The translations under genes were made by a program, and so were the position numbers. A stretch of 51,301 nt of DNA, taken from positions 1-51,301 of the forward strand of contig JAAXXR010000008.1 of the NCBI GenBank assembly GCA_013334335.1, given 5' to 3'. Position 1 is the stretch's first letter. Each line of letters opens with the position of its first letter. This DNA is from Chlorobiaceae bacterium. Lineage in GTDB: Bacteria; Bacteroidota; Chlorobiia; Chlorobiales; Chlorobiaceae. The notes below the pieces were generated by a model. The model searched no databases, had not been told where the DNA came from, and was given only the letters and a program-made list of their open reading frames with translations. This document shows, one piece after another, positions 1 to 51,301 of this stretch.

Positions 1-288
1 TTTTTCGTTGCCGGCTCCAGTCTGATTTGCCGGCGTTCCATGAATAATTGATCAAATCCCGTGCCAGAATATGTATTATCCTTTTTTGAATTTCGCCCCT
101 GATGAGTTAACATCCATTCCTGAAATCATTTGTCTCGGTTCATGCGGGGAGTCTGATTGGGCATTATTTCGTTTATTGATTTATTCTGCCGTAGTATCCT
201 TGCTATATTTCGGCAACCGGTCTCAGATTGAGATGATATCTTTCGCCGCATCTGGACGAGCGGTGTAACAATAATTCGACCAACTGTC
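1..288. other. Gene-poor leader before cobU
   Basis: No convincing gene is visible. A 65-codon open frame at 71-268 has no ribosome binding site and no recognisable protein. I looked for a cobalamin riboswitch, which would be expected before cob genes, but did not find its conserved B12 box or a plausible leader structure. The stretch is more AT-rich than the downstream genes and probably carries the promoter of the cob cluster. Confidence 0.4.
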
Positions 289-819
289 ATGCGTCAGGTG
301 ATTTACGTGACCGGAGGGGCAAGAAGCGGAAAAAGCGGTTATGCGCTTGAGCTTGCCCTGCATCATGGTGCAAGCGGGCCGCGAGTGTTTATCGCGACCG
401 CGGAAGCATTCGATGACGAAATGCGCGACCGGATCAAGCGGCATCGCGATGAGCGGGCCGGAGCGTTCACGACTATCGAAGAGCCGCTGTTCCTCGACAG
501 GGTCCTCCGCAACCTGCCAGAAGGGACTTCGGTGGTGCTTCTGGATTGCCTGACGGTCTGGCTCGGCAACCTGATGCACCACTTCGATGACCAGGCCCTT
601 GTCGAGGCGAGGTTCGCTGCGCTGCTTGACGTACTGCGGAATCCACCCTGCGAGATCATCGTTGTTTCAAACGAGGTCGGCATGGGTATCGTGCCTGAAA
701 ATGCCTTGGCTCGTCGTTTCAGGGATCTGGCGGGTACACTCAACCGACGGGTCGCCGAATGTTCAAGCCGGGCATACCTGCTGTGCAGCGGCATTCCGCT
801 CGTCCTGAAACAGCCATAA
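289..819 (+). CDS. cobU: Adenosylcobinamide kinase / adenosylcobinamide-phosphate guanylyltransferase CobU
   Basis: CobU phosphorylates adenosylcobinamide and transfers GMP to it, giving the AdoCbi-GDP that CobS uses. The 176-residue product has the P-loop GGARSGKS at residues 9-16. The segment DDEMRDRIKRHRDER (about 42-56) places a histidine (H52) where the family carries its guanylated histidine. The length matches the usual 175-185 residues. The ATG at 289 is followed at once by the beta strand that precedes the P-loop, so a later start is unlikely. It is the first gene of a tight cluster with cobT, 18 bases downstream. The function is known from the family; the identification rests on the motifs and the cobT/cobS neighbours. 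Confidence 0.95.
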   Translation: MRQVIYVTGGARSGKSGYALELALHHGASGPRVFIATAEAFDDEMRDRIKRHRDERAGAFTTIEEPLFLDRVLRNLPEGTSVVLLDCLTVWLGNLMHHFDDQALVEARFAALLDVLRNPPCEIIVVSNEVGMGIVPENALARRFRDLAGTLNRRVAECSSRAYLLCSGIPLVLKQP

Positions 820-837
820 CCAAACACGCGCTTTTCC

Positions 838-1899
838 ATGACCAAGAGCCTCCAGGAACTTCTCTCCTCGATCCGTCCGGTCGACATGTCGCTGACGGCA
901 TCAGTGCAGACCCGCCTCGACGATCTCACCAAACCACGGGGCAGCCTTGGCCGTCTCGAGGAGATTGCCATGAAATATGCCCTTGCGACCGGCACTTGTG
1001 AACCGGTCCTGAAGAGAAAGAAGGTGTTCTGTTTCGCAGCAGATCACGGCGTGGCTGTCGAAGGGGTGTCGGCGTTTCCTGCAGAGGTTACCCCCCAGAT
1101 GGTCTACAACATGCTCGGAGGTGGCGCGGCCATCAGCGTCCTGTCTCGTCATGCCGGAGCCGACCTCGAAGTGATCGACATGGGGGTGAACCACGATTTT
1201 CCCGAACACCCGCTGCTGCGCAGCAGCAAGATCCGCTATGGCACTTCCAACTGCGCTCTCGGCCCAGCCATGTCGGTCGACGAAGCGATCAGGGCCGTGA
1301 TGACCGGAGCATCCCTCGCGATCGAAGCAAGGCAACAGGGTTACGATCTGCTCGCTACCGGAGAACTTGGAATCGGCAACACCACTCCGGCGACTGCGCT
1401 CTATGCAGCCCTGCTCGGCCTGCCCGTCGAAACGATCACGGGCAGGGGCACCGGTCTGGACGACGACGGGCTCGCACGGAAGGTGGAGGTCCTCAGGAGA
1501 GTGCTGGAGACCAATCGTGCCAGTCTGTCGACCCCTCTCGAAACGCTGGCCGCAGTGGGGGGATTCGAGATCGCCGGTATCTGTGGCCTGATCCTTGGCG
1601 CGGCATCGGTCGGCATGCCGGTGGTGGTTGACGGTTTCATCTCCTCCTCGGCAGCCGTGGTGGCGATGAAGCTCTCCTGCAAGGTGGGCGACTACCTGTT
1701 CTTCAGCCACCTCTCCAATGAACAGGGGCACCGAGCGGTTATGCAGCGCCTCGGCGCGGTACCGATCCTCGATCTCGATCTGCGGCTTGGAGAAGGCACT
1801 GGCGCAGCGCTGGCGATGCAGGTGATTGAGGCTTCACTGAAAATCTATCACGAGATGGCTACCTTCAGTTCGGCCAGGGTATCGGGAAAAAACAGCTGA
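838..1899 (+). CDS. cobT: Nicotinate-nucleotide:dimethylbenzimidazole phosphoribosyltransferase CobT
   Basis: CobT moves phosphoribosyl from nicotinate mononucleotide to the lower-ligand base, making alpha-ribazole phosphate. The 353-residue length is typical. Family signatures include a glycine-rich AADHGV-like segment ([12 protein letters not shown]), the substrate-binding motif [14 protein letters not shown] and, near the C-terminus, the LGEGTGAAL motif, whose glutamate (E319) aligns with the catalytic base of the family. The start is the ATG at 838. The gene sits between cobU and an alpha/beta hydrolase gene that begins 4 bases after its stop, so the cluster is probably one transcript. 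No truncation is seen. Confidence 0.96.
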
Positions 1900-1903
1900 C
1901 CCC

Positions 1904-2791
1904 ATGGAAAGTTTCGAGAAGGTTCAGACGCGGTTTGCCGATGCTGACAGCCGCTTTATCGACTGCAATGGATTCCGCGTCCATTACAAGGTGTACGGCA
2001 GCGGCCAGCCGCCCTTCCTCGTGCTGCTGCACGGAAGTTTCCTGAGCATTCGCTCCTGGCGGAGCGTCATGCGGCCCCTCGCCGAAGGTGCAACGGTGGT
2101 GGCTTTCGATCGTCCGGCATTCGGGCTGACTTCCAGGCCGGTACCCTCGTCACGTAACGAGGCCCGCTACAGCCCGGAGGCGCAGACCGAGCTTGTCGTC
2201 AACCTGATGAGCTCGCTCGGTATTGAACGTGCCATCCTGGTCGGCAACTCCACCGGGGGGACCATCGCCCTCCTGACGGCGCTTCGCCATCCCGAAAGGG
2301 TTCAGGGCGTCGTGCTCGCCGGTGCCATGATCTACAGCGGTTACGCCACCAGCGAGGTTCCCTCCTTCTTGAAACCCTTCATGAAAACCCTTACCCCGGT
2401 CTTCTCCCGGATCATGAAGCGGGTCATCACTGCCCTGTACGACCGCAACATCCGTGGCTTCTGGTATGTCGGGGAGCGCCTGGCGGACGACACCCTCGCG
2501 GCATTCCGTAAGGACCTCATGGTCGGGGACTGGTCACGTGGCTTCTGGGAGCTTTTTCTTGAGACCCACCATCTCCATCTTGACCGGCAGCTGAAAAACC
2601 TCGCGCTGCCCTCCCTTGTGGTTACCGGAGAACATGACCTGACGGTGAAGACAGCGGAGAGCCTCCGTCTGTCCATGGAGTTGCCGGGAGCGGAGCTCAA
2701 GGTGATCCCCGACTGCGCGCACCTGCCGCAGGAGGAGCAGCCGGAGGCATTTACCGAGGCTGTCCGTGATTTTGTCCGGAGGATCACCTGA
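1904..2791 (+). CDS. Alpha/beta-fold hydrolase inside the cobalamin cluster
   Basis: The 295-residue product is an alpha/beta hydrolase. It has an oxyanion-hole region LLHGSF (about 46-51), a nucleophile elbow GNSTGG with serine as the presumed nucleophile, a late acidic residue in TGEHDLTVK and the final histidine in DCAHLPQEE. It resembles BchO-like and other small-molecule hydrolases of this superfamily, but the sequence does not fix the substrate. Four bases separate it from cobT and one base separates its stop from the cobS start, so it is co-transcribed and probably translationally coupled. A role in cobalamin lower-ligand or tetrapyrrole metabolism is inferred from context only. Confidence 0.8.
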   Translation: MESFEKVQTRFADADSRFIDCNGFRVHYKVYGSGQPPFLVLLHGSFLSIRSWRSVMRPLAEGATVVAFDRPAFGLTSRPVPSSRNEARYSPEAQTELVVNLMSSLGIERAILVGNSTGGTIALLTALRHPERVQGVVLAGAMIYSGYATSEVPSFLKPFMKTLTPVFSRIMKRVITALYDRNIRGFWYVGERLADDTLAAFRKDLMVGDWSRGFWELFLETHHLHLDRQLKNLALPSLVVTGEHDLTVKTAESLRLSMELPGAELKVIPDCAHLPQEEQPEAFTEAVRDFVRRIT

Positions 2792-2792
2792 G

Positions 2793-3539
2793 ATGCTTGC
2801 CGGGCTCGTAACGGCGCTCAGGACCCTGACCATACTGCCGGTACCCGGCAGGGACGCCGAGCGCTTCAGTTCGTCGCTCTACTGGTTCACCTTCACCGGT
2901 TTGCTGATCGGCCTTGTTGAAACGGGCCTGGCCATGCTCGGCATGGCTGCCGGCTGGCCCGAGCTTGCCGCCTTCCTTGCCGTTGCCGGCGGAGTCCTGC
3001 TGACCGGGGGGCTGCATGCCGACGGGCTTGCTGACCTGGCGGACGGGTTTTTCGGCGGCAGGACGAGGGAGTCCTCCCTGCGCATCATGAAAGATCCGAA
3101 TGTCGGCTCATTCGGTGCCATCGCCCTGGTGCTGCTTTTCCTGTTCAAATGGATTGCGTTGCAGCGTCTCCTCCACATCGGAAGCTATGGCCCGATCGCG
3201 TCGGGAGTCGTGCTGGCCCGCATGGCCCAGGTTGTCCTGGCCGAGCGGCTGCCGTATGCACGGCCCGGAAGCGGCACGGCCAAAGCCTTTGTTGACGGCG
3301 CGGGCCTGACGCACCTCTTGACGGCGGCGGTTTCCGCTTCGTTGCTGGTTTTGCTCCTCATGCGGTTCGACCCGCTCGACACGCTGATCCTGGTTGTTGC
3401 CGCACTGGGCTCGGCCGGCGCTCTTGGCCTGCTCGCCATGAAAAAGATCGGCGGTGTCACCGGCGATGTGCTCGGGGCGGTCAGCGAGATGACCGAACTT
3501 TTCGTCTGGGTCAGCGGGGCGCTGTTCTTTGGCCGCTGA
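2793..3539 (+). CDS. cobS: Cobalamin synthase CobS (adenosylcobinamide-GDP ribazoletransferase)
   Basis: CobS is the membrane enzyme that joins AdoCbi-GDP to alpha-ribazole or its phosphate, the last step of nucleotide-loop assembly. I chose the ATG at 2793 rather than the in-frame upstream codon at 2766, because GGAGGA at 2778-2783 lies at good spacing. This gives 248 residues, the usual length. The family motif HADGLADLADGFFGG is present at about residues 72-86, with KDPNVGSFGAIALV after it. Several hydrophobic segments run through the protein, consistent with a polytopic membrane protein. It ends the cob cluster. Confidence 0.95.
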   Translation: MLAGLVTALRTLTILPVPGRDAERFSSSLYWFTFTGLLIGLVETGLAMLGMAAGWPELAAFLAVAGGVLLTGGLHADGLADLADGFFGGRTRESSLRIMKDPNVGSFGAIALVLLFLFKWIALQRLLHIGSYGPIASGVVLARMAQVVLAERLPYARPGSGTAKAFVDGAGLTHLLTAAVSASLLVLLLMRFDPLDTLILVVAALGSAGALGLLAMKKIGGVTGDVLGAVSEMTELFVWVSGALFFGR

Positions 3540-3607
3540 TCGACCCGTCAGGGCAGTCAATTCGAACCGCTTCCACTCGGGATCCATGCAGGCGGTCAAC
3601 ATTGCAC

Positions 3608-3636
3608 TTGGTAATATATGGGCATAAGCGTATAAT
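3608..3636 (+). promoter_or_regulatory. Sigma-70-type promoter for the OsmC-like gene
   Basis: TTGGTA at 3608-3613 and a perfect TATAAT at 3631-3636 are separated by 17 bases. The predicted transcription start, near 3643, leaves a leader of about 39 bases before the ATG at 3682. It lies in an AT-rich gap after cobS, so the downstream gene can be expressed separately. Confidence 0.6.
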
Positions 3637-3681
3637 TTAGAGAGGCATGCAAGTTCAATCAAAAGCAACAACTTAGAGAAT

Positions 3682-4089
3682 ATGGCCAACGATATGATTG
3701 TCACTTTCGGTGGAGGCAAGAAAGTCAATGCAGACTTCAACGGCTTCACCATCAAGACCGACCAGGGGGTCTATGCCGGCGGTGAGGGCTCCGCTCCGGA
3801 ACCGTTTGCCCTCTTTCTGGCCTCGATCGGCACCTGCGCAGGTATTTTCGTGCTCTCCTTCTGCCAGAGCAGGGGCATACCTACCGATGGCATCAGGCTC
3901 GTACAGGGTCATGAGGCCAGGGAGTCCGGTCGTGGCATTGGAAGGATCACCATCACGATCGAGTTGCCTCCCGACTTTCCTGAGAAGTACAAGGATGCGG
4001 TTATCAACGCGGCCAATCTCTGTGCGGTGAAGCGGCATATCATGGAACCGCCGGTCTTCGAGGTAAGGACCGCCACGGCCGGAGCCTGA
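3682..4089 (+). CDS. OsmC-family protein
   Basis: The 135-residue product matches the OsmC/Ohr fold family, thiol peroxidases and related proteins. Two cysteines sit in the expected places: one in the helix SIGTCAGIFVLSF (about 50-62) and one in ANLCAVKRH (about 112-120). In classical members the second cysteine lies in a CPVH-type context; here it is followed by AVKRH, typical of the YhfA-like branch. Peroxide reduction is therefore plausible but not proven. A promoter lies just upstream. No strong Shine-Dalgarno sequence is seen before the ATG. The neighbours do not form an obvious pathway with it. Confidence 0.85.
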   Translation: MANDMIVTFGGGKKVNADFNGFTIKTDQGVYAGGEGSAPEPFALFLASIGTCAGIFVLSFCQSRGIPTDGIRLVQGHEARESGRGIGRITITIELPPDFPEKYKDAVINAANLCAVKRHIMEPPVFEVRTATAGA

Positions 4090-4300
4090 CCCCAGGCCGT
4101 TTGCTCTTCTTGCAAACCGCTTCCGCCGGTAGGGACGGGGGCGGGGCCGACCCCGTTGGTCATTTGCCCGTTTGAAAACATGTTAACAATTGATGATATT
4201 CCACTGCATGCGGGTGTGTTGTACAAGGCTTTTCCGCCTTCTTCATCTTCGCCTGACATATCCCGATCCGATTGTTGAATCAACTCCCTGAGGTGCCGCT

Positions 4301-4762
4301 ATGAAGAACAACCGTGCCGGTCGGCCGGTGAACTGCCGCAAAGTAGAAGGTCTTCCGAAAGTAACCTGTTTCATGCCTGAGGGGATCTCCCCGGCCAAAC
4401 TCCAGAATGTCGTGCTCTCCGTCGACGAGATCGAGGCGATCAGGCTTGCGGACATGCTCGGTCTGTACCAGGCGGATGCTGCGGAAAAAATGATGGTTTC
4501 CCGCCAGACTTTCGGGCGCATCATCCAGTCGGCAAGAAAGAAGGTTGCCGAGGCGCTCGTCGAGGGCAAGACCATCTGCATCGAAGGCGGAAACATCGAC
4601 CATGCCTGTCCAGGTCACCATACCGAAGGTGAGAACGTTTGCGTCTGTCTCTACTGCGGCTTCGAGAAGCCTCATGTCGACGGCATACCCTGCAGGACCG
4701 AACTCTGTCCCGACTGCCAGAAACCGCTCATCCGGAAAGGGAGGTACAGTAGTGTCGAGTGA
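4301..4762 (+). CDS. DUF134 (UPF0251) helix-turn-helix protein with cysteine-rich tail
   Basis: The N-terminal about 100 residues match the DUF134/UPF0251 family: an RPVNCRKV start, a VDEIEAIRLADMLGL segment and a sigma-70 region-4-like helix-turn-helix (YQADAAEKMMVSRQTFGRII). The C-terminal about 45 residues hold several CxxC-type pairs (CVCLYC, CPDC), probably a metal-binding ribbon. The 153-residue protein is thus likely a DNA-binding regulator with a metal or redox sensing tail. Its last codons overlap the start of the alcohol dehydrogenase gene by 11 bases, so the two are co-expressed. What it regulates is unknown; its partner gene is the first candidate. Confidence 0.85.
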   Translation: MKNNRAGRPVNCRKVEGLPKVTCFMPEGISPAKLQNVVLSVDEIEAIRLADMLGLYQADAAEKMMVSRQTFGRIIQSARKKVAEALVEGKTICIEGGNIDHACPGHHTEGENVCVCLYCGFEKPHVDGIPCRTELCPDCQKPLIRKGRYSSVE

Positions 4763-5942
4763 TGGTGCCTCCGGTTTTTCCCTGCTTCCCCTTCCCCAGA
4801 TCCAGTTCGGCCCCGGCCGGTTGTCACTTCTGCCAGGCATCTGTTCGGCATACGGCAGAAACGTGCTGCTCTTTACCGGAAGCGCAGCATTTCGTCGGTC
4901 TGGTCGAATGCAGTCGCTTCTCGACGCCTTTGACCGCCAGGGCATGAATAGCTTCCAGGTCAGTGTCGAAGGCGAGCCCTCTCCTGAGCTGGTCGACCGG
5001 ACGGTTTCGGAGTTCCGGGGACGAGAGATCGATGTCGTGGCCGCCGTCGGAGGTGGAAGCGTGCTTGATGCTGGCAAGGCTGTTTCAGCCATGCTCCTCC
5101 AGCACCATTCCGTGGAACGCTTCATCGAAGGCCTCGACGGCTTCATGCCGCATGATGGCCGCAAGGTACCGTTCATCGCCGTACCGACGACATCGGGCAC
5201 CGGCAGCGAAGTGACCAACAATGCCGTCATCAGCAGGGTTGGACATGACGGCTTCAAGCGATCGCTCCGTCACCCGGCGTTCGTGCCCGAAGCCGCCATC
5301 GTCGATCCGGAACTCATGACCACGGTTCCAGCCTCCCTGACGGCGGCTTCAGGCATGGACGCCTGCACCCAGCTTCTCGAAGCGTATCTTTCACCGTTTG
5401 CGACTCCCTACACTGATGCCCTGGCGCTCAGCGGCCTGGAGCGGTTCGGCCGATCGTTCCTTTCGGCATGCACGACCGGAGGCTCGCTTGTTTCGATCAG
5501 AGGCGACATCGCCTATGCGGCGCTTATGTCCGGCATTGCACTGGTTAACGCTGGGCTCGGCATCGTTCATGGGTTCGCCTCGTCGGTCGGCGGGCTGTAC
5601 GAAATACCTCATGGCGTACTTTGCGCAACCTTGCTCGCCGAGGCCACGAAGGTGAACATCCGGAAGCTGCGACAGCTCGATGCCGCTCATCCCTCGCTCT
5701 CGAGGTACGCCAAAGCGGGAGGGGCCCTGTCCGGCGACTCTCCGGCAAGCGTCAACGAGGGGTGTGACCAGCTGGTCGGGTTGCTGGGAGCGTGGCAGGA
5801 GTTGCTGGGTTTTCCGGGGCTTGGTGAGTTCGGAGTCCGGTCCGGGGCTCTTGACGGCATTGTCCGGATTACGCGCAGCAAGAGCAACGCCGTTACCCTC
5901 GCGCCGGACGAGATGCGTCACATTCTCGCAGCAAGACTTTGA
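4752..5942 (+). CDS. Iron-type (group III) alcohol dehydrogenase family protein
   Basis: The frame is open from 4545, but the start is placed at GTG 4752 because AGGGAGG at 4738-4744 is 7 bases upstream and family similarity begins just after it. The 396-residue product has the NAD-binding GGGSVLDAGKA and the motifs VPTTSGTGSEVTNN and HGFASSVGGLYEIPHG of the iron-dependent dehydrogenases. Of the usual metal ligands, the aspartate in GMDACTQ and the histidines in VHGFA and IPHG are present. The position usually written DALxH carries glutamine (DACTQ), as in a subset of homologues, so metal and substrate preference may differ. The substrate cannot be told from sequence. Confidence 0.9.
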   Translation: MSSDGASGFSLLPLPQIQFGPGRLSLLPGICSAYGRNVLLFTGSAAFRRSGRMQSLLDAFDRQGMNSFQVSVEGEPSPELVDRTVSEFRGREIDVVAAVGGGSVLDAGKAVSAMLLQHHSVERFIEGLDGFMPHDGRKVPFIAVPTTSGTGSEVTNNAVISRVGHDGFKRSLRHPAFVPEAAIVDPELMTTVPASLTAASGMDACTQLLEAYLSPFATPYTDALALSGLERFGRSFLSACTTGGSLVSIRGDIAYAALMSGIALVNAGLGIVHGFASSVGGLYEIPHGVLCATLLAEATKVNIRKLRQLDAAHPSLSRYAKAGGALSGDSPASVNEGCDQLVGLLGAWQELLGFPGLGEFGVRSGALDGIVRITRSKSNAVTLAPDEMRHILAARL

Positions 5943-5964
5943 TCCGACCGCTTTCGGGAGGTGG

Positions 5965-6420
5965 TCAGTTCCTCGTTGACCACCACGCTTCGCCGTAGTC
6001 GTAATAAAGCTCTTCCCCCTTGCGGATATCACGAAGGGCGTACAGTACCAGTTCGGCGCCGAGCTTCGTCTCCTCCCGATAATACGCCACATTTGGCTCC
6101 GGGGAGTGGTTGAAGAGCATGCCGTAACCCATCGCAACGAGCCTCGAATTCTCGGTGCTGCCATAGAAAACGTAGTTCAGCAGTTCGCCGCCGATATCCC
6201 GATCGGTCACCTCGAGTGCCGGGCATCGTTCGATGATCTCACCTTCCCTGATCCCCCTGTCAGCGAAAGCTCCCCGGCCGCTGACCGTCGAAGCCTCAAT
6301 GCGCACTGCCCCCCGGCGTACAGGAGAGCATTTTCTTTTCAGCAGCATGCCCGCTGGTATTCCTGCGGAAAGTCCGGCGACGGCAGCGATTGCGGCTACG
6401 AGGTAGATCTCCGGTATCAT
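5965..6420 (-). CDS. Membrane-anchored SET-domain protein
   Basis: The 151-residue product begins with a hydrophobic segment (about residues 5-27), then carries a compact SET domain: SGRGAFADRGIREGE, the signature NHSPEPNV (canonical form NHSCxPN) and the C-terminal motif GEELYYDYGEAWW. SET domains bind S-adenosylmethionine and methylate lysines. In bacteria small stand-alone versions are known, but targets are mostly unknown. The N-terminal segment would tether this one to the inner membrane. It converges with the alcohol dehydrogenase gene, whose stop is 22 bases away. Enzymatic activity is inferred from retained motifs. Confidence 0.85.
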   Translation of the reverse strand: MIPEIYLVAAIAAVAGLSAGIPAGMLLKRKCSPVRRGAVRIEASTVSGRGAFADRGIREGEIIERCPALEVTDRDIGGELLNYVFYGSTENSRLVAMGYGMLFNHSPEPNVAYYREETKLGAELVLYALRDIRKGEELYYDYGEAWWSTRN

Positions 6421-6522
6421 GGGAGTCGGTCTTGACGGTAGTTGACGGTGATGAAGCGGAAAATAGGAAAAAAGTGGATCACCGCGTCATCGACGCATCA
6501 CGTGAGGGCGTCCGGAGGGGGA

Positions 6523-6885
6523 TTAACGGCCTTTTCGCCTCGGCAGCTTGCGACGGGATTTTTTCGGCAGCCCGAAGTTCACTGCCGCCCATGCGGATCC
6601 AAGGCCGATCGCAGCCACCGCAGAGAAGATCATGTAGATCCAGGCCGGAATGTTGGTGCCGGCTGCTGCCAGATAGACATAGGCGGCAGCCCAGAAGAGG
6701 ATGGAGAGGAGAGCCGGGAGGATGAACGGTTTTTTTGCGCGGATATTCCTTACCAGCCACGCTGCCGAAGCCATGAACAGGGGGATGCTGCCGAAATAGA
6801 GCAGGCCGAAGACAAGCGGATCTATACCGTGCTGGTGCTGGGCATCAGACAGGAAAGCGTTGATAATGTCAGTGGTACTGGACAT
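6523..6885 (-). CDS. Small membrane protein, function unknown
   Basis: A 120-residue product starts at the ATG at 6885; a frame extension to 6945 lacks support and falls in an AT-rich, promoter-like region. Three hydrophobic stretches (about residues 23-42, 53-72 and 79-99) alternate with short loops. The tail is strongly basic (KKSRRKLPRRKGR), which should stay in the cytoplasm. I do not recognise a family. It is followed on the same strand by the SET-domain gene 102 bases downstream. Confidence 0.65.
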   Translation of the reverse strand: MSSTTDIINAFLSDAQHQHGIDPLVFGLLYFGSIPLFMASAAWLVRNIRAKKPFILPALLSILFWAAAYVYLAAAGTNIPAWIYMIFSAVAAIGLGSAWAAVNFGLPKKSRRKLPRRKGR

Positions 6886-7123
6886 AAATGCAATATATAT
6901 CAAATTAATGTACGTCTTATGAATGGATAATGTCAATACGTTCATCGGGGTCTCAAGAAATGAAATGGGGGCAGGATGGGTTTATACCAATGAGATCAGG
7001 AAAAAAAATGAGCAACATGCGCGACAACGGTGAGATGTCTGGTCCGAAGACCCGATACCCCGGGGTGCGGTGGCCCGCCACCCGGGAATCTCCGGTCCTG
7101 GTGCTCCGAAACGGAGGGGAGAG

Positions 7124-7849
7124 ATGAACGCCCGCGACGGCAGCCGTGCACCGCTCCTCAGGGTCGAGGGCATCTCGAAGGTTTACCTCATGGGCGATGT
7201 GTCGGTGACGGCGCTCCGGGAGGTCTCTCTCGATTTCTGGAGTGGTGAGCTCGTCGTCCTGCTGGGTGCATCAGGAAGCGGCAAGTCTACGCTCCTGAAC
7301 ATCATCGGAGGCCTCGACGTCCCCTCCTCGGGTCACCTGATTTTCAGGGAGCTCGACCTGACGACCGCCACCAAGCCGGCCATGACTGATTTCAGGCGTC
7401 GATCAATCGGTTTCGTGTTCCAGTTCTATAACCTGATCGCCAGCCTTACCGCGCTCGAGAATGTCCAGCTGGTGACCGAGATCGCCGACGATCCGATGCC
7501 CGCCGAAGAGGCGCTGCGACTGGTCGGCCTCGCTGACCGGATGGGGCACTTTCCGGCGCAACTCTCGGGCGGGGAACAACAGCGGGTGGCCATTGCCCGT
7601 GCGGTGGCGAAGCGTCCCGAACTGCTGTTGTGCGACGAACCAACCGGAGCCCTCGATTATCGAACCGGCAAACTGGTGCTTGAGGTGATCGAACGGGTGA
7701 ACCGGGAGCTCGGCACGACGACGCTGGTGATTACCCATAACAGCGCCATCGCGGGGATGGCCGACCGGGTGATCACCCTGCGAAGCGGCGAGGTCGCCGA
7801 GGACCGGCGAAACGCCACAAAGCTCACCCCCTCCGAACTTTCCTGGTGA
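7124..7849 (+). CDS. ABC exporter ATP-binding protein (MacB/LolD type)
   Basis: The ATG at 7124 is preceded by GGAGGGGA at 7113-7120, so I prefer it to the in-frame codon at 7070. The 241-residue product has the Walker [10 protein letters not shown], the Q-loop in FVFQFYNLI, the signature LSGGEQQR, the Walker [13 protein letters not shown] and the switch histidine in VITHN. These features, including DEPTGALD, are typical of the MacB/LolD/FtsE branch. The permease gene starts 6 bases after its stop and a HlyD-type adaptor follows, so the three genes form a tripartite exporter. No outer-membrane channel gene is nearby. Confidence 0.93.
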
Positions 7850-7855
7850 CGCAGC

Positions 7856-10219
7856 ATGCAACCGCTGACACGCAAATTGCAGAGGGAGTTGTGGCACCTG
7901 AAAGGGCAGATGTTCGCCGTGGTGGCGGTCGTCACCTGCGGCATTGCCGTTTTTGTCTCCATGAGCAGCGTGAAGCACTCTCTCGAGGCTTCGCGATGGA
8001 ACTATTACCACCGCTACCGTTTCGCCGATGTGTTTGTTCAGGTCAAGCGGGCTCCCGAGTCCTTGAGCTGGATGGCAGCCCGCATGCCAGGGGTGGCGGC
8101 GGTGGCCACCAGGATCGTGACCGATGTCACCATCGATGTGCCCGGTCTCGACGAGCCGGCCACCGGACGACTCGTTTCCATACCCATCCGGGGTGAGCCG
8201 CCGCTCAATGGCCTCCACATCGTGGCCGGCAGGACGATCGAAACGGATCGCATCGACGAAGTCGTCGCCAGCAAACCCTTCATGGAGGCCAACGGCCTGA
8301 AGCCTGGCGACCGCGTCGGCGCGGTCATCAATGGGCGTCGCCAGGAGCTGGTCATCGTCGGCAGCGCTCTTTCCCCTGAGTACATCTACGAGGTGCAGCC
8401 GGGCTCCTTCTTTCCTGACAAACGCCGCTTCGGCGTGTTCTGGATCAGCCGCCGGGCACTTGAATCGGCGCTCGACATGGATGGCGCCTTCAACGACCTT
8501 TCGCTGACGCTGACCCAAGGCGCTTCCGAAAAAGAGGTGATCACCAGGCTCGATCTGCTGTTCGAGCGCTATGGCTCACTGGGGGCATACGGGAGATCGG
8601 AGCAGCTCTCCGACCGTTTCATCTCCGACGAGATCAAGCAGCTCGGCACACAGATTACCCTCCTGCCCGCGATCTTCCTCGGGGTGGCCGTCTTTCTCCT
8701 GAACATCGTCCTGCAACGACTGGTCAGCACCCAGCGGGAGCAGATCGCCGTCCTCAAGGCGATGGGCTATGCGGGTGCTGCCATCGGACGCCACTATCTC
8801 GGTTTCGCGCTCGCCCCGACCCTCACGGGAGCGCTCTTCGGGACCGTATCGGGAGCCTGGCTCGGCACGAGGCTCGTCAGGATCTACGGCGACTTCTACA
8901 ACTTTGCTGAACTGGTCTATGTCGTCAGACCCCAGGAACTCCTGATTTCGGTGCTGCTCAGCGTGGTTGCGGCGGCCGCGGGCGCGTTGCTGGCGTTGCG
9001 GCGTGTCATGCTGTTGCCACCGGCCGAAGCGATGAAGCCTGAGGCCCCGCCGGTTTTCCGGCCGGGCATGCTCGAACGGAGCGGTTTTGGCCGCCGGTTT
9101 CCGGTACCTGCCAGGATCATGCTCCGGAACATCGAACGCCGCCCCTGGAAATCGGCGCTCTCGGTGTTCATGATCTCGCTGTCGGTGGCGATCCTGATCG
9201 CCGGGCGCTTCACCTATGATGCGGTCGACCGGATGGTCGCGGTGGAGTTCGACGCCAAGCACCGTGAGGATGTCACCGTTGTCTTCACCGATCCGATGCC
9301 TCCGTCGGTTGCCCACTCCATCGCATCGCTCGACGGTGTGCTCGAACATGAATACTACCGCGAGGAGCCGGCCAGGCTCGTGTTCGGCCACCGTTCCAGA
9401 AGGCAGACCCTGAAAGGGTTGCCTGCATCCGCCGACTTGCAGCGTCTGGTCGATGCCGGGGGCCGGGTGGTCGAGCTTCCGGTCAGCGGGCTCATGCTGA
9501 CCAGGACGCTGGCCGACCTGCTTGGCGTTAAGCCTGGAGACCGACTGCAGGTCCAGCTCCTGCAAGGAAGCCGAAGGACAGCCGAACTCCCGGTCAGCGG
9601 CACCATCGACGAAATTCTCGGGCTGTCTGCGTATCTGCCCCTCGACGAGCTCGACCGGCTCGCCGGTGATGGAGGAGCCATCAACGCCGCCTGCCTGAGG
9701 ATCGATCCCTCCAGGGAGGTCTCGCTCTACCGTCAGTTCAAGCGGATGCCCGGCGTCTCCGGGATCACGTTGCTCAAGGCCCTGCGAAGCAGCTTCGACG
9801 AACTGATCGCCGAAAGCATGCTCACGTCGACCCTGATTCTGACCCTTTTCGCCTGCATCCTTGCCTTCGCGGTCATCTACAACGGAGCCCGGATTTCGCT
9901 TTCCGAACGGGCCAGGGAGCTCTCCAGCATGCGGGTGCTCGGCTTCACCGAACGGGAGATCTCCCTCATTCTCCTGGGAGAGCAGGCGCTCTTCTGCCTG
10001 GCAGCCCTGCCGCTCGGATTCCTGCTCGGCATCGGGTTGTCGGCGCTGCTCTCCCTGGCACTCAGCTCCGAGCTGTACCGCCTTCCCCTGGCCTTCAGCC
10101 CTGCCAACTTTCTGTTCGCTTTCGCGGTTGTGATCATCGTCGGGGCCCTGTCCGGTCTTGCGGTCTGGCGGCGCATGGTGACGCTCGACCTGATCGCCGT
10201 CCTCAAAACGAGGGAGTAG
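7856..10219 (+). CDS. FtsX-family ABC permease with two FtsX units
   Basis: The 787-residue product has an N-terminal membrane helix (about 17-39), a large periplasmic region and three helices near residues 275-390. The plan then repeats: a helix near 440-460, a second periplasmic domain and three C-terminal helices near 660-780. This double layout is that of DUF214/FtsX permeases, which act as mechanotransmitters with MacB/LolD ATPases. The conserved SxRxxEIAxLKxMG-type coupling segment appears as STQREQIAVLKAMGY and again as SERARELSSMRVLGF. It is sandwiched between the ATPase and adaptor genes, 6 and 2 bases away. The exported substrate is unknown. Confidence 0.92.
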   Translation: MQPLTRKLQRELWHLKGQMFAVVAVVTCGIAVFVSMSSVKHSLEASRWNYYHRYRFADVFVQVKRAPESLSWMAARMPGVAAVATRIVTDVTIDVPGLDEPATGRLVSIPIRGEPPLNGLHIVAGRTIETDRIDEVVASKPFMEANGLKPGDRVGAVINGRRQELVIVGSALSPEYIYEVQPGSFFPDKRRFGVFWISRRALESALDMDGAFNDLSLTLTQGASEKEVITRLDLLFERYGSLGAYGRSEQLSDRFISDEIKQLGTQITLLPAIFLGVAVFLLNIVLQRLVSTQREQIAVLKAMGYAGAAIGRHYLGFALAPTLTGALFGTVSGAWLGTRLVRIYGDFYNFAELVYVVRPQELLISVLLSVVAAAAGALLALRRVMLLPPAEAMKPEAPPVFRPGMLERSGFGRRFPVPARIMLRNIERRPWKSALSVFMISLSVAILIAGRFTYDAVDRMVAVEFDAKHREDVTVVFTDPMPPSVAHSIASLDGVLEHEYYREEPARLVFGHRSRRQTLKGLPASADLQRLVDAGGRVVELPVSGLMLTRTLADLLGVKPGDRLQVQLLQGSRRTAELPVSGTIDEILGLSAYLPLDELDRLAGDGGAINAACLRIDPSREVSLYRQFKRMPGVSGITLLKALRSSFDELIAESMLTSTLILTLFACILAFAVIYNGARISLSERARELSSMRVLGFTEREISLILLGEQALFCLAALPLGFLLGIGLSALLSLALSSELYRLPLAFSPANFLFAFAVVIIVGALSGLAVWRRMVTLDLIAVLKTRE

Positions 10220-10221
10220 TC

Positions 10222-11391
10222 ATGAAACGAATCTCAAAAAAGCAACTGCTGCTCGCTGCCGCACTGTTCGCGTCGGCCCTGCTCCTGTTTCTGCTGTTGC
10301 GGCCCGCACCCCTGCCCGTGGAGGCCGCACGGGTGATTCGCGGACCGTTGCAGGTGACTGTCGAGGCGGAGGGCATGACCCGGGTGGCCGACCGCTACAC
10401 GGTGGCTTCTCCAGTGTCGGGACGGCTTCTGCGGATCGGCCTGGAGGCTGGCGATCCGGTCGCGCCCGGGACGATTCTCGCCTCGATCGTTCCTCCACAA
10501 CTCGATGCGCGCGAGTACCGCGAAGCCTCCTCGCTGGCCGGCTCTGCCAGCGCCGAACTCAACGCGGCTGAAGCGAGGCGGCGGCAGGCTTCGGCCAATC
10601 TCGCCCAGTCACGGCTCCGCGCCGCCCGTTACGATAACCTGTACCATGAGGGCGCAGTCTCGAAGGAGGGCTGGGAGATTGCCAGGACGCAGGCCGAGGT
10701 GCTTGAAAAGGAGGAACGGGCGGCCATTTCTGCCGTTTCGGCAGCCTCCTTCAGATACGAGGCCGCCAAGTCCAGGTTTGACCGTCACCTGGCCATGAAG
10801 CCTGTCGAAGTGGCCGCACCCGCCGCCGGCCGGGTGCTCAGGGTCTACGAACAGAGTGAACGGACCGTCGCCGCCGGCGCACCGCTTTTCGATATCGGCG
10901 ATCCGGCAACTCTTGAAATCGTCATCGACGTCATCTCTTCGGACGCGGTCAGCGTCAGGACGGGCCAGCTGGTCAGCATCGAGGGCTGGGGAGGCGGGTC
11001 GATCATCAAGGCCAGGGTGAGCCGTGTTGAACCCGCGGCCTTCACCAAGACGTCGGCACTTGGAATAGAAGAAAAACGGGTGAATATTATCGCGCTTCCC
11101 GAACGCACCGACCCGAGACTTGGCGACAATTATCGGGTGCTTGCGAGCATCGTGGTCAGGGAGGCCCCAGAAGCGCTCAAGGTGCCTTCCAGCACCCTTT
11201 TCCGCAGAGGATCGTCTTGGCGGCTGTTCGTTGTCGAACGAGGCCGGGCTGTCGAGCGCCAGGTCACGATCGGGCTCCGCGGTGCGTTCGAATCCGAAGT
11301 GCTCGGTGGTGTCAGGGCCGGCCAGCAGGTGATCCTGCATCCACAGAACGAGCTGAAGGAAGGGATGCGCGTCAAGGTGCAGGAACGCTAA
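10222..11391 (+). CDS. HlyD-family periplasmic adaptor of the ABC exporter
   Basis: The 389-residue product begins with a basic segment and one hydrophobic helix (about 6-26), an inner-membrane anchor. It continues with a biotinyl-lipoyl-like half (SPVSGRLLRIGLEAGDPV), a long alpha-helical hairpin rich in Ala, Arg and Glu (about 95-190), the second lipoyl half (APAAGRVLRVYEQSERTV) and beta-barrel regions. This is the domain order of HlyD/MFP adaptors, which bridge an inner-membrane exporter to an outer-membrane channel. It starts 2 bases after the permease stop, so translation is probably coupled. It resembles the DevB/MacA types; the TolC-like partner must lie elsewhere. Confidence 0.92.
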   Translation: MKRISKKQLLLAAALFASALLLFLLLRPAPLPVEAARVIRGPLQVTVEAEGMTRVADRYTVASPVSGRLLRIGLEAGDPVAPGTILASIVPPQLDAREYREASSLAGSASAELNAAEARRRQASANLAQSRLRAARYDNLYHEGAVSKEGWEIARTQAEVLEKEERAAISAVSAASFRYEAAKSRFDRHLAMKPVEVAAPAAGRVLRVYEQSERTVAAGAPLFDIGDPATLEIVIDVISSDAVSVRTGQLVSIEGWGGGSIIKARVSRVEPAAFTKTSALGIEEKRVNIIALPERTDPRLGDNYRVLASIVVREAPEALKVPSSTLFRRGSSWRLFVVERGRAVERQVTIGLRGAFESEVLGGVRAGQQVILHPQNELKEGMRVKVQER

Positions 11392-11469
11392 GGGCCCCGT
11401 TGCCGCATGGTCGGGCGGGATGCTTCGATGCTTGACCGGGGGGGATAACGTCTACAACAAACGAAGGAT

Positions 11470-12828
11470 ATGGCAGGTCAGAGGGGTGAGCGGAGCGTCT
11501 TGTTGATCGTCGGCGCGGGGGCGTCCGGTATGCTGGCGGCCGTTTCAGCCCGCCAGGCCGCGCGGGAACTCGGCATAGGCGACCTGAGGCTCAGGATCAT
11601 GCTGCTCGAGCGAAATCAGAAACCTGGAGCGAAGATCGCCATATCCGGTGGTGGGCACTGCAATATCACCCATGACGGGCCGGTCGACCGCCTGCTCGAT
11701 CGTGGATTTACCAGGAAAAACGAACAGCGTTTCGTCAGGCCGTCGATCTACTCCTTCACGAACGGTGACCTGCTCGCACTTCTCGCCAGCTACGGGGTGC
11801 CGACTGCTCCTCGCGAGGATGGCCGGGTGTTTCCGGTTTCAGGTGTTGCGCTGGATGTCGTCGCCGCCATACGGCGAATGCTCCAGGACTCGTTGGCAGA
11901 AGTGCACACCGGCACCAGGGTGGAGGGCATGGAGGTGGGCGACCGGGGGGTCCGGCTTCGGGCCGGAGAGGCCTGCTTTGAATCTGATTCGGTGATCCTG
12001 GCTGCCGGTGGCAGCGCATGGGGCTCTTCCGGTACGACCGGAGACGGGGTTCGTCTTGCTGCCTCCATCGGACATGCCGTGGTGCCGGTCCTTCCGGCGC
12101 TTGCCCCGGTGTTTCTGAGTACGCCTCCGGATCCCGGGCTTGTCGGGGTGACGCTGCGCGGGGTCGGACTGGTCGTCGAATCGAACCGCGGAAGCGATTT
12201 CCGGAGAGGCGATCTGCTGGTCAGCCATCGGGGCATCTCGGGCCCGGCATGCCTCTCGCTCTCGCGTTCAGTCTCCGAAATGCTGGCAGGAGGAGGGGCG
12301 GCGCCAAGGCTATTCGCCGATTTTTTCCCGAGCCATGACCCACAGGCGGTTTCCACTTTTGTCCTCGATCAGGCGGCACGTAACGGTACCCAGTTCGTCC
12401 GCACCTTTCTGCAGCGCTGCCCGATCGCTCCGGAGACGCTTTCGGAGCGGAATCCAGATGCGTCGGTTCAGACCGAGACCATCCCGAACGCTTTCGTGCC
12501 GGAAATCATGACGAGGGCCGGTATCGGCCGGGAGCAGACGCTCAGCGTGCTGACGCGTCAACAGCGGCTCGAACTTGCCGGAGTGCTGAAAAGGTTCGTG
12601 CTTGGCACGGCACGCACCGTGCCGCTCGACAAGGCGGAAGTCTCGGCCGGTGGAGTGTCCCTGACCGAGATCGACCCCAAAACCATGCGCTCTCGCCTGC
12701 ACCCCCGGCTTTTCTGCTGTGGCGAGCTACTTGACTATGCAGGAGAGGTTGGTGGTTTCAATCTGCAGGCGGCATTTTCGACCGGCTGGGTCGCCGGTCG
12801 CCATGCCGTTCGTGAACTGTTCAGCTGA
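11470..12828 (+). CDS. HI0933-family FAD-dependent oxidoreductase
   Basis: The 452-residue flavoprotein starts at ATG 11470 with an AAGGA sequence just upstream. It has the dinucleotide-binding VGAGASGMLAA, the family-diagnostic segment KPGAKIAISGGGHCNITH and the C-terminal CCGELLDYAGEVGGFNLQ with AFSTGWVAG, all features of the HI0933/YhiN family. These proteins bind FAD; their reaction is not settled. It follows the exporter operon after 78 bases and converges with the repeat-protein gene, whose stop is 9 bases away. Confidence 0.92.
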   Translation: MAGQRGERSVLLIVGAGASGMLAAVSARQAARELGIGDLRLRIMLLERNQKPGAKIAISGGGHCNITHDGPVDRLLDRGFTRKNEQRFVRPSIYSFTNGDLLALLASYGVPTAPREDGRVFPVSGVALDVVAAIRRMLQDSLAEVHTGTRVEGMEVGDRGVRLRAGEACFESDSVILAAGGSAWGSSGTTGDGVRLAASIGHAVVPVLPALAPVFLSTPPDPGLVGVTLRGVGLVVESNRGSDFRRGDLLVSHRGISGPACLSLSRSVSEMLAGGGAAPRLFADFFPSHDPQAVSTFVLDQAARNGTQFVRTFLQRCPIAPETLSERNPDASVQTETIPNAFVPEIMTRAGIGREQTLSVLTRQQRLELAGVLKRFVLGTARTVPLDKAEVSAGGVSLTEIDPKTMRSRLHPRLFCCGELLDYAGEVGGFNLQAAFSTGWVAGRHAVRELFS

Positions 12829-12837
12829 GCACGCTCC

Positions 12838-13770
12838 TCAGCTTGCGCAGGAGTAGCCCGGATTGGACGCTTTGCGGTCGAACGGAAGCACCCTGATCTG
12901 ACACTGCGCCAGGAGAAACGAATGCTGGTGCTCCTCGAAGACGATCCGGCCTCCGCTGAAGCGGACCTTCAGGGGGACTACCACTTTACGCTCCGCACCG
13001 CAAGGGTTGTTCTTCAGCCCGGGGGCAAAACGGTGCTCATCTCCAAGCTGATCGATGACGCTGAATTCCTCCGCGGTCGTCTTGAGCGCGCGGATGGTCC
13101 CATCCGGATTGAACTCAAGCGAGTTCAGGTCGCCGTGGATGCCCTGCGGGTCGTTGTCGTAAGCGGTGATGATCCCGACCGGGGTCTCGACTCTGACCAC
13201 ACCGGCGGGTTCGAGCGATTTCAAGGATCCATCCTCGTGGAACGACATCCCCGTCCTGACCCTGAACTCTCCTGCCGGGGTGAGTACCGTAATCAGCTCC
13301 CCGGGCCAGAGGGTCAGGCTTTTCAGGGCTCCTCCCTCATAGAACTGCAATCCAATGAATTTTGCCGTCAGCGTCCCGATCGGAGCGTTGATCGAGATCG
13401 TTTCCGCCAGTTCGTATTCGTTCTTTGCGGTCCAGAATCCGCTGAGTTTTCCGTCCAGCGGGAATATTCGCTTGATACTCCCCGATTCGTGGAAGGTGAC
13501 CAGTTCGGCGGGAACCGGACCGACTGGCGTTTCCAGCATGGTCTTCGACTGCAATGCGACCGATTTGATCGCTCCGCTTTTGTAGAAATAGAGGGGTTTG
13601 GCTGTCCGGCGCCCCATGTCTTCCGACTCATAGAGCGGGACAAGGTTGCCGTATGGCGTTAACAGGAGGTTCTCCTTGCTGACGAGGCATCCGTCGGTTT
13701 TGCCGTTGGAGTAGAGGGTTCTGAATTCAACGCCGTCGAGCTCTCCGTAAGATGTGGTAAAACTGGTCAT
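12838..13770 (-). CDS. Repeat protein with alternating TP-x-G and FxxxGxxKS modules
   Basis: No signal peptide or membrane segment is seen in this 310-residue product. It is built of degenerate repeats. The element FYKSGAIKS recurs at about 62-70, 93-101, 143-151, 177-185 and 220-228, always aromatic-x-x-x-Gly-x-(I/L)-(K/R). A TP-x-G strand such as METPVG recurs between them (about 39, 81, 130, 164 and 197). This recalls MORN and YwqK-type beta-hairpin repeats, but I cannot assign a known family. The last about 60 residues lack the repeat and contain three cysteines. A near-consensus sigma-54 site lies upstream. A soluble beta-solenoid-like scaffold is my inference. Confidence 0.75.
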   Translation of the reverse strand: MTSFTTSYGELDGVEFRTLYSNGKTDGCLVSKENLLLTPYGNLVPLYESEDMGRRTAKPLYFYKSGAIKSVALQSKTMLETPVGPVPAELVTFHESGSIKRIFPLDGKLSGFWTAKNEYELAETISINAPIGTLTAKFIGLQFYEGGALKSLTLWPGELITVLTPAGEFRVRTGMSFHEDGSLKSLEPAGVVRVETPVGIITAYDNDPQGIHGDLNSLEFNPDGTIRALKTTAEEFSVIDQLGDEHRFAPGLKNNPCGAERKVVVPLKVRFSGGRIVFEEHQHSFLLAQCQIRVLPFDRKASNPGYSCAS

Positions 13771-13821
13771 ATCTTGTCCTGTTTGGAGGTGTACTGATTC
13801 CTGTCACGAGTGGTCGCCATT

Positions 13822-13855
13822 AGTCTATCAACTATCGTGCCAGTCTATTAATTAT
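13822..13855. repeat. Two 14-base direct repeats, 20-base period
   Basis: AGTCTATCAACTAT at 13822-13835 and AGTCTATTAATTAT at 13842-13855 agree at 12 of 14 positions and start exactly 20 bases apart, close to two helical turns. They overlap the sigma-54-like site of the repeat-protein gene. They could bind a dimeric regulator, or be a chance duplication. Confidence 0.5.
13827..13842 (-). promoter_or_regulatory. Sigma-54-like promoter (-24/-12) before the repeat-protein gene
   Basis: Read on the minus strand the site is TGGCACGATAGTTGAT. It matches the sigma-54 consensus TGGCACG-N4-TTGCW at all fixed positions except the C of the -12 GC, which is A. The GG-to-GA spacing is exact. Transcription would start near 13816, leaving a leader of about 46 bases before the ATG at 13770. 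The rpoN gene lies in this window at 47682, so the factor exists in the cell. The substitution at -12 keeps this tentative. Confidence 0.45.
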
Positions 13856-14106
13856 TGGGGTAATGTATTCAATGATAACAAGATGGGTGATTATGTGGGG
13901 GGGCGTTTATCAGGAAAAAACGGTACGCTCAGGTAGGATCTGCAGGGAAAGCTACATTATTGAAGAAAGTAAGGCGAGTTGCTCCCGCCATCATTGATGC
14001 CTTGCAGCACCAAACCATGATCAATTCGTAGGTTTGAATTCCGAACGACAGCAGCTGCCGTTGGTTCACCTGACTGGTGTGGAGCAGAGTTGCCTCGAGG
14101 TTCCGG
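13856..14106. other. Gap between repeat-protein gene and ydbH-like gene
   Basis: No gene is supported here. A minus-strand open frame (13929-14156) overlaps the ydbH-like gene and has no recognisable protein family or binding site. The segment is more AT-rich than its surroundings up to about 13950 and may hold distal control sites for the repeat-protein gene. Confidence 0.4.
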
Positions 14107-16221
14107 TTATTTTTTCCCGTTTTTCCGGAGCACCTTTTCGGTGATCTCCTGTTCAATGCCTGAAGAGATGGAGAGGCTCCGGAACAGATCGAGAAGGTTC
14201 TGCTCTATGGTCAGGTTAAGATTGACCGGACGGCCGTTCTGGAATTCCGGATTGTGTCCCTTGAGCTGCAGGGAGATATGGGACTTTCCGTCCGATGTCA
14301 TGGTGATCGACGAGATCAGTTCGGAGTAGAGGAAATTGCCGAGTGCTTCGTAGGTCATCCGCATGCCGGCGTTGGCCAGGGCCCGCTCTTCCGGTGTGGT
14401 GGAGTAGATGATCTGTCCTGAACGTTCGGCATCGATGCCGCCGTCGGGAATGCTGAACGAATCGCCATCGAGCATGATCGGAAGGCGACCCCGTACCGTG
14501 CCGGTGGCGAAGATTTTTTTGGCCCCCTGCAGGTCGAGCAGTTTCTGGAGCGGGATGCCGTTGACCTCCACCACGGTTGCTGCTTGCCTGGTCGACAGGT
14601 TGTAGTCGACGTGGTGGAGCGACACGGAGCCGTCGAAGAATCCGGCTGAAAACCCGGAAAGAGCGACGATCGATGGGTGCTGCCGTTCACCCGGCAGGTC
14701 GAGGATGCCCTTGAGTCCGGTAAGTTCGAGCTCTCCGCCCTCCGATTTCCGCTTGAGGCTTTTCAGGGTAAAGCCGATCTTGGTCTTGCCGGAGTACTCA
14801 CGGTCAAGCAGGATGGACGGTTCACTGAAGTTCCAGACCACCTCCGCACCACCCCCACTGAACGGCGAGGCCTCGGATCCTTGGGTTCTTCTGGCGGCTT
14901 TCTGCCGTATCGTCCCCCCGCCGGGCGAAACCAGCTTCGCCTGGCGCACCGCGATGCCGTCACGCGAGAACGAAAGCGGAATCGTGCCGCTCACCTGGCC
15001 CTTCATCTTCCCGCTGAACTCCCCGTGCAGCCGCAGCCGATCGAAGAGGGGGATCCTGTTCAGTCTCACCGTGCATGACGCCTTGTCGCTGCCGGCGTCA
15101 TACCGGGCAGGGGAAGCCGTGAGCGATCCCCCCAGGAGCCTGGTCGAAAGTCCGCCGAGACGGATTCCCGAAAGCTTCTCGTCCTTCGCGTTGAGGGTCA
15201 CTTCAGCATTCAGTCCGCTGAGCAGCTTTGGGCCACCGCTCTTTCCTCCGGCGTCGAAGGAGAAGAGTGGCTTGCCTCCGCTGCCTTTCCAGACCAGCAG
15301 TGTTCCCGGTCCGGCCTCGACCTCGCCGTTTCTGATCCTGACGGTCGTGTCGAGGTATTCGACAGGCAGGGAGCCGCTCATGACCCCGGACACCGATGGA
15401 TTGGGGTTTCGGATACCGGCGAGCTCGGGGATTCGCTCAAGCGGCACGCTGTCGAGTTGCAGGGTGAAGGCGCTCTGTTTCGTCCTGAGGCTGTATTCGA
15501 TCGTTGGCGTCGACGCCCTGATGCCGAACAGATCCACCGAGCAGTCGCTGAAGATCAGCGTGCATGGTTTTTCAGGGTTGCGCGCCAAGCCGAAGGTGGC
15601 GGCAAACCCCGAGAGGGGGGTTCGCTTTCCATCTGAAAAAAGCGATGCGGCCTGGAATCGGGATGGCTGCTGCAGCCAGTTTGCCGACTTGGTGAGGAGT
15701 GCGCGGTACCTGACCTCCTCGAGTTTCAGCTTGCCTGTTTCAACCTTTCCGCCGTTGACGGCATAGGCTACCGAATCTGCCGTGAAGCCGACGGCGAGGC
15801 CGCGCTTCCGGAAGAGGTCGACACGGCCGGTTATGAGGGGACGGCTGTCCCTGAAGAGGATCCCGGCCGGTTTCATGAGTGCGTCGAGGGAGTCGGCTTC
15901 GAGCGTGAGCCGGTAGGCACTTCCCGTTGCCGATGGAGCGCTTCTCCAGGTAAGTCTGCCGTTATGTACCCTGACCACGAAGGTTGCGGCTATGCCGGTG
16001 CATGAGTCCGGAGGGGTGGTCACGACGCCGTCAAGACGTCCGAACGAGACTCCTCCGGGACCCGGCCGGCCAAAGTCGTGCAGTACCAGCCGGATACCTT
16101 TACCGGCGGCTACCCGGTCGACGACATCCTGCGCGTACCACGGGAAGGCGAACCAGGCCCCTGCGGCCGCAATGACCGCAAGGAGGATGATTGTCCCCAG
16201 GATGCGAAGCGGCCATTTCAC
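14107..16221 (-). CDS. ydbH: YdbH-like AsmA-superfamily intermembrane transport protein
   Basis: The 704-residue product starts at a GTG (16221) with one N-terminal membrane helix (about 6-28, LGTIILLAVIAAAGAWFAF). It continues as a long beta-rich periplasmic part with recurrent short strands, the architecture of AsmA-like and YdbH proteins. Its C-terminal third has the segment GTVRGRLPIMLDGDSFSIPDGGI, typical of YdbH. In E. coli, YdbH, TamB and YhdP redundantly carry phospholipid across the periplasm, and YdbH works with YnbE and YdbL. Homologues of both partners are immediately upstream. It is shorter than the E. coli protein (879 residues). The assignment rests mainly on the gene set plus architecture. 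Confidence 0.8.
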   Translation of the reverse strand: MKWPLRILGTIILLAVIAAAGAWFAFPWYAQDVVDRVAAGKGIRLVLHDFGRPGPGGVSFGRLDGVVTTPPDSCTGIAATFVVRVHNGRLTWRSAPSATGSAYRLTLEADSLDALMKPAGILFRDSRPLITGRVDLFRKRGLAVGFTADSVAYAVNGGKVETGKLKLEEVRYRALLTKSANWLQQPSRFQAASLFSDGKRTPLSGFAATFGLARNPEKPCTLIFSDCSVDLFGIRASTPTIEYSLRTKQSAFTLQLDSVPLERIPELAGIRNPNPSVSGVMSGSLPVEYLDTTVRIRNGEVEAGPGTLLVWKGSGGKPLFSFDAGGKSGGPKLLSGLNAEVTLNAKDEKLSGIRLGGLSTRLLGGSLTASPARYDAGSDKASCTVRLNRIPLFDRLRLHGEFSGKMKGQVSGTIPLSFSRDGIAVRQAKLVSPGGGTIRQKAARRTQGSEASPFSGGGAEVVWNFSEPSILLDREYSGKTKIGFTLKSLKRKSEGGELELTGLKGILDLPGERQHPSIVALSGFSAGFFDGSVSLHHVDYNLSTRQAATVVEVNGIPLQKLLDLQGAKKIFATGTVRGRLPIMLDGDSFSIPDGGIDAERSGQIIYSTTPEERALANAGMRMTYEALGNFLYSELISSITMTSDGKSHISLQLKGHNPEFQNGRPVNLNLTIEQNLLDLFRSLSISSGIEQEITEKVLRKNGKK

Positions 16222-16227
16222 GTCCGG

Positions 16228-16584
16228 TCACTTTTTGGACCACTTGCCCTGGATTTGCACCCAGGTGCCTGCAGGGAATCCGGGAAAGCGTTTTTCAAAT
16301 GTTCTCTGGCCGGCGACCTCAATGGAGATGCTGTTTTTCGAGGCGATCTCAGCATAAGCGGCACGTCGCTCCTGATTGACGGTGCCGACCAGCGTCTGGG
16401 CTTCAGCGCCGGCCCCGGGAGGGATGGCGATATAGCCGCTGTCCACCTCTCCTACCAGTCCGCCGGATCTGGCAGTTTCAAGGTCGAGCGAGAATGCTGC
16501 AGTCGTTGATGCGGCCAGCAATGCGAGAAGCAGCGCGAAGGTCCTGATGAGCGAAGTCGCCCGGTATGCTATGGTATGATACAT
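16228..16584 (-). CDS. ydbL: YdbL-family (DUF1318) periplasmic protein
   Basis: The 118-residue product has a signal peptide (hydrophobic stretch about 13-31, ending ASTTAAFS). A short mature domain of the YdbL/DUF1318 type follows: RSGGLVGEVDSGYIAIPPGA, then TVNQERRAAYAEIASKN and, at the end, GTWVQIQGKWSKK. The ATG at 16584 follows GGGAGGATC at good spacing. In E. coli YdbL is a periplasmic helper that modulates the YdbH-YnbE interaction. It lies 17 bases after the ynbE-like gene and 6 bases before the ydbH-like gene. Confidence 0.88.
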   Translation of the reverse strand: MYHTIAYRATSLIRTFALLLALLAASTTAAFSLDLETARSGGLVGEVDSGYIAIPPGAGAEAQTLVGTVNQERRAAYAEIASKNSISIEVAGQRTFEKRFPGFPAGTWVQIQGKWSKK

Positions 16585-16601
16585 GAGTGATCCTCCCTTG
16601 A

Positions 16602-16808
16602 TTAAAAGATGTCTTTTCGCTTCTCAACCAGGCTGTCGATGTCCCTGTCGACTTTCACCCGGATTTCATGGTCGATCTTGATGTTCATGTTGATCGTGAT
16701 TGGCTTGTCCGGCGCCTCCACCCGTACGGTCGGGCTGCAAGCGGTAGCCAGGAGGCTCGCCATGAGCAGGAGGCCTGCCGGCAGGGCGTACGCAGTTGTT
16801 TTTTTCAT
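16602..16808 (-). CDS. ynbE: YnbE-like outer-membrane lipoprotein
   Basis: The ATG at 16808 gives a 68-residue product; a TTG further upstream is less likely. A lipoprotein signal ends with LATAC, whose cysteine would be acylated. The mature part contains PITINMNIKIDHEIRVKVD, nearly the YnbE signature. In E. coli, YnbE multimers form the outer-membrane end of the YdbH bridge by beta-strand augmentation. It is first of the three ydbH-type genes and follows a DUF2141 gene by 51 bases. Confidence 0.88.
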   Translation of the reverse strand: MKKTTAYALPAGLLLMASLLATACSPTVRVEAPDKPITINMNIKIDHEIRVKVDRDIDSLVEKRKDIF

Positions 16809-16859
16809 GTCGTGCGGATATGTTTTTTTATGTGTCAACAGACTTTTTCCCCACCTTGG

Positions 16860-17306
16860 TTAAAAATAGTTCATATTGATTTTCAGGGCAAGTTCCCGGC
16901 ACTCAAGTTTCACGAGCGACTCGTCGAATGAGGGCGGACCGCGCCGGATTTTCGGGTTGTTCGAGGTGCCGAAGCCCTCTTTCGGGATGCCGATGAAGGT
17001 CTTGTCCATCTTGTGGTTGCCGTTTTCGTCATGAAGCACGCTGACCGCATAGACGCCGTAAGGCAGATTGTCGAATACGACCTCGCAACCTTCGCCTGCC
17101 GCAACGCTTCGTCCTTCGAGGGCGCGTTCCGGTCTGTCGGGGAAGCCCTGTTTCGCCTGGTAGATGGCGACGCCGATCACCCCTTTTGAGTTGCGGAGTT
17201 TATCAACGCTGACCCGGATGACACCGGTTTCCGTTTTCGTTTCCTCCGCTTGCGCACTGCCTGACGCCGAAGCGAGCAGGAGGAGCGCCAGCATAAATTT
17301 CTTCAT
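16860..17306 (-). CDS. Exported DUF2141 protein
   Basis: The start is taken at ATG 17306, preceded by AGGAA, giving 148 residues; the frame extends further upstream without support. A signal peptide (MKKFMLALLLLASASGSAQA) precedes one DUF2141 domain with VIRVSVDKLRNSKGVIGVAIY, the LPYGVYAVSVLHDENGN segment and FGIPKEGFG-like residues (IGIPKEGFGTSNNP). The fold is predicted beta-sandwich-like and periplasmic; the function of DUF2141 is unknown. It heads the same-strand group with ynbE, ydbL and ydbH, suggesting an envelope role. Confidence 0.88.
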   Translation of the reverse strand: MKKFMLALLLLASASGSAQAEETKTETGVIRVSVDKLRNSKGVIGVAIYQAKQGFPDRPERALEGRSVAAGEGCEVVFDNLPYGVYAVSVLHDENGNHKMDKTFIGIPKEGFGTSNNPKIRRGPPSFDESLVKLECRELALKINMNYF

Positions 17307-17547
17307 GGTTCCTGATTTCTGTGTGATGTCCCGCAGTTCCTTCTGCAGACTCAACCTGAATATATCTACATGGACGCGTTATTCCCGGCAACTTCCCGGC
17401 AAAGATTGTCGTCTTTGTCTGCCGTTGTCCAAGGGGACCGCGCTTTGGATAGTCGTTCCCCGGATGGGGGGGTGAAGACGATTGTTGTGCCAGGTCACGG
17501 TTTGGTTGTTAAATTGTATTATGCAAGTAAACAGCAGGGATCGTACG
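17307..17547. promoter_or_regulatory. Divergent control region between the DUF2141 operon and the CheB/CheR gene
   Basis: Both flanking genes start at the edges of this 241-base gap, so two outward promoters must lie here. I see no strong -35/-10 pair or long palindrome. The part from 17480 to 17530 is the most AT-rich and is the best place for the plus-strand promoter. Confidence 0.4.
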
Positions 17548-20499
17548 ATGAAAAAAAAGTTGTCAGCTCCTGTGCCGAAAGTAACATCCACAGAATCTGC
17601 GGTACCAGGAAAGGTAAACCCCAAGGTCCCGGTTGTCGGCATCGGTGCGTCGGCGGGTGGTCTGGAAGCGATCGAGATGTTTCTGAAACATGTTCCGGTA
17701 GCGAGTGGCATGGCCTTCGTTATCGTTCAGCATCTCGATCCGGCGCGCAAAGGTTTCATGGTGGAACTGCTGCAGCGGGTGACGCCGATGCCGGTCGTCC
17801 AGGTTGTCGACAATACCAGGATCGAAGCGGACCACGTGTATGTCATTCCTCCGAACAAGGACATGTCTCTCCTGAAGGGGTTGCTCAACCTGATCGATCC
17901 CGTCAAGCCTCATGGCCTTCGCCTGCCTATCGATTTTTTTTTCCGTTCCCTGGCTGAAGACCTTCAGCAGTACAGCATCGGCGTCATTCTTTCCGGAATG
18001 GGCTCTGACGGCACCCTCGGGCTCAGGGCCATCAAGGAGAAAGGGGGCGGCGTATTCGTTCAGGATCCGTCTTCAGCGAAGTATGACAGCATGCCCCGCA
18101 GTGCCATCGATGCAGGGCTGGCCGATGTCGTTTCCACTCCGGAGGCGCTTCCGGAAAGGATTGTCGCCTATGTAAAGTTTCAGCCCTCTCCCGCAAAACC
18201 TGCTGAGCCGCTTGAGCAGAAACACCTGAGCGGCCTGGAGAAAGTACTGCTTATTCTGCGTGCCCATACCCGCCAGGATTTTTCGTTGTACAAGAAGAGC
18301 ACCGTCTATCGACGCATAGAACGGAGGATGGGTGTACACCAGATCGAAAACATCGCCAGCTACATTCGCCTGCTCCAGGACAACCCGCACGAAACGGAGC
18401 TGCTGTTCCGGGAGTTGCTGATCGGCGTGACCAGTTTTTTCCGCGACCCCGAATCCTGGGATACCCTCAGGAGCATGGCCATCCCTGCACTCCTGAATTC
18501 GCGTCCGGGTGGTAAGACCGTGCGGGCCTGGGTTGCAGGCTGTTCTACCGGAGAAGAGGCCTATTCACTGGCCATCGTGTTCAAGGAAGCGCTCGAACTG
18601 CTGAATCCACCCGGAACCTGGCGCCTGCAGATATTCGCCACCGACCTGGACAAGGACGCCATCGAACGGGCACGACAGGCGCTGTATCCGCCCAACATCG
18701 CTGCGGATGTCTCCCCGGAGAGGCTTCACCGGTACTTCATACAGGAAGAGCAGGGATGGCGAATCAGCCGGGATATCCGCGAAATGGTGGTATTCGCCCC
18801 GCAGAACGTGATCATGGATCCCCCCTTCACCCGCATTGATATCCTGGTGTGCAGGAACCTCATGATCTACTGGGAGCAGGAGCTGCAGAATAAGCTGCTG
18901 CCACTGTTTCACTACAGCCTTAATCCGGGTGGACTGCTGTTTCTTGGAAGCGCCGAGACAGTTGGCCCGTACTCCACGATGTTCGAACCGATCTTCGGCA
19001 AGCTCCGGATTTTCCGGAAAGTGGAGCATGGCGGCAGCTTCGATGCGTTCGAATTCCCGTCGTCCTACGGCAGTGCAGTAACGGGTGTCCAGGAGAAGGA
19101 AGAGCTGCCGCAAGGGAGCCGGCGTCAGGTATCCAACATGAAAGCTCTGGCCGATCAGCTGATTTTGCAGAATTTTGCTCCTTCAGCGGTCCTGACCAAC
19201 GACAAGGGGGATATCATCTACATCAGCGGCCGGACTGGCAAGTACCTTGAGCCGGCAGCAGGCAAGGCGAACTGGAATATTTTCGCCATGGCTCGAGAAG
19301 GACTCCGCTATGAACTTGACCTGCTGTTCGGCATGAGTTCTGCTCATCAAGAGCCGGTTACCAGAAAGGGGGTCACGATCGGTTCGGACGGTGAGCGTGT
19401 GATGGTGAACCTGACCGTCCAACGGGTTGAACAGCCCGAAGCACTCAAGGATCTTGTGCTGGTGGTGTTCAGTATGGCGGAAAAACCTGTGCTTGAGACA
19501 AGGAGTGACATCGGGTCAGCAAACGGGCCTGTCGATGAGACCGGCGTGGCTCGGATCGATTCACTCGAACGGGAGCTCAAGCAATCCCGCCAGGAGATAC
19601 AGTCTGTCCGTGAGGATATGCAGGCCTCTCAGGAGGAGCTCAATTCGGCCAATGAGGAGCTGCAGTCGGCCAATGAAGAGTTGCAGAGCACCAACGAGGA
19701 ACTGACGACCTCAAAAGAGGAGCTGCAGTCGCTCAACGAGGAGCTGCAAACGGTCAACCACGAACTCCAGTCTAAGGTCAACGAGCTTTCGCATGCGAAC
19801 AATGACATGAAAAACCTGCTGAACAGCACCGATATCGCTACGCTGTTCCTTGACGAGTCGCTCAACATCCGCAGGTTCACCACCAGGACGGCCAGCATCA
19901 TCAAGCTGATCGCCAGCGATACCGGCAGGCCCATAACCGACATCGTCACCGAATTGGCCTATCCATCGCTTGCGGACGATGCAAGAGAGGTTCTGCAGAC
20001 GCTGGTGTTCCGGGAAAAGCAGGTTCCTGCGACAGATGGCCGGTGGTTCAATGTCAAAATCATGCCGTATCGGACACAGGAGAACCGGATTGATGGCCTG
20101 GTGATCACCTTTACCGACATCAGCCTCGCCAAGCGGTTGGAGATGCGGCTGCGGGTGGATGAGGAGCGATACGTTTCCGCGTTTGCCATTGCCGGGGCAA
20201 TTGTCGATACGGTTGACCGGGATTTGCGGTACACCTGGTTCTGCGATCCACAACAGCTCATGATTCCACAAACGGCCATGGGCCGACGGGACGATGAGCT
20301 GGGCCTGCGTCCCTATGCCACCGAGCTCATGCAGATGAAGCGTTCAGCTCTCGACAGCGGAAATGAAGTCTGCAAAGAGCTGTCGATCAGGGTGTCAGAC
20401 GGAAAGCTGCTTTCCTATCATGTTACCTCAAAACCGCTGAGATCGCCATCAGGTGAGCCGTCCGGAGTGCTGACGGTTGCCTTGCCGTTAATGTCATAA
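17548..20499 (+). CDS. CheB methylesterase - CheR methyltransferase - PAS fusion protein
   Basis: I start at ATG 17548, which has AGGGAT upstream, not at the earlier in-frame codons. The 983-residue product opens with a CheB methylesterase domain without receiver; the catalytic triad appears as S35 (GIGASAGG), H62 (VQHLD) and D154 (GMGSDGT). A CheR domain follows (about 205-480) with RRMGV, TSFFRDPESW, AGCSTGEEAYS and CRNLMIYW. A long heptad coiled coil built of repeated NEELQS/T units (about 670-750) leads to PAS-like domains. There is no kinase domain here; the next gene supplies one. Such fusions are usually sensory, not flagellar. Confidence 0.93.
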   Translation: MKKKLSAPVPKVTSTESAVPGKVNPKVPVVGIGASAGGLEAIEMFLKHVPVASGMAFVIVQHLDPARKGFMVELLQRVTPMPVVQVVDNTRIEADHVYVIPPNKDMSLLKGLLNLIDPVKPHGLRLPIDFFFRSLAEDLQQYSIGVILSGMGSDGTLGLRAIKEKGGGVFVQDPSSAKYDSMPRSAIDAGLADVVSTPEALPERIVAYVKFQPSPAKPAEPLEQKHLSGLEKVLLILRAHTRQDFSLYKKSTVYRRIERRMGVHQIENIASYIRLLQDNPHETELLFRELLIGVTSFFRDPESWDTLRSMAIPALLNSRPGGKTVRAWVAGCSTGEEAYSLAIVFKEALELLNPPGTWRLQIFATDLDKDAIERARQALYPPNIAADVSPERLHRYFIQEEQGWRISRDIREMVVFAPQNVIMDPPFTRIDILVCRNLMIYWEQELQNKLLPLFHYSLNPGGLLFLGSAETVGPYSTMFEPIFGKLRIFRKVEHGGSFDAFEFPSSYGSAVTGVQEKEELPQGSRRQVSNMKALADQLILQNFAPSAVLTNDKGDIIYISGRTGKYLEPAAGKANWNIFAMAREGLRYELDLLFGMSSAHQEPVTRKGVTIGSDGERVMVNLTVQRVEQPEALKDLVLVVFSMAEKPVLETRSDIGSANGPVDETGVARIDSLERELKQSRQEIQSVREDMQASQEELNSANEELQSANEELQSTNEELTTSKEELQSLNEELQTVNHELQSKVNELSHANNDMKNLLNSTDIATLFLDESLNIRRFTTRTASIIKLIASDTGRPITDIVTELAYPSLADDAREVLQTLVFREKQVPATDGRWFNVKIMPYRTQENRIDGLVITFTDISLAKRLEMRLRVDEERYVSAFAIAGAIVDTVDRDLRYTWFCDPQQLMIPQTAMGRRDDELGLRPYATELMQMKRSALDSGNEVCKELSIRVSDGKLLSYHVTSKPLRSPSGEPSGVLTVALPLMS

Positions 20500-20646
20500 A
20501 CGCTGGATTGTCGGTGCTGAACGGGAGGATTTTTTACAACGGTTGCTGTCGGATGTTACGTCGGAAATGTTTCTGTGTGAATCGAATCGTTGCGGCTGCG
20601 GATAATATCCGTCCCGGCCAGCGGCGGACAACGGGAGGTGGATCGG

Positions 20647-22440
20647 ATGAGCAGACAACAGGATGATTCCCATGAGTTCGAGATCCTCAGGAAGCTGGCT
20701 GAAGAACGTCTGGGCGAGTTTCCAGGCTCTGGAACCTCGCCGGACAATCTGCAGCGGGCGATACATGAGCTTGCCGTGCACCGGGTGGAGCTTGAGATGC
20801 AGAACGAAGAGCTGGTCAAGTCAAGGACCGAACTCGAAAAGAGCCTCGATCGGTACAAGGAGCTTTACGACTTCGCCCCGATCGGCTACATCACGCTTGC
20901 CAGCGACGGGACCATACAGCAAGCCAACCTTGCTGCGGCAGGTATGCTTGGTGTCGAGCGTTCACGGCTCTCTGGCGAGCTCATCGGTAACTTTGTGTGG
21001 GTCGACGACATTCCCCTGATCGACGATATGCTTCGCGTTCTCATGTCAGGCAATCGTGCGTGCATCTCCGAGGTTCGGCTGCTCAGAGACGACGGGAGGA
21101 ACCCGGGCCCGATCCAGGGGGACGCAAACAACCTGCCTCCAAGGGCGAGCCTGATGACCGTGCGCATCGACGCCGTCGTGAGTTACGACCTTCACGAGTT
21201 CAGGATCACCATGATCGACATCAGCGAACAGAAAACCGTCGAGATCGAAAATGAGCGGCTCAAGGCTTCGATGTCACAGGTCAGGAGGATGGAATCGATC
21301 GGCAGGCTTGCCGGAGGGGTGGCGCACGATTTCAACAACATGCTTCAGGTCATGCTCTGCAACATCGAAATGATGGCGATGCATGAGGAGGCCAGACTGT
21401 ACGATCCCAATCGCCTCTCGGAGATGGGGCAGTGCATACAGCGGTCCGCCAACCTTGTTCGCCAGTTGCTTGCTTTTGCCCGGAGCCAGCCCATCAGGCC
21501 AGAAGTGATTGATCTGAACAACATGGTCGCCAATCTGACGAACATGCTCGGGCGTCTTCTGGGGGAAAACATCCGGCTCTCCCTGACCCGTTCTCCGGAA
21601 CCACTGCTGGTGAAAATGGACCCGTCGCAGATCGATCAGATTCTCGTCAACCTCGCCGTCAACGCCAGGGACGCCATCAAGGGATGCGGCATTTTGAACA
21701 TAAGTCTTTCGTCGGTTTCAGTTGATGCTTCCACGACCATGGGCACTCCGGAGATGGCTCAGGGGGAATATGCCCTGTTGAGCATATCCGACAACGGTTG
21801 TGGTATCGATCCGGCCATTATCGACAACATATTCGAGCCGTTTTTCTCAACCAAGTCCATGGCGGTAAGTTCCGGGCTTGGCCTTGCCTCGGTCTACGGG
21901 ATTGTCAAGCAGAACAACGGCTTCATCAGGGTGTCGAGCAAGATGGGGCAGGGGACGAGGTTCGAGATTTATTTTGCCCTGATTCCCTCCGAGCAGTCTG
22001 TCGAGGTGCCGCCCGATGATTCAGGCGAAGTACCCGGAGGAAGTGAGCGTATTCTGTTTGTCGAAGACCATGACCGGGTGAGAGTCCGAACCGCAGAATT
22101 TCTGGAACGCTGCGGTTACACCGTGTACCAGGCAGGATCGCCTGAAGAGGCCATCCGGCTGTTCGATGCCAGTTTCATGCAGATCGACCTCCTCATTACC
22201 GATATGGTCATGCCCAGCATGAGCGGCAAGGAGCTTTCACTCAGGATTGCTGAAAGAAATCCTGAGTTGCCTTGCCTTTTCATCTCAGGCTATACGACGA
22301 TTGAACGTGTCGAAGATGGGGAGGGTTCTGGAAATCCCCTGCCGCTCCTCTGCAAACCCTATTCGCTCTCAAGTCTCGCATGCACCGTCAGGAATATCCT
22401 GGATACCGGAAAAGCCATGCCGGCGGTTGAGGCGGGCTGA
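20647..22440 (+). CDS. PAS hybrid histidine kinase with C-terminal receiver
   Basis: The ATG at 20647 follows GGGAGGTG, so it is preferred to the in-frame codon at 20590. The 597-residue product has a short coiled coil, a PAS domain (about 65-175) and a HisKA domain with H227 in LAGGVAHDFNNM. An ATPase domain follows (NLAVNARDAI, ISDNGCGIDP, FSTK and GLGLASVYGIV), then a receiver with D519 in LLITDMVMP. No membrane segment is seen, so it is cytoplasmic. It lies 147 bases after the CheB/CheR/PAS fusion on the same strand, and the two probably form one signalling unit. No output regulator is adjacent. Confidence 0.93.
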   Translation: MSRQQDDSHEFEILRKLAEERLGEFPGSGTSPDNLQRAIHELAVHRVELEMQNEELVKSRTELEKSLDRYKELYDFAPIGYITLASDGTIQQANLAAAGMLGVERSRLSGELIGNFVWVDDIPLIDDMLRVLMSGNRACISEVRLLRDDGRNPGPIQGDANNLPPRASLMTVRIDAVVSYDLHEFRITMIDISEQKTVEIENERLKASMSQVRRMESIGRLAGGVAHDFNNMLQVMLCNIEMMAMHEEARLYDPNRLSEMGQCIQRSANLVRQLLAFARSQPIRPEVIDLNNMVANLTNMLGRLLGENIRLSLTRSPEPLLVKMDPSQIDQILVNLAVNARDAIKGCGILNISLSSVSVDASTTMGTPEMAQGEYALLSISDNGCGIDPAIIDNIFEPFFSTKSMAVSSGLGLASVYGIVKQNNGFIRVSSKMGQGTRFEIYFALIPSEQSVEVPPDDSGEVPGGSERILFVEDHDRVRVRTAEFLERCGYTVYQAGSPEEAIRLFDASFMQIDLLITDMVMPSMSGKELSLRIAERNPELPCLFISGYTTIERVEDGEGSGNPLPLLCKPYSLSSLACTVRNILDTGKAMPAVEAG

Positions 22441-22527
22441 GCTTCCCGTTGCGTTGTTGACGTTTTCATCCGTAAATTACAGGGCAAGATCGATCGACCC
22501 TCAACCATCATGACAAAGGGAGATGCC

Positions 22528-22707
22528 ATGTCAGCACTATCAGCACTCCAGCTGGCATCCGATGCACTGGAGGATGCCCGCAAACGCCTGGAACGGGCAA
22601 AGGCCGACGCGGATGACGATTACGAAATCCGCCAGGCGCTCAAGCATATCGACGATGCCTCGTCCTATATCAGGAAAGCCTCGGGAGAACTCCGGCAGCA
22701 GGGATGA
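22528..22707 (+). CDS. Small helical protein, unknown function
   Basis: The start is ATG 22528 because AAGGGAG lies 6 bases upstream. The 59-residue product is almost wholly charged amphipathic helix (about 5-55), rich in Ala, Asp, Arg and Lys, with no membrane segment or cysteine. It is separate from the kinase gene (87 bases) and overlaps the open frame of the next gene by only a few bases. No family recognised. Confidence 0.6.
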   Translation: MSALSALQLASDALEDARKRLERAKADADDDYEIRQALKHIDDASSYIRKASGELRQQG

Positions 22708-22808
22708 ACTTTGCCCGAGATCGCATCCTTAGGCTTCGAATGATTTTCCTGCGCTCGCAAGCTTCCGCGTGCGCAGGTGTTCCTCAAACCTCCAGACAGC
22801 AGTACCCC

Positions 22809-23564
22809 ATGTTCCAGTTACCCACTTCCAGCAGAAAAGCTTCCGCCGTCATCCTTTTCGCCATCTCCGGCATGTTGACAGGGGTGCCCTCAACCGCCCG
22901 TGCCGAGTTCGCTCAGGCCCCGGCTGCCTATTTCCCCAACCTGGTTTCGATCGCGTTGACGCCCGAGGGTTTTGTCCAGCCTGGCCTCAAGCTTGAAAAG
23001 GTCGCGAAGGGCGACCTGAACGGCGACACCCTGCCGGATCTGGCCATGGTCATCAAAATGGACGACCCGAAGAACCTGCTCAAAGACCCGGAGGAGCCCG
23101 AACGGGATGCGCTCGACACCAACCCGAGGATGATTGCCGTCGCCCTGGCCGCAAAGAGCGGGGGGTATACCCTCTACACGGTGAACATGAGCCTGGTGCC
23201 GCGTCTTGAGGATCCCTACATGAACGACCCCTTCGTCGACCTGACGATCAGCCGCGGGTCGATGCGGCTCTCGCTCGAACAGTCCTCGAGCGCCGGGAGC
23301 TGGAGCTCCTCGACGATCGCCTTCGCATTCAGGAAGGGGCCACAGGAGATGGAGCTCATCGGTTACGATCGGACGGATGTCCATCGTGCCAGCGGTGAAT
23401 TGACTGAAACGAGCGTCAATTTTCTTTCCGGCAGGCAGTTGACCTCTACCGGAAACGTGTCGAATGACCGGAAGGTGACGAAAGTGACACTGCTGCCGAA
23501 ACGGCCACTGCCGACCATGGGCTTCATGGGCGACGGCTTTTCCTTCGATCCCCTGAATCCATGA
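22809..23564 (+). CDS. Exported protein with an FG-GAP-like calcium-loop motif
   Basis: The 251-residue product starts at ATG 22809, giving a clean signal peptide (basic start, hydrophobic about 12-26, cleavage near STARAEF); the frame extends back to 22704 without support. The segment GDLNGDTLPDLAMVI at about 73-87 is a DxNxDxxxD calcium-binding loop of the FG-GAP/VCBS kind, here as a single copy. The rest shows beta-rich sequence with no recognised domain. A periplasmic or surface role is inferred. Confidence 0.72.
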   Translation: MFQLPTSSRKASAVILFAISGMLTGVPSTARAEFAQAPAAYFPNLVSIALTPEGFVQPGLKLEKVAKGDLNGDTLPDLAMVIKMDDPKNLLKDPEEPERDALDTNPRMIAVALAAKSGGYTLYTVNMSLVPRLEDPYMNDPFVDLTISRGSMRLSLEQSSSAGSWSSSTIAFAFRKGPQEMELIGYDRTDVHRASGELTETSVNFLSGRQLTSTGNVSNDRKVTKVTLLPKRPLPTMGFMGDGFSFDPLNP

Positions 23565-23735
23565 CCATTGAGGCGCGGGAAGTGGGGAAGAGGAACTGGA
23601 CGGTTTGGACAATGCAGGAGAGTTCTGTTTGTTCGTCCGAAAACCCGCAGCACACCCTGAGGTGGTGGTGGTCACCGCTGACAGGATGGGGCATCATTCG
23701 TGAGCCGCTCTTCTGAACCAAACCGGAGGGAAATC

Positions 23736-24326
23736 ATGGCAGTAAAGAGCGACATCGTCATCGGCGTAGACCTCGACGGGGTATGCGCCGACTTTTACGG
23801 ACGCATGCGGGAAATCGCCGCCGAATGGTTCGAGCGGCCGATCGATGATCTTTCGGCCGAGGTCTCTTACGGACTTTCCGAATGGGGCATCAAGGACCAT
23901 GCCCACTATGACAGCCTGCACCGCTTCGCCGTGACCCAGCGCGAGCTGTTCAGCAGCATGGAGATGATTCCGGGGGCGAGGAAGTACCTTCGTCTTCTTT
24001 CCGACGAGGGCTATCGCATCCGGATCATCACCCACCGGCTGTTCATCCACTACTTTCATGCCACGGCCGTCGAACAGACGGTCAACTGGCTCGACAGCCA
24101 CGGCATCCCGTACTGGGACCTCTGCTTCATGAAGGAGAAGTCCCAGGTGGGCGCGGATATCTACGTCGAAGATTCACCGGATAATATAGAGCAGTTGCGG
24201 GACAAAGGTCTCTTTACCATCTGTTTCGGCAACAGCACGAACCGTCATATCGTCGAACCGCGAGCGGAATCATGGGAGGAGGTGTACATCCTGGTCAGCT
24301 CATGGAACGGAACGGGCAGGCAATAA
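23736..24326 (+). CDS. HAD-family 5'(3')-deoxyribonucleotidase-like protein
   Basis: GGAGGG at 23725-23730 supports the ATG at 23736 and a 196-residue product. HAD motif I reads [11 protein letters not shown], with the paired aspartates of phosphatases. A threonine for motif II is in RIITHR, and the acidic motif appears as YVEDSPDN. The layout resembles the NT5C family of deoxynucleotidases. The natural substrate is not determined; dephosphorylation of a nucleotide is inferred from the family. It converges with the ClC gene. Confidence 0.8.
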
Positions 24327-24374
24327 CCCTGAGCGCATCAGTCAAACAGGATTGCGTTGGAAAAACGATGGAAA

Positions 24375-26249
24375 TCAGGCCATATCCGTTCCATCAGTTC
24401 CGATGAGGTTCATCTGTTTTCGATAGTACGCGAATGTGTCTTCCTGTTTGATAACCCCCAACAGCTGATTGTTTTCTGAAGAAATAACCGGCAGGTAGGT
24501 GTAGTCGGAGAGTTCAAAAATTTTCAGGGCTTCATCCAGTTTTGACGATTCGAAAAGGAGGGTGACGTTTCGTTTCACCAGGTCCTCTGCGATAAGACCC
24601 GTAAAAAATCCCTCTTTCAGGGGAACCCTCATCTCCTCGAGCCCGATGATGCCGATGAAGCGATTATCTTCCGTTGTGATAAAGAAGTTTGATTCAAGCG
24701 TGTTGTGAAAGGCAGCAATGATCTCTTCAACGTTCGTGGAGTTCTTGAAGCCGATATAGTTATTTGTCATCACATTGCGTACGCTGATATTTCCGGCAAT
24801 CGTCAGCGCAATGCCGAATCCCATACGGATCCCCTCCTTTTCCAGAACATAGGTTTCCATCGTGTGGGGATAGACCAGCCGTGCAATGACCGTCGAGGTC
24901 ACTGCCGCGAACATGATCGGCAGAACGATTTCATATTGACCGGTAACTTCGAAAAGAATAAGGATCACCGTTAACGGCGCCCGCATGATTCCGGCGGTCA
25001 GCGCACCCATGCCGACCAGGGCATAGGCGCCAGAGGTAGCGGTTATTCCCGGGAACAGGTTGTTGACGACATGTCCGAACATTCCTCCAAGCATGGCTCC
25101 CATTTTCATTGACGGAGCAAACATGCCTCCAGAGCCTCCGGAACCGACCGTGAACGCCGCGACCACCGGCTTGAGCAGATAGACGGCAATCATGTTTTCC
25201 CAGCTTTCGTTGCCGGCCAAAGCCCTGTTGATCACGTCGTAGCTGAATCCGTACAGCTCAGGTACCCACATGCTCACCAGCCCGCAGAGCAATCCTCCAA
25301 TGGCAGGCATGGCCCAGGCGGGCACGTGGAAACGTTTCTCAAACTTGTTAAACAGTTCTTCGATAAAGTAGAAGGTCCTGATGAACAGGACGGCGGAAAG
25401 CCCGGCGAGAGCACCAAGAATGAAGTAAAGAACGAGTTCCGAATTCGAGACGAGGGTGTATTCCTGAACGTGAAAGGTAGGATAATTACCCAGAAAGCTT
25501 CTTGAAATGACGGTCCCGACCACGGCGGCGACAACAATGGGGCTGAAGGTTTTCACACTGAAATCGCCAAGGATGACTTCGACGGCAAACATGACGCCGC
25601 CGATTGGTGCATTGAACACTGCTGACAAGCCGGCTGCCGCACCGCATCCGAGCAATGTCCTTGTTCGTGCAGGTGAAAATTTCAGCAATTGAGCGACCGT
25701 CGAGCCAATAGCTGCGCCGACATGCGCAATGGGGGCTTCCCTTCCTCCACCACCGCCGGTTCCTATGCTGACAACAGAGGTAATTGTTTTATGCAGCCAG
25801 TTTTTTTTAGGAATCTTTCCGTCATTCTGAGCCACGGCCTTGATGACGGAGGCCAGTCCGTGTTCTGGCTTTGCTTTGATCACCAATGCGTTGTAAATCC
25901 CGACAACAAGCCCGCCGACTGCCGGAATAAGTGGCAGGAGCAGAATCCGGGGGTAGTTGTTGAGAGATGGCAGGCCGATAGCTGTCGTGCCCTCAAACAA
26001 GAGTGAGCTGATCGTCCGTATAGCTTCATGAAAGACGACAGCAACATAGCCCGTAAGCAGTCCGACGAGAACAGCAACAAGAAGAAACGGTAAGTCCTGG
26101 GTCAGATTGAGTTGTGCAAGGAACGAGACCCAGGTCATGCGTACCAGTTCCTGTGACACACCCTGGTAGGTTTTGCCCTTACGTAAAATCAGTTGTCCCC
26201 ACACATGTAGTCTGCGTCTGAGTCGGCTGTTTTCACGAAAATCCTTCAT
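24375..26249 (-). CDS. ClC-family chloride channel/transporter with CBS pair
   Basis: The 624-residue product has about ten membrane segments in the first 460 residues. Signature stretches are GGGGGREAPIAHVGAAIGS, whose glutamate matches the gating glutamate of the usual GREGP motif, and GSGGSGGMFAPSMKMGA in the GxFxP position. The typical GMGALTAGIMRAPLT segment follows. Two CBS domains fill about 480-610 (VRNVMTNNYIGF and EDLVKRNVTLLFE), which usually bind adenine nucleotides. The unusual A in GREAP occurs in several bacterial ClC branches. Base composition is visibly lower in G+C than the flanking genes. Whether it is a channel or exchanger is not resolved. Confidence 0.92.
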   Translation of the reverse strand: MKDFRENSRLRRRLHVWGQLILRKGKTYQGVSQELVRMTWVSFLAQLNLTQDLPFLLVAVLVGLLTGYVAVVFHEAIRTISSLLFEGTTAIGLPSLNNYPRILLLPLIPAVGGLVVGIYNALVIKAKPEHGLASVIKAVAQNDGKIPKKNWLHKTITSVVSIGTGGGGGREAPIAHVGAAIGSTVAQLLKFSPARTRTLLGCGAAAGLSAVFNAPIGGVMFAVEVILGDFSVKTFSPIVVAAVVGTVISRSFLGNYPTFHVQEYTLVSNSELVLYFILGALAGLSAVLFIRTFYFIEELFNKFEKRFHVPAWAMPAIGGLLCGLVSMWVPELYGFSYDVINRALAGNESWENMIAVYLLKPVVAAFTVGSGGSGGMFAPSMKMGAMLGGMFGHVVNNLFPGITATSGAYALVGMGALTAGIMRAPLTVILILFEVTGQYEIVLPIMFAAVTSTVIARLVYPHTMETYVLEKEGIRMGFGIALTIAGNISVRNVMTNNYIGFKNSTNVEEIIAAFHNTLESNFFITTEDNRFIGIIGLEEMRVPLKEGFFTGLIAEDLVKRNVTLLFESSKLDEALKIFELSDYTYLPVISSENNQLLGVIKQEDTFAYYRKQMNLIGTDGTDMA

Positions 26250-26597
26250 GATGATTGGGGTATCAGATTACGGATTGCTCAGCTTCATGACATGAACGTC
26301 AATTCATCAGTGAATGCCTACAGGTACTCGTCGCCGATGATCGTTCATGCTCCGGTGGTCTATGGCGGTTATCGATATGAAGGTGTTGTTGGGATTGCCT
26401 GAGCTGGATCAAGCCAGGCGGAAATGAAGCCCTGCCCTCCGTGAAGGCAGGGCTTCCCTAAAGCCTTCAGAGGGGAGCGGAACCGCCGTCGGGCGTCGTC
26501 GACGGAGCTCTCCAGGGCTGGTTCACGGTAAGCGTGTCCGTCCCGCTGCGGCCGTGACGTGACTGGTTCTGCTCCGTGATGTCAGCGGGCGCCTGGG
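26250..26597. other. Gap between ClC and CorA genes
   Basis: No gene is supported. The stretch holds the ClC upstream region on the left and a strong perfect hairpin in the middle (26426-26456). On the right, a minus-strand open segment ends at 26467 and does not continue into a recognisable protein; it may be part of a decayed element. Confidence 0.45.
26426..26456 (-). repeat. Perfect 11-base inverted repeat, possible IS200/IS605-type end or terminator
   Basis: GAAGCCCTGCC at 26426-26436 and GGCAGGGCTTC at 26446-26456 pair perfectly around a 9-base loop. There is no thymine run on either side, so it is not a standard intrinsic terminator. The sequence resembles the subterminal hairpins found just after tnpB stops in IS605-type elements, and a minus-strand open frame does end at 26467. 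No transposase domain remains, so this would be only a relic. It could also act as a transcript end for corA. Confidence 0.35.
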
Positions 26598-27527
26598 TTA
26601 CAGCCAGTTCCGGCTCTTGAACAGCAGCACCCCCGAGGTCGAGAGCACAAACGAGAAGAGCAGGATGAACCAGAAACCCAGCGGGGCGTTCTCCAGCGAG
26701 TTGGGCACGTTCATTCCATAGAGGCTGGCGATCAGGGTCGGGATCATCAGGATGATCGAAATGGAGGTCAGCCGTTTCATGACCACGTTCAGGTTGTTGG
26801 AGATGACCGAGGCGTAGGCGTCCATCATGCCGCTGAGAATGTCGCTGTAGATGTTGGTCAGTTCGAGAGCCTGCTTGAGCTCGACTTCGACATCCTCGAT
26901 CAGTTCCAGGTCGTAGCCCTCCTTTCTGGAGAGGATATTCTTGATTTTGTGCAGCAGGATATCGTTGCTCTTCAGCGAAGTCATGAAGTACACCAGGCAT
27001 TTCTCGATCTGCAGCAACGTCTGCAGGTCCTCGTTCTTGATTGATTTTTCGAGTTTGTCCTCGGCGATCTTGATCTGCAGGTTGATCTGTTTGAGATATT
27101 TCAGGAACCAGACGCTGGAGGAGAGCAGAAGCTTCAGGACAAAATCGTAATTGTTCTCGATGAAGATGTTCTTGCGTTTCGTGTATCCGATGAAATCCCG
27201 GATCATGTCGCTTTCAAAAAAACAGACCGAGATGACGTTATGTTCGTTGAAGATGAGTCCAAGCGGGATCGTGGAAAAGGGGAGTTTTTCATCGTTGGTC
27301 TTGAAGGGTATCCTCAGCAGGACCAGGGTCCAGTTGTCTTCGGTCTCGATGCGGGGACGTTCGTCGATATCCTCGATATCCCCGTAGAACCAGGCGGGTA
27401 CGTTCAGTTTGTTCAGGATCAGATACTCATCGTTCTTATCCGGGCACTCGACATTGATCCAGCACTGTTCCTGCCACTCGTCAATGCGATCGAGTCCGTT
27501 CGGCCCGTTTTTCAGATAACTTCTCAT
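26598..27527 (-). CDS. corA: CorA-family divalent metal transporter
   Basis: The 309-residue product has the CorA plan: an N-terminal cytoplasmic alpha/beta domain, a long helix rich in Lys and Glu (about 155-245), then two C-terminal membrane helices (about 247-268 and 284-303). The first of these ends in the YGMNVP signature. The family forms pentameric Mg2+ channels, with cobalt and nickel also carried by some members. The final residues after the second helix are short and basic (FKSRNWL), as in the family. It is transcribed away from the beta-lactamase-like gene. Confidence 0.93.
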   Translation of the reverse strand: MRSYLKNGPNGLDRIDEWQEQCWINVECPDKNDEYLILNKLNVPAWFYGDIEDIDERPRIETEDNWTLVLLRIPFKTNDEKLPFSTIPLGLIFNEHNVISVCFFESDMIRDFIGYTKRKNIFIENNYDFVLKLLLSSSVWFLKYLKQINLQIKIAEDKLEKSIKNEDLQTLLQIEKCLVYFMTSLKSNDILLHKIKNILSRKEGYDLELIEDVEVELKQALELTNIYSDILSGMMDAYASVISNNLNVVMKRLTSISIILMIPTLIASLYGMNVPNSLENAPLGFWFILLFSFVLSTSGVLLFKSRNWL

Positions 27528-27894
27528 GTGCCGGAGATGGTGAAGAATTGACGAATACGTGACTCAGTTCCCGATACTGCATGGGGAACGGGAGTCAATG
27601 GTTTTGGCGATCTTTCCGGATGCCCGCCACGACTCTTGCCGATGGTCAGGAAGCCGCGGGTCGATCATCGTGCATGCTGGCTCGTCGACAGGCATTCATG
27701 TTGAGAAAGATACGGTTCGCGTTCTGAAAACTTTCAAAAAAAAGGTGCCGTCGAAGATTTGCAAAGGTTCGGCTACGAGGCTGTTCCGGAAGATAATCCG
27801 GGGCGATAGCTTCAACGGGAACGCTTTGCCGGGAGTTTTCGGGACTTATCCCGTGTTTCTGAAACAGCAGCTTACCATCAAGGAGTCAACGCCG
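27528..27894. other. Divergent gap before the beta-lactamase-like gene
   Basis: The beta-lactamase frame is open back to 27559, but the upstream part shows no family similarity and the best ribosome binding site (AGGAG at 27880-27884) serves the ATG at 27895. I therefore treat this as non-coding. It must contain promoters for corA and the beta-lactamase-like gene; no clear -35/-10 pair stands out. Confidence 0.4.
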
Positions 27895-28755
27895 ATGTCA
27901 ATGTCAGATTTACGGTCGCAGGAGCCGTCATGCGGTCGAACAGGGCGCATTCCCGGAGCTTGTCGCCAGTACCGGCTTGTCCGCATGATTCCGCTTCTGT
28001 TGGCCCTGTTCCTTGTCCCTTCGTACGTCCTGGCCGATGACCAGGATCTGGCGAAGGTTTTTGCACGCCATGAAACCGAGGGGACCATGGTGATCTCTTC
28101 CCTGGATGGCCGCGATACCTTCATGCATGATTCCGGACGTGCATCCCGACGCTATCCAGCCGCATCCACCTTCAAGATACTCAATACGCTTGTCGCGCTC
28201 GAGGAGGGGGCGGTCAAAGGGAAGCAAGAGGTGATCGTCTGGGATGGCCGCCATTACGATTTCCCTGACTGGAACCGTGACCAGACTCTGGAGAGCGCCT
28301 TCAGGGTCTCCTGTGTCTGGTACTACCAGGAACTCGCCAGAAGGGTGGGGGCGGATACGTACCGGGATTACCTCAGGAGATGCTCCTACGGAAAGTTGGG
28401 GGAGCCGTTCGACGTTGCGACCTTCTGGCTTGACGGTTCGCTCACGATCAGCGCCATCGAACAGGTGGAGTTTCTTCGCCGGTTCGTGAACCGCGCCCTG
28501 CCGTTCGGTCCCCGGGCCTGCGAGACACTCCGTGAGATCATGATCGTGGAGCATTCCACCCGGTTTACACTCCGGGCTAAGAGCGGTTGGGCGGCCCGGG
28601 GGAAACCCGGTACAGGCTGGTATGTGGGTTGGGTTGAAACCGGGGGGAAGGTCTGGCTGTTCGCCATGAATATCGATATCCTCGATGCGAAGGGGCTTGC
28701 GTTGCGTCAGCAACTCACCCGTGAAGCCCTGAAATCGAAAGGGCTCGTGGACTGA
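27895..28755 (+). CDS. Class D (OXA-type) beta-lactamase-like protein
   Basis: The 286-residue product has an N-terminal hydrophobic signal (about 31-47, ending VLADDQ). An alternative start at 27985 would give a more compact signal but lacks a binding site. The catalytic motif S91-T-F-K94 is intact, the second motif is S139-C-V and the third K229-S-G. The conserved YGN motif reads Y165-G-K, so asparagine is replaced by lysine. The segment DWNRDQTLESAFRVS and the FWLDG that follows are typical of the family. It is likely exported to the periplasm. It could hydrolyse penicillins or act in peptidoglycan metabolism; sequence alone does not prove resistance. Confidence 0.88.
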   Translation: MSMSDLRSQEPSCGRTGRIPGACRQYRLVRMIPLLLALFLVPSYVLADDQDLAKVFARHETEGTMVISSLDGRDTFMHDSGRASRRYPAASTFKILNTLVALEEGAVKGKQEVIVWDGRHYDFPDWNRDQTLESAFRVSCVWYYQELARRVGADTYRDYLRRCSYGKLGEPFDVATFWLDGSLTISAIEQVEFLRRFVNRALPFGPRACETLREIMIVEHSTRFTLRAKSGWAARGKPGTGWYVGWVETGGKVWLFAMNIDILDAKGLALRQQLTREALKSKGLVD

Positions 28756-28781
28756 AGCGGCAGCAATGGCCGCGATGGAAG

Positions 28782-29018
28782 TCAGTTCAGCTTGTATCGG
28801 CGTTCACACTCCCTGAATACCGAAGCCTTGCCGTACTTCTGCCCTGCGGCGAATCCTTCGGCGAAGATCGTCCGGCACGCGTCATCGATCGACAGGGAAT
28901 CGTCGACCGCACGCTTCAGGTAGTCGCTCATGTCATCCAGGTCGCCATTGAGTTTCAAGCGCCTCATCCAGGAGTTCCATGCGCCGGCAATCACCTGGGC
29001 CAGTCGTGAGTCAGTCAT
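28782..29018 (-). CDS. Small conserved-looking protein, function unknown
   Basis: A 78-residue product starts at ATG 29018. It is charged and helical, with WNSWMRRLKLNGDLDDMSDY near residue 15-34 and two cysteines, one in DDACRTIF and one in RECERRY. No signal peptide, membrane segment or recognised domain. Codon use and amino-acid balance look coding. It converges with the beta-lactamase-like gene, whose stop is 26 bases away. No strong binding site is visible. Confidence 0.55.
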   Translation of the reverse strand: MTDSRLAQVIAGAWNSWMRRLKLNGDLDDMSDYLKRAVDDSLSIDDACRTIFAEGFAAGQKYGKASVFRECERRYKLN

Positions 29019-29125
29019 GTTTCGTGCGTGTTTTGTGTTGTTCCGCCGCAGTGCAGATCTTGCTTCAAAATCGGGGAGGGCCTACGGGAATGCAACTGCC
29101 TGGAAGCTGTTTGCCTGCTCTCCGG

Positions 29126-29812
29126 TCAGGAGGCTCCATTCTGGCGTTTTCCACCTGTTTTTCCGATAGCGGCTTCGGTTTCGGCACGCTTTTTCATAGC
29201 GGTGAGCACCATCGGAAGGTCTTTCTGCTGGACGTTCCGGACAAAATAGGGCGGCGCGAAGAAATCGGGTTTGATCTCCGCCCGGAATGTGAGCATCGCC
29301 CCCTTTCCGTTCGGCATCTCGTCGATTACCCATTCTCCCTGGTAGATCTTGAAGTCGCCGTCCACCTGCTGGAAGAGCAGCCGCTTTGGAGGTTCGCCCC
29401 TGACCCTGAGCTTGATGTGCACGGTCTTGGTGAAGAACAGGACACCAGTCCTTCCGGTTTCGAACATCACCTGTTCGGTGCCGTTGTCGGAGATCAGGCC
29501 ACTGTCGATCAGTTTCGGCACGAAGTGCTTCTGGTTTTCGTAGTCGGTGATCGCCTGCCATATCTGCCCTGGAGATGCGTCGATGTAGATTTTGCCCCTG
29601 ACCCCGGTGATGCCGTCGTCAAGCGCCGAGGTGGTGACGATGATCTCCCCGTTCAGCAGCCTCGACTGTTCAGCCGTCGCGACGTCGCTTTTTGATTCCG
29701 TGAGGCCGTAGGCCGGAAAGGCGTGAAGGAGAAGCAGAAGCAGAAGGCACATCAGGGCGGCGCTTGCCGTGACCGCTCTGTACACGGTAAATCTTTCGTT
29801 TCTTTCGTGCAT
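29126..29812 (-). CDS. Exported SRPBCC (START-like, polyketide cyclase/dehydrase) protein
   Basis: The start is taken at ATG 29812, giving 228 residues; the frame is open to 29932, but the added residues do not fit a signal peptide. The protein begins with a hydrophobic segment (about 18-35, LLLLLLLHAFPAYG) and is probably secreted or anchored. An SRPBCC domain follows, opening with IDASPGQIWQAITDYENQ and ending about residue 210, a fold with a deep hydrophobic pocket that binds lipids or other apolar ligands. The ligand is unknown. No operon partner lies within 100 bases. Confidence 0.8.
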   Translation of the reverse strand: MHERNERFTVYRAVTASAALMCLLLLLLLHAFPAYGLTESKSDVATAEQSRLLNGEIIVTTSALDDGITGVRGKIYIDASPGQIWQAITDYENQKHFVPKLIDSGLISDNGTEQVMFETGRTGVLFFTKTVHIKLRVRGEPPKRLLFQQVDGDFKIYQGEWVIDEMPNGKGAMLTFRAEIKPDFFAPPYFVRNVQQKDLPMVLTAMKKRAETEAAIGKTGGKRQNGAS

Positions 29813-30281
29813 TGTCGTCATGCGGGTTGTCGATCCGGTCGTTCGGTGGTCATTGTACCGGCACCGTTGTGTTGCCATTGCGTCATCGTCGTTCAGCCCG
29901 ACCGCAGACGGCCTCGAAGCTGTCCTGGTCATGCAAGGATGGGTACTGCATGGAAAACCGGCGGGCGTTGCGTTCGGTCATCATGCGCCCCGGTACTCAG
30001 TGAGGTGGCCGGAGGGGAATGGGTGATCTCCGGATCAGTAATCAAAAAAATATAGGCAAACTTTTTTTATTTCGACCACCTGTCGCCCGGTTCTGTAACG
30101 AGTGTTTGCCTGCTGAGGCGGTTTCATCATGAAATCCACAGGAAGACTTTCCCCACCCGGCGTCTTTATCCCGGAAGCACCGGTCCCCAGGGGAAATCAA
30201 TGCTCCCAGGGAATCGGAACTTCCGACATGATTCATTCGACCTCATGCTGATGCGGCAACCTCTGGGGGAGCGCACACAGG
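29813..30281. other. Non-coding stretch between SRPBCC and RlmI-like genes
   Basis: No supported gene. Overlapping plus-strand open frames between 29723 and 30055 have no binding site or recognisable content. An AT-rich patch at about 30040-30075 is a likely place for the promoter of the SRPBCC gene. Nothing else stands out. Confidence 0.4.
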
Positions 30282-31466
30282 TCAGAGGCTGGTGACGTAG
30301 AAACAGGCGAACTTCAGGTAACCGGTTTCGGGCATGGAGAGCAGCATCGGATGGTCCGGCGGCTGAGCGCTGCGGTAGATGAGGCGGAGGTGCTTGCCGG
30401 CCTGCAAGGCGCCAAGATGCACCGTTGCCAGAAAATCCTCTTCGGAGACGTGATGCGAGCAGGATGCCGTGGCCAGGAAGCCTTCATCCCTGACGATCTG
30501 AAGGCCCATCCTGTTGAGTTTGGCATAAGCCTTGAGCGCCTGCGGCACATTTTTGCGGCTTTTCGTGAAACTTGGCGGATCGAGGATCACCAGATCGAAG
30601 TTTCTCTGCTCCTGCTTGAGCCGGGAAAGGGCCTCGAAAGCATCGGACGCGACGATGGAGAAGTTACTGAACCCGTTCATGCGGGCATTCTGCTCGGCTC
30701 GTTGCAGCGCTTCCTGCGAGATATCCACCATCGTGGTGGAACGGGCGCCGGCAAACATCGCGTTGAGCGCGAACCCGCCATCGTTGGTGTAGACGTCCAG
30801 CACGTCGGCATCTGCCGAATATTTCCTGACGATCCGTCGGTTTTCACGCTGATCGAGGAAGAAGCCGGTTTTCTGGCCTTCGAAGATGTTGACCTGATAG
30901 CTGATGCCGCCGTCGACAATCACCTGCTGCGCCTCCTCCGGGCCACCCAGGATCATCTCCTTGTAGAGCGGCAGCCCCTCGAGCTCGCGGAGCGGGGATT
31001 CGTTCCTGATCACGATCGCACTCGGGTCGTACAGCTCCCTGAGGACCTCGGTGATGAGCGGCAGGTGCCGGTCCATGCCTGCCGAGAAGGACTGCATGAC
31101 GATCGCCTGGTCGAACCGGTCGATCACCAGGCCGGGCAGGCCGTCGGACTCACCGTGAACAACCCTCCAGGCGTTGGTCTCCGTTGCCGGATAGATTTTT
31201 TCACGCAGCCGGTGGGCTTCCTTGATCTTTTTCCGGAAGAACTCCCGGTCTGGCTGCTCTTCTGTTTTTGTCAGAAGGCGGAATGCGATCAGCGACTGGG
31301 GATTGAAGAACCCGGTGCCGAGTAGCCTTCCGTCATGCGTGAAGAGCTGCACGGTCTCTCCGGCAGCGATATCGCGGGGGATTTCCCGGAGTTCGTTGCT
31401 GAAGACCCACAGGTGACCACTGAGCAGTCTCCGGTGTTCTTTTGGTTTGAGGTACAGTGCGTGCAT
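30282..31466 (-). CDS. RlmI-like class I SAM-dependent RNA methyltransferase
   Basis: The 394-residue product starts with a PUA-like region ([20 protein letters not shown]) and has the central segment [10 protein letters not shown]. It then carries a Rossmann methyltransferase domain with [19 protein letters not shown], a motif IV reading [13 protein letters not shown] and a late catalytic-region cysteine in TASCSHHV. This is the order seen in RlmI, the 23S rRNA m5C1962 methyltransferase, and its relatives. The TxSCSHH cysteine supports a C5-cytosine mechanism. Substrate position is inferred from family only. Confidence 0.9.
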
Positions 31467-31613
31467 GGATGAAAAACTCCCCGGTTCGTGTTTTGATGGC
31501 GCTATGAATTGGTGTAAAATAACATTTCAGGACAATCAAGCCCCATCCGGCACGAAGATTGTGAGACGCTTGTCCGTGAGGTATGAATCAATGACGAACA
31601 GGAAAAGGAGACG

Positions 31614-32474
31614 ATGATGAGGAACGCCATAAGGACCTTCTGCTGTATGCTTGCATTTGTTGCCGTCGCCGGCTGTTCCGGCATGCAGGAGATAACACGG
31701 GGCCCACAGGCACCCGGGGATAAGGTTGCATTGTCGACGGAGCTGAAACGGCTCTACCGTGAGGTTTCGGCCGGCTCCCGCAGGGTCGAGTCCCTCGACG
31801 GTTACGCCGATATCTATCTCAAGACGCCGAAACGGGATTCGAAAGCCTATTGCAACGTGCAGCTGCAGAAGTCCAGGAGTGCCCGGCTCATCGTGACCGC
31901 CGGCATTCTCGGCTGGCCGGTTGCCGACATGCTTATCCGGCCGGATTCGCTGTTCGTGCACGACCTCCTGAACAACAGGATGCTTATCGGCCGCAACAGT
32001 GGCGAAAACCTCGAAAAGATCCTCGGAGTGCAGGCCGGTTTCGGCCAGATGACCGAGACGCTTTTCGGCCTCGCCGGCATGGTCGAACCGGTGAGTGCCA
32101 TCGAGTCGGTCACGCAGGGGTCCGGCAAGGTCAGCTATACGGTCAGCTCCTCGGATGGACAGAAGGTGCTGGTGGTTGACGAGGCTTCGAAGGTGCTCGA
32201 AGGGATGACCCTTCTGGATCGTGCCGGCAGGAAAACGGTCGTATTCCGATTTGCCGAGTTCCAGGTGCAACCTGCCGGAACCGGCCAGGTGAGTGTCCCC
32301 AAGGAGATCGACATGGAGCTTTACCGGCCTGACGAATCCACCAGTTCGCACCGCATCAGGGTGGTGTATGACGAGCGTGTCATCAACCCGCCGAACCTTA
32401 CGATCACCTTCAGAAGGCCGCTGAAGGCGAAGGTGGTGAACCTGGATCTTGCCGAGCGCATGCCGTGGTTGTGA
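31614..32474 (+). CDS. DUF4292-type (LolB-like fold) lipoprotein
   Basis: The 286-residue product has a lipoprotein signal ending in VAVAGCSG, with the cysteine at about 21. The mature part shows the LESLDGYADIYLKTPK-type opening and long beta-rich sequence of DUF4292, a family of LolB-like outer-membrane lipoproteins. GGAG lies 7 bases upstream of the ATG. It converges with sod over a bidirectional terminator. The precise role is unknown; an envelope lipid-binding role is suggested by the fold. Confidence 0.8.
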   Translation: MMRNAIRTFCCMLAFVAVAGCSGMQEITRGPQAPGDKVALSTELKRLYREVSAGSRRVESLDGYADIYLKTPKRDSKAYCNVQLQKSRSARLIVTAGILGWPVADMLIRPDSLFVHDLLNNRMLIGRNSGENLEKILGVQAGFGQMTETLFGLAGMVEPVSAIESVTQGSGKVSYTVSSSDGQKVLVVDEASKVLEGMTLLDRAGRKTVVFRFAEFQVQPAGTGQVSVPKEIDMELYRPDESTSSHRIRVVYDERVINPPNLTITFRRPLKAKVVNLDLAERMPWL

Positions 32475-32525
32475 GGGTGAGTTGGTAATGGAGCGTGTTG
32501 CGGGATGGACGGAATGGTAATAAGA

Positions 32526-32549
32526 AAAGGCTCCCGTTACGGAGCCTTT
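32526..32549. terminator. Bidirectional intrinsic terminator between convergent genes
   Basis: AAAGGCTCC at 32526-32534 pairs perfectly with GGAGCCTTT at 32541-32549 around a 6-base loop. The A and T edges give it terminator character on both strands. It sits between the DUF4292 lipoprotein gene and the convergent superoxide dismutase gene. Confidence 0.8.
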
Positions 32550-32572
32550 GGTGACGTCGGTAGCCGGAAGGC

Positions 32573-33175
32573 TTATTTCGCGGCGCTGTGGTTTGCTGCG
32601 GCGAAGTTCCAGTTCAGGAGGTTGTCGATGACGGCAGCCACGTGATCCGGACGACGGTTCTGGTAATCGAGGTAATAGGCGTGTTCCCATACGTCAACGC
32701 AGAGGAGGGGCGTCTGGCCGCTGGTGATCGGGGTCTGCGCGTTGCCGGTTTTCACGACCTTGAGGGTGCCGTTGTCGAGGACAAGCCATGCCCAGCCGCT
32801 GCCGAACTGGGTGACTGCCGCGTTTTTCAGCTCCTCCTTGAACTTGTCGAAGCTGCCGAAATCGGCATCGATCTTCGATGCGAGCTCACCGGACGGTACG
32901 CCACCGCCATCCGGGGCGAGGCTGTTCCAGTAGAAGCTGTGGTTCCAGGCCTGGGCGCCGTTGTTGAACACGCCGACCTTGGACGGGTCAGTAGCGGTCG
33001 CCCGGATGACCTCTTCGAGCGGCATGGCGTCGAATGGGGTTCCTTCCACCAGGCCGTTGTAGTTCTTGATGTAGGTCGCGTGGTGCTTGCCGTAATGGAA
33101 ACCGATGGTCAGGGAAGAGATGTGGGGCTCAAGCGCATTTTCGGACCAGGGAAGCGAGGGTTGCTGATATGCCAT
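32573..33175 (-). CDS. sodB: Iron superoxide dismutase
   Basis: The 200-residue enzyme disproportionates superoxide. Metal ligands are visible as H27 (GFHYGKHH), H79 (AWNHSFYW), D161 and H165 (DVWEHAYYLDY). The glutamine Q75 in NNGAQAWNH lies where iron-type enzymes carry the outer-sphere glutamine, which supports iron over manganese. There is no signal peptide, so it is cytoplasmic. In an anaerobic green sulfur bacterium it would serve oxygen tolerance. No strong ribosome binding site precedes the ATG. A terminator follows its stop. Confidence 0.96.
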   Translation of the reverse strand: MAYQQPSLPWSENALEPHISSLTIGFHYGKHHATYIKNYNGLVEGTPFDAMPLEEVIRATATDPSKVGVFNNGAQAWNHSFYWNSLAPDGGGVPSGELASKIDADFGSFDKFKEELKNAAVTQFGSGWAWLVLDNGTLKVVKTGNAQTPITSGQTPLLCVDVWEHAYYLDYQNRRPDHVAAVIDNLLNWNFAAANHSAAK

Positions 33176-33268
33176 GGGACTGATTGGTTTTATGGTTGCA
33201 GAGCGGAGTTCTTAAGTATGTTTTTAACTTTACTCTTTCCGTTTTAGTTTCTTGAAAGGAAAAATAAT

Positions 33269-33649
33269 ATGCAACATTTGTCAACAAAGGGTTCGATGAA
33301 ACTTCGCCGTGTGACATGCATCTCCAGGTTGTTGCGGCGGTTGCCGGCGATGGGGATATGTCTGGCGGTTCTTGCGGGTTGCAGCCTGCAGGGTGCTCCC
33401 GGGCTCGATTCGACGGACCGGAAGTTCGCCGCCTTCTACAGCGACTACCTTGTCCGTTCGGGTTCGGCCGAGCCGTCGGACTCGGTACAGGCCCTTCCGT
33501 TGACCACTGGCGATCTTGATTCCCTGTTCGTTCGTCACGGCATCGACCAGAAGATTTTCGACGAGAAGCTTCGTGCCTATTCGAAGGATCCCGCTCTCTG
33601 GCGTGAGGTGCTGGTGGAGGTCCGTAAACAACTTCGTCAGCGACGGTGA
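33269..33649 (+). CDS. Small lipoprotein, DUF4296-like
   Basis: The 126-residue product starts at ATG 33269 (AAAGGA upstream); an in-frame ATG at 33296 is equally plausible. A hydrophobic segment ends in LAGCS, a lipobox. The C-terminal part, FVRHGIDQKIFDEKLRAYS and the following helix, resembles DUF4296, a family of small lipoproteins from the Bacteroidetes-Chlorobi group. The match is by eye and tentative. It overlaps the GTG that could start coaE and is probably co-transcribed with it. Confidence 0.65.
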   Translation: MQHLSTKGSMKLRRVTCISRLLRRLPAMGICLAVLAGCSLQGAPGLDSTDRKFAAFYSDYLVRSGSAEPSDSVQALPLTTGDLDSLFVRHGIDQKIFDEKLRAYSKDPALWREVLVEVRKQLRQRR

Positions 33650-33654
33650 CCGCG

Positions 33655-34314
33655 ATGGCGGTGCGACCGCTGCTGGTCGGTGTGACCGGGGGGATCGGCA
33701 GCGGCAAGAGCACGGTGTGTTCGATCCTTGCCGGACTCGGATGCGAGCTGTTCGAGGCTGATCGTGTGGCCAGGGAGCTACAGCTTTCCGATGCTGAAGT
33801 CATCGACGGGATCGTTGCTCTGTTTGGCCCCGGGGTCTACTCCCGCGATGCTTCGGGAGCTCTCTGCATCGACCGCCGTTCGATTGCCGCTGAGGTCTTT
33901 TCGGACAGGGGGAAGCTCGATGCGCTCAATGCCCTCATCCATCCCAAGGTATTCCAGGCATTCGACCGGGAGGTTGAGCGGTGCCGCCGACAGGGGAGGA
34001 AGATACTCTGCAAGGAGGCGGCAATCATCTTCGAGTCTGGACGCGAAGGCGATCTGGACCGGATTGTCGTGGTTGCTGCCGATGACGGCCTGCGGGTGGC
34101 CCGCGCCGTATCACGCGGTCTCGGCAGCCGCCAGGAGGTACTGAAGCGCATGCAGGCGCAATGGCCGCAGGAGAAACTGGTCGAGCGGGCAGATTACGTA
34201 ATCTGGAACAACGGCTCGGTCGAGGAACTGCGTTCGAGGACCGGCGAGGTGTTCCGGAACCTCGTTGACCTTGTCGAGTCAGGGAGCTATCTGCGCCGCC
34301 AGGAGCGGCAGTGA
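33655..34314 (+). CDS. coaE: Dephospho-CoA kinase
   Basis: CoaE phosphorylates the 3'-hydroxyl of dephospho-CoA, the last step of CoA synthesis. The P-loop is GGIGSGKS at 12-19, followed by the typical FEADRVARELQ segment and the LIHPKVF motif (about 98-104). I place the start at ATG 33655; a GTG at 33646 overlaps the previous stop. Length, 219 residues, is slightly above the common 200. Its last 36 bases overlap the end of the esterase gene on the other strand. Confidence 0.94.
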   Translation: MAVRPLLVGVTGGIGSGKSTVCSILAGLGCELFEADRVARELQLSDAEVIDGIVALFGPGVYSRDASGALCIDRRSIAAEVFSDRGKLDALNALIHPKVFQAFDREVERCRRQGRKILCKEAAIIFESGREGDLDRIVVVAADDGLRVARAVSRGLGSRQEVLKRMQAQWPQEKLVERADYVIWNNGSVEELRSRTGEVFRNLVDLVESGSYLRRQERQ

Positions 34315-35304
34315 GCTCCGATAGCGGTACGAGGTGTCGGCATGGGTGTCCGGAAACTCCTCGTAGCGATGGTTTATGCCGGCGGCTTTGAGCAGCCTTG
34401 AGAATATCCGGTGCCCGAACTGCAGGTTGTACTCGTCCTGCGAGCCGCAGTCGAGAAAAAGCAGGTCGAGCGAGCCAAGCGCATCCCGGTATTCGGCCTT
34501 TGCGATCATCTGGATCGGGTCGAACCGAAGCCATTTTTCCCATATTTCCGGAACCAGTTCGCAGGTGAAAGGGTCGAACGGCAGGTCCATGTTTTCCGGG
34601 ACCTCTCCGGAATGTCGGGGCGAGTAAGCCGCCGACATGGCCAGAGCGTCAAGGAGGGCGAACTCTCCCCGCGGCTTCTTGTCGAGCGACTCCCAGTTGT
34701 TGAAGAATGCGGCGATGCTTCCCTGGTACCGTTCGAGCGTTCGTGCCGCAGCCGGAAAGTTTGGCCGGTAGCAGAGCTCGAACGCCATGTCTCCGCTGTG
34801 GCACGCCACCGCCGCGAAAAGTCCCCGGTGCCTCATGGCGAGCCTGATGGCGCCAAACCCGCCTGAGGACTTGCCCGCAATCGCACGGTGGCGCCCGGCG
34901 GAGAGTGTGCTGAAACGGCTGTCGATGAAAGGGATCAGCTCATCCGTCAGGTAGCTTTCGTAAGGGCCCGTCGCGGTCGAATCGACGTACTGCGACCCTC
35001 CGTAGCGTGTCATGCAGTCCGGCATGACCAGGATCGTTTCCTCCATCTCGCCCATCCTGATCATGTTGTCGACCATCTCCGGAATGGTCCGCCGGCCGAA
35101 GCTGAAGTTCATGAAACTTGTGCCAGTAGAGGCGAATCCGGCAAGCAGGTAGATGACCGGAAACCTCCGGGTGCCGTCATAGGAGGGGGGCAGGTAGACC
35201 GGAACTCTTCTCGGGGCGGGGTCCTTCAGCGGATTGCCTTCAAGCGTCCTCCCGGGGACGGTTTCGAACACGAGGTTCGGCTGGAGCGGTGAGGTGCCTG
35301 TCAT
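34279..35304 (-). CDS. Putative esterase (esterase D / enterochelin esterase-like)
   Basis: The 341-residue product belongs to the esterase D/Fes-like branch of alpha/beta hydrolases. VYLPPSYDGTRRFPVIYLLAG opens the fold, GKSSGGFGAI holds the serine nucleophile, and DTHADTSYRYR near the end supplies the histidine. No signal peptide is seen. The ATG at 35304 overlaps the tatC stop by four bases (ATGA), so translation is coupled to tatC. Its tail overlaps coaE by 36 bases. The natural ester is unknown. Confidence 0.85.
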   Translation of the reverse strand: MTGTSPLQPNLVFETVPGRTLEGNPLKDPAPRRVPVYLPPSYDGTRRFPVIYLLAGFASTGTSFMNFSFGRRTIPEMVDNMIRMGEMEETILVMPDCMTRYGGSQYVDSTATGPYESYLTDELIPFIDSRFSTLSAGRHRAIAGKSSGGFGAIRLAMRHRGLFAAVACHSGDMAFELCYRPNFPAAARTLERYQGSIAAFFNNWESLDKKPRGEFALLDALAMSAAYSPRHSGEVPENMDLPFDPFTCELVPEIWEKWLRFDPIQMIAKAEYRDALGSLDLLFLDCGSQDEYNLQFGHRIFSRLLKAAGINHRYEEFPDTHADTSYRYRSSLPLLAAQIAP

Positions 35305-36293
35305 GCTCCCGCCTGAAGCTGTTCACGGTTTTTATTCCGCTGTACGCGACCGGAGATGATGATGCTGATCTCATAGAGAAGGATCATCGGGACGGCGATG
35401 ACCATCTGCGTGACCATATCGGTCGACGGAGTCACGATGGCGGCGACCACGAGCATCACCACGATGGCGTGTTTGCGGTAGAACCGCATGAACGCGGGCG
35501 TCAGCAGGCCGATCTTCGACAGCACGTAGGAGATGAATGGCAGCTCGAACACGAGTCCGGCCGTAATGAGGGTGCCGAGGAAGAAGCTCACGTAGTCCTG
35601 GACGGCGATGTTGTTCCGGATGAGGGGTGAGCCGAATCCGGCGAAGAACTTCAGGGAAATCGGCAGGAACACGAAATAGCCGAATGCGATACCGGTGAAG
35701 AAACACAGGGAGATGAACAGGATGATGAACCTGCTGGCCTTGCGTTCGGTGTCATGCAGTCCTGGTTCGACGAATTTCCAGATTTGCCATGCCCATGCAG
35801 GGAAGGAGAGCACGAAGCCTGAAAAAAAGACCACCTGCAGGTACAGGGAGATCTGGCCGTAAGGTACCAGGTTCTGCAGGACGATGTTCGGACCGCTATC
35901 CTTCAGTGGCCCGATAAGCACCTGGTTGACGAGGAAGTCGGCGTAGATGCCGCAGATTGCGGTGGCGACAATAAAGAAGGCCCCAGCCCTGAAAAGGCGC
36001 CAGCGGATCTCTTCAAGATGGTCGATGAATGACAGGCCCCCTTCCTCCCGCTCTTCCTGCTCTTCACTCTCGATGCCGGCGACATGGCCAGGGTGAGCAT
36101 CGCTCGGAACCGGTGTGATTCCGGCGGGGTCGTCAGGCGGTGCAGGACGGGTTGCGATCGTTTCGATGGAGGTCGCGGCCGCATGCTCGCGAGTTTCGTC
36201 AGGAGCCTGGCCGTTGCCGTCCGGAACCGGGAAGATGGATTCGCTGTCGTTGCTCATGGTGGGTCGCGGGGCCGTTGCCGTGACGGCAGTCAT
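35301..36293 (-). CDS. tatC: Twin-arginine translocase subunit TatC with long N-terminal extension
   Basis: TatC is the core receptor that recognises twin-arginine signal peptides for export of folded proteins. The classical part begins at FIDHLEEIRWRL (about residue 87) and has six membrane helices; the conserved FVEPGLHDTERK loop is present. Before it lies a hydrophilic region of about 85 residues rich in Pro, Glu and Thr, which most TatC proteins lack. An in-frame ATG at 36257 would shorten it by 12 residues. tatA/tatB are not in this window. The extension is probably cytoplasmic. Confidence 0.93.
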   Translation of the reverse strand: MTAVTATAPRPTMSNDSESIFPVPDGNGQAPDETREHAAATSIETIATRPAPPDDPAGITPVPSDAHPGHVAGIESEEQEEREEGGLSFIDHLEEIRWRLFRAGAFFIVATAICGIYADFLVNQVLIGPLKDSGPNIVLQNLVPYGQISLYLQVVFFSGFVLSFPAWAWQIWKFVEPGLHDTERKASRFIILFISLCFFTGIAFGYFVFLPISLKFFAGFGSPLIRNNIAVQDYVSFFLGTLITAGLVFELPFISYVLSKIGLLTPAFMRFYRKHAIVVMLVVAAIVTPSTDMVTQMVIAVPMILLYEISIIISGRVQRNKNREQLQAGA

Positions 36294-36540
36294 GGTTTCG
36301 GAAAATTTCAGGAGACTATGGAGCGCGGTGCGGCAATCCTGGAGGGATCAGCCCGTAGCCGTTTCATAGTAATAAAAGTACCCGATAGGGCCCAAATGTT
36401 TTTTACCGGCGGGGCGCGCTCCGGAAGGGGAGAAGGAGGAGGCGCGGGTGTGATTTTTTTAATCATTGAAATATCGATAACTTATCTCGACTTATACCGT
36501 AATCCGTTCCGAGACCGCACACAACAAGCAACAGGAATCT
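36294..36540. promoter_or_regulatory. Divergent gap between tatC and the polyprenyl synthase gene
   Basis: The two genes are transcribed outward, so promoters for both lie here. The last 80 bases are AT-rich; TTGAAA at 36466-36471 is a candidate -35 for the plus strand, but no -10 at correct spacing is convincing. No gene or palindrome is seen. Confidence 0.35.
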
Positions 36541-37515
36541 GTGGATATCAAAGAGGTTACCGCATCCGTTTCGGATGAGTTGAAACTGTTCCGGGAGCGT
36601 TACAAGAGTGTTCTGCACTCGAGTAACAGTCTTGTCGACAAAGTCAGCCGTTATGTCCTCAGGCAGCAGGGAAAGCAGATTCGTCCCCTGCTGGTGCTGC
36701 TCTCCGCGAAAGTGTTCGGCGAGGTCGGCGATTCGGCCTATCGCGGGGCGATCATGGTCGAGCTGCTCCATTCGGCGACCCTAATTCATGACGATGTCGT
36801 GGATGGCGCCGAGATGCGCCGGGGAATCCCCTCCATCAACGCACTCTGGAAAAACAAGATTTCCGTGCTCATCGGCGACTACCTGCTTTCGAAGGGGTTG
36901 TTGTACTCCCTCGAGAACAACGATTACCGGTCGCTTCACCTGGTTTCGGAGGCCGTCAAGCGGATGAGCGAAGGAGAACTCCTGCAGATACAGAAGACCC
37001 GGAGCCTCGACATCACGGAAGAGGACTACCTGAGCGTCATCGCCGACAAGACCGGCTCGCTGATCGCCACCTCCTGCGCCATCGGAGCGGCCAGTGCGAC
37101 CAGCTCGGAAGAGGATATCGCGAGCCTCAAGAGCTACGGTGAGTACCTCGGACTCGCTTTCCAGATAAGGGACGACCTGCTCGATTATACCGGCGATTCG
37201 AAAAAAACAGGCAAGCAGCTTGGCATCGACATCAAGGACAGGAAAATCACCCTGCCGCTCATCCATGCCCTGCTGCATTCGGAGAAAACCGAGCAGAACA
37301 GGATCAAGTCAATCCTGAAAAGTTCGAAGCAGCGGGCAGTCAGGAGCAGGGACGTGATCGCATTCGTTCGTGAAAAGGGCGGTCTTGACTATGCGGCAAC
37401 CGTTGCCGAGGGGTTTGCCTCCAAGGCCATCGAATCGATAGCGCATTTTCCGGAAAACGATGCCCGGCGTTCGCTCGAACGGCTTGTCGACTTCGTCATG
37501 AAACGACAGCACTGA
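36541..37515 (+). CDS. Long-chain polyprenyl diphosphate synthase
   Basis: The enzyme condenses isopentenyl diphosphate units on an allylic primer. The start is GTG 36541 with AGGAA close upstream. The first Asp-rich motif is D84-D-V-V-D88 (LIHDDVVDGAEMRRG) and the second D211-D-L-L-D215 (QIRDDLLDYTGD). The residues before the first motif (SATLIH) are small, as in long-chain synthases such as IspB, not bulky as in farnesyl synthases. In green sulfur bacteria a heptaprenyl product for menaquinone is expected; that is inferred. Confidence 0.92.
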   Translation: MDIKEVTASVSDELKLFRERYKSVLHSSNSLVDKVSRYVLRQQGKQIRPLLVLLSAKVFGEVGDSAYRGAIMVELLHSATLIHDDVVDGAEMRRGIPSINALWKNKISVLIGDYLLSKGLLYSLENNDYRSLHLVSEAVKRMSEGELLQIQKTRSLDITEEDYLSVIADKTGSLIATSCAIGAASATSSEEDIASLKSYGEYLGLAFQIRDDLLDYTGDSKKTGKQLGIDIKDRKITLPLIHALLHSEKTEQNRIKSILKSSKQRAVRSRDVIAFVREKGGLDYAATVAEGFASKAIESIAHFPENDARRSLERLVDFVMKRQH

Positions 37516-37558
37516 GCACCCGCACAAGGCTGACATCCTCATCATCCATCAACAAGCA

Positions 37559-38293
37559 ATGAAAACATTCTGGTTCCGGGTCCTTTTCGTCATATTTGCG
37601 ATCGTCATGTTCGACAGGGTCATCCTTCCCTTCTACACCTCGAGCGGCAGGGAGATCAGCGTTCCGGATGTTCGGAACATGTCGTTCGAAGATGCTGCGC
37701 GCAAGCTGAAGTGGTCCGGGCTCGAGGCGAAGAAAAGCTACAATGTCCGCTACCTTTCCGATGTGGGGCCGGACATCGTTCTCGACCAGTTGCCGGCGGC
37801 CATGTCGAGCGTCAAGCCGGGGCGCAACGTCTACCTCGTACTCAACCGCCAGGAGAAACCGCGCTATTCCATGCCTGAACTTGTCGGACGGCCGGAAAAT
37901 GAAGCCCGTCAGGCCCTGGCGAGGATCGGCATGACCGTCGACGATGTGCAGTTCCAGTCGGTTTCGAACGTCGAGGAGGATGGTCGGGTGTTGAGCCAGA
38001 CGGTGCCTGCGAATGTGTCGGTGAAGATCGGTACCGGCGTCGCGCTGATCGTCGGCAAACTTTCGGTGGAGCCGGAGGGGATGAAGCGCATGGTGGTTCC
38101 GGAGGTGCTTGGCATGTCGATCGAGCAGGCCAGGAGCGTCATTCTGCAGAGGGGTCTGACCGTTGGCAAGATCACCTACGAGTATTCGGCCATGCTGGTA
38201 CCGAACACGGTCATCAGCCAGAAACCCGCCGTCAACACCTTCCTGCCAGCCGGTCAGCAGGTCGAGATGACGGTGGTCACGAAAGAGCATTAG
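37559..38293 (+). CDS. Membrane protein with three PASTA domains
   Basis: The 244-residue product has one N-terminal membrane helix (about 4-27). Three PASTA repeats follow, at roughly 35-100 (VPDVRNMSFEDAARKLKWSG), 103-168 (MPELVGRPENEARQALARIG) and 178-241 (VPEVLGMSIEQARSVILQRG). PASTA domains bind muropeptides or peptidoglycan. There is no kinase or transpeptidase domain attached. It follows the polyprenyl synthase gene by 43 bases and may be co-transcribed. Confidence 0.9.
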   Translation: MKTFWFRVLFVIFAIVMFDRVILPFYTSSGREISVPDVRNMSFEDAARKLKWSGLEAKKSYNVRYLSDVGPDIVLDQLPAAMSSVKPGRNVYLVLNRQEKPRYSMPELVGRPENEARQALARIGMTVDDVQFQSVSNVEEDGRVLSQTVPANVSVKIGTGVALIVGKLSVEPEGMKRMVVPEVLGMSIEQARSVILQRGLTVGKITYEYSAMLVPNTVISQKPAVNTFLPAGQQVEMTVVTKEH

Positions 38294-38353
38294 TGAACGC
38301 TCCCTCCGCCCGATGCCGGCGTACGGAGCTCGAAACAGCCTGCAGGAAGCTGT

Positions 38354-38521
38354 TCAGCGGTAGTTGGCCTTCCTGTACTCGTCCCGCAGGTCCTTGATCC
38401 CCGTGGCACGGTCGTTTCCGTCGCTGATGAAGCCGAAGTATTCGAGGATGATGCGTATGACCAGCCAGAGGCCGGCAAACAATATCCTGATGCTCCCAAA
38501 GACCGTACTGATCCAATTCAT
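38354..38521 (-). CDS. Small single-helix membrane protein
   Basis: A 55-residue product starts at ATG 38521; the longer frame to 38620 would run through a terminator and is rejected. One hydrophobic stretch (about 4-27, ISTVFGSIRILFAGLWLVI) is followed by a charged tail with DLRDEYRKANYR. No family recognised. No strong binding site is seen, and the upstream terminator leaves only about 44 bases for a promoter. Confidence 0.5.
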   Translation of the reverse strand: MNWISTVFGSIRILFAGLWLVIRIILEYFGFISDGNDRATGIKDLRDEYRKANYR

Positions 38522-38564
38522 GCGTATGCGTTGCCAGGGCTGTGGTTCTGAAAACGGGAAATAT

Positions 38565-38595
38565 AAAAAAAGCCATTCGGTGAATGGCTTTTTTT
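38565..38595. terminator. Bidirectional intrinsic terminator
   Basis: GCCATTC at 38572-38578 pairs with GAATGGC at 38582-38588 around a 3-base loop. The stem is flanked by seven A's on one side and seven T's on the other, so it is a strong terminator on either strand. It ends the DUF2934 transcript (minus strand). Confidence 0.88.
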
Positions 38596-38622
38596 GTGAC
38601 TCCATCGGACTGAGCCGCAAGG

Positions 38623-38982
38623 TTATTTGGTGATCGCTTTTTCTGCCTCGACCCAGTCGTCATGGTGGGACCCTTCCGGTTTTCCCCGCTCTTCCCACCG
38701 GAAGTAGGCTGCGACCCTGATATGCTCCTCGATCTGCTCCGGTGCGAGCGTGGCGCCGCTTTTCTTTGCTTTTCCCTCGCTCTTTTTCCCGGACTTCGGT
38801 TTTTCGCTTTTCACCTTTTCCGGCGCAGCTTTCTTGACGGCCGCCGGTTTTGTTTCCGGGACGGCTACTGCGCTTTTTGACGCTTTTTTCGGAACTTTGA
38901 CTTCCGGCACGGCTGCTTTTTTCGTCGCTTTCTTTGCGGGGCTTTTTTCCGCGACAGCTTTCTCCGCTGATTTTTTTGGCAT
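38623..38982 (-). CDS. DUF2934 protein with lysine/alanine-rich histone H1-like tail
   Basis: The 119-residue product has two parts. The first about 78 residues are low-complexity and rich in Lys, Ala, Pro and Ser (for example KKATKKAAVPEVKVPKKA), like the tails of histone H1 and bacterial Hc1-type proteins. The C-terminal about 35 residues are a DUF2934 domain (IRVAAYFRWEERGKPEGS, then DDWVEAEK). The tail should bind nucleic acid by charge; DUF2934 function is unknown. A strong terminator lies 28 bases past its stop. The pairing of a DNA-binding-like tail with DUF2934 is inferred from composition. Confidence 0.82.
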   Translation of the reverse strand: MPKKSAEKAVAEKSPAKKATKKAAVPEVKVPKKASKSAVAVPETKPAAVKKAAPEKVKSEKPKSGKKSEGKAKKSGATLAPEQIEEHIRVAAYFRWEERGKPEGSHHDDWVEAEKAITK

Positions 38983-39109
38983 GGTGGTAAGTGTCTTCTG
39001 GATACCTGATGCTATGGGGTAACAATTAACTGGAAGATACGCAATCCTTTCCTTAAGTGTAAAAACTTCGCAGTAATTTCATGATTCCCCGGTTGACGGG
39101 ACGCGCTGC

Positions 39110-40141
39110 TCAGCCCCTGCGCCGCATGCCCGGAAGGGCAGGGAAGGAGATGATGGCAAGAATGGTGACCGCCTGGACGATCATGAACACCTCTTTCGGT
39201 ACCATGGTGTTGACCGTGAGCCCTCCGTAGTCGAGCCATCCGAACAGCAGTGCCGACATGAGGATCCAGATCGGGTGTGCGCCGGCAAGAAGCGCCACGG
39301 CGATCCCCATGAAGCCGGCTCCCGAGGTCATGCCTGCCTCGAACCAGTGTTTGTAGCCCAACACGAGGTTGGCGGCTCCAAGGCCGGCAAGCGCTCCGCC
39401 GATAGCCAGCGATCCGAGGATGCGCGAGTTTGTGGCGATTCCCGCGTGGCGTGCGGCTTCAGGGTTCAGTCCGGCGGCGATCATGGTGTAGCCGTATCTG
39501 GAGCGGAAGAGCAGGAGCGCAGCCGATGCCGATATCCCGATGACGAGAAGCGTCGAGAAGTTGGCCGGGGAGTGCCAGGAGAGGCCGAAGAGCGCGTCGA
39601 GGCCGGGGAGGTTGCTTCCGGGGGCCATGGCGGCGGTATGTACGGTCGACGGTACCGCGAAAAAGTTTGTCAGGAGGTAGCCCGTTATGGCCTGGGCGAT
39701 GAAGTTCAACATGATGGTGGAGATCACCTCGTTGACCCCGAAGCGCACCTTCAGCACACCTGCGGTCAGTGCCCAGAAGCTTCCGGCGGCCATGGCGACG
39801 AAGATGGTCGCAGGAACCGCAAGCGCCGGATGGGTGGTGGCTGGCAGGAAGACGCCGCAGAGCGCCGCGGCGAACGAGCCCATGAGCAGCTGGCCTTCAG
39901 CCCCGACGTTGAACAGGCGGACCCTGAAGGGGAGCGCGACCGCCAGGCCCGTCAGCACGAGGGTGGTCGATCGGAAAAGCACCTGGCCGAATCCGTAACC
40001 GGAGCCGAACGTCGAACGGAGCATGCGCTGGAAGACCTCGCTCGGGTCGTTTCCCGTGGCGGCGATGATCGCGCTTCCCGCAGCGAGAGCGAGCAGCAAC
40101 GAGAGGAGCGTGACGACTGGCTGCATGGTTCTGTCTGACAT
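39110..40141 (-). CDS. ABC permease, nucleoside/simple-sugar (YufP/BmpA-system) type
   Basis: The 343-residue product is a polytopic membrane protein with about 8-10 helices and the RVRLFNVGAEGQLLMGSF segment diagnostic of the permeases that go with BmpA-type nucleoside uptake. Further family stretches are FGVNEVISTIMLNFIA and AAGLNPEAARHAGI. It starts 15 bases after the ATPase stop, so the two are an operon. The family usually has two permeases and a BMP lipoprotein; neither the second permease nor the binding protein is next to it here. Confidence 0.9.
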   Translation of the reverse strand: MSDRTMQPVVTLLSLLLALAAGSAIIAATGNDPSEVFQRMLRSTFGSGYGFGQVLFRSTTLVLTGLAVALPFRVRLFNVGAEGQLLMGSFAAALCGVFLPATTHPALAVPATIFVAMAAGSFWALTAGVLKVRFGVNEVISTIMLNFIAQAITGYLLTNFFAVPSTVHTAAMAPGSNLPGLDALFGLSWHSPANFSTLLVIGISASAALLLFRSRYGYTMIAAGLNPEAARHAGIATNSRILGSLAIGGALAGLGAANLVLGYKHWFEAGMTSGAGFMGIAVALLAGAHPIWILMSALLFGWLDYGGLTVNTMVPKEVFMIVQAVTILAIISFPALPGMRRRG

Positions 40142-40155
40142 CTGACGGCGGAGTT

Positions 40156-41691
40156 TCAGGTGATGTGGAGGCCGATCTCTTTCTCGAACCCGGACGCATG
40201 GTCGCGACCATTGCGGACGGCCTCCTCGGAAAATTCGTGGCGGATGCGCCCTTCGAAGATGCAGCCGATCCTCGTCGACAACGCGATGAGCTCTTCAAGC
40301 TCGGAGGAGACCAGCAGGATGGCCATGCCCCTGCCTCTGGCTTCGATGATTCTCTTGTGGATCAGTTCTATCGCTCCGATATCGACCCCCCGTGTCGGCT
40401 GGGCGAGCAGGAGCAGCCTGATGCCGGGGCGTTCCAGTTCCCTGGCGAGCACGAGTTTCTGCTGGTTCCCACCCGATAGCGACGAGATGGGGGGATTGAG
40501 CTTTCCGCTGAACCGGATGTCATACGCTCCGATCAGCCGCTTGGTCTCGCGACGGACCTTTTCCCGGTCGAAACCGACCCCCTTGTGGAAGGTGCGCTCC
40601 CGATGCCGTCCGAAGAGGAGGTTCTCCTCGATACCGAATTCGGGAACGATAGCGCAGCCGAGCCGGTCTTCGGGGATCATCGAAACACCGATGTCGGCAA
40701 TCCCGGCAGGATGCAGTCCGATCAGGCTGACACCCTCGACGGAGATGTTTCCGGAGACCCGTGCGCTGTGGTCGTAGGTGCCCCAGAGGAGCGAGAACAG
40801 TTCCCGTTGTCCGTTGCCCTCCACACCCGCGATACCGTAGACCTCTCCCGCATGCACCCTCAAGTTGAGGTCGTTGAGCTTCGCGCGGCCATCCGGGGTC
40901 ACGTAGCCGAGCCCCTCGACCGAGAGCACCGCTTTTCCGGCCTGCTGCGGCGGATTGTCCGTTCTCAGGAGCACATCACGGCCCACCATCAGGCGGGCCA
41001 GCGACCCCTTTGTCGCCTCACGGGTCGGCATGGTGCCGGCAAGCTTCCCCTTGCGCATGACACTCACCTCGTCCGACACCTCGAGCACTTCGTCGAGCTT
41101 GTGGGTGACGAGCAGCACCGAGCGGCCTTCGGCGGCGAGCGAGCGCAGCGCCGTGAACAGTCGCTCGGTTTCTGGAGGCGAGAGCACGGCTGTCGGTTCG
41201 TCGAGGATCAGGAGTCGCGCATTGCGGTGGAGCACCTTCAGGATTTCCACCCGTTGCTGCTCTCCGACCGACAGGGTGCTTACCGGAGCGTCGGGATCGA
41301 GCTCCATGCCGTGACGGCGGGAAAGTTCGAGGATTTCGCGGTGGACTCTTTTCCTGGAGAGGGGCGCGAACAGGGGGGCGGGCTCTCCGCCAAGGATGAT
41401 GTTTTCGGCGACGGTGAGGGTGGGGATCAGCATGAAGTGCTGGTGGACCATGCCGATGCCGGCCTCGATCGATTGCCGGGGGGAGTCGAACGTCACCGGA
41501 CGACCGTTGATCTCAAGCGTGCCCGCATCGGGCTGAAGGAGACCGTAGAGGATGTTCGAGAGGGTACTTTTTCCCGCGCCGTTTTCACCAACGAGGGCGT
41601 GGATGGTGCCCGGGTGGACGAGGAGGCTGACGGCGTCATTGGCCCGGAACTCGCCGAACGATTTGGTGATGCCGGTGAGTCGTATGGTCAT
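40156..41691 (-). CDS. ABC ATPase with two nucleotide-binding domains (YufO type)
   Basis: The 511-residue product (ATG 41691; a TTG 30 bases upstream is less likely) has two ABC domains. The first holds GENGAGKSTLSN, the signature LSVGEQQRVEI and LLILDEPTAVL. The second has a degenerate Walker A (GVEGNGQREL), the signature LSGGNQQKLVLA and a Walker B reading LLLLAQPTRGVD, with glutamine-proline in place of aspartate-glutamate. The pattern matches sugar/nucleoside importers of the RbsA/YufO class, where the second site is weak. It is followed by its permease gene. Confidence 0.92.
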   Translation of the reverse strand: MTIRLTGITKSFGEFRANDAVSLLVHPGTIHALVGENGAGKSTLSNILYGLLQPDAGTLEINGRPVTFDSPRQSIEAGIGMVHQHFMLIPTLTVAENIILGGEPAPLFAPLSRKRVHREILELSRRHGMELDPDAPVSTLSVGEQQRVEILKVLHRNARLLILDEPTAVLSPPETERLFTALRSLAAEGRSVLLVTHKLDEVLEVSDEVSVMRKGKLAGTMPTREATKGSLARLMVGRDVLLRTDNPPQQAGKAVLSVEGLGYVTPDGRAKLNDLNLRVHAGEVYGIAGVEGNGQRELFSLLWGTYDHSARVSGNISVEGVSLIGLHPAGIADIGVSMIPEDRLGCAIVPEFGIEENLLFGRHRERTFHKGVGFDREKVRRETKRLIGAYDIRFSGKLNPPISSLSGGNQQKLVLARELERPGIRLLLLAQPTRGVDIGAIELIHKRIIEARGRGMAILLVSSELEELIALSTRIGCIFEGRIRHEFSEEAVRNGRDHASGFEKEIGLHIT

Positions 41692-41711
41692 GTTGATCGG
41701 CTCGGTCACGG

Positions 41712-42668
41712 TCAGATCCAACTGATGACGGTCTTGATTGCCTCCTTGCTGTCAAGGGCTATCCGGTAGGCCAGTTCGTACTGGCTGACCGGGAAGACGT
41801 TCGTGAAGAACTTCTCCGTGTCGACCGACTCCTGTTCGAGGGTGCGGTGGGCGGCCTCGAGGTGCCGGAACGTGGTGACACTCGAACAGATCAGCACCGG
41901 CTCCTTGTGCTGGATCAGCCGGTAGTCGTAGCCGAGGAGATCGTAGCTGCCCATCAGGAGCACCCTGGCCTGTGGTTTCATGAGGCGGACGGCCTTTTCG
42001 ACCATGAGGATGCGCCCGGTGGTCTCGATGACCACGTCGTACCGGTCGTTGAACTCATGGGTGAAATCGACGATGTCGATGGCGATGTTCTCCGCGTGGG
42101 AGAGCTGGCCCCTGAGGGGAAAGTTTTCGAGTGCGTCGACCTGCAGGATACCCCTCTGGTGCAGGAGTTCCGAAACCATGAGTCCAACCGAGCCCAGACC
42201 CAGGATGAGCACCCGCATCGAAGGGTCGAGCGGGATCTTCTCCAGTGCGCTTGCGACGTAGGCGACCAGGCCGATGAGCAGATCACGGTGGATCGGCTTC
42301 CGTCCGAGCGGGAGAAGGTTTTCCTGCGAGGTGGGGATCACTTCGGCATGGCAGCCGTAATAGGGATCGACTCCCAGCCATCGGTCGCCCCGGAATGCAT
42401 AGACGAAATCGCCCTCTTTCAGGCCGACCACCCCGGGACCCGCCTGCATCACCTGCCCGATGCTCTCGCTGCCCGTGATGACCGGGTAGGCGAGCACTTT
42501 GTTCGATATGGGCTTGTTGGTCAAAAGCAGCCGGTCGATGCCGGGCGTGATGGTGCTGGCGATTGTCCTGACCAGTACGTCGCCGGGCTGGTCAGCCTGG
42601 TATTTGACAGCCTGTAGCTTGAGCTTGTTCGCCTTGACGAGCACGAGCGCCTGAGCTTCTCCCTGCAT
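41712..42668 (-). CDS. bchC: BchC-type bacteriochlorophyllide dehydrogenase
   Basis: BchC oxidises the 3-hydroxyethyl group of bacteriochlorophyllide (precursor) to acetyl in bacteriochlorophyll a synthesis. The 318-residue product is an MDR-fold dehydrogenase lacking the classical structural zinc cysteines. It carries the BchC-like segment ITPGIDRLLLTNKP, then YPVITGSESIGQVMQAG and the GLGSVGLMVSELL nucleotide-binding site. The stop lies 20 bases before the ABC ATPase start. No other bch gene is in the window. Assignment is by recalled family pattern, and a general MDR dehydrogenase is the alternative. Confidence 0.8.
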   Translation of the reverse strand: MQGEAQALVLVKANKLKLQAVKYQADQPGDVLVRTIASTITPGIDRLLLTNKPISNKVLAYPVITGSESIGQVMQAGPGVVGLKEGDFVYAFRGDRWLGVDPYYGCHAEVIPTSQENLLPLGRKPIHRDLLIGLVAYVASALEKIPLDPSMRVLILGLGSVGLMVSELLHQRGILQVDALENFPLRGQLSHAENIAIDIVDFTHEFNDRYDVVIETTGRILMVEKAVRLMKPQARVLLMGSYDLLGYDYRLIQHKEPVLICSSVTTFRHLEAAHRTLEQESVDTEKFFTNVFPVSQYELAYRIALDSKEAIKTVISWI

Positions 42669-42692
42669 GGTTGGTTGCGTTCTGTTTGGTGG

Positions 42693-43034
42693 TTACACGT
42701 TCAGCAAGGCTTCGAGGAGCCACGCCACGAAGCTGATACAGAGTGAGCCGAGCATGGCCCACCAGAAGCTTTCGACCCGGAACCCTTCGACGAACGCAGC
42801 CGCGAGCTGCAGCATCAGGGCATTGATCACCAGCATGAACAGCCCGAGCGTCAGGACGATGAAGGGAATCGAGAAAAAGACCATCACCGGTTTGATCAGG
42901 GCGTTGATCAGGCCGAGCACCAGCGCCACGATGAATGCGGCGGCGAAGTTCCTGATCGAAATGCCGGGAAGAAAGTGTGCGGTGGCATAGACCGCGGTCG
43001 CGTTGATGATCCAGATCAGCAGGAGTCGGAACAT
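42693..43034 (-). CDS. Small four-helix membrane protein (phage-holin IV-like family)
   Basis: The ATG at 43034 follows GGAGTGAT; the frame extends to 43118 without support. The 113-residue product has four hydrophobic helices (about 3-20, 28-50, 55-80 and 91-110) and the family-typical FIVALVLGLINALIKPV, followed by LTLGLFMLVINALML. It belongs to the Mycobact_4TM/phage holin IV-like family of small membrane proteins with unknown role. Nothing suggests a phage here. It sits 24 bases upstream of bchC on the same strand. Confidence 0.85.
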   Translation of the reverse strand: MFRLLLIWIINATAVYATAHFLPGISIRNFAAAFIVALVLGLINALIKPVMVFFSIPFIVLTLGLFMLVINALMLQLAAAFVEGFRVESFWWAMLGSLCISFVAWLLEALLNV

Positions 43035-43194
43035 GGTGCTATCACTCCGTTTTGAACACCGGTTGTCAAATGTCTCGCATGAGATGGTTGCCTGCTCTAA
43101 TGTAAGACATTTCGCCAAAAAAGGACAGCCGGGACGGAAGCGGAGTTTCAGTTCCGCAACGGCCTTGGTCGGCCGGTCACGACGCCGAACCGGA

Positions 43195-43887
43195 TCAATT
43201 GCAGCTGTTGTCCAGCGATGCGGTCAGCTGGTTGTAGAACGAGTGCGTGCGTGGGACGATCTCACCGGTCACGAGGTAATGGGCGGTGCGCGCGATGTTG
43301 CCTGAGTGTTCGGTGATCAGCCCGAAGTGTCTCGAGATGCTCAGCGCAGACAGCAGTTGATCGGCGTCGATCCGGGTATGGTTCATCAGGGCCGTCGCCG
43401 TCCTGAACAGGTGTTGCAGCATGCCGTGGATCTCGTCGTTGAGCGCGTAAACCTGGGTGCCGACCTCCAGATTTCTTGAAACGAAGGCGTTGATCGATTT
43501 TTCGATCATGCTGACCGTACGCTTGCCGATGCTCTCGAATTCGAACGACGCGAACAGCTCGGCACGCATGTCCGGGATCCGTTCGATGATATGCAGCGTC
43601 AGGTCGTTGATCCGCTTCAGGTCGTCCCTGGTTTTCATGATCGAGACAATGGTGCGTAAATCGATGGCTGCGGGATGTTCCGTGGCCAGAAACGTGAGGC
43701 ACCGCTCTTCGAGGTTGATCTCCTTGAGCGTGATGATCCGGTCGATATGTTTGAACTGCCCGATATGGTCGTCGTGCCGGCGTCCGGCATCCAGCGCCAT
43801 GGTGAGCGTTTCGATGACCATATCGGCAATTTCGAGCAGCTCCTCGGTGAAGTTCCTGATCTGAACATGGGCCATCCGTTCTGACAT
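43195..43887 (-). CDS. PhoU-domain protein
   Basis: The 230-residue product is all-helical and carries the two three-helix bundles of PhoU, with the DxxIxxLExxIxxxxL-like metal-contact segments seen as KHIDRIITLKEINLEE and RINDLTLHIIERI. PhoU modulates phosphate uptake and PhoR signalling. Here no pst or pho gene is adjacent, so it is an orphan; some PhoU-like proteins act with other transporters. Start is ATG 43887 with a weak binding site. Confidence 0.85.
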   Translation of the reverse strand: MSERMAHVQIRNFTEELLEIADMVIETLTMALDAGRRHDDHIGQFKHIDRIITLKEINLEERCLTFLATEHPAAIDLRTIVSIMKTRDDLKRINDLTLHIIERIPDMRAELFASFEFESIGKRTVSMIEKSINAFVSRNLEVGTQVYALNDEIHGMLQHLFRTATALMNHTRIDADQLLSALSISRHFGLITEHSGNIARTAHYLVTGEIVPRTHSFYNQLTASLDNSCN

Positions 43888-44066
43888 TGGGGTCGGGTTT
43901 TATGGTCTGCTGAGCCTGTTGTCGCCGGAATCCCTGGTGCAGGGGGCGACCGAACATAAAATAGACGACTGGACCCGATTGGCGTGTTACGGTCATGCAA
44001 ACAATGGAGGAACATGCGGGAGCGAAGGCGAACGGATGGTCTGGGGGGGGCAGGACTGCACAGCGC

Positions 44067-44573
44067 TCAGCCCATGAACAGGTAGGGTTTCCACTCTTCC
44101 GAAAGAAGATGGCCGCATTGATGCAGCAGCATGATCCGGTCAGGCCTGGACGGGGGGCGAAGGAGCGTCATGCCGGCCTCTGCCGGCGTCCTGTCGCCTT
44201 TGCTGCTGTTGCACCCCCTGCAGGCGGTGATCAGGTTTTCCCAGCTGTCGTCACCACCTTTCGATCTCGGGAGCACATGGTCGATCGTCAGCGGCAGATC
44301 CCTTCGGCCGCAGTACTGGCAGGTGAAGCCGTCGCGCCTGAACAGGTTTTTCCGGTTCAGTTCGGGTCTGCGGTTGTGGATGTGCGCAAACACCTTGAGC
44401 TTTACGACGCTGGGAAGCGGGAAGCTCCTGGAAACGGTCCTGATACAACGTCTTGGATGGTTGGACACGGTCACGGCCCTGCCGCCGAACAGCAGGAGAA
44501 AGGCGTTTTTCGCATCGCAGATGCTCAGCGGTTCATAGCTGGCGTTCAGTATCAGGACTTTCGCGTGCTGCAT
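44067..44573 (-). CDS. HNH endonuclease family protein
   Basis: The 168-residue product starts at ATG 44573; the frame to 44672 is not supported. It has the zinc-type HNH domain: CQYCG, the catalytic IDHVLPRSKGG and CRGCNSSKGDR. The N-terminal half (VLILNASYEPLSIC, then FLLLFGGRAVTV) is that of the widespread small HNH family found beside housekeeping genes. The gene follows radA on the same strand. Nothing suggests an intron or restriction system. Nuclease activity is inferred from the motif. Confidence 0.88.
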   Translation of the reverse strand: MQHAKVLILNASYEPLSICDAKNAFLLLFGGRAVTVSNHPRRCIRTVSRSFPLPSVVKLKVFAHIHNRRPELNRKNLFRRDGFTCQYCGRRDLPLTIDHVLPRSKGGDDSWENLITACRGCNSSKGDRTPAEAGMTLLRPPSRPDRIMLLHQCGHLLSEEWKPYLFMG

Positions 44574-44668
44574 GGGCGTGGTGCTTGACGGTTCAAACAG
44601 TATACCAATGCCGGCCCGAACCGCACAGGCGTAGTGTGAAAAATCTTGGTTACAACGCCCCGGTCCCG

Positions 44669-46039
44669 TCAAAGATCCAGCGCTTCCAGGGCCTCGTGCA
44701 GCGAACGGCAGCCGCGGATGCGGATCGGAAGCTTCCCGACGGAGGGCTTGAGTTCACGGGTGTTGGCCACCGGCATCACGATGGAGGTGAATCCAAGGTG
44801 GACCGCCTCCCTGATCCGGCGTTCTCCGTCGCTGATGGCCCGCAGTTCGCCCGACAGCCCGATCTCGCCACAGCAGGCGGCCGTGGGGCAGCAGGGGCGG
44901 TTCAGGAGGCCTGACGCGATGGCCGCGGCAACGGCCAGATCGGCGGCGGGTTCAACCAGGCGGAGCCCACCGGCGATCTTGACGAACACGTCCTGGCCTG
45001 CCGTCTGGTACTGCAGGCGTTTTTCGAGCACGGCGAGAATGATGGCGATGCGTTTCAGGTCGAAGCCGGTGCTGATTCGTTGCGGCATCGAGTACCCGGT
45101 GCGCGACACCAGCGCCTGCACCTCGACGAGCAGGGCCCGTGAGCCCTCGATGCCGGCCAGCACGGCAGTGCCGGGCACGTCGGTCGTCCGGTCCGAGATG
45201 AAGAACTCCGAGGGATTCGACACCTCCTCCAGGCCGCTCTCCTCCATGCGGAACACGCCGATTTCGTTGGTCGGGCCGAAACGGTTCTTGACCGACCGGA
45301 CGATACGGTATCGCTGGTACCCTTCGCCTTCGAACTGCAGCACGGTGTCCACCATGTGCTCAAGGGCCTTGGGCCCGGCCAGGGCCCCCTCCTTGGTGAT
45401 GTGGCCGATGACGGCGAGGATGAAGTTCTGCTCCTTGGCGGCCCGGATGAGGGCGGCGGCGCACTCCCTGATCTGGGTGATGGTGCCGGCTGAACTCTGG
45501 TAGTCGTTCGAGTGGACGGTCTGGATGGAGTCGACGATGACCAGGAACGGCTGCTCGTTCGAAATCGTGTCCAGGATGCGTTCGAGCGACACCTCGGAGA
45601 CCAGCCTGAGGTTTGGCGCCTTGATGCCGAGCCGCTTGGCCCGCTCGCGGATCTGGTTCGGAGACTCCTCGCCGGCCATGTAGAGCACCTTCTTGCCCGT
45701 CAGACGAGGTGCAAGCTGGATCATGAGCGTCGATTTGCCGATGCCGGGCTCCCCGCCGACCAGGATGGCCGAAGCTTCCATCAGTCCGCCGCCGAGCACC
45801 CGGTCCAGTTCGCCGATGCCGGTCATGGTGCGGTGGAACCCGGAAGGGACTTCGTCGTCGAGGTTCTGAACAATGGGCAATGCCCCGGGGGTGCGCTGCT
45901 TGCGTGACTTCGGCTCATCCTGCACGTCGTGGGTTTCAACAAGGGTGCCCCAGCTCTGGCATTCGAAGCAGCGGCCCTGGTATTTCAGGGAGACTGCGCC
46001 GCAGGCGGAGCAGATGTAGCGTGTCAAGGTCTTGGCCAT
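44669..46039 (-). CDS. radA: DNA repair protein RadA (Sms)
   Basis: RadA is a RecA-like ATPase that processes recombination intermediates and drives branch migration. The frame is open far upstream, but the protein begins at ATG 46039 with MAKTLTRYICSACG. The 456-residue product has the C4 zinc finger (CSACG and CFECQSWG), the P-loop GGEPGIGKST, the KNRFG motif in SVKNRFGPTNE and the C-terminal Lon-like domain. It starts two bases after the folD stop, so the two are translationally linked. Confidence 0.96.
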   Translation of the reverse strand: MAKTLTRYICSACGAVSLKYQGRCFECQSWGTLVETHDVQDEPKSRKQRTPGALPIVQNLDDEVPSGFHRTMTGIGELDRVLGGGLMEASAILVGGEPGIGKSTLMIQLAPRLTGKKVLYMAGEESPNQIRERAKRLGIKAPNLRLVSEVSLERILDTISNEQPFLVIVDSIQTVHSNDYQSSAGTITQIRECAAALIRAAKEQNFILAVIGHITKEGALAGPKALEHMVDTVLQFEGEGYQRYRIVRSVKNRFGPTNEIGVFRMEESGLEEVSNPSEFFISDRTTDVPGTAVLAGIEGSRALLVEVQALVSRTGYSMPQRISTGFDLKRIAIILAVLEKRLQYQTAGQDVFVKIAGGLRLVEPAADLAVAAAIASGLLNRPCCPTAACCGEIGLSGELRAISDGERRIREAVHLGFTSIVMPVANTRELKPSVGKLPIRIRGCRSLHEALEALDL

Positions 46040-46041
46040 CT

Positions 46042-46929
46042 TCAGAGTCCGTTCGAGCGGTGGAACGAGTTGACGGTGTTTTTCATCAGCATGGCGATGG
46101 TCATCGGGCCGACTCCTCCGGGTACGGGGGTGATGGCCGAGGCGACCGTGCTGACCCCGTCGAAATCGACGTCTCCGACATACCGGAAGCCGCTTTTCGT
46201 CGACGCGTCCCCGATGCGGTTGTTGCCGACGTCGATCACCACGGCGCCGGGTTTGACCATGCCGGCCGTAATGAAGCCAGGCTTGCCGACGGCCACGATG
46301 AGGATGTCGGCAAGCCTGGTCAGGGTTGCAATCTCCTTCGATGCCGAGTGGCAGACCGTGACGGTGCAGTTGGCCGAGTCGAGCTTCTGCAGCATGAGGT
46401 TCGCCATGGGTTTTCCGACGATGTTGCTGCGACCGACGATGACGCAGTGGCGCCCACTGGTTTCGATGCCATAGCGGCCAAGCAGTTCGAGGATGCCGTA
46501 AGCGGTACAGCTGATATGGCACGATTCGAAGTGGCCAAGCACCATCTTGCCGATGTTCTCGGGATGGAAGCCGTCAACATCCTTCTCAGGATCGATGGCG
46601 AGCGTCACGCTCATCTCGTCGATATGGGGGGGGAGCGGTTGCTGCACGAGGATCCCGTGTGTTTCGGGATCGGCGTTCAGCAGGGCTATTCTTTCGAGGA
46701 TCTCCTCAAGGGTTGTTTCGTCCGGCAGCTCGATGACGGTCGAATTCATGCCGATCTCTTTGCATCTTTTGGCTTTATTGCGTACATAAACCTGAGATGA
46801 GGGATCCTGTCCGACGAGGATGATCGTGAGGCCGGGGAGCTTGCCCGTGATGGAACGATCGTGCCTGATCGTGGCTGAAAGCTCCTCCTGGAGATCCGCC
46901 GATACCTTTTTTCCGTCGATGAGCACCAT
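46042..46929 (-). CDS. folD: Bifunctional methylenetetrahydrofolate dehydrogenase/cyclohydrolase FolD
   Basis: FolD interconverts methylene-, methenyl- and formyl-tetrahydrofolate. The 295-residue product has the active-site lysine K52 in YVRNKAKRCKEIG. It carries the family signatures GILVQQPLPPHID and PEKDVDGFHPENIG, then the Rossmann VVGRSNIVGKP-type segment (VIVGRSNIVGKP), and ends in TPVPGGVGPMTIAML. Length is typical. It is followed immediately by radA on the same strand and is divergent from the DUF3109 gene. Confidence 0.97.
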   Translation of the reverse strand: MVLIDGKKVSADLQEELSATIRHDRSITGKLPGLTIILVGQDPSSQVYVRNKAKRCKEIGMNSTVIELPDETTLEEILERIALLNADPETHGILVQQPLPPHIDEMSVTLAIDPEKDVDGFHPENIGKMVLGHFESCHISCTAYGILELLGRYGIETSGRHCVIVGRSNIVGKPMANLMLQKLDSANCTVTVCHSASKEIATLTRLADILIVAVGKPGFITAGMVKPGAVVIDVGNNRIGDASTKSGFRYVGDVDFDGVSTVASAITPVPGGVGPMTIAMLMKNTVNSFHRSNGL

Positions 46930-47108
46930 GAGGGAGACCCCTGTTCAATGTTTGATAACGATTCCAGCGGTTCTGTCGCCGGCCGCAACTTCTGAAAGAT
47001 AACGAAGATGTGCCAAAAGAGCAGAGGGTTTTTCATGTTCCGCCTGCCCACTCCTGACCGTGAGGTCACGCCGACCCTCCGTCCAATCCTCCCAACCGTT
47101 TCCTGAAG

Positions 47109-47675
47109 ATGTCCATGGTATCCATCGGCGACGTGCTGGTCGACCGGTCGCTTCTCGAAGCCCGTTTCAGCTGCCCGCTCGACATCTGCCGGGGAGCCTG
47201 CTGCATCGAGGGCGAGCTCGGCGCGCCGTTGCACCCCCGTGAAGAGCCGTCGCTGAAGATAGCCGCGGAAAAGCTTCGGGACGAGCTGCCCGAAAAGCAC
47301 CTGAGGCATATCCGGCGGCACGGATGCACCGAAATATACCAGGGCTCGCTCTATACCCGGACTGTCGAAGGGCGGGAGTGCGTCTTTGTCGTATACGAGG
47401 ATGGGGTTGCGCTGTGCGCTGTTGAGGGGGCATGGCGGCGCGGGCTCTTGAGCGAAAACAAGCCCCTCTCCTGCCGTTTGTTCCCTATCAGGGTGCGAAA
47501 AAAGTTCGGTTTGGATTATCTTGTTTACGAACAGCACCACATGTGCCGCGAGGCCCGCCGGCAGGGTGCTGAAAAGAGTGTTCTCCTTGTGGATTATGTC
47601 GGGCCCTCCCTTGTGGAACTTTACGGAGACGAGTGGTATCGCAGTTTAAAAGCTTTCATCGAGTCATCCATCTGA
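47109..47675 (+). CDS. DUF3109 cysteine-rich protein
   Basis: The 188-residue product is of the DUF3109 family, with the cysteine cluster CPLDICRGACC near residue 22-32. Further cysteines lie at about 73, 90 (GRECVFV), 101 (ALCAVEG) and 120 (PLSCRLFPIR), and a final one in HHMCRE. The pattern suggests a bound metal, possibly an iron-sulfur or zinc site. Function is unknown. It is upstream of rpoN by 6 bases, so co-transcription is likely, with rpoN lacking its own strong binding site. Confidence 0.85.
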   Translation: MSMVSIGDVLVDRSLLEARFSCPLDICRGACCIEGELGAPLHPREEPSLKIAAEKLRDELPEKHLRHIRRHGCTEIYQGSLYTRTVEGRECVFVVYEDGVALCAVEGAWRRGLLSENKPLSCRLFPIRVRKKFGLDYLVYEQHHMCREARRQGAEKSVLLVDYVGPSLVELYGDEWYRSLKAFIESSI

Positions 47676-47681
47676 CATAAC

Positions 47682-49142
47682 ATGGCAGAGATAAGGTTAC
47701 AGCACAGACAGACTACCCAGCTCTCTGCCCAGCAGGTGATCAGCAGCCAGCTGCTGCAGCTTCCTCTTGCCCAGCTCGAACAGCGCATCTACGACGAGGT
47801 TCAGGAGAACCCGATGCTCGAGATCATCGAGGAGCGCCAGCCGGGGGATGCCCCCTACGTTTCCGATTCCGGTTCACGTCCGGAGCCCAATACCCAGGAG
47901 ATGTTCGATTCGGTCACCCGTTTTGACCGTGCCTCCATGAAGGATCGCACTGACGGCGCCCCAAGGGTGAGCGAGTACGACGGCCGGACGAGCTTCAGCT
48001 CATCGGGTGGCTCCGAGGAGCGTTTTTTCCAGGCGGTGCAGCACGACTCATTCCACGAGCGCCTGCTTCGTGAACTCTCCCTGCATGAGGACATCGATCG
48101 GCGTGAAGTGCTCATTGCGGCAGAGATCCTGGGGAATCTGGACAGCGACGGGTATCTGACCGAGGAGCTATCGGTCATCGTCGAGGGGCTCGAGCACTCC
48201 GGCATCGAGGTCGACGAGGATGAGGTGCGGGCCATCCAGCGCCGCATCTGGTATCTCGACCCGCCCGGTGTCGCCGTCGCAACCCTTCGGGACCGCCTGC
48301 TCGTCCAGCTGAGCGTCACCGCAAGCAACCACGACCAGGGCGCCCTGCGCAACGCCCGGAGGATTCTCGATGAGGCGTTCGACGATTTTCTGAACAAACG
48401 GTTCGACCGGCTCCTGAAAAAGCTCTCGATCGACCGTTCGCAGCTCGAACGTGCCATTGGGGTGATCACCTCGCTTGATCCCCATCCCGGAATTTTTGTC
48501 GACGAAGGCGGCCACTATATCTCGCCTGACTTCATTGTCACCTACGAGAACGGAGAGCTCACGGCAGTGCTCAACGACCGGAGCAGCCTGTCGGTCAAGG
48601 TTTCTGACAGCTACCGTGAGGCCCTGGCGAGCCGCAAGCTTGCCAAGGAGGACAAGCAGTTCATGCGTCAGAAGCTGCAGCGGGCCAACGAATTCGCCAC
48701 CGCCCTGCAGATCAGGCGGCAGACCATGCTGAAGGTCATGGAGGCGCTGCTCGAGAACCAGGGACGTTTTTTCATCGACGGCCCGCAGCATCTGCAGCCG
48801 CTGATCATGAAAACCGTCGCCGAACGCACCGGCCTGGACATCTCGACCATCAGCCGGGCGGTCAACGGAAAGTACGTGCAGACCCGCTACGGGGTATTCG
48901 AACTCAAGTACTTTTTCAGCGGATCCCTGGCCACCGATGACGGAGAGGAGCTCTCTTCGCGCATCATCAAGCAGCAGCTTCGCGAGCTGATCGAGGCTGA
49001 GGCGTCCGGCGAACCGCTCAGCGACGACCGGCTGGCCGAACTGCTCAGCGACAAAGGGGTCAGGATCGCCAGGAGGACGGTTGCAAAATATCGGGAACAA
49101 ATGCAAATTCCGGTTGCAAGACTAAGAAAGAAAATAGTTTAA
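47682..49142 (+). CDS. rpoN: RNA polymerase sigma-54 factor RpoN
   Basis: Sigma-54 directs RNA polymerase to -24/-12 promoters and needs an AAA+ activator. The 486-residue product begins with a glutamine- and leucine-rich region I ([18 protein letters not shown]) and an acidic region II. The core-binding and HTH regions follow, and it ends with the RpoN box [10 protein letters not shown] (about 466-475). All regions are present. It is followed by hslV after 13 bases. No activator is in the window. Confidence 0.96.
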
Positions 49143-49155
49143 TCGTTATTTCACC

Positions 49156-49707
49156 ATGAAGGGGAACCAGGAAAAACCGCAGATCAGGTCGACCACGGTC
49201 ATCGGCGTCATCAGGGACGGCAAGGCCGCACTTGGCAGCGACGGGCAGATGACGCTCGGCGCCACCGTGCTGAAGCACTCCACCCGCAAGATCCGCCGCC
49301 TCTACCAGGGAAAGCTGATCGCCGGGTTCGCCGGAGCGACTGCCGACGCCGTGACCCTGCTGGACAGGTTCGAGGAGAAACTTGAGGCATACAGCGGCAG
49401 GCTCGAGCGGGCGGCCGTCGAACTCGCCCGAGACTGGCGCACCGACAAGTACCTGCGCCGGCTCGAAGCCATGCTCGCCATCGTGAGCAACGACAAGGCG
49501 CTGATCATCTCCGGCACCGGCGACGTGATCGAACCGGAGGACGGCATCGTGGCCATCGGCAGCGGAAGCATGTACGCGCTCGCCGCGGCCCGCTCCCTCC
49601 TGAAGCATACGGATCTCTCCGCGGAGCAGATCGTGTCGGAGAGCCTGAAGATCGCCGCGGACATCTGCATCTACACGAACGACCATATCGTCATCGAGAC
49701 CCTTTGA
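49156..49707 (+). CDS. hslV: ATP-dependent protease peptidase subunit HslV
   Basis: HslV is the dodecameric threonine peptidase that works with HslU. The 183-residue product has the segment [20 protein letters not shown], in which T13 is the expected catalytic N-terminal threonine. Residues 1-12 would be an unusually long propeptide, since in E. coli only Met is removed. Other family features ([12 protein letters not shown] and [14 protein letters not shown]) are intact. The start is ATG 49156; no later start before T13 is available. hslU follows after 79 bases. Confidence 0.96.
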
Positions 49708-49786
49708 GCAGCCGGCCTCCGTCAGCCCCCGTGGGAAGGAGTCCAGGCCAATTCCAGTCACTTCAAGCAATTTTCAACTGAACCAG

Positions 49787-51256
49787 ATGGAACAGGAGCA
49801 TACAGGATCATCGCTCGAGCGGCAACGCGGTGGACTCATCGACCGGGAGCATCTCACTCCCGGCCAGATCGTCGAACAGCTCGACAAATATATCATCGGC
49901 CAGAAAGAGGCGAAAAAATCTGTCGCCATCGCCCTGCGCAACCGGTTGCGCCGCCAGCATGTGAGCGACGACCTCCGGGATGAGATCATGCCCAACAACA
50001 TCATCATGATCGGCCCCACGGGAGTCGGAAAAACCGAGATCGCCCGGCGTCTGGCCAAACTGGCCAGGGCCCCCTTCGTCAAGGTCGAAGCCTCCAAGTT
50101 CACCGAGGTGGGTTATGTGGGGCGCGATGTTGAATCGATGATCCGGGACCTGGTCGAACAGGCCGTGGGCATGGTGCGCAGCGAGAAGTCGGAGGAGGTT
50201 CGTGAAAAGGCGGCCCTGCATGTCGAGGAGCGACTGCTCGACATCCTGCTTCCCCCGGTCGGCAAATCGGACGCTTCCGATCTCGAAGAGTCGGGCGAGG
50301 AGGAGGGGATGGAGATCTCGACCATCGGGACGGAGGAGAAGGGTCTCGAGCGCGAACTGAACCGGAAAAGCCGCCAGAAGATGCTTGAACGGCTGCGCAA
50401 CGGCCGCATGGAGGATCGCCAGATCGAAATCGAGATCAGCAGCGAGGGGCAGGGAGGCATGATGCAGATCCTGGGGCCACTCGGCCAGATGGAGGAGCTT
50501 GGCGGAATCATGCAGGACCTGATGAGCGGCATGCCCAAGAAGCGCAAGAAGCGCCGCCTGACCATCGCCGAGGCCCGCAAGCTCCTCGAACAGGAGGAGG
50601 TCCAGAAGCTGATCGACATGGATGCCGTCGTCAAGGAGGCGTTGCGGAAGGTCGAGGAGTCCGGCATCGTGTTCATCGACGAGATCGACAAGATCGCCAC
50701 GCCGACGACCGGAGCTGGCGGCAAGGGGCCCGACGTCAGCCGTGAAGGGGTGCAGCGCGATCTCCTGCCGATCGTCGAGGGTTCGAACGTCTCCACCAAA
50801 TATGGCGTGGTCAAGACCGACCATGTGCTTTTTATCGCCTCCGGAGCGTTCCATGTGGCCAAACCCTCCGACCTGATCCCGGAACTCCAGGGAAGGTTCC
50901 CCATCAGGGTCGAGCTGAAGAGCCTCACCGAGGAGGACTTCTACCTGATCCTGACCCAACCGCGCAACGCCCTGATCAAACAGTACCAGGCCCTGCTTTT
51001 GACCGAAGGGGTGGAACTCGGGTTCACCGACGAGGCGATCCGGGAGATCGCGCGCATGGCCGCGAAAGTGAACGAGAGCGTCGAGAACATCGGCGCCAGG
51101 CGCCTGCACACCATTCTCACCAACCTGCTCGAGGAGCTCATGTTCGGTATTCCCGAGCAGATCACCGACAGCCGGGTGGAGATCGACGCCGGGCAGGTCC
51201 GGGACAAGCTCGGACAGGTCGCCGCAGACCGGGACCTGAGCCAGTATATTCTGTAG
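49787..51256 (+). CDS. hslU: ATP-dependent protease ATPase subunit HslU
   Basis: HslU is the AAA+ unfoldase that feeds substrates to HslV. The 489-residue product has the Walker [14 protein letters not shown], the pore motif GYVGRDVES, a Walker B in [11 protein letters not shown], and the sensor and C-terminal segments ([18 protein letters not shown]). It ends in the conserved SQYIL-type tail (DLSQYIL), which docks into HslV. It is longer than the E. coli protein (443), mainly by a hydrophilic N-terminus and a larger intermediate domain rich in Glu, Lys and Arg (about 160-260). Confidence 0.97.
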
Positions 51257-51272
51257 GAGGTGAGGGGAGCGG

Positions 51273-51301
51273 CGTGACACGTGATGAGAAACGTGACACG
51301 T
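51273..51301. repeat. Short direct repeat at the window edge
   Basis: CGTGACACGT occurs at 51273-51282 and again at 51292-51301 with a 9-base spacer (GATGAGAAA). The second copy with its preceding A reads ACGTGACACGT, an odd-length perfect palindrome. The window ends inside or at the edge of this pattern, so copy number is not visible. It lies just after hslU and may be a terminator-like or regulatory element. Confidence 0.45.

Follow-up and report, generated by a model that had tools for sequence, protein, structure and literature searches.

The locus studied here raises a question in two parts: whether a green sulfur bacterium encodes the YdbH-YnbE-YdbL system known from E. coli, and whether the DUF2141 gene preceding it belongs to that system. 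In E. coli, YdbH, TamB and YhdP are mutually redundant and essential together (PMC8593681, PMC8912898), and YdbH is described as interacting with YnbE in a passage of PMC12977461 that cites Kumar et al. 2024. The window, by which we mean the whole analysed stretch of 51,301 nucleotides from a Chlorobiaceae bacterium, carries at 14107-17306 four tightly spaced minus-strand genes, transcribed in the order DUF2141-ynbE-ydbL-ydbH. These are listed below with two neighbouring genes that serve as locus markers in relatives:

16860..17306, minus strand: DUF2141 gene, a syntenic neighbour encoding an exported protein of 148 aa with an ATG start (PF09912)
16602..16808, minus strand: ynbE, encoding a predicted outer-membrane lipoprotein of 68 aa from the ATG, with the lipobox LATAC (PF13617)
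16228..16584, minus strand: ydbL, encoding an exported DUF1318 protein of 118 aa (PF07027)
14107..16221, minus strand: ydbH, encoding a predicted AsmA-superfamily, inner-membrane-anchored beta-groove protein of 704 aa (short form) with a GTG start (PF11739)
12838..13770, minus strand: gene for a conserved 310-aa protein of unassigned function, downstream of the trio; first locus marker
11470..12828, plus strand: gene for an HI0933-like flavoprotein (PF03486, E 1e-63); second locus marker

An earlier note, made from the letters of the window, had read these as four packed minus-strand genes of the said families in a likely green sulfur bacterium, and both points held. The Pfam scores are far above chance for YdbH (PF11739, E 2.7e-86; 291.7 bits against a cut-off of 26.3), YnbE (PF13617, E 1.8e-17; 63.2 bits, cut-off 25.8), YdbL (PF07027, E 8.9e-23; 81.1 bits, cut-off 27) and DUF2141 (PF09912, E 1.7e-34; 118.5 bits, cut-off 24.4), and the genome forms one genus-level group with Chlorobaculum and one family-level group with Chlorobium.

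Judged by sequence, the two smaller members of the trio are clearly homologous to their E. coli counterparts. YnbE aligns with E. coli YnbE over 54 aa at 50% identity (E 2e-22) and shares with it the conserved ITINMNxKI-HEI core; its lipobox cysteine, Cys24, is invariant across 15 sequences, and an alternative upstream start (TTG at 16838) would lengthen the protein to 78 aa. YdbL, like the E. coli protein a member of the DUF1318 family, is 34% identical to it (E 4e-18); YdbL may have a role in YnbE assembly.

The assignment of YdbH itself draws on several lines of evidence. PF11739 is its sole Pfam match, with no better fit to TamB, AsmA or YhdP, and the YdbH proteins of related Chlorobiaceae behave in the same way, with 46 of 46 matching this family and none any other. 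The best-matching stretch, residues 507-697, aligns with positions 702-892 of the 893-position profile; the C-terminal YdbH domain, which is shared with E. coli and whose absence had been named beforehand as the outcome that would speak against the assignment, is thus present. The predicted structure (mean pLDDT 82.9) comprises an N-terminal helix at residues 3-38 followed by more than 40 strands, nearly all of it beta, as expected in a model of an AsmA-type bridge with a membrane-anchor helix and a long beta structure. A fold search of the PDB with this model returned weak generic beta matches only, such as LptD, and profile searches of PDB sequences gave no convincing match. Identity to E. 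coli YdbH is about 18-21% over the full length, with a weak C-terminal similarity (E 3e-5); T303, G305 and G308, three of the four residues hit by suppressor mutations in E. coli YdbH, are not conserved here, in a part where the alignment is loose. At about 704 aa the protein is also, unlike the E. coli protein of 879 aa, some 175 residues shorter.

Across the relatives YdbH falls into two length classes, of about 690-745 aa and, in seven Chlorobium-group genomes, of about 890-927 aa. The long proteins (888-927 aa; loci L063, L073 and L115-L119) form one clade and carry an extra internal stretch of ~190 residues relative to the short form, and their appearance maps to a single change on the YdbH tree, which was rooted on E. 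coli by a very long branch that makes the root unreliable. At one locus (L035; G002:C1:1562000-1574000), in a single-contig genome, ydbH is split between two reading frames, either as a pseudogene or through a sequencing frameshift.

The gene order is equally constant. The trio reads ynbE-ydbL-ydbH in 60 of 60 related loci, a rotation relative to E. coli MG1655, in which the order is ydbH-ynbE-ydbL; the ydbH-first order recurs in three other Pseudomonadota, in a Pseudomonas aeruginosa plasmid record and, from reading frames, in Photobacterium and Azospirillum. The claim of the earlier note that the order is the same as in E. coli therefore has to be dropped. Since the order is kept in all 60 loci, and in differing neighbourhoods, the trio can be regarded as one unit; that exactly three genes stay together in varied surroundings supports its being a functional one.

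Low full-length identity, the shorter protein, the rotated order and a distribution restricted to one family could all be taken to mean that these genes form some other AsmA-type system, with another cargo, that merely resembles YdbH. We regard this as unlikely, given that PF11739 is the only family YdbH matches, that both of its specific partners, YnbE and YdbL, adjoin ydbH in every one of the 60 loci, and that YnbE is half identical to its E. coli counterpart. We are instead confident that the trio encodes a YdbH-YnbE intermembrane lipid bridge with YdbL, and that the trio alone, to which DUF2141 is not required, is the conserved unit.

That a complete trio occurs outside Proteobacteria, as had been suggested, is confirmed by the finding of all three families in Chlorobiaceae. 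PF11739 is present in 71 of the 98 genomes of the class, all of them within the one family of 86 genomes (Chlorobiaceae) and in two genera; the trio is accordingly found in 71/86 Chlorobiaceae, and YnbE has a distribution nearly identical to that of YdbH. Among 394 genomes sampled across the phylum we found no YdbH in Bacteroidota outside Chlorobiaceae (2 of the 170 genera sampled are positive). This limitation to one family of the sampled Bacteroidota suggests either gain by transfer or survival in a single lineage. A contig scan for a donor with two peptide patterns gave Chlorobiaceae matches only, probably because both patterns came from an alignment that is almost wholly Chlorobiaceae. In the portion of the literature covered by our search, we found no account of this trio in Chlorobiaceae. 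One genome (G047) has two DUF2141-trio loci on separate contigs, C53 and C78 (L119 and L120); on C78 the contig ends within ydbH, and the genome may hold a second copy or be a mixed assembly.

The earlier note had further proposed that DUF2141 is an added component or marks a lineage-specific version of the bridge, with its co-occurrence across relatives as a check and unlinking as the outcome that would count against it. The gene does lie on the same strand directly upstream, within 1 kb of ynbE, in 40 of the 70 trio loci, which come from both genera; in the window ~52 bp separate it from the ynbE ATG, and its product is exported, as are those of its neighbours. Against this, it is unlinked in the remaining 30 of 70, of which ~3 may reflect contig ends and ~27 are not so explained, and in one genome (G018) the trio sits at the usual locus with DUF2141 lost upstream. 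When uncertain rows are excluded, the linked and unlinked states require two changes on the YdbH tree.

What DUF2141 does where the trio is missing points the same way. In genomes whose trio lies elsewhere (G001, G002, G004 and G015) or is absent (G009, G013 and G016), DUF2141 still precedes the 310-aa and HI0933-like genes, with a gap to the former of about 250-325 bp, often ~250 bp, at the trio site. In several Chlorobium-group genomes with no trio at the site (G036, G037, G052, G070 and G080) this block is again present, the gap being about 600-900 bp, while for some others (e.g., G035 and G051) one flank only, or neither, was recovered. A majority of the sampled relatives lacking the trio at this site retain DUF2141 ahead of the same downstream genes, and a tblastn search at E 1e-4 detected no trio remnants at such sites. 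Relocated trios have neighbours that differ from those at the usual locus. In one group, the relocated trios (L037, L043 and L045) lie just downstream of arsenite-exporter-like and arsenate-reductase-like genes, named by sequence resemblance. On the other side of DUF2141, the window encodes at 17482-20499 a large CheB-CheR-PAS fusion protein, divergently oriented from it, and such a fusion gene also adjoins DUF2141 in several trio-less relatives.

The location of DUF2141 is independent of that of the trio, and its spread is far wider: it occurs in 76 of the 139 Bacteroidota genera sampled for it, against 2/170 for YdbH, and is thus common in Bacteroidota that have no YdbH. E. coli, in turn, has the bridge and no DUF2141 match. 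Elsewhere, in Sphingomonadales, DUF2141 genes of unknown function adjoin crtG (PMC5989583), and a PDB fold search with DUF2141 found weak beta-sandwich resemblances only, none reaching E 0.001. A role for DUF2141 as an added or lineage-specific bridge component is, on grounds of synteny and distribution, decidedly improbable. Just as doubtful is a conditional variant, in which DUF2141 would be an accessory where the old arrangement is kept, expressed along with YnbE in the periplasm and modulating the bridge, and would have become dispensable or act remotely where the trio has been relocated. DUF2141 is probably a long-standing neighbour and not a working part of the bridge; the simplest reading is that it belongs to the locus, beside which the trio sits as a separate unit in many species. 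In some of these it may be co-transcribed with the trio without being required.

We also surveyed the other bridges with which YdbH might share its task. TamB is present in 91 of the 98 genomes of the class, including nearly all Chlorobiaceae, and YhdP (PF13116) was not found in any Chlorobiaceae; in the window's genome there was no match to AsmA (PF05170) either. TamB was likewise not found in this genome, which is 99.6% complete, and on that count YdbH could be the organism's only AsmA-like bridge. This is extremely unlikely, both from the prevalence of TamB in the class and from its genomic context: coaBC (named by sequence resemblance), which adjoins tamB in G013, is represented in the window's genome by its last ~60 codons only, at the very start of a contig (G000:C32:3-179). 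Because this neighbour is cut off at the contig start, the tamB locus probably falls in an assembly gap, and we rejected a real absence of TamB in the organism.

The trio, for its part, appears dispensable where TamB is present, since TamB is kept in all nine genomes that lack the trio and are at least 97% complete, in agreement with the redundancy described for E. coli. The Chlorobiaceae envelope is therefore likely to have two bridges, TamB and YdbH-YnbE with YdbL assisting, of which the second is dispensable. This trio should be distinguished from the TamB-TamL system of Bacteroidota and Chlorobiota (PMC12045153, PMC4494059), which it resembles in having an AsmA-superfamily envelope-spanning protein in the same bacterial group; the differences are that TamB is encoded separately, at a locus of its own, and belongs to another family (PF04357), and that TamL is an Omp85 lipoprotein and not a YnbE.

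By analogy with E. coli, the N-terminal helix would anchor YdbH in the inner membrane and a hydrophobic beta-groove would span the periplasm, with the C-terminal end of the protein meeting the strands of the outer-membrane lipoprotein YnbE. Phospholipid would pass via YdbH-YnbE to the outer membrane, YdbL would assist the bridge, and in Chlorobiaceae the whole may serve as a second, dispensable bridge in addition to TamB. The same three families adjoin one another here as in E. coli; unlike in E. coli, the host is a green sulfur bacterium, and YhdP was not detected alongside them.

The trio is thus a case of an ordinary function in an unusual host. With TamB and YdbH-YnbE and no detected YhdP, the Chlorobiaceae envelope seems to be a natural case with two bridges, and close relatives have TamB alone; for asking what YdbH-YnbE adds, this comparison would be simpler than the one in E. 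coli, where three bridges overlap.
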